From assembly GCA_025360015.1 (NCBI GenBank), contig JANYCZ010000011.1:62001-126000 (forward strand): a stretch of DNA of 64,000 bases, written 5' to 3'. The DNA comes from Verrucomicrobiota bacterium. Lineage in GTDB: Bacteria; Verrucomicrobiota; Verrucomicrobiia; Verrucomicrobiales; Verrucomicrobiaceae. Positions 1 to 64,000 of this stretch are shown in pieces. A program made the position numbers and the translations under genes. The stretch's first letter is position 1; the number at the start of each line of letters is the position of its first letter. The notes beneath the pieces are model-generated. The model was given only the letters and a program-made list of their open reading frames with translations, searched no databases and was not told where the DNA came from.

Positions 1-2
1 GC

Positions 3-263
3 AATATCGTCAGCGACAGCTTCGAGGGCGAGTTTCGCCGCAGTATCGAAAACATACGCAAGGTGCTTGAAGCCGCTGGCAGCGATCTTGCCCATGTGGT
101 GCAAACACGGAACTACGTCCGCGATGCGGAAGACCTGCCGCTGTACAACCAGCTCTATCGTGAGTACTTTCCGCAGCCTTCGCCTGCGCGCACCACCATC
201 ACGAACTGCCTGCCGCCCACGCTGCGCTATGAGGTGGAGGTTGTGGCAGTGCGGCGTCCCTGA
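3..263 (+). CDS. RidA/YjgF-family protein, C-terminal part (5' end outside window)
   Basis: The frame is open from the first bases of the window, so the start lies upstream and 86 codons are visible. The last 66 residues have the pattern of the RidA (YjgF/YER057c/UK114) family: a helix ending in KVLEAAGSDLAHVVQ, then TRNYVRDAEDLPLYNQLY, then the conserved PARTTI segment and a final strand with EVEVVAV. RidA proteins are small cytosolic trimers that hydrolyse reactive enamine/imine intermediates such as 2-aminoacrylate; the arginine of PARTT is the one that binds substrate carboxylate in the family. The gene ends 12 bases before the start of the secreted cytochrome gene, so they may be cotranscribed, although no functional link is obvious. 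Confidence 0.85.
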   Translation, partial: NIVSDSFEGEFRRSIENIRKVLEAAGSDLAHVVQTRNYVRDAEDLPLYNQLYREYFPQPSPARTTITNCLPPTLRYEVEVVAVRRP

Positions 264-275
264 CCCATCACAACC

Positions 276-2744
276 ATGAAACGAATTTTATTCCTGCTGC
301 TGCCTGCCTGCGCTGCAATCGGTGCACCACGCAGTGCGCCGCCTCAGTCGCCGGAGGTGCCTGCGCAATTGCCACCGCAGATCGAAACGCTGCAGCCGGG
401 CGTCAAGCTCACGCTGCTCGCGGAGCATCCCGATCTCGTCACGCCGACAGGCATCGCTGTGGATAAAAACGGGAACATCTATTCGATCTCCTGCCACACG
501 CACTTTCGGCCGGAAGACTACGATGGGCCGGTGCATGATGAGGTGCTGGTCTTTGATGCGAACGGCAAGAACCGCCGGGTGTTTTACAACAAGACCGATG
601 CCACGATGCATGTGGAGATTGGGCCGGATGGCTGGATCTACCTCGCGGAGCGGGATCGCTTACTGCGGGTGAAGGACAGCGATGGCGACGGTGTGGGCGA
701 TATAGAGGAGAACCTGGCCACGCTCGATTCCGTGGCAGACTACCCGCACAATGGCCTGAGCGGCATGGCCTGGCATCCCGATGGTGTTCTGGTCTTTTCG
801 CTTGGCGAGAATTTCGGCAAAGACTGGACGCTCACAGCCAAAGATGGCACCAAGGCCAGCGGGCGCGGTGAAGGCGGCGTGTTTCGCTGCACGGCGGATG
901 GCGGGCAGATGCGCCGCATTGCGCGTGGTTTCTGGAATCCGTTTGGGCTGCTGGTGCGCAAGGATGGCGAGATCTTCACTGCTGAGAACGATCCTGGCAG
1001 CCGTCCACCGTGCCGCTTGCTGTATGTCGTGGAAGGTGCGGACTACGGTTTTCAGTGGGTGTATGGGAGTGCGCCGGTGCATCCCTTTGTGGGCATGAAT
1101 GGCGAACTGCGTGGCACCCTTGGCATGGTGCATCCCTGTGGTGAAGGTCCCTGTGCCATCGTGGAGCTGGGCGGTGGTGTGCTGATTCCTTCCTGGAGCG
1201 ATCACAGCGTGGATTATTATCCGCTCACACGCCAGGGTGCGGGCTACAAGTCCGAGCGCATCCCGCTGGTCAAAGGCAGCGATTTTTTCCGTCCCACCTG
1301 CATGGCAGTCGGCCATGATGGCTCCTATTATCTCAATGACTGGGTGTTCAGCTCCTATCCCATCCATAAACGTGGGCGTTTGTGGAAGCTGGAGATTGAT
1401 CCGGCGAAGGCGTCATGGGTGAAAACCAAAGCCGATGCGCTGAATGACGATGCACGCCTGGCCGATGACCTGCGCACTGGCAAAGCAGCGCTCGAAACGA
1501 ACAAGCTTCTCCAGCTTGCGCGAGGCAGTGATGCGTATCTTGCTGATGCTGCTTTGACCGCAATGGCGCGTGAGAAGTGGACGGTTGAGATGGTGAAGCA
1601 GTTGCCGGCACAAGACCGCCTCTGGGCCTTCATCGCGCTGCGGCGGGTTGATTTGAACGATGGGAAATGGGTGGACGCCTTTCTAGGCGATACCGAGCCT
1701 GAAATGCGCTTCGAGTGCCTGCGTTGGATTGCCGATGCAGTTTTGACCCAGTTTACGCCGCAGGTCGAGGCGATGCTTTCGGACCCGACGCTCGACTATC
1801 GTCTGTTTGAAGCCGTGCTCGCCACCTGGAATACGCTGCGCGGCGATCCCGGCGCAGGTGTGACGAATCCCGAGGTGCTCGTCGAGCGCATCATCAATCC
1901 CAAGACACCCGCACGCCTCAAAGGCTACGCACTGCGGCTCGCGCCAGCGACGCACAAGCAGCTCACGGTGGCATTGCTGCGGGAGCTTTTTGCGGTGGGT
2001 GATCCTGTGCTCTCCCAAGAAGTCGTACGCACACTGGCTGCTCGCAATGCGAATGAAGCCCGTGCCGTGCTGGCGGAAATCGCCGCAGATGAATCGCAAA
2101 AGACCGGGGTGCGTGCGGATGCCATTGCGGGACTCGCCAGTTCGACCCAATCCGGAGAAGTGGCTCTGCTGGTGAAACTGGCCGCAGGCAAGGATGGCAG
2201 CCTGCGTGATGAAGCCCGGCGTGCACTGCGCTATACCGACAAGGACACGTCCTTTGTGATGAGCACGACCCGGCCTGCCTTTGACGACACTGCTGCGTGG
2301 CTCAAGATGATTGATGCACTGCCCGGCAAGGCGGATGCGGAGGCGGGCCGCCGCATCTTCTTCCACTCCAAAGTCGGCCTTTGCGCCACCTGCCACCGCC
2401 ACAGCGGACGCGGCAATGTGGTGGGTCCTGATTTGAGTCTCGTTTCGAAGCAGGGAGATCGTGCGGCGATTTTGCGTTCCATTCTTGAGCCTAGCCGGGA
2501 GGTGGCTCCGCAGTTTTACCCTTCGCAGGTCAAGTTGAAGGACGGCAGCGAATTCATCGGCATCATGCTGCGCTCCTCCAACACCGAGGTCTTTCGTGAT
2601 CTTACCGGCAAAGAGCGCTCCTTCCCACAGACGGACATTGTGAAGCGCACCGAGCTGAAAACATCGCTCATGCCGCAGGGACTTGTGATGTCTTTGACGG
2701 ATGAAGAATTGCGCGATTTGCTGGCCTTTGTCACGGTTCAGTAG
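276..2744 (+). CDS. Secreted propeller-HEAT-cytochrome c protein of PVC type
   Basis: 822 residues. Residues 1-17 form a Sec signal peptide. Residues about 40-370 look like the sorbosone-dehydrogenase-like beta-propeller of planctomycete/verrucomicrobial membrane-bound dehydrogenase proteins (segments such as GPDGWIYLAERDRLLRV and a DxDGDG calcium-like loop). Residues about 400-680 are helical and repetitive, consistent with HEAT-like repeats. The end is a c-type cytochrome domain with one haem motif, C703-A-T-C-H707, followed by GRGNVVGPDLS; this matches the haem-binding domain (HBD/PSD-associated) common in the PVC superphylum. It probably acts in the periplasm as an electron-accepting oxidoreductase of sugars or polyols; the substrate cannot be read from sequence. 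It ends 120 bases from the convergent histidine kinase gene. The family assignment is firm and the exact reaction is unknown. Confidence 0.85.
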   Translation: MKRILFLLLPACAAIGAPRSAPPQSPEVPAQLPPQIETLQPGVKLTLLAEHPDLVTPTGIAVDKNGNIYSISCHTHFRPEDYDGPVHDEVLVFDANGKNRRVFYNKTDATMHVEIGPDGWIYLAERDRLLRVKDSDGDGVGDIEENLATLDSVADYPHNGLSGMAWHPDGVLVFSLGENFGKDWTLTAKDGTKASGRGEGGVFRCTADGGQMRRIARGFWNPFGLLVRKDGEIFTAENDPGSRPPCRLLYVVEGADYGFQWVYGSAPVHPFVGMNGELRGTLGMVHPCGEGPCAIVELGGGVLIPSWSDHSVDYYPLTRQGAGYKSERIPLVKGSDFFRPTCMAVGHDGSYYLNDWVFSSYPIHKRGRLWKLEIDPAKASWVKTKADALNDDARLADDLRTGKAALETNKLLQLARGSDAYLADAALTAMAREKWTVEMVKQLPAQDRLWAFIALRRVDLNDGKWVDAFLGDTEPEMRFECLRWIADAVLTQFTPQVEAMLSDPTLDYRLFEAVLATWNTLRGDPGAGVTNPEVLVERIINPKTPARLKGYALRLAPATHKQLTVALLRELFAVGDPVLSQEVVRTLAARNANEARAVLAEIAADESQKTGVRADAIAGLASSTQSGEVALLVKLAAGKDGSLRDEARRALRYTDKDTSFVMSTTRPAFDDTAAWLKMIDALPGKADAEAGRRIFFHSKVGLCATCHRHSGRGNVVGPDLSLVSKQGDRAAILRSILEPSREVAPQFYPSQVKLKDGSEFIGIMLRSSNTEVFRDLTGKERSFPQTDIVKRTELKTSLMPQGLVMSLTDEELRDLLAFVTVQ

Positions 2745-2864
2745 CGGCATGCGCTCCATTCTTATTTTCGCTGCTGCAAATGCCAAGCGGGGATACCAGT
2801 GTCATTCTCATGGACAGCCTGCTGAAGACGCTGGCGGAATTGAAAAAAGCCGGGATGAGCACTG

Positions 2865-4307
2865 CTACGCGGTTGGAATGGAAATCACGATCTCCAGGCC
2901 GGTCGGTTCGCGCAGTTGTGCGGTCACCGTACCGCTGCAGGCTTCGATGCAGCGCTTGGTGATGGCAAGGCCGAGGCCGCTTCCGCCGGTGGAGCGGCGT
3001 CGTGCTGCCTCCGGACGATAAAACGGTTCGAACAGACGTGACAGAGTCTCCGGCGGCACCCCGGGGCCTTGGTCGGAGATGCGGATGATGATGTTGCCGT
3101 CCTGCTGATTGGCATGGATTTGGATGGGGCCGGAGTTGGCGGCATACCGGGCGGCATTGCGCAGGATGTTGCCGATGGCGCGGTCGAGTGCGTCATGCAG
3201 TGAGTGCAACTGCAGCTCGGTGGGGACATTAAGCTCAATGTTTGCTTCAGGCGCCTCACGAGCGATGACGGTGATGATCAATTCATGCAGATTGATGTCT
3301 TCGGCGGTTTCGCGCTCGGGCAGCGTCTCGGCTTTGGAGAAGGCGAGCACTTCTTCGACCAGCCGTGCCATATGCTGGAGTTCGGCGTCGAGTTTCTTCA
3401 GGTAACCGGCCTGTTCGGGTGTGCTGCGCTGGTCCACCACACCAAGCGCCATCTGCATGCGCGCAATCGGCGAGCACAGCTCATGAGCAACGTCTGCGGT
3501 GATGCGCCGCTGTTGCGCCACGTATTCGCCGAGCTGCGCGGCCATGGTATTCACAGAGGTGGACAGCTCTCCCAACTCGTCGTTGCGGCTGCGCGAGACA
3601 CGCTCTCCGAAGTTTCCTTGTGCGATGCTGCCTGCGGCATGATTGAGCCGCCCGATGAAGCTGGTGATGCCACGAACGAAGGGCATCCAGACGAGTGCGG
3701 AGAGCAGCAGGGCGGCGGCAGCGAGTCCGAGCCAAGGCCAAAGATCAAAGAACAGGCCGCCGCCGGTGATCGTGTTAGACACCATGAGTAGGGTCAGCGG
3801 GCGGTAGTCGCTGCTCTGGGTGAGATCGAGATGAACGCCTGCCCAATAGTGCGCGGGATCACCCGCGCGCAGCATGAAGCGCGGCTTGGCCGGAGCATCG
3901 GCGGGTCTTTTTCGGGCAACGCCGGACGGCTGGCGGCGTGGCGGTGGGTGGTCGTTTGGACCGCGTCTGTCGATGAGTTTGGGCAGGACTTCCGCAGGGA
4001 TTTGAACAACCTGGGTGCCCATGACCTGGATCCCACTGCTGCTGAACAGGGCGAAGGTCACGCCATGCTGCGCTCCGCGCTTCTGCAGTGCTGCGGGCCA
4101 TTCCTGTTCTGGGAGCTGGGAGAGTTCATTGGTGAGGCTGTCGCCGATGGCGGAGACGCGCTCGCCTGCTTCGCCGGAAAGCATCCAGTCCAGGCTCAGG
4201 CGAAACTGCATGCTGAGAAATCCAAACACGAGCAATGCCAGCACCAGAAGATTCACTCCGAACCAGAGCAGGATCTTCAGATACAGAGGCAGGCGCGGGC
4301 GGCTCAT
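2865..4307 (-). CDS. CpxA-like sensor histidine kinase
   Basis: 480 residues. A first membrane segment lies at about 11-33, a periplasmic sensor domain of about 140 residues follows (with a proline/arginine-rich stretch near 118-142), and a second membrane segment lies at about 185-210. Then come a HAMP linker, a dimerisation/phosphoacceptor helix with VAHELCSPIARMQ (phosphorylated residue H275) and a HATPase domain with N, G1 (DQGPGVP) and G2 (GGSGLGLAI) boxes. This order and the short-loop HAMP kinase type resemble CpxA/RstB. It is translated just after the response regulator gene: its start is 6 bases beyond the regulator stop, so the two form one minus-strand operon. The signal is unknown; an envelope-stress role is only an analogy. 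Confidence 0.9.
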   Translation of the reverse strand: MSRPRLPLYLKILLWFGVNLLVLALLVFGFLSMQFRLSLDWMLSGEAGERVSAIGDSLTNELSQLPEQEWPAALQKRGAQHGVTFALFSSSGIQVMGTQVVQIPAEVLPKLIDRRGPNDHPPPRRQPSGVARKRPADAPAKPRFMLRAGDPAHYWAGVHLDLTQSSDYRPLTLLMVSNTITGGGLFFDLWPWLGLAAAALLLSALVWMPFVRGITSFIGRLNHAAGSIAQGNFGERVSRSRNDELGELSTSVNTMAAQLGEYVAQQRRITADVAHELCSPIARMQMALGVVDQRSTPEQAGYLKKLDAELQHMARLVEEVLAFSKAETLPERETAEDINLHELIITVIAREAPEANIELNVPTELQLHSLHDALDRAIGNILRNAARYAANSGPIQIHANQQDGNIIIRISDQGPGVPPETLSRLFEPFYRPEAARRRSTGGSGLGLAITKRCIEACSGTVTAQLREPTGLEIVISIPTA

Positions 4308-4313
4308 GAGGGG

Positions 4314-5024
4314 TCAGCGGCTGGGTGTGACGAGCTGATAGCCGTAACCGCGCACGGTTTTGATGAACTGCGGGTTCTTTGGGTCGTCGCCAAGTTTGCG
4401 GCGCAGGGTGGAAATGTGCATGTCGATGGCACGGTCAAAGACATCCCATTCACGGTCGGCGACGTCCTCAATGAGCTGCTCGCGCGTGCGCACGCGGCCA
4501 TGGGCTTTCGCCAGTGAGAGCAGCAGGCCGAATTCTGCGGGAGTGAGCTCCAGAGGAGTGTCACCGAGAACGACGATGTGCGAATCTGCATTGATGCGCA
4601 GAGGGCCGACGACGAGCTCCTTCATTGGTGCCAGCGGCGAGGTTTCGGCCACCCAGCCGGAGCGCCGCAGCACGGCGCGCAGCCGGGCGAGAAGTTCGCG
4701 TGATGAAAAAGTCTTCGGGAGATAGTCATCCGCTCCGAGTTCGAGGCCGACAATGCGGTCCACCTCTTCACCACGCCCCGTGAGCATCATGACTGGTACT
4801 TTGGATTTTGTGCGGATGCGGCGCAGCACCTCGAAGCCATCGCAGCCAGGCATCATCACATCGAGGATGATCGCATTCCACGGCTCGCTGGTGGCGCGCT
4901 CGGCTCCGCTGTTGCCCTCGTGTTCGCATTCGACCTCAAAGCCCATCGGCTTCAAATAATCCGCCACGAGCTGGGAGAGCTCGGTGTCGTCGTCGATGAC
5001 GAGGATGCGGGTGGCGGGAGGCAT
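4314..5024 (-). CDS. OmpR-family response regulator (CpxR/RstA-like)
   Basis: 236 residues. The receiver domain has the acidic pocket D11-D12-D13, the phosphoacceptor D55 in ILDVMMPG, and the conserved lysine in the ADDYLPKTF segment; a winged-helix DNA-binding domain fills the C-terminal half (ELTPAEFGLLLSLAKAHGRVRTREQL and RRKLGDDPKNPQFIKTVRGYGYQL). It is the first gene of the pair with the downstream histidine kinase. The upstream region (5025-5150) contains two tandem copies of an 11-base motif, the spacing OmpR-family regulators prefer, so autoregulation is plausible. Divergently placed is the kinase-like/vWA/PurA-like unit, which this system might control, but nothing proves it. Confidence 0.92.
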   Translation of the reverse strand: MPPATRILVIDDDTELSQLVADYLKPMGFEVECEHEGNSGAERATSEPWNAIILDVMMPGCDGFEVLRRIRTKSKVPVMMLTGRGEEVDRIVGLELGADDYLPKTFSSRELLARLRAVLRRSGWVAETSPLAPMKELVVGPLRINADSHIVVLGDTPLELTPAEFGLLLSLAKAHGRVRTREQLIEDVADREWDVFDRAIDMHISTLRRKLGDDPKNPQFIKTVRGYGYQLVTPSR

Positions 5025-5057
5025 GGGGAACTATGGGGTTCTGGGAATGGTTTCGCG

Positions 5058-5079
5058 AGTTTCTTTACGGTTTGCTGAC
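5058..5079 (-). promoter_or_regulatory. Candidate tandem binding site for the adjacent OmpR-type regulator
   Basis: Two neighbouring 11-base blocks share 7 of 11 positions (AGTTTCTTTAC and GGTTTGCTGAC on the plus strand). On the minus strand this includes GTAAAG, similar to the CpxR half-site GTAAA. It sits 34 bases upstream of the regulator start. The match is modest and could be chance. Confidence 0.3.
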
Positions 5080-5260
5080 AAAAGAACTCGATCTTTGGAA
5101 TGCTGTTAAGAAATCAGTTCTTGCTGGATCATGCTGGCTTGTCATGATCGATGAGTAAAGCCAATGAATCGGACAGCGATCCTATCCTACGCCAGAAACT
5201 CGTCACACCGGGCAGCATCATGCAATGGTTGCGATGCTTTGGATCTGCGGTCGCGCCGCA

Positions 5261-5269
5261 AGGGAGGGG
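5261..5269 (+). promoter_or_regulatory. Shine-Dalgarno that fixes the start of the kinase-like gene
   Basis: AGGGAGGGG lies about 9 bases before the ATG at 5277. The open frame could start at 5151, but that start has no ribosome-binding site and the extra 42 residues look non-conserved, so 5277, just before the zinc-ribbon cysteines, is preferred. Confidence 0.7.
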
Positions 5270-5276
5270 ACGTCTG

Positions 5277-6221
5277 ATGGCCTGGGTTGCAATAACCTGC
5301 CCACAGTGCTCTGCGCCACTCCCGCGAGTGGCCATCTGGAGGGCAGTGAAATGCCCGTCTTGTGGCGCACTCATCAACAGGACGGAATCGATTGTGACGC
5401 GAGATTCGTTTCGTCAGGCGTTGCTGCGTGCCCGTCAAGATTACGATGGCGCTGGAGCCGACCTTCAATGTGGAGGGGAAAGTTATCATGTGATCCAAAC
5501 TCTGGGGAGCGGAGAAATATCCCAGGTCTATCTCGCGCGACGAGTCGGTCCGCAGCCATTTCTGGCGACCATCAAGGTTTCTACCGCATCTGCTTCTGCG
5601 GCGCGATACGCCCGCGAGGCCGAAGTGCTGCGTGAACTGCAGGCTTCGCAAAGCGGTGAGGCCAGTATTTACGCGGCACAGCGTCTGCCTGAAGTCATTG
5701 CACAAGGACCCGTGGAAGGAGGTGCCTTCAAGCAGGCGCTCGTGCTGCGGCACCCGATTGGTTATTGGGGGAGTCTGGAGGCACTGAGCGAGCGTTTTTC
5801 ACAAGGCATCGATCCACGCCATGCCGTATGGATCTGGAGGCGCCTGCTCGATGTGTTGCATTTTTTGCATGCCCAAGGCTGGTCACATGGTAATGTGCGG
5901 CCAGAGCACGCGCTGGTGCATGTGCAGGACCACGGCGTTCGCCTGATTGGATGGGCGTCGGCGAAAAAGGATGCGGGCGAGGAAGGCCAGGCCAAGGATT
6001 TGCTGCGTTGCGCCAGGGTGGTGCGGGTTCTGGTGTGCGGGGCTGGCGGATCAGGCGTGATTCCGCATGGAGTGCCCTCCGGCTTGTCTGAGCTCTTGAC
6101 GCTGTCCAGTGAGGATGAGAGTTTTTGCCGAACGCACGGGGGTGGAGGATTGGACGCCTTGCTGCGAACAGCGGCCCAGGCAGCCTTCGGTGTGCCATCG
6201 TTCCTGCCCTTGGTCATTTGA
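5277..6221 (+). CDS. Zinc-ribbon protein-kinase-like protein, probable pseudokinase
   Basis: 314 residues from the chosen start. The N-terminus is a zinc ribbon (C8-x2-C11 and C26-x2-C29). Residues about 70-310 look like a protein-kinase fold: a glycine-rich loop (LGSGEISQVYLA, 76-87), the ATP-binding lysine in ATIKV (K100), an acidic helix C (AREAEVLREL) and a catalytic-loop position. That loop reads H204-G-N-V-R-P-E-H instead of HRDLKPEN, so the catalytic aspartate is asparagine, and the DFG position reads I-G-W with no metal-binding aspartate. The protein is thus predicted to bind nucleotide at most, or to use an unusual mechanism. It starts a three-gene unit with a vWA gene 42 bases downstream and then a PurA-like gene. 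Kinases with zinc ribbons next to vWA genes are known from TerY-P type triads; here no phosphatase gene is present. Kinase-fold assignment is good; activity is uncertain. Confidence 0.72.
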   Translation: MAWVAITCPQCSAPLPRVAIWRAVKCPSCGALINRTESIVTRDSFRQALLRARQDYDGAGADLQCGGESYHVIQTLGSGEISQVYLARRVGPQPFLATIKVSTASASAARYAREAEVLRELQASQSGEASIYAAQRLPEVIAQGPVEGGAFKQALVLRHPIGYWGSLEALSERFSQGIDPRHAVWIWRRLLDVLHFLHAQGWSHGNVRPEHALVHVQDHGVRLIGWASAKKDAGEEGQAKDLLRCARVVRVLVCGAGGSGVIPHGVPSGLSELLTLSSEDESFCRTHGGGGLDALLRTAAQAAFGVPSFLPLVI

Positions 6222-6263
6222 CGTTTTGATTCCGCAAACAAACAACTCAACCACCAATCATCC

Positions 6264-7229
6264 ATGGGATACGGAAACTACTCTTTAGCCGCTCACACCG
6301 CATTGATCGCCTGCCGTTCGCATCAGGCTCGTGCGGAAGTCTTCAGCCAGACGCAATGCCACGCACTCATGAATCCGAAAGGGCTGAAGGTGCGCGAGTG
6401 CCGGGACAGCGCGGATCATCCCAATACGCTGGGAATCGTCTTTGCCCTGGATGTCACAGGATCAATGGGGGACATCCCGCATCTGCTGGCAAAGCAGGAG
6501 CTGCCCAACCTGATGAAACTGCTTAACGCATGCGGTGAGGCGGACCCTCAGGTCATGTTCATGGCGGTCGGCGATGCCACCTCAGACCAGGCCTCCTTGC
6601 AGGTGGGGCAATTTGAAAGCACGGCGGAGCTGATGGATCAGTGGCTTACCTGGAGCTATCTGGAAGGCGGTGGTGGCGGCAGCGGCCAGGAAAGTTATGA
6701 ACTGGCGTTCTACATTGCTGCTCAGCACACCGACATGGACAACTGGGTGAAGCGCAAAAAGAAGGGGTATCTCTTCATGACGGGTGACGAGCTGCCTTAC
6801 CCCGCCGTGTCACGCCACCAGATCGAAGCCCTGGTTGGTGAAAAACTCGACGAGGATATTCCGATTGAAGAGGTGATCGCCGCTGCTGCTGAGAGCTACC
6901 ATCTTTTCTACCTGATTCCCGATGCGGGGCGGGCAAAGCGCTGCGGCTCTCGCTGGAGACAACTCCTTGGAGATCATACCATCATCATGGAGTCGCCAAG
7001 TGATGCGTGCTCAGTGGCGGCTGCCATCGTGGGGTTGACCGAGGGGCGCATCCCAAACCTCGACGCCTTGGCGACAATCTTGTCCACCAATGGATTCAAT
7101 CGCGAGCATGTGGGGTCGACCATTCGCGCTGTCCAGCCTTATGCCGCACTTCTTCATCTGCCATCGCTGTCTTCAGCCAGCTCAGGAGCATCGACTGGGG
7201 ATTCGTGGTGGAAGCGTTTGTTTGGATAG
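6264..7229 (+). CDS. vWA-domain protein of the kinase-like/PurA-like unit
   Basis: 321 residues, no signal peptide, so cytosolic. The vWA fold starts near residue 55: IVFALDVTGSMG carries the MIDAS metal motif as D63-x-T65-x-S67 (threonine in place of the first serine). A second conserved turn AVGDATSDQ and a third GYLFMTGDELPYP would complete the metal site and core sheet. A glycine-rich loop (LEGGGGGSGQES) sits between them. vWA domains in bacterial cytosolic complexes act as metal-dependent protein-interaction modules, often paired with kinases, ATPases or chaperones. The gene lies between the zinc-ribbon kinase-like gene (42 bases upstream) and the PurA-like gene (9 bases downstream), so a shared complex is likely. 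The protein partner and role are unknown. Confidence 0.82.
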   Translation: MGYGNYSLAAHTALIACRSHQARAEVFSQTQCHALMNPKGLKVRECRDSADHPNTLGIVFALDVTGSMGDIPHLLAKQELPNLMKLLNACGEADPQVMFMAVGDATSDQASLQVGQFESTAELMDQWLTWSYLEGGGGGSGQESYELAFYIAAQHTDMDNWVKRKKKGYLFMTGDELPYPAVSRHQIEALVGEKLDEDIPIEEVIAAAAESYHLFYLIPDAGRAKRCGSRWRQLLGDHTIIMESPSDACSVAAAIVGLTEGRIPNLDALATILSTNGFNREHVGSTIRAVQPYAALLHLPSLSSASSGASTGDSWWKRLFG

Positions 7230-7238
7230 CCTTCACCT

Positions 7239-8594
7239 GTGAGTGGAACTCGTTATGCTTCGGTGCTTGGGCTCGGCTTTGGCGACTGTGGGAAAGGGCT
7301 CTTTGTTGACGCGCTGACGCGGCGTTGGCGGGCTCATACTGTGGTTCGTTTTAGCGGAGGAGCACAGGCCGGACATAACGTAGTGACCTCTGCCGATGGC
7401 GGAAACGTGGGACGACATCACACATTTTCTCAGTTTGGCGCGGGCACACTGGTGCAGGGAGCGCGCACGGTGTTGCTTGATCCGATGGTGCTGCACCCGA
7501 CGGCCCTGCTGGTGGAGGCAGAGGCTCTGGGCCGCATCGGCGTTCATGATGCGCTCTCGCGTCTGATGATTGACGCTCGTTGTCGTATCACGACTCCCTA
7601 TCATCAGGCTGCAGGAAGGGCGCGCGAACTTCTGCGCGGTGAGGCAGTTCATGGGACCTGCGGTGTGGGTGTGGGCGAGACGGTGCGTCACGCGCTGGCT
7701 CGCCCCGATCAGGTGATGCGATATGCCGATCTTTCAGGTGCCAACGCATCCCATGTGCGGGAGCCGCTGGACAAACTTAACTCGATTCGAGAGACGCTTT
7801 TCGCGGAGCTTTCTCCGCTGTGTCCACGAAACGGGGGAGGAGCATTAACGGTGGAGATGCAGACTTTGCAGGATGAGACCTTGGCCAGGAAATGGTTCAA
7901 TGTGGCACGAGCGCTTGCGCGCCAATGCGCTCCAGCTTCCATCGAGATGATAGGCGCTCAACTAAGGCAGCCCGGATGCGTTCTGTTTGAGGGGGCGCAA
8001 GGTGTGCTCCTCGACGAATGGTGTGGTTTTCATCCACATACGACCTGGAGTTCCATCACCACGGCGGCAGTGGACGCAGCTGCCGCATGTTTCGATTTTG
8101 CAGCACCCATCGAGCACTATGGTGTGCTGAGATCCTACCATACGCGACATGGGGCCGGTCCGCTTCCGACACACGATGAATCGTTGAATGACTTGCTGCT
8201 CGAGCCGCACAACCACTCTGAGGGCTGGCAGGGCCGCTTTAGGAGCGGACATCCCGATGCCGTGCTCTTGCGCTACGCGTTCGAAGTGACGGGGCCGTTG
8301 AATGGGCTGCTGGTCAGTCATTTGGATGTGTTTCAACGCTGCACGTCGCTCAAGTGGTGTGAGAGTTATTCGACCCCTTCGTCGCCCTTCATTGATCGAC
8401 TTCCCATTGGCACCCGCGGTGACTTGTCACACCAGATCATGCTGACCAATCTTCTCGAGGGTGCCCGACCCCAGTATGCTGTGGATTCCATCGATTCCGA
8501 CCGGAAATATCTTGATCGCATTGCCAGTGTGACTGACCTGCCGGTCATGCTGCGCTCCTACGGCAACACCAGTGCGACGGTCCTTGGGCAGTGA
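7239..8594 (+). CDS. Divergent adenylosuccinate synthetase-like enzyme
   Basis: 451 residues, starting with GTG 9 bases after the vWA stop. It aligns by eye to PurA along its length: the P-loop-like GFGDCGKG (13-20) with the catalytic aspartate D16, the catalytic histidine in AGHN (H46), the IMP-side loop GTCGVGVGETV (139-149), FEGAQGVLLD (250-259), the Y-x-T-R-x-G-A-G-P-x-P-T block (300-311) and the guanine-contact region VSHLDVF (359-365). Oddities are E-to-C inside the usual GDEGKG, lysine-to-histidine in the TKLD-type motif, and a changed arginine-rich aspartate-binding loop. PurA joins aspartate to IMP using GTP. Here the catalytic pair survives while both nucleotide- and substrate-selecting loops have changed, so I infer a paralogue acting on another purine-like substrate. 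Housekeeping PurA is the main alternative; the divergence and gene company argue against it. Confidence 0.75.
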   Translation: MSGTRYASVLGLGFGDCGKGLFVDALTRRWRAHTVVRFSGGAQAGHNVVTSADGGNVGRHHTFSQFGAGTLVQGARTVLLDPMVLHPTALLVEAEALGRIGVHDALSRLMIDARCRITTPYHQAAGRARELLRGEAVHGTCGVGVGETVRHALARPDQVMRYADLSGANASHVREPLDKLNSIRETLFAELSPLCPRNGGGALTVEMQTLQDETLARKWFNVARALARQCAPASIEMIGAQLRQPGCVLFEGAQGVLLDEWCGFHPHTTWSSITTAAVDAAAACFDFAAPIEHYGVLRSYHTRHGAGPLPTHDESLNDLLLEPHNHSEGWQGRFRSGHPDAVLLRYAFEVTGPLNGLLVSHLDVFQRCTSLKWCESYSTPSSPFIDRLPIGTRGDLSHQIMLTNLLEGARPQYAVDSIDSDRKYLDRIASVTDLPVMLRSYGNTSATVLGQ

Positions 8595-8679
8595 TGGGCG
8601 CCTGTCTTGACGCCATCTTGACAAATCTCCGACGAATCCTTGAACCCGTCCTGACGCAGGGAGAGTTAGAGTCAGCGTT

Positions 8680-10674
8680 ATGAAAGCTCTTTCGATCCTT
8701 GTCCTGTTCACGACCAGTCTTTCTGCCCACACTTGGGAAGCCGGTGCATCCACCGACAAAGAGAGTCTGCGCCAGCATATTTTGGAGGAGTGGATGCAGC
8801 AGCGCGCGGTGTCGATGCAAGGAGAGATCAAGCCGGTGCAGGTGGCTTCGACGGCGTCAACTTTGAACCTGGCTGCGGCAGCGGCGGCCAATGCGGCGAA
8901 CGCACCGGCGGTGGCGAAGCCCTTCCTGGCTTTCCCAAGGCTCGAACTGAAGTGGGACAAGGATTTCCTTTTTGTGGGATCGAATGGGCTGCCGGATCAT
9001 GGCATGATGGTGGGCATCACCGCGTGGCAGCAGCAGGTGCCGCTGCCGCAGAACTACACGGGGGACAACGCGTGGCGCATTCCTCTGCACCCGGTTCCGG
9101 CGAAAACGCCAGCCATTGTGGAAGGGCATTTTCTGCGGGGGGCCATCGCTCTCGGTGTGAACGGCATCCCGATTTTCAACCCGCAGAACAACCGTGGCGA
9201 GGTCTCCTATGAGATCGGTGAGCTGGATCAGTGGGGGGGGCACTGCGGGCGGGCGGATGATTACCATTACCATATCACGCCTTTGCATTTGCAGGCGGCG
9301 GTGGGGAAGGGGATGCCGGTGGCGTATGCGCTGGATGGCTACCCGATCTATGGACTGACGGAGCCTGACGGCTCGCCAATTGGCAGGCTGGACGAGTGCC
9401 ATGGACATGAGAATGCCAAGGTGGGCTACCACTATCATGCCTCGACGAAACGACCGTATTTGCAGAGCGCATTTCATGGCGTGGTCGTGGAGGCCGATGG
9501 CCAGGTGGATCCGCAGCCGCGTGCGCAAGGCGTGCGCCCTGACACAGCGCCCCTGCGTGGAGCTGAGATCACCGGTTTTGAGAGTGCGGGATCAAACGGC
9601 TATAAGCTCAGTTATCAGGTGGGTGGGGAGAAGCGCTCGATCTCTTACCGCATCAATGGCGACGGCACGTATCCTTTTGAGTTTAACAACGGTCGCAGCG
9701 GCATCGTGAAGGAAGTTTATGCCAGACGGGGTGGCGGGGGCAGGGCAGTTGGCCAAGGGGGAGCGCCGCCAGCTTCTACGGCCAGCGGCTTTGTGTTGAC
9801 CAGCCCTGAAGTGGTGGATGGCGGCAATCTGCCGAAGGATTACACGGGTGACGGCAGCGGTGCGACACTGCCTCTTGAATGGAAGGGCGCACCCGCTGGC
9901 ACGAAGAGCTATGCTTTGATCATGGATCACCTTGCTCCAGGCAATGAGATGAAGAGCTACTGGGTCATGTGGGACATCCCAGCGAAAGTGACGAGCCTGC
10001 CGAAGAATGTGAAAGGCGTGGGCAGGCTGGGGGTGGGCTTCAGGGGCGAGCCCGGCTATGAGCCGCCGCATTCGCAGGGGCCCGGGGCGAAGACTTATGT
10101 GCTGCATGTTTATGCGCTTTCAGCTGAACCGAAGATCACCGGCTCATCGAGCGTGAGGCGCGAAGCATTGCTCGCGGCGATGGAGGGAAAAATCCTCGCG
10201 AAGGCAGATCTGAGCGTGGTTTACACGCGTGGTGGTGAAGCGCCGCCATCGGCACAACCCAGGCCTCCACAGAGTGGAGGGCAGCCGGGGGGACAGCGCA
10301 AACCGTGGATGCAGACGCATGGTGCGGAGCTGGACAGCAGCGGCGATGGCTTCGTCACGCTGGAGGAGACGCTGGAGGACATGAAGGCTGCTGCTTTGAA
10401 ATACGATGCGGACAAGAATGGCATCATCACTCTGGCTGAAATTGATGCAGCTGGTGACATTCGCGAAGGTGCCGTTTTTGCGGGGTTCATTTACAGACAT
10501 GCTTTCGAACTGGATGCCAATCAGGACAGCCAGTTGACCAGCGCCGAGTTCGAAAAAGCGGCGAAGCATCTTTTTGATTCCACGGATTTGGATCACGACG
10601 GCAGGCTCACGCCGCAGGAAGTGCAGAGTGCTCCCAATGTGCGGCTGGGCAACCCGGGGGTGCCTCCGAAATGA
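8680..10674 (+). CDS. Secreted YHYH - PEBP-like - EF-hand fusion protein
   Basis: 664 residues with a signal peptide (1-16, ending LSAH). Three modules follow. Residues about 90-310 are a YHYH domain: DDYHYHITPLHL and GYHYHAS, with a conserved DGYPIYG and CHGH. Residues about 365-510 resemble the YbhB/YbcL phosphatidylethanolamine-binding family (ALIMDHLAPGNEMKSYWVMWDIP). Residues about 540-660 contain EF-hand-like calcium loops (DSSGDGFVTLEE, DADKNGIITLAE, DANQDSQLTSAE, DLDHDGRLTPQE). YHYH proteins are exported and uncharacterised. The histidine pairs suggest a metal or substrate site, and the EF hands suggest calcium-dependent stability or signalling. The stop overlaps the sulfatase start by 4 bases, so the two are translationally coupled. 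The module assignment is confident; the function is not known. Confidence 0.8.
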   Translation: MKALSILVLFTTSLSAHTWEAGASTDKESLRQHILEEWMQQRAVSMQGEIKPVQVASTASTLNLAAAAAANAANAPAVAKPFLAFPRLELKWDKDFLFVGSNGLPDHGMMVGITAWQQQVPLPQNYTGDNAWRIPLHPVPAKTPAIVEGHFLRGAIALGVNGIPIFNPQNNRGEVSYEIGELDQWGGHCGRADDYHYHITPLHLQAAVGKGMPVAYALDGYPIYGLTEPDGSPIGRLDECHGHENAKVGYHYHASTKRPYLQSAFHGVVVEADGQVDPQPRAQGVRPDTAPLRGAEITGFESAGSNGYKLSYQVGGEKRSISYRINGDGTYPFEFNNGRSGIVKEVYARRGGGGRAVGQGGAPPASTASGFVLTSPEVVDGGNLPKDYTGDGSGATLPLEWKGAPAGTKSYALIMDHLAPGNEMKSYWVMWDIPAKVTSLPKNVKGVGRLGVGFRGEPGYEPPHSQGPGAKTYVLHVYALSAEPKITGSSSVRREALLAAMEGKILAKADLSVVYTRGGEAPPSAQPRPPQSGGQPGGQRKPWMQTHGAELDSSGDGFVTLEETLEDMKAAALKYDADKNGIITLAEIDAAGDIREGAVFAGFIYRHAFELDANQDSQLTSAEFEKAAKHLFDSTDLDHDGRLTPQEVQSAPNVRLGNPGVPPK

Positions 10675-12041
10675 AAACACTTCTCGCATCGGGCCTGCTG
10701 CTGTTTCTGGCAGGCAGCGGCTGGGCCAAGGCTCCGAACATCCTTTTCATCCTTGCCGATGATCAATCGTGGAGCGGTACTTCGGTTCGCATGATGCCCG
10801 ACGAGCCCGGCAGTGCGAGCCGTGAATTTCACACGCCGAATCTCGAAAAGCTCGCAGCGCAGGGCATGACATTTTCGCAGGCGTATGCGGCGCATTGCAA
10901 ATGCGAGTGCTCGCGCGCGGCGATCCAGATGGGGCGCACGACGAGTACGCTGAACGCGACCGACAAAAATGCCCGCAACTGGAGTGCTCCGGTCACGGAC
11001 TCGCTGGCGAACACGTTCAAGAAGGCGGATCGCAGCTATCGTGCGGCTCATTTCGGCAAGTGGCAGTGGTTTCACACGCCGGACTCGATGGGGTACGATG
11101 CCAGCGATGGCATCACGATGAACGAGGATGGCGATACGACTGATCCGGAAGATCCCAAGCAATCCTTCAGCATCACCCGCCGGGCGGGTGAGTTCATGGA
11201 ATCCCAGGTGAAAGAGGGGCATCCGTTCTTTTTGCAGCTTTCCTATTATGCCGTGCATCAGACACCGCAGGCGCTCGCCGCGACGCTCAAAAAATACGAG
11301 GGCATGACCGATGCTGCCAAAGGCGGGCGTGGGGATCGTGCTGTGATGGCCGCCATGACCGAGGATCTGGACACCTGCGTGGGAGCGGTCTTGAAGAAAC
11401 TCGACGACCTGCGCATCGCCGAGAACACGATTGTCATTTACACCTCCGACAACGGCGGTCGGACGAGTTTGCTGAATGGCGGCAAAGGAGATCTCGGAGA
11501 GGGTGGCATCCGTGAGCCGCTGATCATTCGTGGGCCTGGCATTAAAAGCGGTGTGAATTGCACCACTCCCGTCATCAGCTACGACCTCATGGCCACGGTG
11601 CTCGACTTCGCTGCTCCCGGTTTCGCGCTGCCGAAAGGCGTCGAGGGTGGCAGTTGGAAGCCGTTGCTGATGAGCGCGGGTAAAGCACCAGTGAAACGCC
11701 CCATTGACCGCTTTGTGTGGCATCAGGCCGTGGAGGTCGAGCATCCGCAGTCCGCGATTCGCAAAGGGGATTTTAAATTGCTCTATTTTTGGGACACGAA
11801 GGAAGGGCTGCTCTTTGATGTTGTGAAGGACCTCGGTGAGACGCGTGATCTCGCGAAACAAAACCCCGACATTGCGGCCAGGCTCCAGGCGGAACTCAAG
11901 GCACACATCCGTGCCGGACTCGGGGAGCAGGCGTTCGCCGCCCTCGAGCGCGGTGACTTTCCTCAGGGTCGTGGCCCTGGGTCGGGCCAAGGGAAGGGCC
12001 CCGGCGGCAAAAAGAAAGATGGCAAGAAGAGGGTGAAGTGA
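10671..12041 (+). CDS. Secreted sulfatase-family hydrolase with atypical formylglycine motif
   Basis: 456 residues with a signal peptide (1-19). The alkaline-phosphatase/sulfatase fold is shown by PNILFILADDQ (metal-binding DD), HTPNLEKLAAQGMTFSQAYA, FGKWQWF, and TSDNGG followed by KGDLGEGGIREPLIIRGPG. The active-site segment is C78-E-C80-S-R82, where type I sulfatases have C-x-P-x-R; the cysteine that would become formylglycine is present but the proline is cysteine. The last 30 residues are Gly/Lys-rich and probably flexible. It probably removes sulfate esters from polysaccharides in the periplasm or outside the cell, as is common in Verrucomicrobiota. It is coupled to the YHYH fusion gene and followed 18 bases later by a secreted lectin-like gene, consistent with a polymer-handling operon. 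Maturation efficiency is the main doubt. Confidence 0.85.
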   Translation: MKTLLASGLLLFLAGSGWAKAPNILFILADDQSWSGTSVRMMPDEPGSASREFHTPNLEKLAAQGMTFSQAYAAHCKCECSRAAIQMGRTTSTLNATDKNARNWSAPVTDSLANTFKKADRSYRAAHFGKWQWFHTPDSMGYDASDGITMNEDGDTTDPEDPKQSFSITRRAGEFMESQVKEGHPFFLQLSYYAVHQTPQALAATLKKYEGMTDAAKGGRGDRAVMAAMTEDLDTCVGAVLKKLDDLRIAENTIVIYTSDNGGRTSLLNGGKGDLGEGGIREPLIIRGPGIKSGVNCTTPVISYDLMATVLDFAAPGFALPKGVEGGSWKPLLMSAGKAPVKRPIDRFVWHQAVEVEHPQSAIRKGDFKLLYFWDTKEGLLFDVVKDLGETRDLAKQNPDIAARLQAELKAHIRAGLGEQAFAALERGDFPQGRGPGSGQGKGPGGKKKDGKKRVK

Positions 12042-12059
12042 TCTGCTGCCAGACACTTT

Positions 12060-13241
12060 ATGAAAACCATTTTTCTTTTGATGCTAGCTGCCCTCGCGGC
12101 TTGCTGCGAGATGCAGGCAAGCGAACCCAGCAGTTATCTGATCTTTGAAGACGGTGCAGCAGGTCCTCTGCCCGAGAGTCTGGAGTTTCATCATGGCTCA
12201 TGGAAGTTTGAAGATGGAGCCATGGTGGGTGAGCAGGTGCCCACTGAAAACCACATGGCCACGATCAAGGCGCTGATGGCCTTTGATCAGATGAAGGTGG
12301 AATGGAAAATGAAGTTCGTGGTGCCCAAGCAGCGCTTCCTTTTCGTGGCCTGGCCTGCGGATTCGAGCGCCCACGCGATGGATTTTAATTATGTGCCTGA
12401 CAGCGGTGACATGTTCCTCGTGCGTCCGAAAACCAAGGACAAAGAAAGTGCGGTGCTGGTGAAGGGCAGGACCACGAAGCCAAACGTCGAATGGCATGAA
12501 ATGATCTGCATTCATGACGGTCCGAATTTCACCCTCACGATCGATGGCACCACGATCACGGCTGCGGATGAAGCGTTCACTCGCCCCATGGGACCGTTTT
12601 ACCTAAACGGTGGTGGCTTCAATGGTGCTAAGTTTCTGGTCAAAGACCTCAAGGTCACGGCGCTGCCGGGTTCCCCGCAGAATCGCAAACTGCTGCCATC
12701 CAAAGGGGCTGCGGCACCCAATCCTGCAAAGGTCGAAGTCACACCCGTTGCTTATAAATTGAGCGCCAGTGACATTCTGCTGGCTGATTTCGAGGCAGCA
12801 ACTCCTGCTGACTGGACGGCAACGGGCACGGCCTTCGGCGCGGGGCCACGCAAAAATGCCGTGACTGGCTTCAGCGGCAAAGGGCTCAGCAACACCTACC
12901 TGGAAGGCGACAAGAGCACCGGCACGCTGACCTCACCACCATTCACCCTCGAAAAGAAGCACCTCAATTTTCTCATTGGCGGGGGTGATCATCCGGGTAG
13001 GACGGGTGTTCAGCTTCTCATTGAGGGAAAAGTTGTTCGCTCGGCCACGGGGTTGTCCTTGAAAAATTCTGCGGGCCAGGAGGTCATGGACTGGCAGTCG
13101 TGGGATGTGGGGGAATTTGCAGGTAAGCCGGCTGCTTTCCAGATCATCGACGACCAGACCGGCGGCTGGGGTCATATCCTGGTGGACCAGGTGTTTCAAA
13201 GCGACCAAGTCATGCCTTCGTCATTGCCCGCCAGGAAGTGA
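12060..13241 (+). CDS. Secreted lectin-like beta-sandwich protein
   Basis: 393 residues with a signal peptide (1-20, ending MQAS). Residues about 25-205 have the rhythm of a concanavalin-like/DUF1080-type jelly roll (SWKFEDGAMVGEQ, MKVEWKMKFVV, NVEWHEMICIHDGPNFTLTIDGTTI). Residues about 245-385 look like a second beta-sandwich of the kind found in glycoside hydrolase accessory regions (LLADFEAATPADWTATGTAFG, NFLIGGGDHPGRTGVQLLIEGKVVRSATG, WDVGEFAGKPAAFQIID). No catalytic residues were recognised. It probably binds carbohydrate and is cotranscribed with the upstream sulfatase (18-base gap). Confidence 0.7.
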   Translation: MKTIFLLMLAALAACCEMQASEPSSYLIFEDGAAGPLPESLEFHHGSWKFEDGAMVGEQVPTENHMATIKALMAFDQMKVEWKMKFVVPKQRFLFVAWPADSSAHAMDFNYVPDSGDMFLVRPKTKDKESAVLVKGRTTKPNVEWHEMICIHDGPNFTLTIDGTTITAADEAFTRPMGPFYLNGGGFNGAKFLVKDLKVTALPGSPQNRKLLPSKGAAAPNPAKVEVTPVAYKLSASDILLADFEAATPADWTATGTAFGAGPRKNAVTGFSGKGLSNTYLEGDKSTGTLTSPPFTLEKKHLNFLIGGGDHPGRTGVQLLIEGKVVRSATGLSLKNSAGQEVMDWQSWDVGEFAGKPAAFQIIDDQTGGWGHILVDQVFQSDQVMPSSLPARK

Positions 13242-13327
13242 GGTGTGTTTCGGTATTTGCAGTGTGGGTGTTGGAAGATTGTAAATCCGGCGTTTATTGC
13301 CGATAGAGAAGGTTTCCATCACGCCCT

Positions 13328-14488
13328 ATGCCAGAAGTTTTCAATTCCAACTACCCCTCCATCGAGCATCTTCGCGAGAGAGCGCGCCAGCGGGTGCCGC
13401 GTTTTGCCTTTGAGTATTTGGAGGGTGGTTGTTTTTCGAACATCAATCTTCAGCGCAACACGGAGGATATCCGGCAGGTGCAGCTGCGGCCCTGGTATTT
13501 GCGGGACTATCCTGGCTCGGACCTGAAGACGGAGATCTTTGGCATCACCTATGATGCGCCGTTTGGCGTTTCGCCCATTGGGTTGCAAGGGCTGGTGTGG
13601 CCCAAGGCGACGGAGATCATCGCGAAGGCGGCACATCAGCACAATATTCCCTTCACACTCAGCACGGTCGCGACGGCCAGCATCGAAACCGTGGCCGAGC
13701 TGACGGAGGGGAGGGCTTGGTTTCAGCTTTACCATCCCGCCGAAGATTCGCTGCGAGACAAGCTGCTTGACCGTGCGCGAGATGCGGGTTTTCCGGTGCT
13801 CGTCATTCTCGCGGATACGCCCACCTTTGCGTATCGGCCCAAGGAGATCCGCAACGGGCTGTCCATTCCGCCCCGCATGTCGGTGCGCAATGTGATCCAG
13901 ATGATGCTGCACCCCACGTGGTCGTTCAGTCAGCTTGCTGCGGGTGCGCCGGAGTTTAAGACGATGAAGCCATATCTGCCGAAGGGGTTGAGCATGAAAC
14001 ACCTTGGCCTTTTCATGAACAAGACCTTCTCGGGTCGGTTGAATCCGGCGAAGATCAGCGCCATTCGCGAGCGCTGGAAGGGCAAGCTGGTGGTAAAAGG
14101 TATCGTCACCGAGGAGGACGCCGAGACGGCGCTCGGGCTCGGCGTGGATGGTTTCATTGTGTCAAACCACGGTGGGCGTCAGCTTGATGCGGGGCAGTCC
14201 ACGATCAAACCGCTCACGGAACTCGCGAAGAAATTTGGTCAGCGCACCACGGTCATGATCGACAGCGGCCTGCGAGCGGGGCCGGATGTCGCCTGCGCGC
14301 TGGCCAGTGGTGCGAAGTTTGCCTTCATGGGGCGGTCCTTCATGTATGGCGTCGCTGCACTGGGCAAAGCGGGTGGCGATCACACCATGACGATGTTGAA
14401 GCGTCAGCTCAAGCAGGTCATGGAGCAGGTGGGGTGCGAGCGTGTGACGGACCTGCCGAAACATTTGGTGAGCGGGCCGCAAGCGTGA
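13328..14488 (+). CDS. FMN-dependent alpha-hydroxy-acid oxidase/dehydrogenase
   Basis: 386 residues, no signal peptide. It has the TIM-barrel layout of the LldD/glycolate oxidase family: an N-terminal helical lead (FAFEYLEGGCFSNINLQRN), LRPWYLRD, PFGVSPIGLQGLVWPKAT, LSTVATASIE, FQLYHPAEDSLRDKLLDRA, the flavin-binding KGIVTEEDAE, and the active-site SNHGGRQLD with catalytic H281, followed by MIDSGLRAGPDV and MGRSFMYGVAALG. Such enzymes oxidise L-lactate, glycolate or mandelate to the 2-oxo acid and pass electrons to oxygen or quinone; the substrate cannot be chosen from sequence alone. Its stop is 2 bases before the truD start. Confidence 0.88.
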   Translation: MPEVFNSNYPSIEHLRERARQRVPRFAFEYLEGGCFSNINLQRNTEDIRQVQLRPWYLRDYPGSDLKTEIFGITYDAPFGVSPIGLQGLVWPKATEIIAKAAHQHNIPFTLSTVATASIETVAELTEGRAWFQLYHPAEDSLRDKLLDRARDAGFPVLVILADTPTFAYRPKEIRNGLSIPPRMSVRNVIQMMLHPTWSFSQLAAGAPEFKTMKPYLPKGLSMKHLGLFMNKTFSGRLNPAKISAIRERWKGKLVVKGIVTEEDAETALGLGVDGFIVSNHGGRQLDAGQSTIKPLTELAKKFGQRTTVMIDSGLRAGPDVACALASGAKFAFMGRSFMYGVAALGKAGGDHTMTMLKRQLKQVMEQVGCERVTDLPKHLVSGPQA

Positions 14489-14490
14489 AC

Positions 14491-15540
14491 ATGACTCCAG
14501 ATTCGAACGATCTTCCCTATCTGCATGGCGGCCCTCTGGGTCGTGCACGTTTCAAAGTGCAGGCGGAAGATTTTGTGGTGGAGGAACTGCTGGGCTTTGA
14601 ACCTTCGGGCGAGGGAGAGCACTGCCTTGTGTGGGTGGAGAAACGGAATCTGGACAGCAATGCTGCGGCGGCACGACTGGCGGATGCACTGGGCCTCCGG
14701 CGGCGGCTGGTCAGCCATTGCGGACTGAAGGACCGGCATGCGGTCACGCGGCAGTGGTTCAGCCTGCACATGCCGGGGCAGGCATCGCCGGAAGCTGCGG
14801 TGTTGGAGTCCGAGGGACTGCGGGTGCTGCGCATCACCCGCAACTCACGCAAGCTGCGGCGAGGCATTCATCTGGGCAATCGTTTCACCATCCGGCTGCG
14901 GCAGCCGGATTTCGATGCGGCACTTGCCGCGCAGCGCTGGCAGGCGATTGCGGCCCAAGGCGTGCCGAACTTCTTCGGCACACAACGCTTCGGCAACGAA
15001 GGGCAAAACGTGGCCAAGGCGCAGGCGATGTTTCGTGGCGAGTTCACGCCGGGGGATCGCCTGCTGCGTGGCATCCTGCTTTCCGCCGCCCGCAGTCATC
15101 TCTTTAATGTGGTGGCGGCAGCCCGTATGGCACGCGGGAGCTGGGACAAACCACTGGCTGGCGAGGTCTTCGGCTTTGGTGACAACGGTACCCTCCTGCT
15201 GCCGGAGAATCAGCGTGGCGATGAAGTCGCGCGGTTTGAGAAGGGCATCGTGGAACTCACTGCGCCCCTATGGGGGAGTGGCGAACTGCAAAGCGTCGGT
15301 GAGGTGCGCAGCCTTGAACAAGAACTGCTGGCTGCATTTCCTGACATCACCGCTGGACTCGAAGCCTTCGGCCTGCGGCAGGAGCGGCGCGTGATGCGGC
15401 TGCGTCCGCTCGATTCGGCGTTTGAAGTGATGGACAATGGCGACCTGCAATTCCGTTTTGATCTTCCCAAGGGAACGTATGCCACGACCGTGCTGCGCGA
15501 GCTGGCGGTGCTGGATGAAAGCAGCTTGGGCTCTGTTTGA
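14491..15540 (+). CDS. truD: tRNA pseudouridine(13) synthase TruD
   Basis: 349 residues from the ATG at 14491; an earlier in-frame start inside the upstream gene would add non-conserved residues. The TruD signatures are present: FKVQAEDFVVEELLGFEPSG near the start, the catalytic motif GLKDRHAVTRQW with nucleophile D81, and the insertion-domain block VPNFFGTQRFGNEGQNVAKA. The C-terminal part carries MRLRPLDSAFEV and LPKGTYATTVLREL, also typical. TruD isomerises U13 in tRNA-Glu in the cytoplasm. The gene follows the hydroxyacid oxidase with a 2-base gap, so cotranscription is likely despite unrelated roles. Confidence 0.93.
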   Translation: MTPDSNDLPYLHGGPLGRARFKVQAEDFVVEELLGFEPSGEGEHCLVWVEKRNLDSNAAAARLADALGLRRRLVSHCGLKDRHAVTRQWFSLHMPGQASPEAAVLESEGLRVLRITRNSRKLRRGIHLGNRFTIRLRQPDFDAALAAQRWQAIAAQGVPNFFGTQRFGNEGQNVAKAQAMFRGEFTPGDRLLRGILLSAARSHLFNVVAAARMARGSWDKPLAGEVFGFGDNGTLLLPENQRGDEVARFEKGIVELTAPLWGSGELQSVGEVRSLEQELLAAFPDITAGLEAFGLRQERRVMRLRPLDSAFEVMDNGDLQFRFDLPKGTYATTVLRELAVLDESSLGSV

Positions 15541-15831
15541 GAACCCGCTCCATCGCTGGCGCAGGCAGGTTTGGGTGTGGTGGCGTTTTGTGTCACCGCT
15601 ACGCGGTTCCACGAAATTGGGCGGGATAGGTGATACGGGTCCGTGGGTTGGCACCCACGGCTATTGTTGTGCCAGCCCTCCGGGCTTCCGGAGGGAGAGT
15701 GCGTGCGGCTTAAAGGCTGCCGTGAGATGGCATGAACTTGCAGCCGCCATTCGGCACAGGTGTTTCAAACACCGCCTAGATTGAGTTGGCCGCAATGAAG
15801 GACGTGGAGTGGACGTAGCAGGAGAATCACC
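15541..15831. other. Gene-free stretch carrying a palindrome-rich repeat-like element
   Basis: This 291-base gap between truD and the SGNH-like gene has no credible coding frame. Its middle (about 15597-15773) holds four dyads, listed in the next entry. Only the last 20 bases contain an obvious gene signal: GGAG, 8 bases before the ATG at 15832. Confidence 0.6.
15592..15773. repeat. Candidate dispersed palindromic element (four hairpins)
   Basis: The dyads are ACCGC-TA-CGCGGT-like at about 15595-15606; CCGTGGGT with a 4-base loop and ACCCACGG (15641-15660); CCCTCCGG, loop GCTT, CCGGAGGG (15676-15695); and GGTGTTT-C-AAACACC (15759-15773). None is followed by a T-run, so none looks like a terminator. 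The run of independent perfect stems in an intergenic region resembles miniature REP-like elements that occur in many copies in verrucomicrobial and planctomycete genomes. No second copy was noticed in this window. Confidence 0.5.
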
Positions 15832-16698
15832 ATGCACCGTCCTCCCTTCGTCATTCGTGTCCTTGTCGTCTGCCTGTTCGCGGCATTGTCTTGTGCATTC
15901 GCTGCGGAGACCCCGACAGCAATCCCTGGGCAGCGGATCTTTTATACGGGGCACAGCTTTCACATGTTTGTGCCGGGGATGATTGAAGAGATGGTCAAGA
16001 CCCTGGACATTCAAGGTCACAAACTGGTGGGCAAACAAGGCATCGGTGGTTCCAGGGTGATCCAGCACTGGGAGCTGGCGGATGACAAAAACTTGGCGAA
16101 GCAGGCGCTCATGCGCGGAGATGTGGATGTCTTCACGATGGCACCGCACTTGCTCATCCCGGATGAAGGCATCACGAATTTTGTGAACCTGGGGCTGGAG
16201 CACAATCCCCACATGCGCTTTCTCGTGCAGGGTTCCTGGTATCCCTTCGACCTGCCGGCACCCGAGCGCGGTCAGCCGGACCGGCGCATCAAGGACAACG
16301 CGCAGCGTGACACCGTGAAGATCGAGGATTTGCAAGCAGCCCTCGATGGCTGGCGCGCGAAGATCGAAGCGCAAGTCGCTGGACTCAACCAACAGCACGG
16401 CAAGCCGTGTGTGTTCATCGTGCCTGTGGGATATGCGGTGCTGAAGCTGCGTGCCATGGTGGTGGCGGGAGAGTTTCCTGGGATCACCCAGCAGTCCGCG
16501 CTGTTTCGCGATCCCATTGGGCATGGTCAGGGCCACATCATGGCCCTGGCGACTTACTGCAACTTCGCCGCGATCTATCGCATCAGCCCGGTGGGGCACA
16601 CGGCACCCGAGCGCAGCATCAATGCGGAGCAGCATGCGATTCTGCAAAAGATCGCGTGGGATACCGTGTCGAAGTATCCGCCAGCGGGAGTGAAGTGA
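15832..16698 (+). CDS. Secreted SGNH-hydrolase-like protein
   Basis: 288 residues with a signal peptide (1-24, ending FAAE). The first strand ends in IFYTGHSFHMF, occupying the place of the GDS/GNS nucleophile block, followed by KQGIGGSRVIQHWEL (block II glycine) and a C-terminal DPIGHGQGHIMALATYCNFAAIYRISPVG, which resembles the DxxH end of SGNH hydrolases and the common verrucomicrobial/planctomycete variant of this family. Members are esterases or deacetylases acting on carbohydrates. A ribosome-binding site (GGAG) precedes the start. The stop is 3 bases from the convergent histidine kinase gene. The fold is likely; the activity is inferred. Confidence 0.65.
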   Translation: MHRPPFVIRVLVVCLFAALSCAFAAETPTAIPGQRIFYTGHSFHMFVPGMIEEMVKTLDIQGHKLVGKQGIGGSRVIQHWELADDKNLAKQALMRGDVDVFTMAPHLLIPDEGITNFVNLGLEHNPHMRFLVQGSWYPFDLPAPERGQPDRRIKDNAQRDTVKIEDLQAALDGWRAKIEAQVAGLNQQHGKPCVFIVPVGYAVLKLRAMVVAGEFPGITQQSALFRDPIGHGQGHIMALATYCNFAAIYRISPVGHTAPERSINAEQHAILQKIAWDTVSKYPPAGVK

Positions 16699-16701
16699 GC
16701 G

Positions 16702-18063
16702 TCAGGCCGGCAGTGTGACGGTGAATGTCGTGCCTTGCTCCGGGTCACTCGTCACCTGGATGCTGCCGCCGTGGACCTGCACCATGGCTTTGGCGATGGC
16801 GAGGCCCAGGCCGGTGCGGCCGGTGTGGGAGCGTGCTTTGTCCACCCGGTAAAAGCGGTCAAAAATATGCGGCAGATCCTCCGCAGCGATGCCGGGGCCG
16901 GTATTGCGGACGGAGAGTGTGAGGGTGCTGCTGTTTTGCTGCGTCGTCACATGCACGGTGCCGCCGTCGTGGTTGTAGTGGACGGCATTGGAGAGGAGAT
17001 TGGTGATGACCTGTGCCAGGCGATCAGCATCGCAGGTGCCGATGGCGGAGTGGAGCTCTGCATGAAGGTGAATGCCGCGTGCTTCGGCCATCGGCTGGAT
17101 GAGTTCGATGCAATCTGCGGCGATCACCCCGAGATCACAGGGCTGACGCGTCGGTTTCTCCTGCCCGGCATCGAGGCGGGCTAGTTCCAGCAGGGAATCG
17201 ATGAGGCGGCGCATGCGGTTGGCGGCGCGCTCGCTGGCGGCGAAGGCCTCCTGGTGCTCGGGATTGTCGCAGGTGCTGCCGAGCCCGTATTGCGCATGGG
17301 CCAGGATGACGCTGACAGGAGTGCGGAGTTCGTGCGCGGCATCGGCGGTGAAATGAGCCTGCTGGGTGAAGGCGGCATCGAGGCGGGCAAAGGTGGAATT
17401 GAGCACTGCCACCAGCTGTCCGAGTTCGCTGCCGGAGGCGGAGCTGGCGATGCGTTCGGTGAGATTGCCCGTGGCGATTTTTTGAGCCGCGGCGCTGATG
17501 TCGCGCACGGGCTGCAAGGCACGATGTACGAGAAAGGCACCGCCGATCAGGCCGACCAGCACGACCCCGCCACCAACAAGGGTCAGCCACCAGGCGAGGT
17601 GGCGGAGTTCAGCTGCATCGTGTTCGATGCGGTAGCCCACCAGAAGGCAGTCGCCGGGGGCGGGCTCCAGATAGGATTCGCGTAGCATGCCCCGTGTGCG
17701 CAGGCCTTGGGCGCTGTTGGTTTGCGGCAGCGGAATATCGGCTGGTGCCGTGCTCGAACGCAGCTCCACGCCACTCGTGCGGAGCCAGACGACGTAGTAA
17801 AAGCCGCCGCTGCCCGCTTGATCAAACAGCGCGGCATATTCTGGCTGGAGATCGAACCTCTGTCGTGGGGGGCGTGCGTTCTGCACGGGATGCCGCGATC
17901 TGGAAAGCACCTGCAGGCGGCGCTGCAGCTCTTCCTCAACCCGGCGGGACTTGAGTTCGCTTTCCACCCGGTAGATCGCCGCGCCAAAGCCTGCCAGCAC
18001 GGTGACCAGCAGCAGGCCATGCCAGATTTGCAACCGCCAGCGGATGGATTGGAAGTGCTTCAT
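16702..18063 (-). CDS. Sensor histidine kinase (heavy-metal/CusS-like class)
   Basis: 453 residues. Two membrane segments (about 12-31 and 158-180) flank a periplasmic domain of roughly 125 residues. A HAMP linker (RALQPVRDISAAAQKIATGNLTERI) leads to the phosphoacceptor helix FTADAAHELRTPVSVILAHAQ with H244, then the HATPase boxes (VITNLLSNAVHYN, RNTGPGIAAEDLPHIFDRFYRVD, GRTGLGLAIAKAMV). This arrangement and the ADAAHELRTP box are those of CusS/IrlS-type metal sensors. It overlaps the upstream regulator gene by 4 bases (ATGA). The divergent neighbours, a CpxP/Spy-like protein and a multicopper oxidase, support a copper- or envelope-stress role, but the metal is not shown by sequence. Confidence 0.9.
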   Translation of the reverse strand: MKHFQSIRWRLQIWHGLLLVTVLAGFGAAIYRVESELKSRRVEEELQRRLQVLSRSRHPVQNARPPRQRFDLQPEYAALFDQAGSGGFYYVVWLRTSGVELRSSTAPADIPLPQTNSAQGLRTRGMLRESYLEPAPGDCLLVGYRIEHDAAELRHLAWWLTLVGGGVVLVGLIGGAFLVHRALQPVRDISAAAQKIATGNLTERIASSASGSELGQLVAVLNSTFARLDAAFTQQAHFTADAAHELRTPVSVILAHAQYGLGSTCDNPEHQEAFAASERAANRMRRLIDSLLELARLDAGQEKPTRQPCDLGVIAADCIELIQPMAEARGIHLHAELHSAIGTCDADRLAQVITNLLSNAVHYNHDGGTVHVTTQQNSSTLTLSVRNTGPGIAAEDLPHIFDRFYRVDKARSHTGRTGLGLAIAKAMVQVHGGSIQVTSDPEQGTTFTVTLPA

Positions 18064-18710
18064 TCGATGCAGTAGCCATGACCACGGCGCGTGACGATGA
18101 AGTCTTGGCCGAGTTTTTTGCGCAGATTGTAAATGTGTACGTCTAGGATGTTGGAGAGGGTGGCCTCTTCCTCGTCGAACAGATGCTCATAGAGCGTGGT
18201 GCGGGAGGTGACTTTGCCACGGTGCAGGGCCAGATATTCCAGCACGACGTATTCACGAGCGGTGAGGGTGACCGGCTGGCCGTTGCGCGTGACGTTGCGT
18301 GAGGCGGTGTCCAGGCGGACATCACCGAGATCGAGCACGGTGCGTGACTGATTGGCACCACGACGGATGATCGCACGGAGGCGCGCGAAGAGCTCGGCGA
18401 TGTCGAACGGTTTGACGAGGTAATCGTCCGCGCCGATGTCGAGCCCGCGCACGCGGTCTGTTGTTCGATCTCGCGCGGTGAGAATGAGGACGGGCGTGGC
18501 CTTGGTTTTGCGCAGGCGTGCCAGCATCTCCCAGCCATCCAGAAGCGGGAGCATCATATCAAGAACGATGGCGTCGTAGTCGGTTGACTGTGCTTTGTAG
18601 AGCGCTTCCTCGCCGTCCGCAGCGCTGTCCGCAGCATAGCCTTCCTTGCGGGCGGCACGTACCAGCACGGAGAGGAGATCGGGTTCATCTTCGACAATGA
18701 GAAGGCGCAT
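18060..18710 (-). CDS. OmpR-family response regulator
   Basis: 216 residues from the ATG at 18710 (MRLLIVEDEPDLL). A longer frame reaching 18827 would run into the divergent control region and adds no conserved sequence. The receiver domain has E7/D8 and phosphoacceptor D51 in IVLDMMLP, with K in DDYLVKPF; the winged helix has VTLTAREYVVLEYLALHRGKVTSRTTLYEHLF and DVHIYNLRKKLGQDFIVTRRGHGYCIE. It is upstream of and coupled to its histidine kinase. Four CATTCAT motifs in the intergenic region to the right are its most likely binding sites. Confidence 0.92.
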   Translation of the reverse strand: MRLLIVEDEPDLLSVLVRAARKEGYAADSAADGEEALYKAQSTDYDAIVLDMMLPLLDGWEMLARLRKTKATPVLILTARDRTTDRVRGLDIGADDYLVKPFDIAELFARLRAIIRRGANQSRTVLDLGDVRLDTASRNVTRNGQPVTLTAREYVVLEYLALHRGKVTSRTTLYEHLFDEEEATLSNILDVHIYNLRKKLGQDFIVTRRGHGYCIE

Positions 18711-18770
18711 GGTGGCTGCTGCTAATGGATGAGGAACTGGCTCGTCATGGGAGCGGTATCGTACACCCAG

Positions 18771-18843
18771 AATGAATGCCAGATGAATGGCGGAGCTAAA
18801 AAATATTTGTTTTTCGAGGTGGCTCATTCATCGGCCATTCATC
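18771..18843. promoter_or_regulatory. Divergent operator: two inverted pairs of CATTCAT repeats with 11-base spacing
   Basis: On the minus strand CATTCATT (18771-18778) and CATTCATC (18782-18789) lie 11 bases apart. On the plus strand CATTCATC occurs at 18825-18832 and 18836-18843, again exactly 11 bases apart. Tandem half-sites one helical turn apart are the classic layout for OmpR/PhoB-type regulators. The two pairs face each other across an AT-rich core (TAAAAAATATTTGTTTTT) and lie between the regulator gene and the CpxP/Spy-like gene, so they could control both directions. A fifth related block, CATTCAGC, is at 18876-18883. Confidence 0.65.
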
Positions 18844-18916
18844 TAGCTTCAGGTAAAACATCGACGTTGACCAGCCATTCAGCGCTGGCGCAGCTCACCT
18901 TCAACCACCGCACGTC

Positions 18917-19810
18917 ATGAAACGAAATCTGATCGCATTCGCACTCACGCTCCACTTTGCCGCCTGCGCGGTCCTGGCCCAGGATGGGAAGCCGCAGCCA
19001 CCTCCTCCACCGCCGGGCGGGGGCGGCATTCGCCTGCTGCCACGCGGAGCCGACAAAGAGCTGAACCTCACGGCGGAGCAGAGCCAGCAGTTGAAAGACC
19101 TGGAGGTCGAGGTGAAGGCGAAGGTGGAGAAAATTTTAACGCCTGCGCAGGTGGAGCAGCTCCGGGCCATGCGTCCGCAACCTCCCGGCGGCGGCAGCCG
19201 TGGTGAGCCGCGCCCAGCGCCTGCCGGAGAGAAAGGCGAAGCCAAGAGCACGACCACCCGCCCGCCCGCAGAGGCGACTGCGGAAAGTGGCAAGACCCTG
19301 CCAGCCGGCGTCACACGCGTGCCCGTTGTGTTCAGCGGTGGGCATGAGACAGATCCTGTCGATCACGGCCGCCCGGTGGTGCTTGTCGCCGCGGCTTTGG
19401 GAGTGAAGCCGGAGGTGTTTCGCGACGCCTTCAGCAACGTGCATCCGGCAGGTCCGGGCAGCGGTGGCCCGTCTGACAGCGAAGCCCGCGCGAACAAGGC
19501 CGTCCTCATGAATGCACTCGGCAAACACGGGGTGAGCAATGAGCGGCTCAATGAGGTTTCCAATTTCTACCGCTACCCACCAGGCTCACGCAATCTTTGG
19601 AAGAATCAGCCTGCCGCCGCCAGCGCGCTGGTGAAAGACGGTGCGATCATCGGCTATGAAGTCACCAGCGGTGGCTACGGCTACACGACTTCGCCCACGG
19701 TCACCGTTCCAGGAATTACTGGCGCTCCTGCCAAGGTGGAAATCGCCTATGGCAAGGACATGGAGGCCAACGGCTCCGTGGCAGCTATCACGCTAGCGAA
19801 TGCCCAGTAA
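18917..19810 (+). CDS. Secreted protein with Spy/CpxP-like LTxxQ motif
   Basis: 297 residues with a signal peptide (1-21, ending VLAQ). A Pro/Gly-rich linker is followed by LNLTAEQSQQLKDLEVEVKAKVEKILTPAQVEQLRAM (about 49-87), which has the paired LTxxQ pattern of periplasmic Spy/CpxP/ZraP-type sensors. A second Pro-rich linker separates a C-terminal domain (about 135-290) that I do not recognise (GRPVVLVAAALGVKPEVFRDAFSNVHPAGPG; DGAIIGYEVTSGGYGYTTSPTVTV). The last part resembles a beta-rich surface segment. It stands directly behind the CATTCAT operators and 9 bases before the multicopper oxidase, with which it is probably cotranscribed. A periplasmic stress or metal sensor/chaperone is a reasonable guess. 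Confidence 0.6.
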   Translation: MKRNLIAFALTLHFAACAVLAQDGKPQPPPPPPGGGGIRLLPRGADKELNLTAEQSQQLKDLEVEVKAKVEKILTPAQVEQLRAMRPQPPGGGSRGEPRPAPAGEKGEAKSTTTRPPAEATAESGKTLPAGVTRVPVVFSGGHETDPVDHGRPVVLVAAALGVKPEVFRDAFSNVHPAGPGSGGPSDSEARANKAVLMNALGKHGVSNERLNEVSNFYRYPPGSRNLWKNQPAAASALVKDGAIIGYEVTSGGYGYTTSPTVTVPGITGAPAKVEIAYGKDMEANGSVAAITLANAQ

Positions 19811-19819
19811 CACCGCACC

Positions 19820-22800
19820 ATGAACTCCCCTCTCAGACTGCTCGCGAGAAATGGCAGGGCTGCGGCCCTCACGGCTCTCTTGTCGGTGGCGGGCCCGTCG
19901 GCGCTGCTGCGTGCAGCGCCGACCATCACGGCCGTCGCGAACAATCCGCCCGCCCCGGGCAACTTCGACAATGTCACCGTCAGCGCGAATGTGCAGCCGT
20001 CTGCCGGCACCACAATTTCGCAGGTGCAGATGACGTATGGCGTGGGTGCGGTCACGACGGGTACGGTGATGAGGGAGACGATGACCATCACGCCGTCCAC
20101 CACATCGTGGAATGGCACGGGGGGGCAGAATGTGTGGACGCCGACAGCAGTGCGCAATGCGGGCGATGTCAAACAACGCTCCACTACGGCGAATCACACC
20201 GTGCCGGTGGTCCTCAACAGCGGGACGACTACCAGTGGAAGCACCAGCGTTACATGTGCCAGCACTGCCAGCGTCTGGCCAGGCATGAGCATCAGCGGTA
20301 CAAACATCGCTGCGGGAACCACCATTGCTTCCATCACCAACGCTACGACGCTGGTGGTCAGCGCGGCCGCCACCGGCAGCGGCACGGGTTTGTCTCTGAC
20401 ATCTGCGGGCGTGACGCTGACGAGTTGCACCACTGCGACCGGCAGCCCCAATGTTTCCTGCGCGAGTACTGTCGGACTTGTCGTCGGGATGGGGATCACC
20501 GGCGTGACGACCAATCCCAACAACCCTGCCGTGCAGTCGATCACGGATGGGACGAGTTTTGTGCTCAGCGCGAATGTCACCACCGGGGCCACGGGACTCA
20601 CGCTGACCGCATCCGGATGCGGCGCGGAACTGAATACAGGCACGGTGAATTACACCGATACGATGATCACCACCGCGAATGCGATCAACGCGGGCGCGGC
20701 GAGTGCGGGCAATGTGGAATTTTATGTGCGTACCTCCGACCTCATTTCCGGCAATGGGTGGACCTTTCAAGTCTCCCCCGATGGCGGTTCGACCTGGAAC
20801 AGCCGTGTCAGCGAGAATTACGCGGGCAGCACGGTGAGCCTGACGAACTGCACGCTAAACGCCACGACGACCGTCACCTGCGCGAGCACCACGGGCCTCG
20901 CGCCAGGGATGACTGTGCAAGGCGCAGCCCTGCGCCTGACCAACTGCGGAACGACGAGCGCGAGCACCACTGTCACCTGCGCCGACACCACCGGACTCGC
21001 CGTGGGAATGTATGTGACGGCGAACGGGATCCCCGCCAACACGCGGGTCGTTTCCATCGTGACCAACACCTCGTTTGCTCTGAGCGGCAATGCGAACGCG
21101 TCCGCCACCGTGAGCGTGCTGGCGAACTACCTCAATGCGAACACCACGATCGCCTCCGTCACCAATGGGACGACCTTCGTGCTCAGTGCCACGTCCTTTT
21201 ACTCGGGCACGGGGCTGGCGCTGGACGCCACGACGATCAACCACGGCTTCACCCTCAAGCATTACGATCTGGCCGCTGCCGAAATGACCAGCACGATGAA
21301 GATGCGGTTTCAGTTCAGCGGCTACAACGCCGTGGGTCCTGCGCGCCAGCCTGTGTGCGATATTGACGACGTTATTGTGGTGCTGACGACGGGAACCCCG
21401 CCCGTGACACTGGTCATGCAAGGTGCAGGGGCTGTTTACAGCGCGGTCATTCCAGCCCAGACAGGAGGCACCACGGTGACCTATTCCGTCTCCGCTCAGG
21501 ACAGTGCCGCAGCCACGACGACGAGCAGCAGCAACTCCTACACCGTGGCCACGGTGGCGCCGGTGCTCTCGGTCTCACCTGCTGCCGGTTTTACCGTCAA
21601 CGGGGTGATGGGTGGTCCGGTCACCGCCAGCACCAGCTATACTTTGCTGAACAGCGGCACTGGCTCACTGAACTGGACTGCGGGGAAGACTGCGGCCTGG
21701 CTCACGCTTTCCAGCACCAGCGGCACACTGGCGGCGAACAGCAGCACGAGCGTCACCGCCTCGATTAACAGCGCGGCCAACAGTCTGGCTGCGGGCACTT
21801 ACACGGACACACTCACCTTTACCAATGCCACCAGTGGCACAGGAAATACCACACGTGCAGCGAGCTTGAGCATCGTCAGCCCGCCTGCTGCGCCCGTGCT
21901 CGGCACTTTGGCTGCTTTTGCGCAGGGTACTGGCAAGACGCTGTCGTGGGCTGCTGTATCGGGTGCTGCGAGCTATACCTTGCAGGTATCTGCCACGGCT
22001 GACTTTGCCTCTCCGCTGGCTTCGCAGACAGTGACGAGTCCGACCGCTGGCTTTTCCAATCTGACCAGTGGGGTGACGTATTACTATCGCGTCCTCGCCA
22101 CGAATGTGGCGGGCTCTTCGGTGTATAGCAATGTGGTCTCGACCGCCCAGGACAGCGTGCCACCTACTGTTGCCATCAGCACTCCTACGGTGGCTACCAG
22201 CACTGCCGTGAACAGCATCACGGTGACAGGCACCAGCTCTGACAGCCTTTCGGGCATCGCTGCGGTGCGGGTCAATAATGTCTTCGCCACCAGCAGCAAC
22301 AGTTTTGCCACATGGACTGCAACCGTGCCGCTGGGCTTTGGCACCAATGCCATCACCGCCACAGCCTCCGACAATGCGGGCAACAACACGACGACTGCGG
22401 CAGTCCTGGTCACGCTCACCACCGCGCAGACTTACAATCCGCTCTACATTCCCTACACGATGACGGGCTCGACGTTCAATCTCACGCTGGATACCAACTC
22501 GAAGCAGTTCTTCAGCGGCCCGCTGACGCAGACCTACGGCTACAACAACCACCTGTTCTGGGGGCCGACGCTGATCATGAAGAAGGGCGACTTTGTGAGG
22601 GTGAACATCAAGAACAACCTTCCCGACACCACGACGACGCACTGGCACGGCTTTCACATTCCTGCGATCATGGACGGCGGCCCGCATGAAACGATCCCCG
22701 CAGGCACGACATGGTCGCCTTCCTTCTACATCAAGAACCAGGCGGCCACGTATTGGTACCATCCGCACCTCCATACCACCACACAACTGCAGCTTACCAT

Positions 22801-24043
22801 GGGCGCGGGTGGTTTGATCATCATCCAAGACGACCAGGAGGCCGCGCTGACGCTGCCGCGTACGTATGGCGTGGACGACTTCCCCATCGTGCTCACCAGC
22901 CGCCGCACCCAGGGTGCGGGCGCCAATGCCAATCAATTCGCGACGAATGGAGCGTTTGGCGACTTCATGCTCGTGAACGGTACGCTGAGTCCGCAGGTGA
23001 GTCTGCCAGCCCAGATCGTCCGCCTGCGGATTCTTAATGCGGAGATCGCACGTAATCACAACCTCGGCTTCAGCGACGGCCGTACCTTCTATGTCATCGG
23101 CACGGACGGCGGCCTGCTGAACGCACCCGTTCCTGTGACACGGATGGTGATGGCCGTAGCGGAACGCTACGAAATCTTGGTGGACTTGCGTGGCGTGACG
23201 CCAGGGACCTCCCTGGATCTGATGACGTACAATTCGAACCAGGCGGCGGGCTATTCCGGCGGGCAGGTGGGCACCACCGGCGCCAATGGCAGCCTGCTGA
23301 ACAACATCGACTTCGTCGATCTGCACATCAACGTTGTCGCAGCCACGGCCAGCCCTGTTACCACCATCCCGACAACACTGGCGAACAACGTTTATTGGAC
23401 GAGCGCAGACGTCACGAAGAACCGGACTGTGAATCTGACGGGCATCAACGGCGCACCGCTCAGCTTTGACAATCTGGTTTACAGCCCCTCCGTGATCAAC
23501 CAAACCGTGAGCTACAATGCGGTGGAGCAGTGGACTCTCGCGAATGTTTCCAATCTCTCCCATTCTTTCCACATTCACGATATTCAGTTTTATCTCACGT
23601 CGGTTCCAGGCGGCATCCCGGCCTACATGCAGGGGTGGAAGGACACCTTTTATACGCCGTCGGGGTCGAGCATTTCCTTCATCACCAAGTTTTCTGATTT
23701 CGCCAGCAACTCGAATCCCTTCATGTTTCACTGCCACTTTTTGCAGCATGAAGATGCGGGGCTGATGGGTCAGTTTCTGGTGCAGAACAATGCCGTCGAA
23801 GATTTGGCGGTGGCCAGCTTTACCCGACAAGGCACGAACCCGGCAGTCACCCTGCAGGTCAACTCTACCCCCGGCACGACTTACACGCTGCAATACTCGC
23901 CGGATATGACGACCAGCAGCTGGATCGATGTCAGCTCGGTGACGAGTGATGGCACATCCGTGAGTTTCACCGAAACGGATTCAAGCCGTCTCGGCCAGGC
24001 ACGTGGCTTTTACCGCGTGATCATTCCCGTGATCAGCCAGTAA
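19820..24043 (+). CDS. Giant secreted multicopper oxidase with N-terminal adhesin-like repeats
   Basis: 1407 residues with a signal region at 1-31. Residues 1-870 are Ser/Thr/Gly-rich beta domains: a choice-of-anchor-like sandwich interrupted by repeats, a BACON-like segment (SVSPAAGFTVNGVMGG, WLTLSSTSGTLAANSSTSVTASI), an FN3-like domain (GKTLSWAAVSGAASYTLQVSATADF) and an Ig-like domain. From about 870 a complete cupredoxin multicopper oxidase follows, with all four copper motifs: HWHGFH (941-946), HPHLH (981-985), HSFHIH (1248-1253) and HCHFLQH (1304-1310). The end (YTLQYSPDMTTSSWIDV...GFYRV) resembles a C-terminal domain common on verrucomicrobial secreted proteins. It would oxidise Cu(I), phenols or other substrates outside the cytoplasm. 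Its place behind a two-component operator and a Spy-like gene suggests copper detoxification. Confidence 0.85.
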   Translation: MNSPLRLLARNGRAAALTALLSVAGPSALLRAAPTITAVANNPPAPGNFDNVTVSANVQPSAGTTISQVQMTYGVGAVTTGTVMRETMTITPSTTSWNGTGGQNVWTPTAVRNAGDVKQRSTTANHTVPVVLNSGTTTSGSTSVTCASTASVWPGMSISGTNIAAGTTIASITNATTLVVSAAATGSGTGLSLTSAGVTLTSCTTATGSPNVSCASTVGLVVGMGITGVTTNPNNPAVQSITDGTSFVLSANVTTGATGLTLTASGCGAELNTGTVNYTDTMITTANAINAGAASAGNVEFYVRTSDLISGNGWTFQVSPDGGSTWNSRVSENYAGSTVSLTNCTLNATTTVTCASTTGLAPGMTVQGAALRLTNCGTTSASTTVTCADTTGLAVGMYVTANGIPANTRVVSIVTNTSFALSGNANASATVSVLANYLNANTTIASVTNGTTFVLSATSFYSGTGLALDATTINHGFTLKHYDLAAAEMTSTMKMRFQFSGYNAVGPARQPVCDIDDVIVVLTTGTPPVTLVMQGAGAVYSAVIPAQTGGTTVTYSVSAQDSAAATTTSSSNSYTVATVAPVLSVSPAAGFTVNGVMGGPVTASTSYTLLNSGTGSLNWTAGKTAAWLTLSSTSGTLAANSSTSVTASINSAANSLAAGTYTDTLTFTNATSGTGNTTRAASLSIVSPPAAPVLGTLAAFAQGTGKTLSWAAVSGAASYTLQVSATADFASPLASQTVTSPTAGFSNLTSGVTYYYRVLATNVAGSSVYSNVVSTAQDSVPPTVAISTPTVATSTAVNSITVTGTSSDSLSGIAAVRVNNVFATSSNSFATWTATVPLGFGTNAITATASDNAGNNTTTAAVLVTLTTAQTYNPLYIPYTMTGSTFNLTLDTNSKQFFSGPLTQTYGYNNHLFWGPTLIMKKGDFVRVNIKNNLPDTTTTHWHGFHIPAIMDGGPHETIPAGTTWSPSFYIKNQAATYWYHPHLHTTTQLQLTMGAGGLIIIQDDQEAALTLPRTYGVDDFPIVLTSRRTQGAGANANQFATNGAFGDFMLVNGTLSPQVSLPAQIVRLRILNAEIARNHNLGFSDGRTFYVIGTDGGLLNAPVPVTRMVMAVAERYEILVDLRGVTPGTSLDLMTYNSNQAAGYSGGQVGTTGANGSLLNNIDFVDLHINVVAATASPVTTIPTTLANNVYWTSADVTKNRTVNLTGINGAPLSFDNLVYSPSVINQTVSYNAVEQWTLANVSNLSHSFHIHDIQFYLTSVPGGIPAYMQGWKDTFYTPSGSSISFITKFSDFASNSNPFMFHCHFLQHEDAGLMGQFLVQNNAVEDLAVASFTRQGTNPAVTLQVNSTPGTTYTLQYSPDMTTSSWIDVSSVTSDGTSVSFTETDSSRLGQARGFYRVIIPVISQ
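20213..21232 (+). repeat. Nested copies of a ~60-residue unit inside the multicopper oxidase
   Basis: Four related units share the pattern (L)TxC-T-T...VxCAST-xGL-xxGMxVxG ... TTIASITNxTxFVLSA. Two complete units stand in tandem (about 20213-20400 and 20408-20610). A third begins at 20840 and is cut after VQGA; a fourth unit (20936-21124) sits inside it; and the missing second half of the third unit resumes at 21125-21232 (NANTTIASVTNGTTFVLSA). The block also splits a surrounding beta-sandwich domain. Identified by eye from the protein; boundaries are approximate. Confidence 0.7.
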
Positions 24044-24058
24044 GGCTGTGCTGGAGGC

Positions 24059-24667
24059 TCAAATCAAAGTCAGCATTCCGAACGACGCGGGCACATGGAA
24101 GTCCGGGCGTTCGGTCTGCGGATTGACCCAGGGCATCCAGCCGGAATGAACGGTGCCATCGGGCCGGTGATGAAACTCCGCGCGGTAGAGGCCCGCGATG
24201 AGTTCGGATGAGCCGGGCTTGAGCACCTTCAAAGCCCGCAGAGTGTCGAGCGGCAGGCTGCCGGTGACGGTGTAGCGATTGCCTTCGATGTTCGCGGTGA
24301 GTTGCAGGCCTGCGCACTGCCAGTCCCAGTTCATCTCACGGTAGAAATTCGCCTCGTAGGCCAGCACGTCACCACGCGGAGACATTTCGAGGCAGTAGTA
24401 GGGCTTCAGGTTCAGATCGGGGGTGAAGAAGATTTCGACGCGGTCAGAACCGAGGACGCGCTCATTGGATGTGGGAGCGTGTGGCAGCACAAGATCTTCG
24501 TCCACGCAGTCGAAGCGGAAATGGAGATGTGTTTCGTCCCAGAGAGCACGGAACTCGGTGAGTGGGGCGGTGCGGGTTTCCCAAGGGAAGGTGAAATCGG
24601 TCAGCAAATGGGCATCAGACCAGTTCAGACCTGAATCGGACACATGGCGGACGGGGTAATGCTGCAT
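24059..24667 (-). CDS. CBM9-like (carbohydrate-binding/DOMON-type) protein, no signal peptide
   Basis: 202 residues. The sequence has the features of the family 9 carbohydrate-binding-like proteins: FPWETRTAPLTEFRALWDETHLHFRFDCVDEDL, SDRVEIFFTPD, YYCLEMSPRGDVLAYEANFYREMNWDWQ, and YTVTGSLPLDTLRAL. No export signal is visible, which is common for this stand-alone form. Function is binding of a sugar or related small molecule, by family only. It is convergent with the multicopper oxidase (15-base gap) and divergent from the flavoprotein gene, 89 bases away, where their promoters must lie. Confidence 0.7.
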   Translation of the reverse strand: MQHYPVRHVSDSGLNWSDAHLLTDFTFPWETRTAPLTEFRALWDETHLHFRFDCVDEDLVLPHAPTSNERVLGSDRVEIFFTPDLNLKPYYCLEMSPRGDVLAYEANFYREMNWDWQCAGLQLTANIEGNRYTVTGSLPLDTLRALKVLKPGSSELIAGLYRAEFHHRPDGTVHSGWMPWVNPQTERPDFHVPASFGMLTLI

Positions 24668-24756
24668 GCAGCAGTGTTGGCGCGGTCGGCTGCCGGTTCA
24701 ATCAGCGGGAAAAGAAATGGTGTCCAAAACCGTCCTGATGGAGACTTCTTTTCACC

Positions 24757-26178
24757 ATGAGTACTCCAGCCGCTTCTCCCGACCTCAGACGCCGTTCCTT
24801 CCTGAGTGCCGCCTTTTCCAGTGCGCTGGTCACACCGGGAGTCATGAATGCAGCAGAGGTGGAGAAAGTTATCGCGGGGCGATTTCATGAGCCTGCACAG
24901 GATCTGCCGCTGGCGGAGGATGCCGACGTTATTGTCTGCGGTGCGGGACCGGCGGGTATTGCGGCGGCGATCACCGCGGCGCGCGCGGGGGCCAAGGTGC
25001 GGGTGTTTGAGTGGCGGGGCTGCCTGGGTGGCGTGTGGACGGCAGGACTGCTGGGGTATCTGCTGGATTTTGACAAGCCGGGCTTCAATCAGGAACTGCT
25101 GAAGCGAATGGATGAGCGGGACATGCGGCGTGGCACCCGCAAGGGCAGCGTGGTCTATGAGCCGGAGGGCATGAAACTGCTGCTGGAGGAAATGTTCGTC
25201 GAAGAGGGGATTAAGTTCCAACTCCACACGCGGGTGTGCGCAGCTTATCGCGAAGGGAAACGGCTCACGACGATCGTGACCGAGTCGAAGTCGGGGCGGC
25301 AAGCGTGGAAGGCACCAGTTTTCATCGACACGACTGGGGACGGGGATCTCGGAGCGCTGGCAGGCTGTGCCTTTGAATATGGCGAAGCGGATTCGTGCCC
25401 CTGCCAGCCGATGTCGCTGAATGCGTTGCTGGTGTGCAAAGATGCGAAGGCGCTGGAGGCCTTCATTCACAAGTCTGACCCGAGCAAGGCGGATGGTCTT
25501 TCCAAGGATGCGTTTCTGGCGGAGATCAAGCGGACGGAGCACTTCCCCTCGTATGCAAAACCGACGCTGTGGCAGGTGCGGGACAATCTGCTGCTTGTGA
25601 TGATGAATCACCAGTACGGCGTGCCGTGTTTTGATGCGGCGAAGATCACTGAGGCCACGGTGCACGCCCGTGCAGAGATGAACAAAATTGTGAACGGCCT
25701 GCGCAAGCTCGGCGGCCCGTGGGAGGGGCTGCAAATCGCTGCGACGGCGGAGCAGATCGGCGTGCGTGACGGGCGGCGAATTGCGGGGCGCTATACGGTG
25801 AGCAAGGAGGATGTGATCGCGGGGGCGCGCTATGCGGATGCGGTGGTGCGGCCCACGTTCAGCGTGGACATTCATGCGCTGAGTGCGGACATGAACAAGA
25901 AGTCGGCCTACAGCAATGCGGGCATCAAGGTGAAGCCGTATGACATTCCGCTGCGCGCAATGATCGCGAAGGATGTGGACGGCTTGATGATGGCCGGGCG
26001 CAACATCAGCGGAGATTTCATTGCGCATGCGAGCTATCGCGTGACGGGGAACTCGGTGGCGATGGGCGAGGCTGCAGGCGTGACTGCGGCGCTTGCGGCA
26101 ATGACGAAGAGACTGCCGCATGAGGTGCCGTGGAGCGAAGCCGAAGCCAAGCTGAAGGCGCTGGGGCAGCGGGTGTAG
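24757..26178 (+). CDS. Tat-exported FAD-dependent oxidoreductase
   Basis: 473 residues. The N-terminus has an RRRSFL twin-arginine motif (11-16) and a hydrophobic stretch, so export by Tat is likely. A Rossmann FAD site follows: DADVIVCGAGPAGIAAAITAARAG with G62-x-G64-x-x-G67 and the acidic end of the second strand in VRVFE. GGVWTAGLLG, FIDTTGDGDLGALAGC and, near the end, LMMAGRNISGDFIAHASYRVTGNSVAMGEAAG match the FAD-dependent oxidoreductase family (PF12831-type) abundant in Verrucomicrobiota and Planctomycetes. These act on unknown, probably sugar-related, substrates. The gene is monocistronic by spacing. Confidence 0.85.
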   Translation: MSTPAASPDLRRRSFLSAAFSSALVTPGVMNAAEVEKVIAGRFHEPAQDLPLAEDADVIVCGAGPAGIAAAITAARAGAKVRVFEWRGCLGGVWTAGLLGYLLDFDKPGFNQELLKRMDERDMRRGTRKGSVVYEPEGMKLLLEEMFVEEGIKFQLHTRVCAAYREGKRLTTIVTESKSGRQAWKAPVFIDTTGDGDLGALAGCAFEYGEADSCPCQPMSLNALLVCKDAKALEAFIHKSDPSKADGLSKDAFLAEIKRTEHFPSYAKPTLWQVRDNLLLVMMNHQYGVPCFDAAKITEATVHARAEMNKIVNGLRKLGGPWEGLQIAATAEQIGVRDGRRIAGRYTVSKEDVIAGARYADAVVRPTFSVDIHALSADMNKKSAYSNAGIKVKPYDIPLRAMIAKDVDGLMMAGRNISGDFIAHASYRVTGNSVAMGEAAGVTAALAAMTKRLPHEVPWSEAEAKLKALGQRV

Positions 26179-26292
26179 CTGCATTCTCAGAATGGGTTTT
26201 GTGGTGGGCGGACGGCATGGACCATGACATCATGGCTCGGTTCGCGTGCGCTTTTCCAGAACGAGCTGAAGCTCTGGAGTACTTTCTTTTGG

Positions 26293-26625
26293 CTACTTGC
26301 CGGTGCGCTTGCGTTTCGCTTCTTGTTTGAGAAAGAGCGGCTCCAGATTTTCGCGAATCCACGCGAAGGCGGCCTCCAGGCCTTCGCGCTGATAGACGAC
26401 GCCGATGTCGGCCTCGACGGCGGTGGGATTGCCAGTGCAGGAGAGGAACTGATTGCAGGTGAAGCGCGTTTTCATCTCGGCATCCACCTTGCCCTGCTGC
26501 TTAAAGATAAAACTGCGGGCGTAGAGCTCCAGGACGGCATCGCCAATCCAGGCGTTTTCGCGCAGGCGCAGGGTGAGATCGAGTTCTGGGGTGGATGCCA
26601 TGAGCGGAGCATCCAGAGCGAGCAT
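26293..26625 (-). CDS. Small Mini-RNase III-like protein
   Basis: 110 residues from the ATG at 26625; starts at 26601 or 26706 are also possible, and the last would overlap the BlaR1-like gene. LRLRENAWIGDAVLELYAR matches the first helix of RNase III/Mini-III domains, with the metal-binding aspartate in GDAV; ADIGVVYQREGLEAAFAWIRENLE matches the last helix with its conserved glutamate in LEAAFAW. The middle is shorter than in Mini-III (about 130-140 residues). The tail is Lys/Arg-rich (KQEAKRKRTGK). Mini-III trims 23S rRNA precursor in bacilli. Here it is likely an RNA-binding or RNA-processing protein, possibly degenerate. It starts 20 bases after the BlaR1-like stop and is on the same strand. 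Confidence 0.6.
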   Translation of the reverse strand: MLALDAPLMASTPELDLTLRLRENAWIGDAVLELYARSFIFKQQGKVDAEMKTRFTCNQFLSCTGNPTAVEADIGVVYQREGLEAAFAWIRENLEPLFLKQEAKRKRTGK

Positions 26626-26645
26626 TGATACAAGTTCAACCGGGA

Positions 26646-29519
26646 TCACTTCGTGTGGCTGGACTGTGCTGAGCTGCTCAGCCCTTGGAAATAGGCGCTG
26701 GCCCAAGTGTGTTGAAGGCGGGTCGCCTTCACAATGATGGCGTTCTGGTCTTTTCTAAAGGCCACATTTGGTTTCGGAGCGTCCGCAGCCGGTTTGGTTT
26801 CGGCACCATCCAGGACGTTGCTGATGTCCTGGAGGATGGTTTCGATATTGGCCCGTGTCTGTGGAATGGCATAGGATTTCACGATTTGAGCTGAGTCATC
26901 GCTGGGACGGATGAGCCAGCGTTCATGATCAAGCACCAGCATCAAACCGTTCGCACGGCAAAGAGTCTCAAGGACCTCAAAAGGGCTGCTGCGGATATTG
27001 AAGGTCATCAGCCGTTGATTGATGGGATTGTCGGCGGGCAGAGAGATAAAGTTGATGCTGGCATCGGTGGCTAGAAAACGCAGCACATCGCCCAGGAGCG
27101 CTTTGTTAAAGTCGTACTGTTGAGGACGAGCTTTACGAAGCTCCGCCGCCTTTGTCTCGGCGACACTTGCAGGTGGCGGTGCCGCAGTGCTAGAGGCCTG
27201 GTCTTTGTCTGCTGGGGCCTCATCAGACACAGGTGTTAAGTGGAACGACTGGGCATCGAAGGTGAGCTTGTGATTTGTGAGTTCGGCACAGTAGCGAAGG
27301 GCTTCGGACAGCGGAACCTCTTTGAGAGATAGTGTGATTCTTGTCGATGCATCCCCGCCGGGTTTGACAATGATGTTGACGCCTTTTTTGCCGAGATCGA
27401 GTTCGCGGGATTTGATACGAAAAAAGTCGATGCATTCGGCGAGGGTGGCATCGCGGAATTCGACGCTGGGGAGAATGATTTTATTGGCGGCGGCTGTGAT
27501 GACAAGCTCACCGCTTTTGTCGGAATTATTGGGTGCAGACGTTTCGGTCGCAGATTTCGCAAACTCGGGGTCGTCAGGAGAGCCAACGAGAACGGCGTAA
27601 GGCTGAACGATCATTTTGAGGCTGGCCAGTTCGACGACGTAACGGAGAGCCTCGCCCAGCGGGATGGTTTTGAGATCAAGAGAAATGGCTGCCGTGGACG
27701 GTGGATTGCCGGCTTTGTAGAGGATGCTTATACCGCGTGCGGCGGCATCGGCGGTGAGGGTGTCGTGGGCACGGCTTTTGACGCGGAGATACTCAAGGCA
27801 TTCCTCCACCGTGGCACCTTGGAATTGAATGTGGGGGATGATGATTTTTTCGAGCTTCGTCTTGATGACATCGGTGGCGGATTCTGTTTTTGCCTCAGCG
27901 GTAGTGTTCGTCCCCGTGGTAAGATCGATGTCCGCTGGTAGGCCGCCCTTCTTTGGATCGATCACATGGGGGGTGATGATATAAAGCACGGGACGTTTGC
28001 TTTGAGGTTTGCCGTCATCCCAACCCGCAATCACCCAGGATTGTCCGTCGCGAGCTTCGTGACTGGCTTTATAAGTCCGGCTGCTGACGGTGGGATATTC
28101 GCCTGCGAACTCGGAAACTGACGCACCTGTTGATGGATCAATGAGATTTGAATCGGTGATATCGATGGCGAGGTTGATCACCTCGCCCTTCACAGCGGGC
28201 GTGAACTTGCAGATGAGACCGATTGGAAGATCGGCAACTTTGCCGTCCTTGCCTTTGAAGGATTGGTTCACCACACTTTTAACCATAAGTTCGTGTCCAC
28301 TGACAGTGACCATGCGGGGGTAAGAGATGGTATTGGTGCTGTCATTCCTCAGTAGCTCCCGCAGTTGAACCGCGAGTTCTTCAGGTGAGAGTAGTGCAGG
28401 CGGAGGAAAGGAATTTATTTCTTTGGTCGGCAACCTGCCGCCAAAATTCCAGTCGGTAGCCTGCTGGAATTTGATGATTTTCATTTCGATCGCGATGAGC
28501 GGTGCGCTTTCCGCTGGCTTGGGCTGCTGGGCGCGGGTAACGCCGAAAAACGTCATGAGGAGTATGCATGACGTGACCAGGGCTTTCATGGCGGGATGGG
28601 GAGTGCGATGGGTGGCAATGGAGTGGATGCGGGAGCGCAACGCAGAGCCGCGCTGAAAGATGCCGACAAGGCCGAGGCTGAAGCCACGAGGGCAAAAAGA
28701 GGTTTCGACTTTGAGGAGGGCATGACCGTAGGCGATGCGGCGGTCGCTGGGGGAATCATGGAGGACCTGGGCGTCGCATGCGGCTTCGCGGTCGGTACGG
28801 ATCTTGAAGAAGGCGATCCAGAGCAGGGGATTGAACCAATGGAGGGCCATCAGCACGCACATGAGGGCATTGAGCGGGAGATCGCCGCGTTTCAGATGCA
28901 TGAGCTCGTGTTTGAGGACGAGGCGGGCCTCGGCAGGCGTGAAGTCGTGATCAAACTGCGCAGGCAGCAGCAGGGTGGGGCGCAGGAGGCCGGTGACTGC
29001 GGGGCTGCTGACACTGGAGGAGATCAAGACGCGCGGGACGTGGCGCAAGTGCATCTCGTGGGCGATTTGGGCGAGCGTGGCGAGGAGTTCGTCACTGGCA
29101 GCATGGCGGGATTGTTTGAACCGGCGCAGGGTGAGCATGAAGGAGAGGCAGCCAATGAGGAGCATGCCTGCGGCGACGCAGGCCCAGGTAAGCAGGAGCA
29201 TGCGCTGCCAGTTGATGGGCTCAGGCATGGGGGCGGCAGCCGCGAACACTACCGGTGCCGACTCCATTGCGGGTGTGATGGGCGCGGGGATGGTCTGTGC
29301 CGGGGGCGGTGTCTGGAAAACATGCTCAATGCTCCACTGGCTCTCCGGCCGCACCGGCATCAGCAGGACGATGAGCACCGGCAACCACAGTGCATAGCGC
29401 ATGCGGGCACCGAGGTGGCGGTGCAGTGCCGCCTGAAGGAGCAGCGCCGCGAGGGTGAGAAGTGACGCGCGAAGACTGGCGGCGAGGAGCCAGTCGAAGA
29501 GGTGAGTGAGCGTATTCAT
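26646..29519 (-). CDS. BlaR1-type M56 metallopeptidase with secretin/STN-like sensor repeats
   Basis: 957 residues. The first 240 residues hold membrane helices (about 12-32, 42-54, 107-130, 215-238) and an M56 zinc peptidase domain: AVTGLLRPTLLLP, then the zinc motif H204-E-L-M-H208 and the downstream EAACDAQVL glutamate. A further hydrophobic helix at 311-330 precedes a long extracytoplasmic part. This has a secretin-like region (about 341-525, with ELLRNDSTNTISYPRMVTVSGHELMVKSVVNQSFKG) and three STN/secretin-N-like repeats, two of them clearly duplicated (ATVEECLEYLRVKSRA and ATLAECIDFFRIKSRE). In BlaR1 the sensor domain binds beta-lactam and triggers cleavage of BlaI; here the penicillin-binding domain is replaced. 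Its BlaI partner is encoded just upstream (6-base gap). Confidence 0.85.
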   Translation of the reverse strand: MNTLTHLFDWLLAASLRASLLTLAALLLQAALHRHLGARMRYALWLPVLIVLLMPVRPESQWSIEHVFQTPPPAQTIPAPITPAMESAPVVFAAAAPMPEPINWQRMLLLTWACVAAGMLLIGCLSFMLTLRRFKQSRHAASDELLATLAQIAHEMHLRHVPRVLISSSVSSPAVTGLLRPTLLLPAQFDHDFTPAEARLVLKHELMHLKRGDLPLNALMCVLMALHWFNPLLWIAFFKIRTDREAACDAQVLHDSPSDRRIAYGHALLKVETSFCPRGFSLGLVGIFQRGSALRSRIHSIATHRTPHPAMKALVTSCILLMTFFGVTRAQQPKPAESAPLIAIEMKIIKFQQATDWNFGGRLPTKEINSFPPPALLSPEELAVQLRELLRNDSTNTISYPRMVTVSGHELMVKSVVNQSFKGKDGKVADLPIGLICKFTPAVKGEVINLAIDITDSNLIDPSTGASVSEFAGEYPTVSSRTYKASHEARDGQSWVIAGWDDGKPQSKRPVLYIITPHVIDPKKGGLPADIDLTTGTNTTAEAKTESATDVIKTKLEKIIIPHIQFQGATVEECLEYLRVKSRAHDTLTADAAARGISILYKAGNPPSTAAISLDLKTIPLGEALRYVVELASLKMIVQPYAVLVGSPDDPEFAKSATETSAPNNSDKSGELVITAAANKIILPSVEFRDATLAECIDFFRIKSRELDLGKKGVNIIVKPGGDASTRITLSLKEVPLSEALRYCAELTNHKLTFDAQSFHLTPVSDEAPADKDQASSTAAPPPASVAETKAAELRKARPQQYDFNKALLGDVLRFLATDASINFISLPADNPINQRLMTFNIRSSPFEVLETLCRANGLMLVLDHERWLIRPSDDSAQIVKSYAIPQTRANIETILQDISNVLDGAETKPAADAPKPNVAFRKDQNAIIVKATRLQHTWASAYFQGLSSSAQSSHTK

Positions 29520-29525
29520 GGTGGG

Positions 29526-29906
29526 TCAGGAGTTGAGGGACTGGTCGAGCAGTTTTTTGAGTTCCTTCACCTCTTCAGCGGTGAGCTTGCTGTTCTGGGC
29601 GAAGTGGACGAGCAGGGGCTTGGCCGCGCCGCCAAAGATGCGCTGCATGAAGGACTCGCCTTCGGCGCGCACGCAGGCCTCGCGTTTCACGGCGGGGAGG
29701 AAGGTGCGGGTGCCGCTGGCGTTTTCGGCGGTCTTGAGCGCGCCTTTATCAACGAGGCGCATGAGGAGAGTGCGGACGGTGTTTTCCGCCCAGTTCATGG
29801 TGGGGCGGAGAGTCTTGGTAAGTTCAGAGGCGGTCTGTGGAGACGACTCCCAGAGAGCCTCCATGACGGACCATTCAGAATCAGAGATGTCGGGTGCGGG
29901 TGGCAT
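29526..29906 (-). CDS. BlaI/MecI/CopY-family repressor
   Basis: 126 residues from the ATG at 29906 (MPPAPDISDSEWSVMEALW). A longer frame from 29954 would run through the operator dyads, so the shorter start is preferred. The winged-helix features ISDSEWSVMEALWESSPQTASELTKTL, NWAENTVRTLLMRLVDKGALKTAEN and a C-terminal dimerisation helix (LVHFAQNSKLTAEEVKELKKLLDQ) fit the family. Such repressors bind ACTACA-type dyads and are cleaved by their BlaR1 partner, which is the next gene on this strand. It presumably represses itself and the BlaR1-like gene. Confidence 0.9.
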   Translation of the reverse strand: MPPAPDISDSEWSVMEALWESSPQTASELTKTLRPTMNWAENTVRTLLMRLVDKGALKTAENASGTRTFLPAVKREACVRAEGESFMQRIFGGAAKPLLVHFAQNSKLTAEEVKELKKLLDQSLNS

Positions 29907-29923
29907 ATTTAATGGAATTAAAT
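29907..29923 (-). promoter_or_regulatory. AT-rich perfect palindrome directly upstream of the BlaI-like start
   Basis: ATTTAAT-GGA-ATTAAAT has perfect 7-base arms and abuts the start codon. No Shine-Dalgarno is present. It may be an AT-rich leader helping initiation, or another protein-binding site. Confidence 0.4.
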
Positions 29924-29929
29924 ACACCT

Positions 29930-29968
29930 CACTACATTTGTCGTGAAAAGACAACTACAAACGTAGTG
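29930..29968. promoter_or_regulatory. Two BlaI-type operator dyads
   Basis: CACTACATTTGTCGTG (29930-29945) and AACTACAAACGTAGTG (29953-29968) are each imperfect inverted repeats with CACTAC/GTAGTG arms. Their starts are 23 bases apart, about two helical turns. They lie 24-62 bases upstream of the BlaI-like start and fit known BlaI/MecI/CopY operators (TACA-N2-TGTA core extended by CT/AG). They could also affect the divergent gapdh promoter about 50 bases away. Confidence 0.75.
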
Positions 29969-30018
29969 ATCCCCAAACTCGTATCCTAATCAAGGCCCGA
30001 ATCCTGCTGCCTCGGCGG

Positions 30019-31132
<1,114 letters not shown>

Positions 31133-31166
31133 TCTAAACGAACACAGACACCTTTCAAAGCCTTCA

Positions 31167-31197
31167 ACGGGCCGGCTCACCTGAGCCGGCCCGTTTT
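31167..31197 (+). terminator. Strong rho-independent terminator after gapdh
   Basis: A perfect 13-base stem (ACGGGCCGGCTCA / TGAGCCGGCCCGT) with a CC loop is followed by TTT, 34 bases after the gapdh stop. Confidence 0.9.
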
Positions 31198-31250
31198 GCG
31201 TTCCTGCTCATCTTCCCACTTTCCATGAAGCTGTTTTTCTCTTTCCAACC

Positions 31251-32423
31251 ATGTCTCTGTTTTCTCAACTGCACCTCCTGCCCAGACCCTTCTGGGTTCT
31301 CGTAGGCGCGACCTTCGTCAACCGGTTCGGCGTCTTCGTCGTGCCGTTCCTGGCGCTCTTCATCACGCGGAATGGCAACACCGCCACTCAGGCCGGTTAC
31401 GCCGTGGCTGCCTATTCGCTGGGGGGCTTTATCGCCGCCTGGATCGGTGGCTGGATGGCGGACCGTCTTGGTCGGAACGTCACCATGGCCGTTTCTTCAC
31501 TCGCGGGGGCGGTGTGCATGATCGCGATGTCCCAGGCGGTGGACTGGCGTGCGCTGGCGGCTCTGGCTTTTATCACGGGTGCCATCAATGAAGCGGGGCA
31601 GCCTGCGAGTGCCGCGCTGGTGCAGGACATCGTGCCGCCCGAGCAGCGTGTGATGGCGTATTCTGTGCAACGGTTCGCCATCAATCTGGCGTGGTCGCTG
31701 GGACCGGCGACAGCGGGATTCCTGGCGGAGTATTCATTCTTTTGGCTGTTTGCGGTCGATGCGGCCACTTCCGTGGTGTTTGGCATCATTGCCTGGCGGT
31801 TCTTGCCGAGAGGGCGGCGTACGGCACGTGAGCACGCAGGCTGGGGCCATGCCTGGCAGTCCATACGCACCAATCACGCCTTCCTGGCGCTGTTTGGCGC
31901 GTGCGTGTGTGTGGCGTGGATCTTCCGGCAGACGAACACTACTTTTCCGCTGCACTTTGAGCGGAGTGGGCTGCCGCTACATCTCTGCGGGCTCGTGCTC
32001 GCGCTGAATGGGGTGATGATCTGCCTGTTTGAAGTGCCACTGGCCAATGGACTGCGTCGGTGCCCGGTCAAGCAGGTGCTTGCGCTTGGTTATATTTTAA
32101 TGGGGGCCAGTTTTCTCACCTTTCTGATCAGCGGATCGCTCACGGCGTTCGTGTTGATGATGGTGGTGTTCACACTGGGGGAGATGTCGGCGTTTTCACG
32201 GCATCAGGCCTACTCGGCAAGTCTCTCTCCGGAAGACATGCGCGGGCGTTACGTGGGCTTCCAAAGTCTGGCGTGGTGCGCAGGCAGCACCGCCAGCTCT
32301 GCTCTGGGCATGCCACTCTATGACCATCACCCCACGGTGCTGTGGGTGCTGAATGCCGTGCTGGGCATCGTGGCGATGCTCCTGATTCTCTACACCCGTA
32401 AAATCCACCCGCATGAATCCTGA
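31251..32423 (+). CDS. MFS transporter (MdtH-like drug/metabolite exporter)
   Basis: 390 residues, with about 12 hydrophobic segments. The MFS signature between helices 2 and 3 is present (GGWMADRLGRNVTMAVSS), as are the N-terminal FWVLVGATFVNRFGVFVVPFLALFIT and the helix-5 region (SVQRFAINLAWSLGPATAGFLAEYSFFWLFAVDA). The overall pattern resembles the MdtH/YjiJ-type multidrug efflux group. The substrate is unknown. Its end overlaps the rarD-like gene by 11 bases, so the two are one operon. Confidence 0.85.
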   Translation: MSLFSQLHLLPRPFWVLVGATFVNRFGVFVVPFLALFITRNGNTATQAGYAVAAYSLGGFIAAWIGGWMADRLGRNVTMAVSSLAGAVCMIAMSQAVDWRALAALAFITGAINEAGQPASAALVQDIVPPEQRVMAYSVQRFAINLAWSLGPATAGFLAEYSFFWLFAVDAATSVVFGIIAWRFLPRGRRTAREHAGWGHAWQSIRTNHAFLALFGACVCVAWIFRQTNTTFPLHFERSGLPLHLCGLVLALNGVMICLFEVPLANGLRRCPVKQVLALGYILMGASFLTFLISGSLTAFVLMMVVFTLGEMSAFSRHQAYSASLSPEDMRGRYVGFQSLAWCAGSTASSALGMPLYDHHPTVLWVLNAVLGIVAMLLILYTRKIHPHES

Positions 32424-33303
32424 AAAACCACCCGCCAATGCCGTGCTGAGTGCGGTGATCGCCTTTGGCATGTGGGGCGTGCTGCCGGTATATTGGAAGC
32501 AGCTCGGCCATCTGGGCAGTGATGTGGCGCTGGCGCAGCGTGTGGTGTGGACCATGGCCATGGTGCTGCCCGTTCTCGTGTTGTGCGGCGAATGGTCCGG
32601 CTTTCTGCGCTCACTGCGGGACATGCGCCTGCTCAAAGCACATGCGTGGTCGGCATTTCTGCTCGCCATCAACTGGGGCGTCTTTGTCTGGGCGGCGCAG
32701 CATGGGCGCATTCTTGACTGCAGCCTCGGCTACTTCATCAATCCGCTGCTGAATGTCCTCATCGGGAGCCGGATGCTGGGCGAGCGCCTGTCGCGCTTGC
32801 AAAAGCTCAGCATTGCCGCTGCTGCGCTTGGTGTGCTGACGCAACTCGTGCTGGCAGGGAGATTTCCATGGATCGGTCTGCTGCTGGCGGGCAGCTTTGC
32901 GCTCTATGGCCTTGCGCGGCGGCGCTCACCGCTGGGCTCATTGCCGGGACTCGCGGTGGAAACCGTGGTCGGCATCCCCGTGGCGGTCATCTATCTGCTC
33001 TGGGCGCAGCAGAACGGCCTGTCCATCTGGGGCACGGACTCGGCGCATGATCTGCTGCTCATCGTTGGTCTTGGCATCATCACGACGATTCCGCTGCTGG
33101 GCTTCGCGCATGGTGCGCGGCAGTTGCCGTTCGCCTTGCTCGGTGTGCTGCAGTTCATCGCGCCCAGCGGACAGTTCCTGGTGGGAGCCTTCGTGTATCA
33201 CGAGCCGATCAGCACTGCATCCCTGGTGTCGTTTGGCCTGATCTGGCTCGGCGTTTTCCTGTTTTGCAGTGATCTTTGGCTGCGGAAACCGGGCAAGGTC
33301 TGA
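32413..33303 (+). CDS. rarD: EamA-family transporter RarD
   Basis: 296 residues in ten predicted membrane helices, the two-EamA-repeat layout. The start NAVLSAVIAFGMWGVLPVYWKQLGHLGSDVALAQRVVWTM, the block NWGVFVWAAQHGRILDCSLGYFINPLLNVLIG, and PLLGFAHGARQLPFALLGVLQFIAPSGQFLVGAFVYHEP are specific to RarD (chloramphenicol-sensitivity protein), rather than EamA proteins in general. RarD proteins export or import small metabolites across the inner membrane; the physiological substrate is not established. The gene begins inside the end of the MFS gene and ends 5 bases before the convergent ddl-like gene. Confidence 0.9.
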   Translation: MNPEKPPANAVLSAVIAFGMWGVLPVYWKQLGHLGSDVALAQRVVWTMAMVLPVLVLCGEWSGFLRSLRDMRLLKAHAWSAFLLAINWGVFVWAAQHGRILDCSLGYFINPLLNVLIGSRMLGERLSRLQKLSIAAAALGVLTQLVLAGRFPWIGLLLAGSFALYGLARRRSPLGSLPGLAVETVVGIPVAVIYLLWAQQNGLSIWGTDSAHDLLLIVGLGIITTIPLLGFAHGARQLPFALLGVLQFIAPSGQFLVGAFVYHEPISTASLVSFGLIWLGVFLFCSDLWLRKPGKV

Positions 33304-33308
33304 AAAAC

Positions 33309-34232
33309 TCAAGGTCTGGCCGCAATCGAGAGTTGAATGATCTTGGCGCACAGATCGGGAAACTCGATGCCCACGGCTTTCGCGGCCTTGGGCAGCAGGC
33401 TGCTGCTGGTCATGCCGGGGATGGTGTTCACTTCGAGCACGAAGGGGGCCTGGTCGCTGTCACGCAGCATGACATCCACACGGCCATAAACTTCGGTGCC
33501 ACAGGAGATGAAGGCTTTCATCGCAGCCTCCTGCGCAGCCTTGGTCACTTCGGGGCTGAGATTGGCGGGGCAGTTGTAATTCGTTTTGCCGGTGCCGCCC
33601 ATCCACGGGTATTTGTTGTTGATGTCGTAGAAGCCTTCGACCGGCTCGATGTGGATGATCGGCAGCACCTGGTCGCCGAGAATGCCGACCGTCAGTTCTT
33701 TGCCTGCCACGTAGTCTTCGATGAGCGTGTCAGTGCCAAACTTTTTCGCGTCTTCGATGGCGGCGGCAAATTCGGCCTGCGTGTGGCAGATGTGTACGCC
33801 GACGCTGGACCCCTCACGTGGTGGCTTGACGACGAGCGGCAGGGAGATCGCCAACGGCTGGCTGCCATCGAGTGGATAGGTCTGTGAGCGCGGGGTGGGA
33901 ACACCGGCGTCGATGAAGCGCTCCTTGCTCAGCAGTTTGTCGAAGGCGATGCGGCTGCTTTCCACGCCCGCGCCGGTGTAGGGAATGCCGCGGCGCTCCA
34001 GAATGGCCTGAATCTGGCCGTCTTCGCCAAAGGTGCCATGAATCAGGTTCATGGCGATGAACACATCTTCTGGCACGGCGAAGTCGGGGCCGGTGACATC
34101 CACCTCGATGACAATGGCACCTTTGCTGCGCAGCGCCTCGGCGACGCTTTCGGCGGTTTTGAGCGAAACTTTGCGTTCAGAGCCGGGGCCGCCCATCAGG
34201 AGGGCGATTTTCTTGTTCGTGAGGTCGAGCAT
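33309..34232 (-). CDS. ddl: D-alanine--D-alanine ligase
   Basis: 307 residues from the ATG at 34232 (MLDLTNKKIALLMGGPGSERKVSLKTAESVAEAL). A longer frame exists, but its N-terminal extension is arginine/histidine-rich and reads as antisense of the neighbour's promoter and gene. ATP-grasp features are clear: HGTFGEDGQIQAILERRGIPYTGAGVESSRIAFDKLLSKE, LVVKPPREGSSVGV, LIEDYVAGKELTVGIL, and FVLEVNTIPGMTSSSLLPKAA with the Mg-binding glutamate and asparagine. It makes the D-Ala-D-Ala dipeptide for peptidoglycan in the cytoplasm. The divergent neighbour, 87 bases away, is an N-acyl-D-amino-acid deacylase. Confidence 0.95.
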   Translation of the reverse strand: MLDLTNKKIALLMGGPGSERKVSLKTAESVAEALRSKGAIVIEVDVTGPDFAVPEDVFIAMNLIHGTFGEDGQIQAILERRGIPYTGAGVESSRIAFDKLLSKERFIDAGVPTPRSQTYPLDGSQPLAISLPLVVKPPREGSSVGVHICHTQAEFAAAIEDAKKFGTDTLIEDYVAGKELTVGILGDQVLPIIHIEPVEGFYDINNKYPWMGGTGKTNYNCPANLSPEVTKAAQEAAMKAFISCGTEVYGRVDVMLRDSDQAPFVLEVNTIPGMTSSSLLPKAAKAVGIEFPDLCAKIIQLSIAARP

Positions 34233-34319
34233 GGTGTGCAGATATGGAATGTACAGGCCGGATTGGCAAAAGGAATCCTGGCAATGTCCGTGCCATCCGC
34301 CACGTCTTTCCTGTACTCC

Positions 34320-35879
34320 ATGAAACTCGGCTTCCTTTTCGCCTCTCTGCTCACCGCCTTGGCCGGTGCGGCGGATTTTGATCTTCTTATCACGAATGCG
34401 CAGATCGCGGATGGTGGTGGCGGCCCGCTGGTTCAGGGCAGCATCGCGGTGAAGGGCGGGCGCATTGTGGCGGTGGGGGTGGTCGAGGGCTCGGCGGATA
34501 CGGTCATTGACGCGGACGGCAAAGTGGCTGCGCCGGGGTTCATCGACGTGCATACCCATTCGGAAGACATCTGCCTCATCCCGGCGGCGGAGAATTTTTT
34601 GCGCATGGGTGTCACCACCATCATCACCGGGAATTGCGGCCATTCGCGTACCGATGTGGCGAAGTTTTTCCAGGAGATCGAGGAATCAAAGGTCTCGCTG
34701 AATGTGGCCACGTTGATTGGGCATGGTTCGGTGCGTGAGGAGGGCATGGGCGGCAGCTTCATTCGCGCGCCGAATGCGGAGCAACTCGCTGTGATGAAAG
34801 GGCTGGTCGATCAGGCGATGAAGGACGGGGCGGTCGGCCTGAGCACGGGGCTTATTTATGTGCCGGGATCGTTTGCCAAGACGGATGAACTCATCGCACT
34901 GGCGAAGGTCGCCGCCGCGCATGACGGCATCTACGTCAGTCACATGCGCTATGAAACGGTGCGCATTTTTGAAGCGCTCGATGAAATCATTCGCATCGCC
35001 AGCGAGGCGAAAATCCGCGCCGAAGTCTCGCACATCAAGCTCTCTGGCCCGACGGCCTGGGGCAAGGCGCATGAGGTGCTCGCGGTGCTGGACAAGGCTC
35101 GTGGCGAAGGTTTGAAGATCACGCAGGATCAATACGCCTACACGGCCTCCAGCACGGGGTTGCGCCAGACTTTGCCGGATGCTGCTCTTGAAGGTGAGCA
35201 CGCGGATTTTGTGGCGCGGGTTTCAGATCCGAAGAAGAAGGCTGAGATCATCGCCAAGATGGCCGAGATGCGTGCGCGTCAGGGGCGCAAGGATTACGGG
35301 TATGCGGTGATTGCGCGCTGCAGAGCTGACCCATCACTCAACGGCAAAACCATTCCTGAAGCGGCGAAGATGCGGCGTGGTGCGGACACGCTCGAAGATC
35401 AGATCGAGACCATCATCGAGATCGAAAAGCAGGGCGGGGCGAGCGCCATTTTTCATGGGATGAGCGAGGAAGATCTGCAGATTTTCTTGAAGCATCCGCT
35501 CACGATGATCGCCAGTGATGGTGGCCCGAGGCGTCTCGGTGAGGACGTGCCGCACCCGCGCAGCTATGGAAACAACGCGCGGGTGCTGGGCCGCTACGTG
35601 CGAGAATTGAAACTGCTCACTTTGCCGGAGGCGGTGCGCCGCATGACTTCATTGCCAGCGCAGACCTTTCATCTCAAAGACCGGGGGATGCTCAAAGCGG
35701 GGGCGCATGCCGACATCGTGATCTTTGATCCCGAGAAAGTCACAGACCCTTCGACCTTCGATGATCCGCATCATTATGCGGAGGGATTTGAGCATGTGAT
35801 CGTGAACGGTGGCGTCACGATTCGCGACGGCAAACTCACGAAGAAGCGAAGCGGCGGGCCCTTGCGGATGGGCCAGTAA
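34320..35879 (+). CDS. Secreted N-acyl-D-amino-acid deacylase-like amidohydrolase
   Basis: 519 residues from the ATG at 34320; a much longer frame upstream is antisense to ddl. The N-terminus MKLGFLFASLLTALAGAADF is a signal peptide. The amidohydrolase barrel shows GFIDVHTHSEDI (metal histidines), GVTTIITGNCGHS (the metal cysteine of D-aminoacylases), GLSTGLIYVPGSFAKTDEL, EVSHIKLSGPTAWGK, and IASDGGPRRLGEDVPHPRSYG, all characteristic of the D-aminoacylase/dihydroorotase-like branch. It probably releases free D-amino acids from N-acylated forms in the periplasm, for example during wall-peptide recycling. Divergent from ddl, so a shared D-amino-acid theme is possible. Confidence 0.87.
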   Translation: MKLGFLFASLLTALAGAADFDLLITNAQIADGGGGPLVQGSIAVKGGRIVAVGVVEGSADTVIDADGKVAAPGFIDVHTHSEDICLIPAAENFLRMGVTTIITGNCGHSRTDVAKFFQEIEESKVSLNVATLIGHGSVREEGMGGSFIRAPNAEQLAVMKGLVDQAMKDGAVGLSTGLIYVPGSFAKTDELIALAKVAAAHDGIYVSHMRYETVRIFEALDEIIRIASEAKIRAEVSHIKLSGPTAWGKAHEVLAVLDKARGEGLKITQDQYAYTASSTGLRQTLPDAALEGEHADFVARVSDPKKKAEIIAKMAEMRARQGRKDYGYAVIARCRADPSLNGKTIPEAAKMRRGADTLEDQIETIIEIEKQGGASAIFHGMSEEDLQIFLKHPLTMIASDGGPRRLGEDVPHPRSYGNNARVLGRYVRELKLLTLPEAVRRMTSLPAQTFHLKDRGMLKAGAHADIVIFDPEKVTDPSTFDDPHHYAEGFEHVIVNGGVTIRDGKLTKKRSGGPLRMGQ

Positions 35880-35880
35880 T

Positions 35881-37860
35881 TCACGGCGTGCTGGTGTCAG
35901 CACCCAGATGGCCGTTGCGGAAGAGCCATGAGGCGGACTGGTAGAGCGAGATGGTGTCATCCAGCCGGGACTGCAATGTGGGCGATTTTTCAGGTGTGAT
36001 CGTTCCGGCCTTGAGATCGATCTTGCCGAGCGTGGCCTCCTGCTTGGGTTTGAGCATGGCAAAGTCTCCCTGGGTGATGTAGGCGATCTTTTGGTAGTTC
36101 GAGACGAAGATGCGCTCTTTGTCAGGAGTGTAGCCAGGAGAGAAAACGTCCTGGCCAAAGGTGCGCGTTGTGTAGCTCCAGTTCATCAGGCCAAAGAGCG
36201 TGGGCACCATGTCGATCTGGCTGCACAGGCGGTCATACGAGCGCGGTTGGATGAGCTGAGGATTCCAGAGGATGCAGGGGATGTGATACTTGGTCACATC
36301 CAGCTCCATCTTGCCTGCACTGCCGTGGCAGTGATCCGCCACGACGACGAAGATTGTGTTGGCGAACCAGGGTTTTGATTTCGCCTTCTCCAGGAAGTCG
36401 CCGATGCACCAGTCGGTGTATTTGACAGCGGCCTCGCGGGAGCCCTGCGGCATGTCGATGCGGTTCTCCGGGAAGGTGAACGGGCGGTGGTTGGATACCG
36501 TCATAACGTGCATGAAGAAGGGTTTGCTCGCGGCATGGTTCGTGTCGGCCTCCTGCAAGGCCCAGCGGAAGAGGTCCTCATCCGCCACACCCCAGGCGTT
36601 TTGGAAGGTGATTTCGCTGCGGGGTTTGGTGCCGCGATCAATCACCCGGTAGTTGTTGCGGGAGAAGTAGGTGCGCATGTTGTCGAACATTGCATCGCCA
36701 CCGTAGAGGTAGCTGACGTCGTAGCCGCGGCTGCGGCAGACGGAGCCGGAGGTGAAGAGATTGGTGTTCATCGGCCGCCAGACAATGGACTGGCCCGGCG
36801 TGGGCGGTACACTCAGCGTCAGCGCCTCCAGGCCGCGCACGGTGCGGGTGCCGGTGGCGTAGAGATTGGTGAACAGGATGCCTTCATCTGCGAGGCGGTC
36901 GAGATTTGGCGTGAGGTAGGAGCGCATCTTGAAGTTGACCTTGAAGTGGCTCATGAAGGCCGCGCTGAGACTCTCCACGGAGACGAACACAATGTTGTGC
37001 CGCTTTTCCGCGCCTTCGTGTTTGATGAGGCGGCGGATATCGCGTGGGTCGGCGCTGGCGGGCGGTGTGTCGGAGAGTGTCAGCAGTTCCCTGGCACGGG
37101 CGAGCGCCTTGTCGGTGTCCTGCTTGAGGTAGAAGCGCTCGTAGTCGATCTCGCTCTCCCAGAACGCGGCGCAGAAAGCATAGGGGCCATCCTTCGCCAG
37201 TTCACGATTGAACTCATTGCTGAAGCGAGGGAGCTGTGACTGCGAGAAAAAATTGGAGATGCCCACCACCACGATGGCGATGCCGAGCAGGGGCACGATG
37301 CGCAGCTTCCACGCGCTGTCTCCGGCGCAGACCCAGCGCACTGCGCCTAGCCGCCACGCCCCCCATACGACTCCTGAGCCTGCCAGCGCCAGCCCGGCAT
37401 AGATGAGAGGCATCGGGTACGACTGCTGGATGTTGTCGATCACCTCCTGAGTGAAGACGAGGTAATCCACGGCGATGAAATTGAACCTTACCTGGAATTC
37501 ATCCCAGAAGAACCATTCGGCCACACCGATGAAGATGAAAACGACGGCATACAGCAGCAGTAGAAAAGACACCACCCAGCGCGCCGCCTTGCTGCGCCAC
37601 AGCGCCGAGGGCAGCAGCAGCGTGAGCAAAAACCAAGGCACCACGGCGTAGCAGGCTGCGAGCAGATCGTACCACAGGCCAGAGCCAAAGGAGCCGAGCA
37701 AGGAAAGATTCCACGCGATGTCATGCCGCCCTTGAATCATGAGGGCGAGGCGGGTGAACAGCGCGATCACCAGAAACAGGGAGGCGATCAGCATGGCACC
37801 ACGCGCGATGACTGAACGGGGTGTCAGGTGCATGACAAAGGAGGGCGGGTTGGGGGGCAT
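35881..37860 (-). CDS. LTA synthase/phosphoglycerol transferase-family membrane protein
   Basis: 659 residues from the ATG at 37860; a TTG at 37899 or an ATG at 37833 are alternatives. Five membrane helices fill the first 190 residues (ARGAMLIASLFLVIALFTRLAL, WYDLLAACYAVVPWFLLTLLLP, VVSFLLLLYAVVFIFIGVAEWFF and two more). The rest is an extracytoplasmic alkaline-phosphatase-like domain: NIVFVSVESLSAAFM with the metal glutamate, TPNLDRLADEGILFTNLYATGTRTVRGLEAL with the nucleophilic threonine, VMTVSNHRPF and VVVADHCHGSAGK. Related enzymes transfer phosphoglycerol to teichoic acid or, in Gram-negatives, to periplasmic glucans (OpgB) or modify lipid A. Which acceptor is used here is unknown. Confidence 0.85.
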   Translation of the reverse strand: MPPNPPSFVMHLTPRSVIARGAMLIASLFLVIALFTRLALMIQGRHDIAWNLSLLGSFGSGLWYDLLAACYAVVPWFLLTLLLPSALWRSKAARWVVSFLLLLYAVVFIFIGVAEWFFWDEFQVRFNFIAVDYLVFTQEVIDNIQQSYPMPLIYAGLALAGSGVVWGAWRLGAVRWVCAGDSAWKLRIVPLLGIAIVVVGISNFFSQSQLPRFSNEFNRELAKDGPYAFCAAFWESEIDYERFYLKQDTDKALARARELLTLSDTPPASADPRDIRRLIKHEGAEKRHNIVFVSVESLSAAFMSHFKVNFKMRSYLTPNLDRLADEGILFTNLYATGTRTVRGLEALTLSVPPTPGQSIVWRPMNTNLFTSGSVCRSRGYDVSYLYGGDAMFDNMRTYFSRNNYRVIDRGTKPRSEITFQNAWGVADEDLFRWALQEADTNHAASKPFFMHVMTVSNHRPFTFPENRIDMPQGSREAAVKYTDWCIGDFLEKAKSKPWFANTIFVVVADHCHGSAGKMELDVTKYHIPCILWNPQLIQPRSYDRLCSQIDMVPTLFGLMNWSYTTRTFGQDVFSPGYTPDKERIFVSNYQKIAYITQGDFAMLKPKQEATLGKIDLKAGTITPEKSPTLQSRLDDTISLYQSASWLFRNGHLGADTSTP

Positions 37861-37961
37861 GAGAGGAGAAGCAGTCTGCCGGATACTATCTGGTGGCAAT
37901 TAAATGCCGAGCGATGAATTTGGTTACGAGATGAAAAAGAGGACAAGAAAAGCCGGGGTTG

Positions 37962-37980
37962 GAAGTTGCATGACAACTTC
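37962..37980. promoter_or_regulatory. Inverted repeat upstream of the third two-component pair
   Basis: GAAGTTG-CATGA-CAACTTC is a perfect 7-base inverted repeat 40 bases upstream of the regulator start. Its right part belongs to an ATGACAAC block that recurs upstream of the efflux operon (39771). Confidence 0.4.
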
Positions 37981-38019
37981 ATCATTTGCCGCCGCAGTCA
38001 TGCCCGCTTCTTTGTGCCC

Positions 38020-38694
38020 ATGCACATCCTGATCGTCGAAGATGATTCCAAGACCGCCGCACTGCTCGACAGTGTGCTGCGGCAGGAGGAGTTTGAGGTC
38101 ACCCATGTGGGGGATGGCGAAGGCGGCCTTCAGCGTGCCTTGAGTTTCGCCTTTGATGCTCTTTTGGTGGACATCATGCTGCCACAGCGCGACGGCCTCA
38201 GTCTCGTGCGCGAGCTGCGACGGCAGGGGCGCACCACGCCGGTCATCATGCTTTCGGCCCGTGGTGAGGTGGAGCAGCGCGTGGAGGGGCTGAACGCGGG
38301 TGCGGATGATTATCTGGCCAAACCCTTTGCCATGTCAGAGCTGCTCGCGCGGCTGCGCTCGCTGCTGCGGCGAAATGTGGCACTCAAGCCCACCATGCTG
38401 ACGCTCGCGGATCTGACGTATGACACCGGCACGCGCGAGACGCGGCGCGCAGGCAAGCGCATCGAACTTTCTTCGCGCGAGAGCCTGCTGCTGGAGTGCC
38501 TGCTGCGGGCGGAAGGGCGGGTCGTCAGCCGTCGTGACATCATCGTCAGCGTGTGGGAGTATGATTTTGATCCCGGCAGCAACTTGGTGGATGTCTATGT
38601 CAGGCGTCTGCGGGAAAAGATTGACCGCGATCATTCGCCCGTTCTCATTCAAACCGTGCGCGGCCTTGGATACGCACTGCGACTTCAGCCATGA
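38020..38694 (+). CDS. OmpR-family response regulator of the first efflux cluster
   Basis: 224 residues from the ATG at 38020 (MHILIVEDDSKTAALLDSVL). A longer frame from 37966 would start inside the inverted repeat and is not favoured. The receiver has phosphoacceptor D51 in LLVDIMLPQRDGL and K in ADDYLAKPF; the winged helix has KRIELSSRESLLLECLLRAEGRVVSRRDIIVSVWEYDFDPGSNLVDVYVRRLREKID and QTVRGLGYAL. The pattern (heavy-metal regulator of the CusR/CzcR type) and the downstream histidine kinase, TolC, adaptor and RND genes imply metal-responsive control of efflux. Confidence 0.93.
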   Translation: MHILIVEDDSKTAALLDSVLRQEEFEVTHVGDGEGGLQRALSFAFDALLVDIMLPQRDGLSLVRELRRQGRTTPVIMLSARGEVEQRVEGLNAGADDYLAKPFAMSELLARLRSLLRRNVALKPTMLTLADLTYDTGTRETRRAGKRIELSSRESLLLECLLRAEGRVVSRRDIIVSVWEYDFDPGSNLVDVYVRRLREKIDRDHSPVLIQTVRGLGYALRLQP

Positions 38695-39761
38695 CACTGC
38701 GCCGCCGCATCCTACTGCACTACGCCGCCACGCTCAGTGTGTCGCTGGTCATCGTGGCGTTCTGGAGCTGGTTTGAATTCACCGAGCAGCGAGAAGTCGC
38801 GCTGAAGGGGGGGGTGGCGGCCACCTTGCAGCAGTCTCCTTTTGTAGAGACGATGGAAATCGTCCTGTATGGCGGCCTGCCGGCGCTGCTGATCGGCATC
38901 ATCGGAGGCAGCCTGCTCATGCGGCGCGCCCTGCTCCCCATTGAAGAGCTGACCGAGGCTCTCGAAAAAACCACGGCGTCCAATCTGGCCGAACCCGTGG
39001 CGCGCAGCGGGAATGGCGATGAACTGGACCGCATGTCCGCTGTATTCAACGGTATGAAAGAGCGCCTAGGCGCCTCCTTCACGCAGGCGCGCGAGTTCAC
39101 CCTGCATGCCTCGCATGAGCTCAAAACGCCGCTCACCATTCTCCACGGTACGCTGGAGCAGATGATGGGAGACAGCGGCACTCCGGCGGCGCATCGCGAA
39201 CGCATCACCTCCATGCTGGAGGAGGTGCAGCGCCTTTCGGTCATCGTGGGCCAGCTTGCCTTCCTCGCCAAGGCCGACGGTGGCCTTTTGGAAAACACGC
39301 ATGGTGCCGTGGTTCTGAACGAACTTGTGCGTGATCTGGTGGAAGATCTTACGCTGCTGTCGGCTGCACAAAACATCTCCGTCACGCTCACCGCATGCCA
39401 GCCCGCAGAGGTGGCGGGAGACCGCATGCGGCTGCGTCAGTTGCTGTTGATCTTGGGCGACAATGCCGTGAAGCATAATCACAAAAACGGCGGCATTGTG
39501 CTGAGCCTGCATCAGGATGGGCAGCAGGTCGTCTTCCGCATCACCAACACCGGGCCGGTGCTGCCGCTCGAACTGCGGTCCCGCGTGTTCGAGCGCTTCC
39601 TGCGTGGTGATGCTTCGCATGGCAGCGCCATCGAGGGCAGCGGTCTTGGTTTGAGCATCGCCGAATCCATTGCCAGATCGCATCAGGGGGCTGTGGTCTT
39701 TGAGGTGCTGCCAGACGACCGCACGCAGCTCACGCTGACTTTGCCGACTGGCCTTAAATGA
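38691..39761 (+). CDS. Short-sensor histidine kinase of the first efflux cluster
   Basis: 356 residues, overlapping the regulator gene by 4 bases (ATGA). Two membrane helices (about 12-27 and 59-78) enclose only some 30 periplasmic residues, far less than the metal-binding loops of CusS or CzcS. HAMP, then FTLHASHELKTPLTILHGTLEQM with phosphoacceptor H142, then HATPase boxes (LLLILGDNAVKHNHKNGG, ITNTGPVLPLELRSRVFERFLRGD, EGSGLGLSIAESIARSH). With so small a sensor loop, the signal may be detected in the membrane or through a partner protein rather than by direct periplasmic metal binding. Confidence 0.9.
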   Translation: MTLRRRILLHYAATLSVSLVIVAFWSWFEFTEQREVALKGGVAATLQQSPFVETMEIVLYGGLPALLIGIIGGSLLMRRALLPIEELTEALEKTTASNLAEPVARSGNGDELDRMSAVFNGMKERLGASFTQAREFTLHASHELKTPLTILHGTLEQMMGDSGTPAAHRERITSMLEEVQRLSVIVGQLAFLAKADGGLLENTHGAVVLNELVRDLVEDLTLLSAAQNISVTLTACQPAEVAGDRMRLRQLLLILGDNAVKHNHKNGGIVLSLHQDGQQVVFRITNTGPVLPLELRSRVFERFLRGDASHGSAIEGSGLGLSIAESIARSHQGAVVFEVLPDDRTQLTLTLPTGLK

Positions 39762-39770
39762 AGGATTTAA

Positions 39771-39785
39771 TGACAACCTTTTCAC
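39771..39785 (+). promoter_or_regulatory. ATGACAAC motif upstream of the first efflux operon
   Basis: ATGACAACCTTTTCA matches ATGACAACTTCATCA at 37970-37984 upstream of the regulator gene, with 8 identical leading bases. Sharing between the two promoters suggests a binding site of the regulator at 38020. Short and unproven. Confidence 0.35.
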
Positions 39786-39827
39786 TGGTAGCTGGTTCAG
39801 AATTCCGCTTGATCAAAACTGCCTGCC

Positions 39828-41150
39828 ATGAAATTTCCTTTGTTACTAATCTCCCTCGCTGTTGCGCTGACTTCATGCGCACACTATCAGGCGCGTCCGC
39901 TTTCGGCGGAGGCCAGTTCAGCGGCGTTTGCGGGGCGTTCTTTGAGTGATCCTGGGCTGCGCCAGTTCCTGGCCGAGCAAAAGGCGGCGCAGGGCACCTG
40001 GGAGGTCAATCGTCTGGCGCTGGCTGCGGCGTACTTTCACCCAGATGTCACTCTGGCACGTGCCGAGGCGGGTGAACTGGCAGCTGCCATCAAGACGGCG
40101 AAGCAGCGGCCCAATCCCATCTTCACCTTCGGTCCGCAGTATGCCAGCTTCCACCGGAACTCGCTTACTCCTTGGTTTCTGGCTGGCAACGTTTTCTATC
40201 AAATCGAAACGGCAGGCAAACGTACGCGCCGGACGGAGCAGGCGCTGGCGGCTGCGGAAGCGGCCAGATGGCGTGTGTCCGCACGGGCATGGACGGCACG
40301 CTCACGTGTGCGCGTAGCGATGCTGGAACTCCACAGCGCCCGTGAAAACATCCGCCTGCTGGAGACGGAGCAAAAGCTGCATGATGAGGCAATCAAGAAA
40401 CTCACAGCGCAGATGGAGGCGGGCGCCGTGTCACCGTTTGAGCTGACCCAGGCGCGTCTGGCGCTGAACCGTGCGCGGTTGGCACTGCAAGATGCGCAGC
40501 GACTCGCAGCCACGGGCGAGGCCAAACTCGCTGCGGCGGTGGGGGTGCCGTTGTCGGCTTTGAAAAGCGTCAGCCTCGACTTTTCCGGCTTCACGCGACT
40601 GCCAGCGCAGAGCACCAGCAGCAGCCGTCGTCTGGCGCTCACCCAGCGGGCGGATCTGATGGCGCTGCTGGCCGACTATGCAGCGGCTGAGTCCGCAGTG
40701 AGGCTGGAATATGCGAAGCAGTATCCCGATGTGCGACTCGGCCCCGGGTTTGATTACAACCAAGGGCAGAACCGCTGGCAGCTGGGTGTGAGCCTGGAAC
40801 TCCCCATCAATGGCAACCGTGGCCCCATCGCGCAGGCGGAGGCAAGACGTAAGTCTGCTGAAGCACGCTTCCTGGCGCAGCAGGATACAATTCAGGGCGA
40901 ATTGAACATCGCGCTGGCGTCTTATGAAGCTTCGCGGAAGAAGGCGGAGACGGCCGGTGCCTTGTCCCTGGAAGCCGTGGGAGCTGCCGGCACCACGAAG
41001 CGCATGGTGGATGCTGGCGAGCTTTCACCGCTGGAACTCACGCGCCGCCAGATTGAAGCCAGCACAGCGAATCTCGCCCGCATGGCGGCGGACATCGAGG
41101 CACAGACTGCCGCCGGGGCGCTGGAAGACGCGATGCAGGCCCGACTTTGA
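39828..41150 (+). CDS. TolC-family outer-membrane lipoprotein (CusC/CzcC-like)
   Basis: 440 residues. The N-terminus MKFPLLLISLAVALTSCAHY has a lipobox (LTSC), so it is an acylated outer-membrane factor. Two TolC-type repeats are seen, each with long heptad-rich helices (LAAAYFHPDVTLARAEAGELAAAIKTAKQRPNP; YPDVRLGPGFDYNQGQNRWQLGVSLELPINGNRGPIAQAEARRKSAEARFLAQQ). It provides the trans-envelope channel for the adaptor and RND pump that follow in order (19- and 5-base gaps). CzcC/CusC-type outer-membrane factors of this length are usual in metal efflux sets. Confidence 0.9.
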   Translation: MKFPLLLISLAVALTSCAHYQARPLSAEASSAAFAGRSLSDPGLRQFLAEQKAAQGTWEVNRLALAAAYFHPDVTLARAEAGELAAAIKTAKQRPNPIFTFGPQYASFHRNSLTPWFLAGNVFYQIETAGKRTRRTEQALAAAEAARWRVSARAWTARSRVRVAMLELHSARENIRLLETEQKLHDEAIKKLTAQMEAGAVSPFELTQARLALNRARLALQDAQRLAATGEAKLAAAVGVPLSALKSVSLDFSGFTRLPAQSTSSSRRLALTQRADLMALLADYAAAESAVRLEYAKQYPDVRLGPGFDYNQGQNRWQLGVSLELPINGNRGPIAQAEARRKSAEARFLAQQDTIQGELNIALASYEASRKKAETAGALSLEAVGAAGTTKRMVDAGELSPLELTRRQIEASTANLARMAADIEAQTAAGALEDAMQARL

Positions 41151-41169
41151 TTTTTTACTCACACGCATC

Positions 41170-42150
41170 ATGAAAACTCTCGTTCCTTTTGCTCTCCTGT
41201 TTGCAGTCAGTTCGCTGCATGCCGCCGATTCAGGGGGTGCTGCCCCCGCCGCCGTGACCAAGGAGGGCGACCTCGTAGTGGTCATTCTCAAAGCCGATGC
41301 CGAGCAGCGCCTGCGGCTGAAAGTCGTACCTGTGGAAAAGCGTCGTGTGCCTGGCACGCGGCTGTTTTCTGGTGAAGTCGTTTATCCGCTGGCGGGCGAA
41401 GGCAGCGGCGTGGCGCCGGTGCTTGGGGGTACGCTGGATGAAGTGCTGCGTCTCGCGGATTTGCAGGCCGCTGCGGATGGGCGCATCCTCCAGGCCAAGG
41501 TGCAGATTGACGCCGCGAAGATCGCCGTCGAGCGCGCGCAGAAAGTGCTCAATGCGGAAGCTGGCAGCGTGCGTTCCGTCGATGAAGCCAAAACGGCGCT
41601 CTCACTTGCCGAAGGCATGCTGGCGACCGCGAAAGCGCAGCGTGACATCCTCGGCGATCCCGTGGGCAAGCAAGGCGGCAGCAAGCGTGCGTGGGTGCGG
41701 GTGGCGATTTACAGCGGTGAGCTGTCTTTGCTGGATGCCAAGGCGGCTGCGAGCATCCGCACATTGGGACATGACGCCAAAAGTCAGAGCGCCGAACCCG
41801 TGGCAGGACCACCCACGGCCAATGCTTTGACCAATACCGTGGACTGGTATTACCAACTGCCGGCAGACAGCACCATGCGCGCAGGAGAACGCATTGCCGT
41901 GGAAATCCCCACGCCTGACAGTCAGGAGGAGCATCTGGTCATTCCCTTCAATGCGGTGCTGCATGACATTCATGGGGGGCAGTGGGTCTATGTCCAAACC
42001 GCTGAGCACACCTACACGCGAAAGCGTATTCAGGTCGCCCGCCTCGCCGGTGGTGATGCGGTGCTGGCCAGCGGTCCTGCCGTCGGCAGCAAAATTGTGA
42101 CGGACGGCTCTGCGGAGCTGTTTGGCACGGAATTCATGACAGGGAAATAA
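41170..42150 (+). CDS. Periplasmic adaptor (membrane-fusion protein) of the first RND pump
   Basis: 326 residues from the ATG at 41170; the open frame extends upstream but overlaps tolC. A Sec signal peptide (1-19, SLHAAD) is followed by a compact adaptor: a barrel-sandwich/lipoyl half ([23 protein letters not shown]), a coiled-coil hairpin ([56 protein letters not shown]) and a beta-barrel end ([31 protein letters not shown]). It is shorter than CusB and lacks the heavy-metal-binding (YHS-like) domain seen in the second set's adaptor, consistent with a different substrate. Confidence 0.85.
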
Positions 42151-42155
42151 CGGCC

Positions 42156-45100
42156 ATGCTGAACTCCATCGTCACCTGGGCGCTGAACATGCGCGTGCTC
42201 GTTGTCGCCGCTGCGCTGGCGCTGCTGCTGGTCGGCATCAACGCGACGAGAAATGCACCGCTGGATGTGTTTCCTGAATTTGCGCCGCCGCTGGTGGAGG
42301 TGCAGACCGAGGCGCCGGGGCTTTCCACGGAGGAGGTGGATGCGCTGGTCACCGTGCCGCTGGAAAACTCGCTCAATGGTCTGCCGTTCCTCAAAACGCT
42401 GCGGTCTAAATCGGTGCTGGGTTTGTCCTCGGTGGTGATGATCTTTGACACAGGCACCGACATCCTCAAAGCGCGGCAACTCGTGCAGGAACGGCTGAAC
42501 CTTGCGCAAAACCGGCTGCCTGCCGTGGTAAAACCGCCTGTGCTCATGTCGCCGTATTCGTCCTTGAGCCGGGTGCTGAAGGTGGGGCTCACGTCGAAAA
42601 CACTTTCGCAGATGGAACTGAGCGAGTTGTCGCGCTGGACGATCCGTCCGCGCCTCATGTCCGTGCGTGGCGTGGCCAATGTCGCCATCTGGGGGCAGCG
42701 CGACAAACAGTACCAGGTGCTCGTCGATCCTCAGCGCTTGCGTGCGGCTGGCGTGACGCTGGACGCGATTACCAAGGCGGCGGGAGATGCTGCCGTGATC
42801 AGCGCGGGTGGATTCATCGACACACCCAATCAGCGGCTCAGTGTGGCGCAGTTGGCCTTGATCGTCACGCCGGAGGATCTGGCGCGCACGGTGGTGGAGT
42901 TTCGCAATGGTGCGCCGATCCGCCTTGGCGATGTGGCCGAGGTGAAGATTGGCAACCCGGCACCGATTGGGGATGGCGTCATCAATGATGGTCCGGGCAT
43001 CCTGCTCATTGTCGAAAAGCAGCCCTGGGGCAACACGCTGGACGTGACGCAGGGCGTCGAAAAAATGCTGGAGGAGCTGAAGCCTGCGCTGTCCGGAGTG
43101 GAGGTGGACAGCACCATCTTCCGGCCAGCCACGTTCATTCAGCTTTCCATGGACCACCTCACCGAGGCGCTGTGGCTCGGCTGTCTGCTGGTGGTCGTCG
43201 TGCTCGCGTTGTTCCTCGGCGACTGGCGCACCACGGTCATCAGCCTCACGGCCATTCCGCTCTCGCTGGCCATTGCGCTGCTCTTTCTGGCGTGGCGTGG
43301 CGAAACGATCAACACCATGATTCTAGCGGGTCTCATCATCGCGCTGGGTGAAGTGGTGGATGATGCGATCATCGATGTGGAAAACATCCTGCGCCGTCTG
43401 CGGCAAAACGCCGGGCTTGCAGAGCCGAAGTCGAAGCTGCGGGTGGTGCTTGATGCTTCGCTGGAGGTGCGCAGCGCGGTGGTGTATGCCAGCGTCATCA
43501 TCGTGCTGGTGTTTCTCCCGGTGTTTTTCCTGCCAGGTCTGGCGGGTACGTTTTTCCGGCCGCTCGCACTGTCCTACATTCTCGCCATCAGCGCATCGCT
43601 CATTGTGGCGCTCACGGTTACACCTGCGCTGAGTTTGATGCTGCTGCGCGTCAAGGATGGGCAGCATCGGGATGCTTTCGTCGCTCGTGGACTTAAGGCA
43701 GCGTATCGCGCCGTGCTGCCGATGTTTGCGCGCAGCCCCTGGCTGGCGCTGCTCATTCTCGCGGGTGCCTTTACCTTCACCGGATTCATCTGGCACACGC
43801 AGCTCAAGGAGGAGTTTCTGCCGAACTTCAAGGAGCGTGACTTCCTTATGCACTGGCTGGAAAAGCCGAATACTTCGGTTGAGGCGAGCACGCGCATCAC
43901 CATCGCCGCCAGCAAGGATCTCCGTGCGATTCCCGGCGTGCGCAATCTCGGCGCACACATCGGTCGTGCGGAGGTCGCGGATGAAGTGGTGGGCCCAGAC
44001 TTCACCGAGCTGTGGATCAGCCTGGATCCCAACGTCGATTACGATGAAACGATTCACAAGGCGCAGGCAGTGGTGGACGGCTACCCTGGTCTCACGCGTG
44101 ACCTGCTCACCTTCCTGCGGGAGCGTGTGAAGGAGGTGCTCACGGGTGCCAGTGCCAGCATCGTCGTGCGCATCTTTGGCTCGGATCTCGATGTGCTGCG
44201 GGATCGAGCAGCGGCAGTGGGCGCTGCTTTGAAGGATGTCCCAGGTGTGAGCGCTTTGAAGGTGGAATCCCTCACGCTGGTGCCGCAGATCACGGTCAAG
44301 CTGCGGCCTGATGCTGCGGCGCTGCATGGGCTGACGGCGGGCAAAGTGCGCCAGGCGGTGACCACGCTCATCAGCGGGAGAAAAGTCGGGGAGGTGTATC
44401 AGGATCAGCGGGTGCATGATGTCACCGTCTGGAGCCTGCCAGCGGTGCGCGCTGACTACACCACGCTGCGCGAGCTGCTTATTGAAACACCTGCCGGTGG
44501 TCATGTGAGCCTCGCCGATGTGGCTGATCTCGCCATCGTGCCAACGCCGAACGCGATCAAACGTGAGGGCGCTTCGCGGCGCATTGATGTGACCTGCAAC
44601 GTCACAGGCCGTGCTCTGGGAGAGGTCGCCCGCGAGATCGAAGAGCGTGTGGGCAAAGTGCCATTCCCCTCAGGGTATCACCCTGAAATCCTCGGTGAAT
44701 GGGCTGAACGCCAGTCCGCGCAGAGCCGCCTCGGCTGGCTCGCGCTGGCTTCATTCGCTGGCATCCTCGTGCTGCTGCTCGCTGATTTCCAGTCGCCACG
44801 GCTGGTGGTTCTCATTGCGCTGACGCTGCCTTTTGCCCTTATCGGTGGTGTCATGGCGGCGTGGTTGGGCGGTGGCGTGCTGTCGCTCGGCTCGCTGGTG
44901 GGTTTTGTCACGGTGCTGGGCATCGCCGCGCGTAATGGCATCCTGCTAGTGAGTCACTATAGGCATTTGCAGACTGAGGAAGGCAGACCGTTCGGGCTGG
45001 ATCTTGTTTTGGAAGGCAGCGCGGAGCGTCTTGTGCCTATTCTCATGACTGCGTCCACTGCGGCGCTGGCGTTGCTGCCGCTGGTGCTCAAAGGCAACGT

Positions 45101-45230
45101 GCCGGGCAATGAGATCGAACGGCCGATGGCGCTGGTCATTCTTGGCGGACTTGTGACCAGCACGCTGCTGAATCTTTTTCTGCTGCCGGCGCTGTATGCG
45201 CGGTTTGGCAATTTGAGGAAAGCCCCATGA
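42156..45230 (+). CDS. HME-type RND cation efflux pump, non-CusA substrate
   Basis: 1024 residues. Typical HME-RND features: [54 protein letters not shown], large periplasmic loops, and a fourth transmembrane helix with acidic residues ([13 protein letters not shown] around residue 402, with two adjacent aspartates). The three methionines of the CusA copper/silver relay are not conserved: the corresponding stretches read [30 protein letters not shown] and [16 protein letters not shown]. It probably exports a divalent cation or another toxic metal ion by proton antiport, as part of a tripartite complex with the preceding TolC and adaptor. The MFS gene overlaps its end by 4 bases. Confidence 0.9.
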
Positions 45231-46411
45231 AAGACGCCAAAGGCCCGGCCCTTCGCCTGCGCCTGCCAGCCACTGTGTGGGCGCTGGGATGGGTGAGCTT
45301 TTTCACGGATGTCTCCACTGAGATTGTGTATCCGTTGCTGCCTGTGTTTCTGACGACGACGCTGGGTGCCAGCATGGCGTTTGTGGGGTTGGTGGAAGGC
45401 ATCGCGGAGTCCACGGCGAGCCTGCTCAAAATCGCCAGCGGCTGGTGGTCGGACCGGGTGAAGAAGCGCAAGCCGCTCATGATTGCAGGCTATGGACTCA
45501 GTGCGCTGACGCGGCCATTGATCGCCATTGCGGCGACGGGGGCGCAGGTGCTGGGCGCGCGATTCATTGATCGCATTGGCAAAGGCATCCGCACCTCGCC
45601 ACGCGATGCCTTGCTGGCGGCTTCCGTGCCGGCGGAGCAACGTGGCGCTGCCTTTGGCGTGCAGCGTGCCATGGACAATGCGGGCGCGGTCTTCGGCCCG
45701 CTTATTGCGTGGGTCATGCTCCAATGGTTCACGAGCGATTACCGCGTGCTGTTCTGGATCGCGGTGCTTCCCATGTTGGGTGCGATGGCATGCTTGATTT
45801 TTGGCGCACGGGATCAGGCGCTGCCTGCAGCACCTGCTGCGGACAAGCCCGTGGTTCCTTTCAGCATCACGCCGGCCTTCAAGAGCTATCTCGGTGCGGT
45901 GCTGTTGTTCACGCTGGGGAATTCGAGCGATGCCTTCCTGCTGCTACGTGCGCAGGCGGTGGGCGTCCCGGTCAGCAGTCTGCCGCTGCTGTGGCTGGCG
46001 CTCAATCTGGTGAAATCGGTGAGCAGCTATCCTGCGGGTGTACTGAGTGACCGCATCGGCAGGCGCGGACTCATCATCGGTGGCTGGTGCGTGTATGCGC
46101 TGGTGTATGCAGGCTTCGGCCTCGCGAATCAGCCCTGGCATATTTGGGCCTTGTTTCTCGCCTACGGTTTGTTTTACGGCATGACGGAATCGACAGAGCG
46201 AGCGCTCGTGGCAGATTTTTATCCTGATGCCCAGCGTGGCCGTGCTTTCGGCAGCTTCAATTTCATCACAGGAATCGGTGCTCTGCCAGCCAGCCTGCTC
46301 ATGGGCTGGCTGTGGACGGCGCATGGGCCGCTGGTTGCCTTTAGCACGGGCGGCGCACTCGCTTTGTGTGCAGTGGTCTGGTTTGGGTTTAGAGTCCCGC
46401 ACGCTCGATAA
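45227..46411 (+). CDS. MFS transporter at the end of the first efflux operon
   Basis: 394 residues, about 12 helices. The start [75 protein letters not shown] is characteristic of a MFS group often found in metal-resistance islands. [45 protein letters not shown] fits the same group. The start overlaps the RND stop by 4 bases, so it is translationally coupled and belongs to the operon. It may remove from the cytoplasm what the RND complex then exports from the periplasm; the substrate is unknown. Confidence 0.82.
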
Positions 46412-46419
46412 AAGCAAAA

Positions 46420-46442
46420 CGGCGTCTGGGGCACAGACGCCG
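46420..46442 (-). terminator. Hairpin terminator, oriented for the minus-strand lipoprotein gene
   Basis: A perfect 9-base stem (CGGCGTCTG / CAGACGCCG, 5-base loop) is followed by TTTTGCTTTT on the minus strand. On the plus strand no T-run follows, so it serves mainly the minus-strand gene ending at 46467, perhaps also blunting read-through from the MFS gene. Confidence 0.75.
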
Positions 46443-46466
46443 CCTGCATGAATGTCTCGTTGTTGC

Positions 46467-46796
46467 TTAATGAGTTGAGCAATGATGCATGGTGCCGCCG
46501 CAGGTCTTGCAGGTGTGTTCGGTGAATTCCCCCTTCTTCGCCCAGGCGACGAGTTTGGTTTCACAATCGGGGCAGCTCATGTGGCTGGAGGAGTGCAGGG
46601 TGACGATGCCTTTGTCACCAGGAGCCGAGGAGACCGAGGGGGATTTAAACGTGACGGTGTGGCACTTGCTGCAGGTTACCGCGCTGGTAGGGCAGCAGCT
46701 GGCGTGTTTGGCGGCGGTGGCCTGGCAGGAGACGAGGGCCAGGGCGCTGACGGCCATGAGTGCAGTGATGATGGATTGTATGAGTTTCGTTTTCAT
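46467..46796 (-). CDS. Cys/His-rich secreted lipoprotein, likely metal-binding
   Basis: 109 residues. A signal peptide with lipobox (ALALVSC, Cys24) suggests membrane anchoring. The mature part has eleven cysteines besides the lipobox one, arranged as CC, CxxC pairs (CSKC, CPDC, CKTC) and a CSTH end, with several histidines (THKx-like HSSSHMSCPDC, GGTMHHCSTH). The paired CxxC spacing suggests zinc-ribbon-like knuckles or a soft-metal site. I recognise no named family. Its own promoter candidate lies just behind the sigma-factor stop, and a terminator follows. Location inside the metal-efflux island supports periplasmic metal buffering. Confidence 0.65.
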   Translation of the reverse strand: MKTKLIQSIITALMAVSALALVSCQATAAKHASCCPTSAVTCSKCHTVTFKSPSVSSAPGDKGIVTLHSSSHMSCPDCETKLVAWAKKGEFTEHTCKTCGGTMHHCSTH

Positions 46797-46871
46797 GATG
46801 TGGTTATCTTGAGTGTGGATGAAGCAGCTGCTTCAACGACGACAAACCCCGATGCTTTGGCAAACCCTTGC

Positions 46872-46901
46872 TTATAACAAGGCAGGCGCACTGCATGACA
46901 A
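46872..46901 (-). promoter_or_regulatory. Candidate promoter of the Cys-rich lipoprotein gene
   Basis: Minus strand: TTGTCA (46901-46896), 18 bases, TTATAA (46877-46872). The -35 box lies 8 bases after the sigma-factor stop. The -10 sits inside a small inverted repeat CCTTG-N7-CAAGG. A 14-base perfect palindrome GAAGCAGCTGCTTC at 46821-46834 lies in the presumed leader. Confidence 0.4.
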
Positions 46902-46908
46902 AGCAGAG

Positions 46909-47481
46909 TCAGTCCGCCTGCGAACCACCGAGTGAGGCACGCAAAATCTGGCGTGCGCGGTAGATGCGTGTTTCGACAGCTTTGGCGCTGCAGCCTGCTG
47001 CTGCGGCGATTTCGGCGTAACTCATGTCCTGATAAATGAAGAGCAGCATGGCCTCGCGCAGATCGTCGGGCAGCGCGGCTAGAGCGGCTTCGACGCGCTG
47101 CAATTGCTCGCTGCGTTCCATCTGCTCATCCGGGCCGGGCTGTGTCTCCACGCTCTCGGGTACATGGTCGTCTTCGCTGTCGATGGAAACCGTGGGATGC
47201 CGCTGCTTCCAGCGGGCATGATTGCGCGCGAGATTGGCGGCAATGTGGAAGAGATAGGTGGGAAATGGTGCGCTGGGACTGTAGCGGGCGCGGCTTTGAT
47301 ACAGTTTTACAAAGGTCTCATGCGTGAGGTCGGTGGCTGTGGCGGCGTTGCCGGTCATGCGCAGGAGAAACGCGGCCACTTTGTCTTTCCAGCGATCCAT
47401 GAGGCTGTTCAGCGCCAGATCATCTCCAGCAGCGAGTCGCAGCATGGCGGCAATGTCGGCGTCGGGAGGCGTGTCGGACAT
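46909..47481 (-). CDS. ECF-type RNA polymerase sigma factor (CnrH-like position)
   Basis: 190 residues. Region 2 is seen at about 25-85 (LMDRWKDKVAAFLLRMTGNAATATDLTHETFVKLYQSRARYSPSAPFPTYLFHIAANLARNHARWKQR, with the helix 2.3/2.4 residues) and region 4 at about 125-180 (LQRVEAALAALPDDLREAMLLFIYQDMSYAEIAAAAGCSAKAVETRIYRARQIL). This is a normal sigma-70-family ECF factor. It is the third gene of an operon with an anti-sigma candidate and a CnrX-like sensor upstream (9-base gap), the order of cnrY-cnrX-cnrH. It likely transcribes its own operon and the divergent efflux set beginning at 48916. Confidence 0.88.
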   Translation of the reverse strand: MSDTPPDADIAAMLRLAAGDDLALNSLMDRWKDKVAAFLLRMTGNAATATDLTHETFVKLYQSRARYSPSAPFPTYLFHIAANLARNHARWKQRHPTVSIDSEDDHVPESVETQPGPDEQMERSEQLQRVEAALAALPDDLREAMLLFIYQDMSYAEIAAAAGCSAKAVETRIYRARQILRASLGGSQAD

Positions 47482-47490
47482 GCGCGTGGA

Positions 47491-47964
47491 TCAGTGGAAA
47501 GCATGGGCCGAAGCCAGCACGTGGGGAAGGACGACTTTCAAATAGTTGTCCGCCACCCCTGGTTCCATGCAGGCGGCAGTCTCATAGACATGCTGCAGCA
47601 TCGCCTGCTGGCACTCTTGAGTGAGACCGGCACGCGCGTTCATGAGTTTTATGACATCTTCCGTCAACGTGCGGCTGTGCGAAGCGGCCGCCTGCAGCGC
47701 TTGATCCGAATGCCGCACACGCAGGCATAACTCAGCGCATTTGGGCTGGTAGGCCAGATGCAGTGCCTTCACTTTTTCAAACTGTGAGTCCGTGAGATGG
47801 AGCGAGGCTCTCAGCCATTGGAGTTCGGGAAGCAGGCTGCCGTTTTCGACCGGCATCTGCGTCGTGTTCACACAGTCGCACGTTTTCAGCATCTGCTGCG
47901 AGCCAAAGAACATGCCAACGCCGAGCATGACAGCGGCGATGAGGATGATCAGGCCGCGCTTCAT
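47491..47964 (-). CDS. CnrX-like periplasmic metal sensor
   Basis: 157 residues with one N-terminal membrane helix (5-23, LIILIAAVMLGVGMFFGSQ) that anchors a periplasmic helical hairpin: LQWLRASLHLTDSQFEKVKALHLAYQPKCAELCLRVRHSDQAL and LTEDVIKLMNARAGLTQECQQAMLQHVYETAACMEPGVADNYLKVVLPHVL. This matches the CnrX/heavy-metal resistance (metal-sensor) fold with its LTxxQ segment and four-helix layout. Conserved positions carry His, Met and an unusual number of Cys (CDC near the membrane, C-x3-C, QEC, AC), suggesting a soft metal such as Cu or Ag. It overlaps the upstream membrane-protein gene by 4 bases and precedes the sigma gene by 9. Confidence 0.75.
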   Translation of the reverse strand: MKRGLIILIAAVMLGVGMFFGSQQMLKTCDCVNTTQMPVENGSLLPELQWLRASLHLTDSQFEKVKALHLAYQPKCAELCLRVRHSDQALQAAASHSRTLTEDVIKLMNARAGLTQECQQAMLQHVYETAACMEPGVADNYLKVVLPHVLASAHAFH

Positions 47965-48284
47965 TGTGGCACCTCGTGTTCCATGCGCAGGAAGGGATTG
48001 ATGGATTCTGCATAGGCCAGCTCACCCTGTGTGCGAAAAGACTCACGGTGTTGGATCCATCCAAAACCACCTCCCAGCAGCATGCAGACGGCGATGGTGG
48101 CAAAGGCAGGCGCTGGCCGCGCGAGTGTGCCGAGCCATGCCTGCCAGAGCTGCGACAGTGCCCTGCGGAGCGAGGTGGGCTCCTCAGCCTCGATACGTGC
48201 CCAGACTTCCCGGGTGAAGGACCCGGGCAGCGAAATGGAAGCGGGAGATTCGCGCAGGAGCTGGTGAAGCTGGTCGTCGTTCAT
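47961..48284 (-). CDS. Small single-pass membrane protein, candidate anti-sigma factor (CnrY-like position)
   Basis: 107 residues. The cytosolic half (1-57) has a SISLPGSFTREVWARIEAEE stretch typical of short anti-sigma N-termini; one membrane helix lies at about 60-78 (AFATIAVCMLLGGGFGWI), with about 30 residues outside. In cnrYXH the small membrane protein CnrY binds the sigma factor and CnrX senses metal outside. Size, topology and gene order match, but sequence similarity to CnrY is not evident. It is the first gene of the operon (4-base overlap to the sensor). Confidence 0.6.
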   Translation of the reverse strand: MNDDQLHQLLRESPASISLPGSFTREVWARIEAEEPTSLRRALSQLWQAWLGTLARPAPAFATIAVCMLLGGGFGWIQHRESFRTQGELAYAESINPFLRMEHEVPQ

Positions 48285-48475
48285 GGGATCAATTAGACTA
48301 ACATGATTAACACCTGGGTCCGATCAAACCCTTGCGGAAAGTGTGCGAATGTTGGTGCGGATTGCGCATGAGAAGATTTTCCGAGGGTTTTGGGCGGATC
48401 GGGTGTTCTATTGCATGCGGGCAATTATCTTGCCTTGTTGGCCCACTTCCCGCAGTCTTCCTCGTCACACCCCAT

Positions 48476-48832
48476 ATGAACGCCTGCTTTTTCAGAGTCC
48501 TGATCGTCATCGCACTTGGGGCGGCCCATCTGTCTGGTCTCATGACTCCAGCCGGTGCTGCGATGGTGAAGGTGCCTGCCTGTGGCATGGCGTGCTGTGT
48601 GAAAGGGGGCTGTGAATGCCTGGCTATACCAGCGGATACGCTACCGCAGCCATCGCCCAATGCCCCCGTGGTGGCCAAGCTGGACATGAAATATGTGCCC
48701 ACGCTGCTCGCGCTTCTTCCAGCCCCGGTGGCTGACAGCATGGCAATTCCGGTCCTGCCGCCTGTAATCGCGGGCAGCAGGCAGGCCTCGGCGACGCCGA
48801 TGTTCCGGCTGCATTGCGCCATGCTCATGTGA
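48476..48832 (+). CDS. Small secreted Cys-rich protein of unknown function
   Basis: 118 residues from the ATG at 48476; the longer frame upstream begins in the operon's divergent control region and looks like non-coding read-through. A signal peptide (1-29, ending AGAA) precedes ACGMACCVKGGCECL, a cluster of five cysteines in 14 residues, and then a Pro/Ala-rich tail ending LHCAML. I do not recognise a family. Small Cys-cluster proteins next to CusCBA-type genes are often metal carriers. It is the first gene of the divergent efflux set, 83 bases before the TolC gene. Confidence 0.55.
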   Translation: MNACFFRVLIVIALGAAHLSGLMTPAGAAMVKVPACGMACCVKGGCECLAIPADTLPQPSPNAPVVAKLDMKYVPTLLALLPAPVADSMAIPVLPPVIAGSRQASATPMFRLHCAMLM

Positions 48833-48862
48833 AGCAGTCCGTTCCTGACAGGTAAGGTGTGT

Positions 48863-48875
48863 CCACGTGTCGTGG
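48863..48875. promoter_or_regulatory. Short inverted repeat before the second TolC gene
   Basis: CCACG-TGT-CGTGG, 41 bases upstream of the TolC start. It may be an operator, but five-base arms are weak evidence. Confidence 0.25.
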
Positions 48876-48915
48876 CCGCCGCATTGCTAGAACGAAACTT
48901 TTTCCATGAGAACCT

Positions 48916-50184
48916 ATGCCCATTTCCCAATCAATCACTGCGCTGGCGCTGGCCTTCGCAGCGGCGGCGCAGGCCGCCGAGAGCAGCACAGCAGCGGCCC
49001 CCATTTTCATCCAGCGTCTCGTTAGTGAGGCGGTGACCAAACATCCCAAGGTCGGTGCCGCGGAGGCACGGACGCAGGCCGCAGCATCCGCCGTGCGTGG
49101 CGTGCGGCTGTGGCAGGACCCGCAGGTCGGGCTGGGCCTGATGGCGGCCAACAACATGAACCGACAGGTCAATGGCGACATTCTGGCCAGCATCGACCTG
49201 CCCCTGCCCCGCCTAGGTTTGTACAAGGCGGAGAAGCGCAAAGCGAATGCAGATGAATTGATGCAGCAGGCCACACAGCGGCAAACAGCGAATGAGCTCG
49301 GCCTGTCTGTGGCGCAGGCTGTGCTGGAACTCGCCCTGGCTGATGAGGTGATCCGCCTGCAGGCGGAGAATCTCGCATGGCTGGGCACCATCGTGAAGAC
49401 GGCCGAAGAGCGCGCCAAAAATCCTGACGCCACAGCCACGGAGACGCTGCGGCTGGAGAGCGAATTCGCCGTGCGTACGCAGACACTTGCGAGCGCGAGG
49501 CGTCAGCGGGCGCAGTTTGCCACCACGCTGAACCTGCTGCTGGTGCGAGCGCCGGAGGCACCGTGGGCAGCATTGATTTTGCCGGTGAAGGCGGAGGAAA
49601 TTTTCAGTGCAATCTCGCTGAAGGTGCGGCTGGAGCACGACAATCCGCAACTCGATGCCATGCGGCATCAGGTCGAGGGGGCGCAGGCAGAGGCGGATGC
49701 CGCGCGGGCGCGGAAGAAGCCCGTGTTCTCGTTAGGCACGCAGTACTTCACCTATTCGCGAGGCACCATCAATGACTCAATGCTGGTGTTCGGTTTCAAA
49801 ATGACGCTGCCATGGTTCAACAGCAGGGTGTACAAGGCGGACATTGAACGTGCGGACAATCTGCGCGCCGCCTCGCAGCGGGATTTGGATGCGGGGCAGC
49901 GTGAACTTTACACGCAGCTCACGGCTTTGATCACCGAGGCAAAAAACCAGCAGCAGCTCGCGGAGGCCTATGCAAACGAGGTGCTGCCCAAGTCAGAGCA
50001 GGCGCTCTCAACGCTGCAAAACGCCTGGGTGTCCTCAAAGGCCACGCTGCTCGAAGTGCTGGATGCCCGCCGCCTGCTGCTCGATGCGCGGCAGGAGCAA
50101 AAGCGCGCACTCGCCGCACGGCACGTCGCTGCGTATTCGCTCACAGCCCTGATCGGTGGCCTGATCAAAGCTCCAACTCATTAA
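48916..50184 (+). CDS. TolC-family outer-membrane protein of the second efflux set
   Basis: 422 residues with a Sec signal peptide (1-20, ending AAQAAE) and no lipobox, unlike the first set's channel. Two outer-membrane efflux repeats are visible: LVSEAVTKHPKVGAAEARTQAAASAVRGVRLWQDPQVGLGLMAANN and LEHDNPQLDAMRHQVEGAQAEADAARARKKPVFSLGTQYFTYSRG, each with the long alpha-barrel helices. It is the exit duct for the adaptor (4-base gap) and CusA-like pump that follow. Confidence 0.9.
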   Translation: MPISQSITALALAFAAAAQAAESSTAAAPIFIQRLVSEAVTKHPKVGAAEARTQAAASAVRGVRLWQDPQVGLGLMAANNMNRQVNGDILASIDLPLPRLGLYKAEKRKANADELMQQATQRQTANELGLSVAQAVLELALADEVIRLQAENLAWLGTIVKTAEERAKNPDATATETLRLESEFAVRTQTLASARRQRAQFATTLNLLLVRAPEAPWAALILPVKAEEIFSAISLKVRLEHDNPQLDAMRHQVEGAQAEADAARARKKPVFSLGTQYFTYSRGTINDSMLVFGFKMTLPWFNSRVYKADIERADNLRAASQRDLDAGQRELYTQLTALITEAKNQQQLAEAYANEVLPKSEQALSTLQNAWVSSKATLLEVLDARRLLLDARQEQKRALAARHVAAYSLTALIGGLIKAPTH

Positions 50185-50188
50185 TCGT

Positions 50189-51883
50189 ATGAAATTTTTC
50201 CTTACCCTCCTCTGCATTGCTGCGGCCCTCGTCGGCGGCTGGTTCCTGCGCGATTACTTCGGTGGCATGACCATGGCATCCTCCAGTCCGTCCGCTGAAC
50301 GCAAAGTGCTCTTCTATCAAAGCGCCATGCATCCATGGATCAAAAGCGACAAGCCCGGGCGCTGCACCATCTGTGGCATGGAACTCACGCCGGTGTATGC
50401 CGGGGACAAGGGCTTTGACGCTGCGGGTGGCGATGTGGTGCCGCTCACGCAAACGCAGATCCAGGTGCTCGGCGTGCAGACCGTGGAGGCGAAGCTGCGG
50501 TTGCTGACCAAGACCCTGCGCGTGTCCGGCATCATGGATGATGATGCGCGCCGCCACCGCATCATCAGCGCGTATGTCGATGGACGGGTGGACAAGCTCT
50601 TTGCCAATCATCACGGCATCGAGGTCGTGGCGGGTGAGCCGCTGGCGCTGATGTACAGCCCGACCTTGCTGCAGGCCGAGCGCGAGTACCGTCAGCTTAC
50701 AGGGGAGCTGAAACAGAGCACCGCGCTGCGGCTGCGGCAGATGGGGCTCACGGTGGAGCAGATCGCCGAGCTGCCCACCAAGTCAGCGGATGCGCTCAAC
50801 TCTGAAATCCTTGCGCCGCTCACTGGGACCGTCGTCGAGCACAATTTGTATGAGGGCCAGTATGTGTCGATGGGGCAGAAGCTCTTTGAGATCGCTGACT
50901 TCAGCATCATGTGGTTTCAGTTTCGCGCCTACGAGCAGGACATCCCGTGGATCAAAATCGGCCAGAATGTGGATGTCACCACGCCGTCCGTGCCCGGCAA
51001 AACCTTTGCCGGGAAAATCACCTTCATTGATCCGAGTTTTGAAGAAGCCACACGCTCCACCAAGGTGCGCGTCGAGATTCCCAATCCCACCATCGAGGGT
51101 CGGCGCGAGATTTTGTACCGGCTCTATGCAGATGGCGCCGTGAAAGTGGATGTCCCGGATGTGCTGACCGTGCCACGTGCGGCGGTGCTGCAAACCGGCC
51201 CGGAAGCCGTGGTCTATGTGGACCGTGGCGGCGGTGCCTATGCGCGCACCGTGGTGAATCTCGGCCGTCGTGGCGACACGCTGGTGGAGATTCTCTCCGG
51301 CATCAAAGCTGGTGACTCTGTCGTGATGAATGGGAATCTGCTCATCGACGGTCAGGCGGAAATGAACCGCTCTTTCATGACTCCCACCATGCCAGCCGCA
51401 TCTTCTACGGCTTTGAGTGTCGAGCAGCAAACTGCGCTGGGCGATTTTATCAAAGTCGCTGATGCCATGGCAGCGGCACTCTCCGCCGATGACCTTGCTG
51501 CGTTCAACAAAGCCAGCGCACCCGCGATGAAGCAGGCGGGCGCTCTTGTTGAAGCCCTGCGCAATCTTAAGGGTAGCGCGGATCAGCTCTCCGCGCTCGA
51601 ACACGCCAGCCACTTCCATGGCTTCGAGGACATTCAAAAAGCGCGTGTGGCATTCCACAGCTTCACGATGGCGGGGGATGCCCTGCTGGAACCGCTGCGC
51701 GCCGCCAAGGGCACGCCGCCCTTCAAGGTTTGGGAATGCTTCATGGTGGATCAGATCATCCCCGGTGTTCCTGCCAAAGGTCGCTGGATTCAGCTGGAGA
51801 GCAGGCCGGGGCACAATCCCTTCTTCGGCAAGGACATGCTGGAATGCGCGAAAGAGATCAAAGCACCGGAGGTCATGCCATGA
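50189..51883 (+). CDS. CusB-type adaptor with heavy-metal-binding and DUF3347-like domains
   Basis: 564 residues. One N-terminal membrane helix (3-20) anchors or exports it. At 43-69, YQSAMHPWIKSDKPGRCTICGMELTPVY is the heavy-metal-binding domain of CusB-like proteins (MHP...C-x2-C-G-M). The adaptor core follows (RVSGIMDDDARRHRIISAYVDGRVDKLFANHHGIEVVAGEPLALMYSPTLLQAEREY; EILAPLTGTVVEHNLYEGQYVSMGQKLFEIADFSIMWFQF). Residues about 410-560 form a DUF3347-like C-terminal domain, often seen on copper-related adaptors. The adaptor delivers Cu(I)/Ag(I) to the pump. The stop overlaps the CusA-like start by 4 bases. Confidence 0.9.
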   Translation: MKFFLTLLCIAAALVGGWFLRDYFGGMTMASSSPSAERKVLFYQSAMHPWIKSDKPGRCTICGMELTPVYAGDKGFDAAGGDVVPLTQTQIQVLGVQTVEAKLRLLTKTLRVSGIMDDDARRHRIISAYVDGRVDKLFANHHGIEVVAGEPLALMYSPTLLQAEREYRQLTGELKQSTALRLRQMGLTVEQIAELPTKSADALNSEILAPLTGTVVEHNLYEGQYVSMGQKLFEIADFSIMWFQFRAYEQDIPWIKIGQNVDVTTPSVPGKTFAGKITFIDPSFEEATRSTKVRVEIPNPTIEGRREILYRLYADGAVKVDVPDVLTVPRAAVLQTGPEAVVYVDRGGGAYARTVVNLGRRGDTLVEILSGIKAGDSVVMNGNLLIDGQAEMNRSFMTPTMPAASSTALSVEQQTALGDFIKVADAMAAALSADDLAAFNKASAPAMKQAGALVEALRNLKGSADQLSALEHASHFHGFEDIQKARVAFHSFTMAGDALLEPLRAAKGTPPFKVWECFMVDQIIPGVPAKGRWIQLESRPGHNPFFGKDMLECAKEIKAPEVMP

Positions 51884-54800
51884 TCGAGCGCATCATTGGT
51901 TGGAGCTTGAAGAACCGATTTCTCGTGGCCTGTGCGGCATTGCTGCTCATCGTCCTCGGCGTGCGTGCAGTTTATCTCACGCCGGTGGATGCGATCCCGG
52001 ATCTCACCGAGAACCAGGTGCTCGTGTATGGCGAGTGGATGGGTCGCAGTCCGCAGGAGGTGGAGGATCAGGTGACGTTTCCGCTCTCGACCGGATTGCA
52101 GGGGCTAGCCGGTGTCAAAGAGGTGCGCGCAACGTCGATGTTCGGTTTCTCGCTCATCACCATCATCTTTGAAGACCGCATCGACACTTACTTCGCGCGG
52201 GCGCGGGTGCTGGAGCGCCTGAACTACCTGCAAAGCTCCATGCCGGAAGGCGTGAAGCCGCAACTCGGCCCAGATGCCTCCGGTCTGGGATGGGTGTATC
52301 AGTACTACTTCGACGTCGATCCCTCGCAGGCCAAAGACGGCGGTTATGACCTCGCGCAATTGCGTGCCTTGCAGGACTGGCAGGTGCGCTATCACCTCAA
52401 CAGCGTGCAGGGAGTCGCGGAAGTCGCGAGCATCGGCGGCTTCGTGAAGCAGTACCAGATTGAGCTGTCCTCGACCAAGATGCGCGCCACCAACGTCACG
52501 CTCATGGATGTGATGACGGCGGTGCAAAACGCAAACCTCAACGTGGGCGGCAAGGTGGTGGAGGAAAACGGCGCGGAGTTCGTGCTGCGCGGTATCGGTC
52601 TGGTCACGAGCCCAGAGGACTTGGAACTCGTCACGGTGATGGCGATGGAAGGCACACCGATCTTCCTCAAGGACATCGCCACCGTGCAGATTGGCGGGGA
52701 TTTTCGGCGTGGTGCGCTGGATGTGAACGGGCATGAAGTCGTGGGTGGCACCGTGGTGATGCGCACGGGCGAAAACGCCAAGGCCGTGATCGAACGCATC
52801 AAGGCCAAGATCGCTGAGATCGCGCCCAGCCTGCCGCCGGGGATCACCATCAAACCGTTCTATGATCGCAGTGAACTCATCGACCAGACCATCGATACGC
52901 TGAAGCACGCTCTGCTGGAGGAAATCATTTTAGTCACGCTCGCGCACATCCTCTTTTTGTGGCACTTCCGCAGCATCCTCATCGTCACGCTGCCGCTGCC
53001 GATTTCGATCCTGCTGTCGTTTTTGCTGATGCAGGAGTTTGGCATCACGAGCAACATCATGTCGCTCACCGGCATCGCCATCGCCATCGGCGTCCTGGTG
53101 GATGCGGCCATCGTGGTGACTGAGAATGTCATCCGACATTGTGAGAAGGCGGAGGAAGACAAAGGTGCACGGCTCGATGCGAAGGAAACCTGGGACGTTA
53201 CGCTCGCGGCCTGCACGCAGGTCGGACGGCCCATCTTCTTCGCCATGGCGATCATCATCCTCGCCTTCGTGCCGGTGTTTGCGCTCACCGGTCAGGAGGG
53301 GAAGCTGTTTCATCCGCTCGCGTTTACGAAGACCTTTGCCATGATCGGCTCCACGCTGCTTGCGGTCACGCTGGTGCCGGTGCTGTGTTCATTGCTGGTG
53401 CGCGGGCCGTTTCATGCCGAGGAGCACAACGTAGTGATGAAATTCCTGCTGCATGTGTATGAGCCGGTGCTGAACTGGGCGCTGAGTCATCGCAAAACGA
53501 TCATCTGCGCCGCGCTGTTCATCCTCGCGGTCGCATTGCTCACCGCCTTCGGTTTGCCGCATGCCACGGTGAAGCAGCTGCGCGATGCCGGCTATCCGCG
53601 CCTCGCCGGAGCAGTGACGGGTTTTGGCAAGGAGTTCATGCCGCCGCTCAATGAGGGCAGCCTGCTCTACATGCCGGTGATGATGCCGAAGACGGGACTC
53701 AAGGAAATCCAGCGCGTCATGTCGTGGCAGGACCAGGTTATCGCCTCGGCGCCCGAAGTCGCGAGTGTCGCGGGCAAGCTCGGGCGTTTTGAAACCGCCA
53801 CCGATCCAGCACCCACTGAGATGCTGGAAACCACCATCATGCTCAAGCCCGAATACATCCCCGACGGCAGGTTCAGCGTGAAGCGCAATCCCGCCTGGCG
53901 CGCAGGCATGACGGTGGAGAAACTCAAAGCCGAACTCACCGAAAAGATGAAGCAGGTCCCCGGCTACGTGCCCGCGTTTCTGCAACCCATCGAGAATCGC
54001 ATCCTCATGCTCTACACCGGCATTCGTGCGCAGGTGGGCATCAAAATTTACGGTGAAAGCCTCGACAAGATTCAGCGCAAGGCTTTCGAAATCGAAAAGC
54101 TGATCAACACTATCGCTGGTGCGACGGGGGTGTCGCCGTCACGCGTGCAAGGCAAGCCCTACCTCAACATACGGGTGGATCGCCAGGCGATGGCCCGCTA
54201 CGGCCTGAGCGCCAAGGACGTGCTCGATGCCGTGGAGATCGCCATCGGCGGCAAGAACGTCAGCACCACGATCGAAGGCCGGCAGCGTTTCCCGATTCAG
54301 ATCCGCGTGCAGCGTGGTGAGCGTGACGATATTGCTGAGATCAGCCGCATTCTCATTGCCACCCGGCCCGGAATGACGGCCAGCAGCGGCGCGGGTGGTG
54401 GCGGCGGCATGGATGCAAAGGGGACATCCAGCAGCGTGGATGGCAGTGGCGGCGAAAGCCCCGTGGCCTATATCCCGCTCGGCATGGTGGCCAGGATCAC
54501 GCGGGAAGTCGGTGCCAACGAAATCGCCAGCGAGAACGGCCGACTGCGTTCCTACGTGCAGGCGAATGTACAGGATCGTGACCTCGGCGGCTTCGTGCAG
54601 GAGGTCGAGCAAAAGCTCAAGCACATCGATTGGGAGGGAATGACCTACAAGATGACCGGTGAGTATGAAAACCAGCGCCGCTTCGTGCAAACCATGCAGA
54701 TCGTCTTCCCCATCGTGCTGCTCATCATTTTTGTGCTGCTTTACATCGTCTATCACAGCGCGCTGGAAGCTGCGCACGTCATGCTGGCGGTACCGTTTGC

Positions 54801-55254
54801 GCTGAGCGGCGGCGTGCTGCTGCAAAAACTGCTCGGCTACAACTTTAACGGCGCGGTCTGGGTGGGCTACATAGCGCTCTTTGGCACAGCGGTGCAGACC
54901 GGGGTCGTGATGGTCGTGTACCTCGAAGAAACCGTGAAGACGCGCATGGCGCAGCTCGGCAGCGCCTTCGCCTACGCTGATCTCGTGCAGGCGGTGAAGG
55001 ACGGCGCACGCCTGCGTCTCCGGCCAAAGGTAATGACTGTGGCCACCATCGTGGCCTCGCTGCTGCCGATCATGTGGAGTCATCGCCAGGGTGCCGAGGT
55101 GATGCAGCCGCTTGCCACGCCCGTCATTGGCGGCATGATTTCCAGCTTGATCCACATCCTCATCGTCACTCCGGTGATCTTTCTCTGGCTGCGCGGACGC
55201 GAGTTTCAGCGTGGCACGCTCCAAGTTTCACTCGGTCAGCACGCTCCGAAATAA
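51880..55254 (+). CDS. cusA: CusA-type Cu(I)/Ag(I) RND efflux pump
   Basis: 1124 residues from the ATG at 51880, with GGAGG 7 bases upstream; longer than E. coli CusA (1047). Hallmarks: TPVDAIPDLTENQVLVYGEWMGRSPQEVEDQVTFPLSTGL, GIAIAIGVLVDAAIVVTENV in helix 4, and the methionines of the CusA relay: LLYMP (M598), TEMLETT (M648) and NRILMLYTG (M710), matching E. coli M573, M623 and M672. A Gly/Ser-rich insertion (54382-54462, SSGAGGGGGMDAKGTSS...) in a periplasmic loop is unusual. It pumps Cu(I) or Ag(I) from the periplasm/cytoplasm through the TolC channel. Its set faces the CnrYXH-like operon, which probably controls it. Confidence 0.92.
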   Translation: MIERIIGWSLKNRFLVACAALLLIVLGVRAVYLTPVDAIPDLTENQVLVYGEWMGRSPQEVEDQVTFPLSTGLQGLAGVKEVRATSMFGFSLITIIFEDRIDTYFARARVLERLNYLQSSMPEGVKPQLGPDASGLGWVYQYYFDVDPSQAKDGGYDLAQLRALQDWQVRYHLNSVQGVAEVASIGGFVKQYQIELSSTKMRATNVTLMDVMTAVQNANLNVGGKVVEENGAEFVLRGIGLVTSPEDLELVTVMAMEGTPIFLKDIATVQIGGDFRRGALDVNGHEVVGGTVVMRTGENAKAVIERIKAKIAEIAPSLPPGITIKPFYDRSELIDQTIDTLKHALLEEIILVTLAHILFLWHFRSILIVTLPLPISILLSFLLMQEFGITSNIMSLTGIAIAIGVLVDAAIVVTENVIRHCEKAEEDKGARLDAKETWDVTLAACTQVGRPIFFAMAIIILAFVPVFALTGQEGKLFHPLAFTKTFAMIGSTLLAVTLVPVLCSLLVRGPFHAEEHNVVMKFLLHVYEPVLNWALSHRKTIICAALFILAVALLTAFGLPHATVKQLRDAGYPRLAGAVTGFGKEFMPPLNEGSLLYMPVMMPKTGLKEIQRVMSWQDQVIASAPEVASVAGKLGRFETATDPAPTEMLETTIMLKPEYIPDGRFSVKRNPAWRAGMTVEKLKAELTEKMKQVPGYVPAFLQPIENRILMLYTGIRAQVGIKIYGESLDKIQRKAFEIEKLINTIAGATGVSPSRVQGKPYLNIRVDRQAMARYGLSAKDVLDAVEIAIGGKNVSTTIEGRQRFPIQIRVQRGERDDIAEISRILIATRPGMTASSGAGGGGGMDAKGTSSSVDGSGGESPVAYIPLGMVARITREVGANEIASENGRLRSYVQANVQDRDLGGFVQEVEQKLKHIDWEGMTYKMTGEYENQRRFVQTMQIVFPIVLLIIFVLLYIVYHSALEAAHVMLAVPFALSGGVLLQKLLGYNFNGAVWVGYIALFGTAVQTGVVMVVYLEETVKTRMAQLGSAFAYADLVQAVKDGARLRLRPKVMTVATIVASLLPIMWSHRQGAEVMQPLATPVIGGMISSLIHILIVTPVIFLWLRGREFQRGTLQVSLGQHAPK

Positions 55255-55319
55255 AATTTCGACGCAGCCCTCTGCCGCGTCGCATACCCCCAACACAGTA
55301 AAAACAAAGACACACCTCC

Positions 55320-55565
55320 ATGAAAAACAAACTACTCATCACCTTCCTTGGTCTCATTCTCAACGCCAGCGCCGTGGATGCCCCAGCGTACCCGCTCAAA
55401 ACCTGCGTGGTCTCCGGTGAAAAACTCGGCGGTATGGGCAAACCGGTAGCCGTCACCCACGATGGCACCGAAGTGCTGCTCTGCTGCAAATCCTGCATGA
55501 AGGACTTCAAAGCGGACCCGGACAAATATGTGAAGATGGTCAAGGACGCTGCCGCGAAGAAGTAA
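55320..55565 (+). CDS. Small secreted YHS/TRASH-like metal-binding protein
   Basis: 81 residues with a signal peptide (1-18, ending NASA). The mature 60 residues read YPLKTCVVSGEKLGGMGKPVAV...VLLCCKSCMKDFKADPDKYVKMV, the TRASH/YHS-type pattern with one early cysteine and a CC-x2-C knuckle after a beta-strand, followed by F/Y-x-x-x-P-x-x-Y. Such domains bind copper or other soft metals. It follows the CusA-like gene by 65 bases in the same direction; a weak hairpin-like dyad lies between them. Probably a periplasmic metal carrier for the pump. Confidence 0.75.
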   Translation: MKNKLLITFLGLILNASAVDAPAYPLKTCVVSGEKLGGMGKPVAVTHDGTEVLLCCKSCMKDFKADPDKYVKMVKDAAAKK

Positions 55566-55576
55566 GCGGCAGCATC

Positions 55577-56599
55577 TCAGCTCACTCTTTGGCACACCCA
55601 CTCGCCGATGCCGCGTGCGTCCTGATCAGCCACGCTGGCATCGCTCTGGCATTCTTCGGCGCCAAATTCGCCGCGTGTCTCGATGCGCCCGGCTTTCCAG
55701 ACGTGAACGCCGGTCGGATACGGCCCGACTTTGCGCGGGTCGCTCCAGGTGTGAATGCCGAGCGTCTGCGGATTGACGGCAGCGGCGATGTGCATCGGGC
55801 CGCTGTCCACGCTGATGCAGAACTTCGCCTGACGCATGAGCCAAATGAGCTCGGGCAGGGAGGTGCGCTGGCTCCAGTCGTGAATGTGGCTGCCGGTGGG
55901 GCGGGCGGGGTCAGCAGTCATGCCGACGAGGACGACAGGATACGGGGCCAGGGCATTGCACAGGGCCTGCAAGGCGGAATTTGAGAGCGATTTGCCCTCT
56001 CCGCGCGACCAGGGATGCACGGCGATGAAATTGTTCCGTAGCAAGTCAGGCCAGCCGACGGGCGCACTGCCGGGAGGGAGTTCAAAGGAGATGTCGTTTG
56101 GCTCAATCTCAATGCCCAGGGCGCGCGGAAGTTCCAGATAGCGGTCCACGGCATGCGCTCCGCCATCCACGGACACCGTGTGATTGTAGAAAAAACGGGA
56201 GCCTTCACGCGCATCTGAAAGCCCGATGACCGTTTGAGACCCGCGCCAGCTGCTGACGACTCCGCTGCGCAGCAGCCCTTGGAAATCGAGCACAATCTCG
56301 GGCTCTTCGCGCGGCAGGGTCATCCAGGTGCGCCGCCAGTCCCAGAAGCGCAGCAGACCGGCGATACCGCGAAAGGTTTTGCGCGGGAAGGGGATCACCT
56401 CGTCAAGCAAGGGGCTGTCTTTGAGAATGGGCATCCATTCGGTGTTGGCGAGCCAGCGGATTTTCAACTGGGGATGCGCGGTGCGCAGGGCCTTCACAGC
56501 GGGCAGCGTGTGGACGATGTCGCCCAGCGAACTGGGTTTGACAATGAGCGCGGAGCGGAAATCGCGCAGGCTGGGAAGCTGGCGCGGGGCGGCGCTCAT
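55577..56599 (-). CDS. Glycosyltransferase family 9 (heptosyltransferase-like)
   Basis: 340 residues. GT-B fold features of ADP-heptose:LPS heptosyltransferases: ALIVKPSSLGDIVHTLPAVKALRTAHPQLKIRWLANTEWMPILKDSPLLDEVIPF at the start, IAVHPWSRGEGKSLSN for the donor region, and FCISVDSGPMHIAAAVNPQTLGIHTWSDPRKVGPY near the end (SGPMHIAA motif). It likely adds a heptose or related sugar to the lipopolysaccharide core. Its start overlaps the end of the metallophosphoesterase gene by 4 bases. Confidence 0.88.
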   Translation of the reverse strand: MSAAPRQLPSLRDFRSALIVKPSSLGDIVHTLPAVKALRTAHPQLKIRWLANTEWMPILKDSPLLDEVIPFPRKTFRGIAGLLRFWDWRRTWMTLPREEPEIVLDFQGLLRSGVVSSWRGSQTVIGLSDAREGSRFFYNHTVSVDGGAHAVDRYLELPRALGIEIEPNDISFELPPGSAPVGWPDLLRNNFIAVHPWSRGEGKSLSNSALQALCNALAPYPVVLVGMTADPARPTGSHIHDWSQRTSLPELIWLMRQAKFCISVDSGPMHIAAAVNPQTLGIHTWSDPRKVGPYPTGVHVWKAGRIETRGEFGAEECQSDASVADQDARGIGEWVCQRVS

Positions 56600-57318
56600 T
56601 TGCCCAAGGCAAGACGGTCGGCCAGCAGCGAGGGCAGGCCGGCGGCGCGGATTTTGCTCTGGGCGGTTTCGATGTCGTATTCCAGGCGGCGGATGGAGAT
56701 CGTCTGCGCCTGCACATCATAAATGGTGTAGGCGGCGCGCCAGTCGCCGTCACGGGGCTGGCCGACACTGCCGACATTGACGAAATATTTCACGCCGCGC
56801 TGCAGGGCGATGTCGGTGCCACGGGCGGCACGGACGGCATCGTCTTTTTCAAAGATGCGCGGCACGTGGGTGTGGCCGTAGAAGCAGACCTGGGTGAACT
56901 GGTAGCTGAAGCTGGCCATCGCATCAAAGCGGTTGGTCACGTAGCCCCAGTTCCCGGGAGAATCGAGCGTGGCGTGGACGATGGTGAAGTCGCGCACCTG
57001 TCGCACCAGTTTGAGCTCCCGCAGCCACTGGCGCTGCTCTTCGTCGAGTTGTTCGCGGGTCCAGAGCAGGGCGTTCTGGGCCAGAGGGTTCAGTTCTTCC
57101 AGCGAGCTGTCGCTGGCGGCACCTTCGTCGTGATTGCCACGCACAACGGGGCAGCCCAGATCCCGCACGGCCTGGAGGCACTCCACCGGATTGGCTGCAT
57201 AGCCGACGATGTCGCCGAGGCAGACGTAATTGGAACAACCCTGCTCCTGAGCGTCCCACAGAACGGTCTGCAGGGCTTCAAGATTGGCGTGGATGTCTCC
57301 GAATATGGCAAATTTCAT
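56596..57318 (-). CDS. Metallophosphoesterase (YfcE-like)
   Basis: 240 residues. The calcineurin-like metal motifs are complete: IFGDIHANLEAL (DxH), CLGDIVGYAANP (GD), VRGNHDEGA (GNHD), VHATL and FYGHTHVPRIF (GHTH). The compact size and order match the YfcE/MJ0936 group, which cleaves phosphodiesters with two metal ions in the cytoplasm; the substrate is unknown. It is cotranscribed with the glycosyltransferase downstream (4-base overlap). Confidence 0.9.
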   Translation of the reverse strand: MKFAIFGDIHANLEALQTVLWDAQEQGCSNYVCLGDIVGYAANPVECLQAVRDLGCPVVRGNHDEGAASDSSLEELNPLAQNALLWTREQLDEEQRQWLRELKLVRQVRDFTIVHATLDSPGNWGYVTNRFDAMASFSYQFTQVCFYGHTHVPRIFEKDDAVRAARGTDIALQRGVKYFVNVGSVGQPRDGDWRAAYTIYDVQAQTISIRRLEYDIETAQSKIRAAGLPSLLADRLALGK

Positions 57319-57619
57319 CGTCTGAGGTTGGCGGCGATCATCCCTACCTTCGGGACATGAGCAGGGAAATCAAGCATTTCGGCATCAGAAACCTTCCAAT
57401 GCCGCACGCCAGGATGCGAGGTTTATTTCGGAAAAGCAAACGGGGCGGATCACACGATCCGCCCCGTCACTTGATAGAGTCCAACAGCCAGAAGGAACCA
57501 CTATTTGAAAGTTTTGACTGAACCGTCTCCAGTTCGTTGTCTGGTGGTATTCTTCCACAGCCCACAAACAAAGCGTCAGACACTCGTAAATGAGTTGTAA
57601 GCTGGTTGTAAATCGTTGC
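57319..57619. other. Non-coding gap with a hairpin; otherwise nothing recognised
   Basis: 301 bases between the metallophosphoesterase start and the folA stop. Apart from the terminator hairpin at 57440-57467, the stretch is lower in GC than its surroundings and holds no convincing frame, tRNA or repeat. The promoter for the metallophosphoesterase gene should lie in its left part (57319-57430, minus strand), but no clear boxes were seen. Confidence 0.5.
57440..57467 (-). terminator. Terminator hairpin at the end of the folA operon
   Basis: A perfect 12-base stem ACGGGGCGGATC / GATCCGCCCCGT with an ACAC loop is followed on the minus strand by TTTGCTTTTC. It lies 153 bases downstream of the folA stop, so the operon would have a long 3' untranslated tail. 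Confidence 0.75.
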
Positions 57620-58084
57620 TTAGAGCCGCTCGTAATAGCGGAATTCCAGGCCTTCGGCCTGGCCCACGACTTCTTTGAGCTGAAAAAGGTGCTCAAAGGG
57701 GGGGAGCAGGACATCCCCTTCGTAAGGCGCGGCGATCCAGGTGAGGTAGAGGCCATCGCACTGAGGCAGCAGCTCTTCAAAGACGCGCGCACCGCCAATG
57801 ACGAAGACTGTCCCGGCTTCACCACAGACCTGCGGCAGTTCGGCGGCGCTGCGAATGACGGTGACGCCTTCGCGAGGAGCCATGGTGTGGCTGAGGACGA
57901 TGTTGTGGCGTCCGGGCAGCGGTCTGCCGATGGAATCAAAGGTGGCACGGCCCATGAGGATGGGGTGGCCGAGCGTCGTTCTTTTGAAAAACTTCAAATC
58001 CTCCGGGAAATGCCATGGCAACTTGCCCTCGCGTCCGATGACCCGATTGCTCGACATGGCGACAATGGCGATGAGGCGCGGCAT
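57620..58084 (-). CDS. folA: Dihydrofolate reductase
   Basis: 154 residues, a normal length. Signature positions: LIAIVAMSSNRVIGREGKLPWHFPEDLKFFKRTTLGHPILMGRATFDSIGRPLPGRHNIVLS includes the conserved LPW, the acidic substrate residue of the helix (E27/D-equivalent in PEDLKFFK) and MGRxTFDSIG; later VIGGARVFEELLPQCDGLYLTWI. It reduces dihydrofolate to tetrahydrofolate with NADPH. It is the last gene of the run after the beta-CASP hydrolase (9-base gap). No thymidylate synthase gene is visible nearby. Confidence 0.93.
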   Translation of the reverse strand: MPRLIAIVAMSSNRVIGREGKLPWHFPEDLKFFKRTTLGHPILMGRATFDSIGRPLPGRHNIVLSHTMAPREGVTVIRSAAELPQVCGEAGTVFVIGGARVFEELLPQCDGLYLTWIAAPYEGDVLLPPFEHLFQLKEVVGQAEGLEFRYYERL

Positions 58085-58093
58085 GGCCGTACG

Positions 58094-59452
58094 TTACCAG
58101 AGATCGACTGGCTGATTCGGTTCTGGGCGGATGATTTCGGTGCCGGGGATGGTTTCGTTGAAGCGGCGGGTAAACCACATCTGGGCAGGTTCTTCGCCGT
58201 GGACGAGGAGGAGCTTCTTGGGCTTCACCTTCTCGATGTATTCGGCGATCTGCTCACGGGAGGCGTGGGCGCTGAGGTCGAAGCTTGCAATGCGGGCGTT
58301 GAGTTGCACGGCAGGCATGTCTCGGGCGAGCTTGATCATCGTGCCGGGAGCGGCGTTGCGGATCTTGTAGCCGGGGGAGTCGGGATCGGTGTAGCCGACG
58401 AAGCAGACGGTGTTGCGCGGATTATCGAGGAACTTTTGCGCGAAGGTGTTGGAGACGGTGTGCTCCGTCATCATGCCGCTGGAGAGCGCGTAAAGCGAGC
58501 GCGGGCTGGACACGAGCTCCACCCGCTTCTTGCTTTTGCGGGGGACGAGCATTTTCATGTCTTCTAGCAGGCGGAAGCCGGGGTAGCTGCGGCGGCTGCG
58601 GGAGGCGTAGTGATCGTAGAGGACGGTGATCTTGGTGCTCAGACCGCCGATGTAGAGAGGCATTTCCGGAATGAGGCCCTCCTGATGCAGCTCGTGCAGC
58701 ATGAGCATGACCTCCTGAGTTTTGCCGAGGGCAAAGACCGGGATCATGACGGCACCACCGGCTGCATGAGTGTCGCGGATCACTCCGGCGAGACGTTCTT
58801 TTTCGCCTTTGCGGGAGAAGCCTTCCGGGCGGGCGTAGTCGCCACGGGTCGTTTCGGCGATCATCACGTCGATGCCGCTGGTGGGGAAATCGGCGGCGCG
58901 GCAGATGGTCTGCGCTTCGAAGTTCACATCCCCAGTATAGAAGAGGGTGTTGCTGCCTTCACGGACGAGGACACCAGTAGATCCAAGGATGTGGCCGGCA
59001 TCAAACATGGTGGCTTCCAGATTGGTGTCTGGAATCTCAAAGGGGCGGTCGATTTCGCGGTAGAGCCAGCGGGCGCGGATATCATCGAGTTCGCGGTGGG
59101 TGAAGAGAGGGTACTCGGGGATGCTTTCTTCCTCACGCTGCTTGGTCATCACGTTGACGGAGTTGTGCAGCATGGCGGACGCCAGCTCTCCGGTGATCTC
59201 GGTCATCAGCACGGGGGCGTTTGGCTGCTTGCGCTGCAGCACGGGCATGGAGCCGATGTGGTCGTGATGCGCGTGGGTGATGATCGCTGCGCTGACCGAC
59301 TTATGGGGCAGGGGGCCGAAATCCGGCAGTGCATCGTTGCCTGCGCGTTTTGGGTGCATGCCGGAATCAAGCACGACGCGGTGATCTCCAGCTTCGAGGA
59401 GATAAGAATTGGCACCGATCTCACGTCGGCGGGTCAGGTTGCGAAAACGCAT
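58094..59452 (-). CDS. MBL-fold beta-CASP RNA-processing hydrolase
   Basis: 452 residues from the ATG at 59452 (MRFRNLTRRREIGANSYLL); a GTG at 59506 is a possible longer start. The zinc site THAHHDHIGSMP (HxHxDH), the YTGDVNFEAQTIC region and the motif-A-like GETTRGDYARP lie in the MBL core; the beta-CASP domain has VMIPVFALGKTQEVMLMLHEL and SSGMMTEHT, and the end has ARIASFDLSAHASREQIAEYIEKVKPKKLLLVHGE. These belong to the RNase J/CPSF73-like group (YSH1-type) of metallo-nucleases acting on RNA. It sits between a CHASE2-like gene and folA. Confidence 0.9.
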   Translation of the reverse strand: MRFRNLTRRREIGANSYLLEAGDHRVVLDSGMHPKRAGNDALPDFGPLPHKSVSAAIITHAHHDHIGSMPVLQRKQPNAPVLMTEITGELASAMLHNSVNVMTKQREEESIPEYPLFTHRELDDIRARWLYREIDRPFEIPDTNLEATMFDAGHILGSTGVLVREGSNTLFYTGDVNFEAQTICRAADFPTSGIDVMIAETTRGDYARPEGFSRKGEKERLAGVIRDTHAAGGAVMIPVFALGKTQEVMLMLHELHQEGLIPEMPLYIGGLSTKITVLYDHYASRSRRSYPGFRLLEDMKMLVPRKSKKRVELVSSPRSLYALSSGMMTEHTVSNTFAQKFLDNPRNTVCFVGYTDPDSPGYKIRNAAPGTMIKLARDMPAVQLNARIASFDLSAHASREQIAEYIEKVKPKKLLLVHGEEPAQMWFTRRFNETIPGTEIIRPEPNQPVDLW

Positions 59453-59524
59453 GCAGTATTTTTTTGGGAAGGGGGAGGCGACACTAGGGGCTTGCCTGTG
59501 TTCCACAAGGAGTAACTTTGTCTC

Positions 59525-60733
59525 TCAATTCTTCCTGCGGCCGGCGATTCGTGCAAAAACTGCAGATGCGGCGATCAAAGCGGCGGGGATCGTGGGAGGG
59601 CACCAGATGAGGCTGGATTGAAAGGCGAGGAAGCAGATGACAAGCGCGGCGAAGATGCAAAGGGCGCCCCGCTGGAGAGCTTTCGAGCGTGGAACGAAAA
59701 GCGCCAGCCAGACTCCGGCCAGACCGGCGACACCCCAGATGATCCACTGCGCCCAGTCTGGCAGAAGCCGCAGACGCGGCATGGAAAGGATTTCAGCCAG
59801 CGCCACGGCATGCAGGCGTGCCAGGCCGCCGGTTTGAGGGTCATCCGTGCCGATGACAATGAGCTTGCCACCCGAGAGATGCTGTTTGTCCTGAGCAGAG
59901 AGCGCCTCGGCGAGCTCCGCCGTCATCAGATTGAGGGCATCCACTTCGGGAACGGGCTGGTTCATGCAGACCCATTCACAGTCGCGGGTGAGATTGACAA
60001 AGACGCCGCCGGACAGATAGGCCCCCGAGCCCGTCTCCAATGCCAGCCGGTGCGTGGCATAGGGGGTTTGGGTGAAACGGGCCAGCGCTTGGGCCAGCAC
60101 CGTGGCATGGAGTCTGCCGCCTTCCTGTACAGCGTAGGGCAGCAGGAAAGAATCCTTCTGCCTGCGGGTGATGGCGATGCCGAGCTCCGCCTGCTGGCGC
60201 ATCAGTTCATCGGGTGCGGCAATCAATGCTCCGAGCGAAGGCACGGATGCGATGCTGCCCTGCACCTTTTGGAAGACAGGCAGCGAGTTTTCAAGCCCGC
60301 CGAAAAACGCGGGTGTGTTCCGGCTGGCGGCCAGCTCCGCCTCCACGCCGAGAACCGTGCTCGGAACAGGCAGCAATGCCTGGGCGGCTTCCGTCACGAA
60401 CTCGGGGGCGGGACGGCCCCAGAAGAGCGTTTCAGGAATGACCACCACCGCCGGCTCGTAGGGCTGGAGGGCCTTCAAAATCATCTGCCAGTCAAGCGGG
60501 CGTGGCGGCCAGCCGGCGTACTCCGCTTTGTCTGACGTGCGCATCTTCACCAGAACCACCGGTGCAGCAGCCAGCGCCTGAGGTTTGGCCATGGAAAAAC
60601 GATCACGCGTGTTCGCGACGAGGAAATCGAGAAACACCTCGTCCACGCGCTGGAACCGTCCCGCCTGATGCTCGCGATCCAACCACCAGCCGAGGCTGCC
60701 GAGGAGGATGACGAGAATCAGGGCGCGGATCAT
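59525..60733 (-). CDS. CHASE2-like sensor protein without an obvious output domain
   Basis: 402 residues. One N-terminal helix (about 3-17), a long extracytoplasmic domain of about 300 residues with the CHASE2-type layout (FQRVDEVFLDFLVANTRDRF; PVVLVKMRTSDKAEYAGWPPRPLDWQMILKALQPYEPAVVVIPETLFWGRP; GKLIVIGTDDPQTGGLARLHAVALAEIL), then three closely spaced C-terminal helices (WAQWIIWGVAGLAGVWLALFVP, GALCIFAALVICFLAF, TIPAALIAASAVFA). CHASE2 domains usually precede kinase or cyclase output domains; here the protein ends about 6 residues after the last helix. It may signal through partner proteins or a neighbouring kinase. It lies 31 bases from clpC on the same strand. Confidence 0.7.
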   Translation of the reverse strand: MIRALILVILLGSLGWWLDREHQAGRFQRVDEVFLDFLVANTRDRFSMAKPQALAAAPVVLVKMRTSDKAEYAGWPPRPLDWQMILKALQPYEPAVVVIPETLFWGRPAPEFVTEAAQALLPVPSTVLGVEAELAASRNTPAFFGGLENSLPVFQKVQGSIASVPSLGALIAAPDELMRQQAELGIAITRRQKDSFLLPYAVQEGGRLHATVLAQALARFTQTPYATHRLALETGSGAYLSGGVFVNLTRDCEWVCMNQPVPEVDALNLMTAELAEALSAQDKQHLSGGKLIVIGTDDPQTGGLARLHAVALAEILSMPRLRLLPDWAQWIIWGVAGLAGVWLALFVPRSKALQRGALCIFAALVICFLAFQSSLIWCPPTIPAALIAASAVFARIAGRRKN

Positions 60734-60763
60734 GGCTGGGAGGGCCCGGCGGATCGCTCCCGG

Positions 60764-63289
60764 TTAAGGTGCGGGGGTCTCGACGGGAACGTCGGTGGTT
60801 TCACGCTTGTCGGCGGCAAATTTGAGGCGCTTGTGCTCTTCGTCAAAGGAGACCTTGACGACGTCGCCTTCGCGGATGTCGCCGCGGAGGAGATGTTCGG
60901 CCAGCGGGTCCTCGATGTTTTTCTCCACCGCACGGCGCATCGGACGCGCGCCATACTGTGGATCAAAGCCTTCTTTCATGAGGAACTCGCGGGCGCTGTC
61001 GTCCAGCGTGATGTGGATGTTCTTCTTCTTGAGGCGGAGGACCACCTTGCCGACTTCGAGATCGACGATCTTGTTGAGCTGCTCCTTCTCGAGCATGCGG
61101 AAGATGACGATGTCGTCGAGGCGGTTGAGGAACTCGGGCTTGAAGAACTTCTTCGAGGCCTCGGTGATCTTGCCTTTGATGCCGGCGTTATCGGCGGCGT
61201 CTTCCTGCATGGCCATGAAGCCCAGGCTGGTCTGGCGCTTGATCTGCTCCGCACCGATGTTCGAGGTGAGGATGACGATGGTGTTTCGGAAGTCGATCTT
61301 GCGGCCGAAGTTGTCGGTGACCTGGCCTTCTTCGAGAATCTGCAGCAGCAGATGCATGACATCCGGGTGCGCTTTTTCGACTTCGTCAAACAGGATGACG
61401 GAGTAAGGGCGACGGCGCACGGCTTCAGAAAGCTGGCCGCCTTCTTCATAACCGACGTATCCGGGAGGCGCACCGATGAGGCGGCTGGCGGTGTGCTTCT
61501 CCATGTACTCGGACATGTCGATCTGGATCAGCGCCTCGGCGGTGCCAAACATGAATTCGGCGAGATTCTTGGCGAGGAAGGTCTTGCCGACACCGGTCGG
61601 GCCGAGGAAGAGGAAGGAGCCGATCGGGCGGCGTGGGTCCTTGAGGTCGGCGCGGGAACGACGCAGGGCCTTGCTGATGGCGATGACGGCTTCGTCCTGG
61701 CCGATGACCTTGCTCTTAAGCTCGGCTTCCATCTTGAGGAGTTTTTCAGCTTCGGCCTGCTCCATGCGCTGAAGCGGAACGCCGGTCCATTTGGAGACGA
61801 CGGACATGATGTCCTCTTCGGTGACATCGACGATGCGCTCCTGATTGTTGGTGCGCCAGGTTTCCAGCACGTCGTCAAAACGTTTCTTGGCGTTCTTCTC
61901 ACGGTCGCGCAGGCTTGCGGCTTTTTCGAAATCCTGTTCCTTGATGGAGCCTTCCTTTTCGACGCGGATCTCCTCGATCTCGGCTTCAATCACTTTGAGC
62001 TCCGGCGGGCGGGTCATGGCGGCGATGCGCGCCTTCGATCCGGCCTCATCCATGATGTCGATGGCCTTGTCGGGAAGGAAACGGGCAGGCAGGTAGCGTG
62101 AACTGAGATTCACGGCGGACCTGAGTGCGTCCTCGCTGTACTTCGCCTTGTGGTGCATCTCGTATTTGCCACGGAGGCCGAAGAGAATCTTGATGGCGTC
62201 CTCAACGGACGGCTCCTCAATTTTCACGCTCTGGAAGCGGCGCTCGAGCGCGGAGTCCTTCTCGATGTACTTGCGGTATTCATTGAGAGTGGTGGCACCG
62301 ACGCATTGCAGCTCGCCACGGCTGAGGGCGGGCTTGATGATGTTGCTGGCGTCCATGGCACCTTCAGCGCCACCGGCGCCGACGATGGTGTGCAGCTCGT
62401 CAATGAAGAGAATGACGTTCTTGTTGCGGCGGATTTCATCCATGACCGCCTTGATGCGCTCTTCAAACTGGCCGCGATATTTCGTCCCAGCGACCATGAG
62501 GGCGAGGTCGAGGGTGATCACTTTCTTGTCGCGCAGAATTTCAGGGACGTTGCCAGCGGCAATTTCCTGGGCCAGGCCTTCGACGATGGCGGTCTTGCCG
62601 ACACCGGCTTCACCGATGAGCACCGGGTTGTTCTTGGTGCGGCGGCAAAGGATCTGGATGACGCGGGCGATTTCGTCCGCGCGACCGATGACGGGGTCCA
62701 TCTCGCCCTTGATGGCGAGCTCCGTGAGGTCGCGACCGAAGGCTTTGAGGGCCGGGGTCTTCTCGTTCTTCTTCTTGTCGCCTGACGGTGTGTTGCCGGT
62801 GGGGCTGACGGGTTCGCTTTCCTCTTCTTCCTCTTCATTCTGGGAGGAGAAGTTGGGGTCGAGTTCCTTGAGGATTTCGCTGCGTGCCTTGTCGAGATTC
62901 ACGTCGAGATTGCGCAGCACCTGGGCGGCGACCCCTTCGCCTTCGCGCAGGAGCCCGAGGAGGATGTGCTCCGTGCCGACATAGCTGTGGTTGAGCGCCT
63001 TGGCTTCCTTGGAGGCCAGGGCGAGGACCTTTTTGACCCTCGGGGTGTAGGGAATGTTGCCGACCATCTTGGTTTCAGGGCCGGAACCGACCTGCTGCTC
63101 CACCTGCATGCGCACGGTTTCGAGATCGAGGCCGAGCTTGGTCAAAACGTTCACAGCGACCCCCTGGCCGAGTTTGATCAGTCCGAGCAGAAGATGCTCT
63201 GTACCGACGTAGTTGTGGTTGAAACGATCGGCCTCCTTGCGGGCAAGGGCCAGGACCTGTTGGGCGCGTGGGGTGAAATTATTCATCAT
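60764..63289 (-). CDS. clpC: ClpC-type AAA+ protease unfoldase
   Basis: 841 residues from the ATG at 63289 ([38 protein letters not shown]); a longer frame to 63370 overlaps the upstream gene. The order is the ClpC one: two N-terminal Clp repeats (about 1-150), AAA domain 1 with [16 protein letters not shown], a middle UVR-like segment ([23 protein letters not shown]), AAA domain 2 with [16 protein letters not shown], and a C-terminal D2-small domain ([27 protein letters not shown]). ClpC feeds substrates to ClpP in the cytoplasm. The start overlaps the McsB-like gene by 11 bases, matching the Gram-positive mcsB-clpC arrangement. Confidence 0.93.
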
Positions 63290-64000
63290 TTTGGGTGGAG
63301 GGGGTACCTCCGGGGTTGGATTGAGATGTTGGAAAACTACCCGGCCCGTCGATGGATTGCAACCGGGCACGGGTTAAATCAGCGCGCATGCTGTCGCGTT
63401 CTTCAGGGGAGAGTTCACGCGCGGCGCTGAGCTGCAGGTGAGCAGGTTGAATTTCAAGCAGGAGCATGTCGATGAGGCTGCGGTCACAGTTGCCGACGAG
63501 GTCGAGATCTGCACCGAGACGCAGCATGGAAAGCAGATTCAATGCCTCTTTGGAAGTCAGGATGTGCGCATAGCGCAAAATGGCGAAGGCACGGCCGATC
63601 TGGTCGCGCAGCATGGTTTCGTGGTCTTCCTTGAGCTTGGCGCGGGCGGTGACTTCGGAGCGGACAACGCCTTCGATGACTTTTTCGATCTGGGCGATGA
63701 TTTCAGGCTCCGCCTCGCCCAGGGTGTGCTGATTGGAGATCTGGAAGAGGTTGCCCAGTGCTTCGGTGCCTTCACCATAGAGGCCGCGCACGGCGAGGCC
63801 GATCTTGCCGATGGCTTTGATCACCGGGTTGATCTGCTCGGTAAGCACCAACGCGGGCAGGTGCAGCATGACGGAGGCGCGCATGCCGGTGCCGAGATTG
63901 GTGGGGCAGGCGGTGAGGTAGCCGAGCTTCGGGTCAAAGGCGTAGGGCAGCATGGCTTCGAGCTCCGTGTCCACGCGGTCCACCACTTCAAAGGCGCTGG
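63279..64000 (-). CDS. mcsB: Protein-arginine kinase McsB, C-terminal part (5' end outside window)
   Basis: About 240 codons are visible; the frame continues beyond the window edge. SAFEVVDRVDTELEAMLPYAFDPKLGYLTACPTNLGTGMRASVMLHLPALVLTEQI carries the ATP:guanido phosphotransferase CPTNLGTGMR motif with the catalytic cysteine region; AVRGLYGEGTEALGNLFQISNQHTLGEAE and a helical end follow, as in McsB. McsB phosphorylates arginine residues of damaged proteins so that ClpC can unfold them. Overlap with clpC (11 bases) implies coupled translation. The McsA partner would be upstream, outside the window. Confidence 0.9.
   Translation of the reverse strand, partial: SAFEVVDRVDTELEAMLPYAFDPKLGYLTACPTNLGTGMRASVMLHLPALVLTEQINPVIKAIGKIGLAVRGLYGEGTEALGNLFQISNQHTLGEAEPEIIAQIEKVIEGVVRSEVTARAKLKEDHETMLRDQIGRAFAILRYAHILTSKEALNLLSMLRLGADLDLVGNCDRSLIDMLLLEIQPAHLQLSAARELSPEERDSMRADLTRARLQSIDGPGSFPTSQSNPGGTPSTQNDE

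Follow-up and report, generated by a model that had tools for sequence, protein, structure and literature searches.

A Mobile Three-Gene Unit of Bacteria and Large Phages May Encode a PurA-Family Ligase That Attaches a Purine to Its vWA Partner

Results

Three Adjacent Genes on an Acquired Segment

The window analyzed here, a stretch of 64,000 nucleotides from a Verrucomicrobiota bacterium, carries three consecutive genes on the + strand. They encode a kinase-like protein of 314 amino acids (5277..6221), a vWA protein of 321 amino acids (6264..7229), and a PurA-like enzyme of 451 amino acids that starts with GTG (7239..8594). The open reading frames, their coordinates and their strand confirm the row of genes, with gaps of 42 and 9 bases, that had been described in an earlier sequence-only reading. 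The start at 5277 is backed by a homologue that shares the MAW(V)..CPQC start, and 6264 is the earliest possible start in the vWA reading frame.

The trio lies in a segment (5089..8680; unstranded, borders approximate) that is missing at the matching site of three sister genomes (G001, G002, and G023), which points to an acquired unit. In these genomes the flanking genes are adjacent and the site is otherwise intact; homology in the left flank extends to about 5082-5088. Of 56 genomes compared, five have the vWA gene, and the divergent PurA-like gene is found in the same five and in G024, where the copy sits at a contig end. The window's own genome has a canonical purA as a separate gene (G000:C58; 603 vs 199 bits), a check suggested by the sequence-only reading. 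The PurA-like gene is thus not the only purA of its genome, as a canonical PurA would be, and a housekeeping identity is ruled out.

Distribution and Gene Neighborhood

Nine bacterial phyla, as well as large phages, have the kinase-like, vWA, and PurA-like genes in one common order and on one strand (90 loci surveyed, some from shared genomes and some ending at contig edges). The unit is carried by at least about 190 mycobacteriophage records, with RefSeq and GenBank copies counted apart, and by at least hundreds of viral contigs. In a phylum sample, the vWA gene was present in 2 of 240 genomes. Some of the nine phyla are known solely from metagenome-assembled genomes.

We counted the pairing of vWA and PurA-like genes over 299 distinct vWA relatives, after exclusion of 141 duplicates (same first 250 vWA residues), six incomplete starts, and five relatives without a start codon followed by glycine (304 reduced to 299). 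A PurA-like gene lies within 5 kb downstream in 284 of them. Among the other 15, eight of which were rechecked, eight records end within 1.3 kb past the vWA gene, one contig ends inside the PurA-like gene, one has this gene upstream in divergent orientation, three carry it at another place of the record, and two show none. The PurA-like gene was seen without a vWA gene once, on a 4 kb contig (L110) that also has an ORF read as a transposase. The trio is not a chance arrangement, since distant genomes repeat its order and strand and relatives agree in its presence; the recurrence in unrelated genomes on which the sequence-only reading had staked its idea of a system is borne out.

Rough clustering of the ORFs flanking the bacterial trio, which placed the whole trio in one cluster and included wrong-strand ORFs, revealed no other gene at a fixed place. 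A strict Nudix box occurs near the trio six times in 76 bacterial loci and not at all farther off in 859 kb; in the 223 loci of the phage group (IMG/VR contigs for the most part, with a few of bacterial appearance, such as L122, which resembles the Variovorax loci) it occurs three times, no excess over farther regions. Nudix proteins with an NrtR winged helix stand beside the trio on Agrobacterium and Rhodovulum plasmids, and a Rhodococcus plasmid gives a weak Nudix/NrtR match (0.0018, below cut-off). At one further locus (L072) an NMNAT-Nudix gene is near the trio, with genes that we take, from their sequences, to be pncB and nadE. A Rhizobium phage has a PRTase_3 and HAD gene pair near its vWA-PurA pair. 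We considered whether the unit mainly serves an NAD or ADP-ribose pathway and rejected this: the NrtR-type and Nudix neighbors are real, yet confined to a minority of loci. NrtR-type regulators at some loci are shared, together with the vWA protein, by the vWA/Nudix-regulator systems outlined in PMC9503650; the ADP-ribosylglycohydrolase of those systems is not among the annotations of the plasmid loci that were read.

A Degenerate Kinase

The kinase-like protein matches Pfam Pkinase (8.4e-7, below the curated cut-off), Kdo (5.2e-6, above it), and the kinase family phrog_3043 (3.6e-16). By PADLOC it resembles the defence kinases PglW, mad6, PD-T4-6, and MkoA, and zinc-ribbon proteins; the vWA and PurA-like proteins have no PADLOC match. 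In the catalytic region (5886..5954), which contains a family-specific His219, HGN stands at the HRD position and IGW at the DFG position, so the loss of both catalytic aspartates noted from the sequence holds for this protein. Only one of 153 relatives retains both, while one of the two is often retained: the DFG aspartate is absent in 64 of 71 bacterial relatives, and just 2 of 69 bacterial relatives have Asn in the HRD motif, the nearest ones having HGD. On these alignments the family is one of pseudokinases.

The N-terminal zinc ribbon (C8, C11, C26, C29; 5298..5363) gives weak Pfam matches, and its four cysteines are conserved at 0.86-0.91 across homologues. The CxxC pairs are present in 54 of 71 bacterial kinase-like proteins. 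In other lineages a J-domain-like part with an HPD-type motif replaces the ribbon; an H/N-P-D motif is found in 71 of 84 kinase-like proteins of the phage group, and Pfam DnaJ matches below cut-off (1.7e-4 to 0.11) in 7 of 12 homologues scanned. As the kinase-like gene was detected in just 84 of the 223 phage-group loci, it is not essential to the core of the unit.

The TerY-P triad consists of a vWA protein, a PP2C phosphatase, and a kinase, and the sequence-only reading had likened the trio to it. Both have vWA and kinase-like genes side by side, and the PRTase_3 and HAD pair of the Rhizobium phage is a combination known for Ter signal synthesis (PMC7824862). That paper does not mention adenylosuccinate. 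In our trio, however, a PurA-like gene sits where the phosphatase would be, a Pfam scan of the trio's proteins in the window gives no PP2C, 152 of the 153 kinase relatives are degenerate, and TerD has no match in this genome (2 of 14 control genomes matched). We reject a Ter or TerY-P identity here and consider even a variant of these stress systems highly improbable. The comparison thus falls away, while the recurrent adjacency, the separate purA, and the pseudokinase of the earlier reading stand.

A Distinct PurA Clade with a Rewritten Substrate Site

The PurA-like protein matches Pfam Adenylsucc_synt (1.2e-58, above the curated cut-off) and phrog_1211 (8.7e-65), and its predicted model resembles PurA folds (TM by query about 0.73). 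It falls far short of the purA equivalog scores (162 vs 402 bits for PRK01117; 132 vs 396 for TIGR00184). A tree was built from 147 of 189 rows, after exclusion of 28 rows mostly from Variovorax, of 12 among the 26 canonical rows, and of sequences no longer than 250 amino acids. In it, the PurA-like proteins form one clade on a long stem, apart from the sampled PurA rows, which group with weak support (17); the branch of the PurZ of phage S-2L is too long for placement.

PurA phosphorylates IMP on the 6-oxo group at the expense of GTP, and its residues in contact with IMP and aspartate include N38, T129, R143, V273, and T301. A further contact residue of this site is R303 (PMC8342488). In the window protein, D16, K19, and H46 are kept and Q43 replaces the canonical N38 (7284..7376). 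Across 161 rows of the family, the equivalents of canonical D13, K16, H41, and Q224 are retained wherever a letter is present, with one exception, and the equivalent of the guanine-site D333 is also shared with PurA. In contrast, four positions have been replaced, N38 by Q, T129 by C or V, V273 by H, and T301 by Q, and no more than three of the 159-160 rows bearing a letter are exceptions. The R143 column is mixed rather than conserved, and R303 falls in a one-residue gap without a clear equivalent. The second rewritten part of the substrate site (8148..8243) comprises H304, N325, and W330-Q331-G332, the last standing for canonical T-T-G in a loop shorter by one residue. H304, where PurA has Val, and Q331 are present in every trio or viral row that has a letter (159 of 159) and in none of the 26 canonical rows. 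The compared columns are canonical in all 26 PurA rows, 25 of which come from the window's own order. The family alignment therefore shows both the kept catalytic Asp16 and His46 and the changed substrate loops noted earlier. With so much of the nucleotide site altered, the enzyme may act on something other than a nucleotide monophosphate.

These residues bear on three alternatives. The enzyme might be a PurA or PurZ variant for nucleotide supply or DNA modification in phage DNA synthesis, as its annotation (adenylosuccinate synthetase), its frequency in large phages, and its position, in some of them, near genes read as replication genes would suggest. PurZ, too, has the PurA fold and is phage-borne. 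A Z-DNA role as PurZ is nevertheless ruled out: the one PurZ compared, that of S-2L, has Ser at the D13 position and keeps V273 and T301, whereas the PurA-like proteins keep Asp; the structural match of the model to PurZ is weaker than to PurA (TM by query 0.58); and the curated PurZ score is 26.7 bits against a cut-off of 300. The separate long-stemmed clade with changed IMP- and aspartate-site residues, and the presence of the unit on bacterial chromosomes, here inserted alone between two other genes, make a supply role as a whole quite doubtful.

Alternatively, the PurA-like protein could make no product and instead serve, within a chaperone-like complex that includes the vWA protein and pseudokinase, as a scaffold or a switch driven by GTP. 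The vWA and J-domain-like parts are suggestive of work on client proteins, the kinase partner has already degenerated, and a vWA protein is termed a peptide-binding chaperone in related conflict systems in PMC9503650. But the residues for 6-oxopurine activation (the D13, H41, and Q224 equivalents) persist, with a single exception among 161 rows with a letter, beyond what a pure switch would need, and we think this improbable.

Retained phosphoryl-transfer residues beside two rewritten substrate sites are what one would also expect of an enzyme that makes a free modified purine, a signal or inhibitor, from a 6-oxopurine, GTP, and an unusual amine, switched on by the vWA protein and pseudokinase upon sensing a threat. 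This was the main idea of the sequence-only reading, and it fits the subsets of loci beside nucleotide-sensing or nucleotide-making genes (the Nudix-NrtR plasmids, the NMNAT-Nudix locus, the PRTase_3 and HAD pair of the Rhizobium phage). The Nudix neighbors are a minority, though, the rough clustering shows no other fixed neighbor of the bacterial trio, and the conserved tail of the vWA protein is left unexplained; we regard this reading as unlikely, if still worth weighing.

The vWA Protein and Its N-Terminal Tail

Pfam VWA matches the vWA protein at 0.019, under its curated cut-off, and phrog_2971 at 5.3e-50. A sequence search of the PDB with this protein gave no match; a structure search with its model found PDB vWA folds (E 2.5e-5, TM by query about 0.4). 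The MIDAS motif (D63-V-T-G-S67; 6450..6464) has D63, G66, and S67 invariant in the alignments, and so the vWA assignment with its MIDAS site is sustained by both motif and fold.

The N-terminal tail (MGYGNYS in the window; 6264..6284) is our proposed acceptor end. A search reaching 12 residues from the aligned start shows the motif among vWA relatives to be M-G-x-[G/S]-x-[Y/W/F]-[S/D]. A start codon followed by glycine is found in 299 of 304 distinct relatives, and position 6 is aromatic in 294 of the 299. The motif's start codon is the first possible one in 224 of the 299, with a further start codon upstream in the other 75. For comparison, of 1366 other ORFs at viral loci, which were called mechanically and have uncertain starts, 63 show glycine as the second residue. 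Residues 1-6 are modelled with pLDDT below 50, as expected of disorder. This conserved N-terminus points more to protein conjugation than to a free modified purine, and it could also have another purpose.

Discussion

From the gene order, the co-occurrence, the PurA clade with its kept and changed residues, the degenerate kinase, and the tail, all of which are observed, we infer a reaction, an acceptor, a purine, and a biological role. The unit may be a horizontally moving module of bacteria and large phages in which a PurA-family ligase puts a purine on its vWA partner (probability about 0.4), a reading drawn by analogy. With the same reserve, the likeness to Cap9/QatC suggests that the enzyme might conjugate a 6-oxopurine to the N-terminal glycine of the vWA protein. 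Cap9, a QueC-like enzyme, couples a deazaguanine to an MGGS protein at its N-terminal glycine, and QatB cannot do without its MGTS tail (PMC13279940). According to the same source, qatABCD and type IV CBASS share with the trio a nucleobase-biosynthesis enzyme and a partner whose flexible N-terminus carries a conserved Met-Gly motif. They differ in that their enzyme is QueC rather than a PurA fold and in the fold of the partner.

In this conjugation, the core would be the PurA-family ligase and its dedicated vWA partner. The enzyme would spend GTP to phosphorylate a hypoxanthine-type purine on its 6-oxo group, as PurA does with IMP. The vWA protein's Gly2, bared by removal of the Met, would then attack C6 with its amine in place of aspartate, and the product would be a vWA protein bearing a purine (nucleotide) linked via N6. 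In the S-2L PurZ the Ser at the D13 position adjoins the 2-amino group of dGMP (PMC8342488); the Asp kept there in the PurA-like proteins therefore suggests hypoxanthine over guanine. The pseudokinase, with its zinc ribbon or J-domain-like part, would serve as an adaptor, presenting the vWA protein or controlling it, perhaps via a chaperone, and the modified vWA protein would act through its MIDAS in phage-host or stress conflict. Covariation between the PurA-like enzyme and the vWA tail was tested and lent no support, the top pairs lying in the vWA core and looking phylogenetic; Gly2 gives no covariation because a residue that never varies cannot covary. That the unit performs a new protein modification in this full form, a hypoxanthine-type nucleotide joined via C6 to the vWA glycine by a second enzyme family that arose independently of QueC and is exchanged by bacteria and large phages, with the J-domain-like or zinc-ribbon pseudokinase as adaptor, is possible at a slightly lower level of belief.

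Among the literature matches listed, in a search mostly of journals open without subscription, we found no published description of the trio. A PurA-like gene is given by name only in the papers on Pinkcreek (PMC9476963) and on the cluster AK Arthrobacter phages (PMC11468179). The phage records read annotate the three genes as purA-like, ser/thr kinase, and hypothetical protein, and the residues of the trio match neither of the two annotated activities as named. The sequence-only reading did not consider conjugation, and such a modification is not yet known for the PurA family. If true, it would be a new protein modification and the second case of a ligase of central metabolism repurposed in phage-host conflict. 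Even if conjugation is wrong, this PurA subfamily deserves a separate name.

A Three-Gene Unit Recurring across Phyla

Re-reading of the window bore out the three plus-strand open reading frames of the sequence-only reading: a kinase-like gene (5277–6221), a vWA gene (6264–7229) and a PurA-like gene (7239–8594), separated by gaps of 42 and 9 bases. In family searches the kinase and vWA matches were weak, and the adenylosuccinate synthetase match was clear but distant. Each product also matches a phage family in PHROGs: phrog_3043 (kinase), phrog_2971 (function unknown in PHROGs) and phrog_1211 (labelled 2-aminooxy adenylosuccinate synthetase), respectively. The third gene had been taken for a divergent paralogue, and the genome indeed holds a separate canonical purA (603 bits, versus 199 for the PurA-like gene).

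Bacterial and archaeal genomes were scanned, giving 174 loci; the best 80, many of them metagenome-assembled, were kept. These 80 fall in Verrucomicrobiota, Pseudomonadota, Myxococcota, Chloroflexota, Actinomycetota, Planctomycetota, Acidobacteriota, Fibrobacterota and Patescibacteria. Recurrence in unrelated genomes, named earlier as support for a system, was found: each of the nine phyla has at least one locus in which all three genes were detected. The trio is complete in 75 of 90 loci, a set that includes phage and same-genus copies; 12 have the vWA and PurA-like genes only and three the PurA-like gene only. In a phylum sample, 2 of 240 genomes carry the vWA gene. One trio (L038) comes from a metagenome-assembled genome labelled Bordetella parapertussis and groups with Verrucomicrobiota; the label is probably a binning or naming error.

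The vWA protein is found in 20 plasmid records and 206 phage records (188 from Mycobacterium phages), with at least 402 relatives on viral contigs. The phage version of the kinase-like protein matches 191 phage records, and the PurA-like protein has 222 matches in phage records, at least one of them ordinary purA by annotation. Tonenili and I3 have the order kinase, vWA, PurA-like, though in I3 a small gene separates vWA from PurA-like; the vWA–PurA pair was seen in one Vibrio phage and one Rhizobium phage. Public Bixzunavirus annotation gives “kinase” or “serine/threonine kinase” and “2-aminooxy” or “PurA-like adenylosuccinate synthetase”; neither activity is supported as named by the residues.

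Mobility and Gene Neighbourhood

Five of 56 relatives have the vWA gene, and the same five hold a divergent PurA-like gene; a sixth has a PurA-like gene alone, at a contig end. In the window the trio is flanked by a response regulator and, by our own reading, a YHYH-type protein. These flanking genes adjoin each other in three sister genomes (G001, G002, G023) with a gap of about 110–130 bases and no trio, and left-flank homology to the sisters extends to about position 5088. Because another sister, G013, has a different insertion at the same place, which we read as a BlaR/MecI-type pair (L507, 3927–8041), this intergenic site may be an insertion hotspot. In the PurA-like tree, viral and bacterial members interleave, with at least four label changes forced by well-supported branches.

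A PurA-like gene lies within 5 kb downstream of 284 of 299 distinct vWA genes (bacterial and plasmid, 75/76; phage group, 209/223). Among the 15 others, the contig ends inside the PurA-like gene in L187 and within 1.3 kb past vWA in L123, L133, L170, L172, L252, L277, L442 and L476; the gene is upstream and divergent in L468 and elsewhere in the same record in L409, L483 and L485. For L381 and L121 none was found in the records searched. The slot ahead of vWA varies in phages. A conserved gene of about 115 amino acids (GAF..SLKRNNKQIRDDRA...LDLSP; for example L131 9645–9995, directly upstream of vWA) often fills it (37 viral loci) and seems to take the place of the kinase-like gene in many phages; its L131 product, the one checked, has no PHROG match. 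Vibrio phage Va1, together with a small number of viral contigs, has instead a methionine-rich low-complexity protein (L114 7222–7932; also L144, L166, L185). Since this slot varies, the enzyme–vWA pair is the core of the unit.

Several neighbours were also observed. In a Rhodocyclaceae metagenome-assembled genome (L072 4052–8989) the trio directly follows, on the same strand, apparent genes for NAD salvage: NMNAT-Nudix, recognized by Pfam, and pncB and nadE, assigned by eye. On plasmids, Nudix proteins carrying a winged helix of NrtR type adjoin or diverge from the unit (L120 6085–6798; L121 6101–7231; L117 10372–11019, where the helix match is weak). In Rhizobium phage RHph_TM30 (L115 2942–5269), HAD, PRTase_3 and Nudix genes near the pair resemble the nucleoside part of Ter systems.

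Residues of the Kinase-Like and PurA-Like Proteins

Among 153 kinase-like proteins covering both positions, one keeps both the HRD and DFG Asp, 36 the HRD Asp alone and 29 the DFG Asp alone. The helix-F Asp (150/155) and a family-specific His219 (155/155) are retained. Of the bacterial members, 65 of 69 retain the N-lobe Lys, versus only 37 of 80 in the phage group. A CxxC pair occurs in 54 of 71 bacterial proteins. A J-domain-type H/N-P-D motif is present in the phage group (71/84) and in fewer bacterial proteins (14/71). Twelve homologues were scanned with Pfam, and 7 of them match DnaJ (1.7e-4 to 0.11), always below the curated cut-off.

The predicted PurA-like structure (pLDDT 84.8) best matches PurA structures (TM by query about 0.73), PurZ structures being poorer (0.58). 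Trio and viral PurA-like sequences form one clade (support 99, stem 1.46). The residue comparison covered 88 rows from trios in bacteria, plasmids and phage records, 73 from viral contigs and 26 from canonical PurA, using E. coli numbering and, except at R303, the ligand contacts that we take these residues to make. Counting only those trio and viral rows that have a residue at the column in question, the equivalents of D13 and K16 (157/157), H41 (160/160) and Q224 (158/159) are present. Replaced are N38 (Gln, 159/160), T129 (Cys, 137/160; Val, 20/160), the Val of TRVG (His, 159/159), T301 (Gln, 159/159) and R131 (mostly Val); the R143 column is mixed. The T-T-G-R loop is shorter by one residue, which leaves R303, a ligand contact according to PMC8342488, without a clear equivalent. 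The activation residues are retained, and the amine and nucleotide sites rebuilt.

A Conserved Glycine Tail and a Possible Conjugation

The vWA protein has a supported MIDAS and vWA fold. In 299 of 304 distinct relatives the start codon is followed by Gly at the aligned N-terminus (63 of 1366 among other ORFs), with Gly or Ser at position 4 (269/299), an aromatic residue at position 6 (294/299) and Ser or Asp at position 7 (266/299). Among residues 8–35 in bacterial members, conservation of 85% or more is limited to R18 and H33. Of the five relatives without a start codon plus Gly, three (L315, L410, L443) still have a similar Gly-rich start that lacks a usual start codon. L085 (8071–9983) has two tandem vWA-type genes, each starting MGYG.YS, ahead of a single PurA-like gene.

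PurA phosphorylates a 6-oxopurine, and an amine then displaces the phosphate. We propose, with a probability of roughly 0.4, that the PurA-like enzyme would conjugate a purine to the vWA N-terminus. The grounds are the retained activation residues, the rebuilt amine and nucleotide sites, the conserved flexible Gly tail of the near-constant vWA partner, and the analogy of QueC-family systems, which share this layout of an enzyme plus a partner with a conserved N-terminal glycine tail. According to PMC13279940, Cap9 (QueC family) acts on an MGGS protein, which it modifies at Gly2, and QatB requires its MGTS tail. A covariation test gave no support to conjugation; its main rival, in which the PurA-like enzyme synthesizes a free metabolite, seems to us rather unlikely. 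No published description of the trio was found in the literature searched, and we rate it as categorically new as a gene system. Conjugation of a purine to the vWA protein, if proven, would be a further form of nucleobase–protein conjugation.
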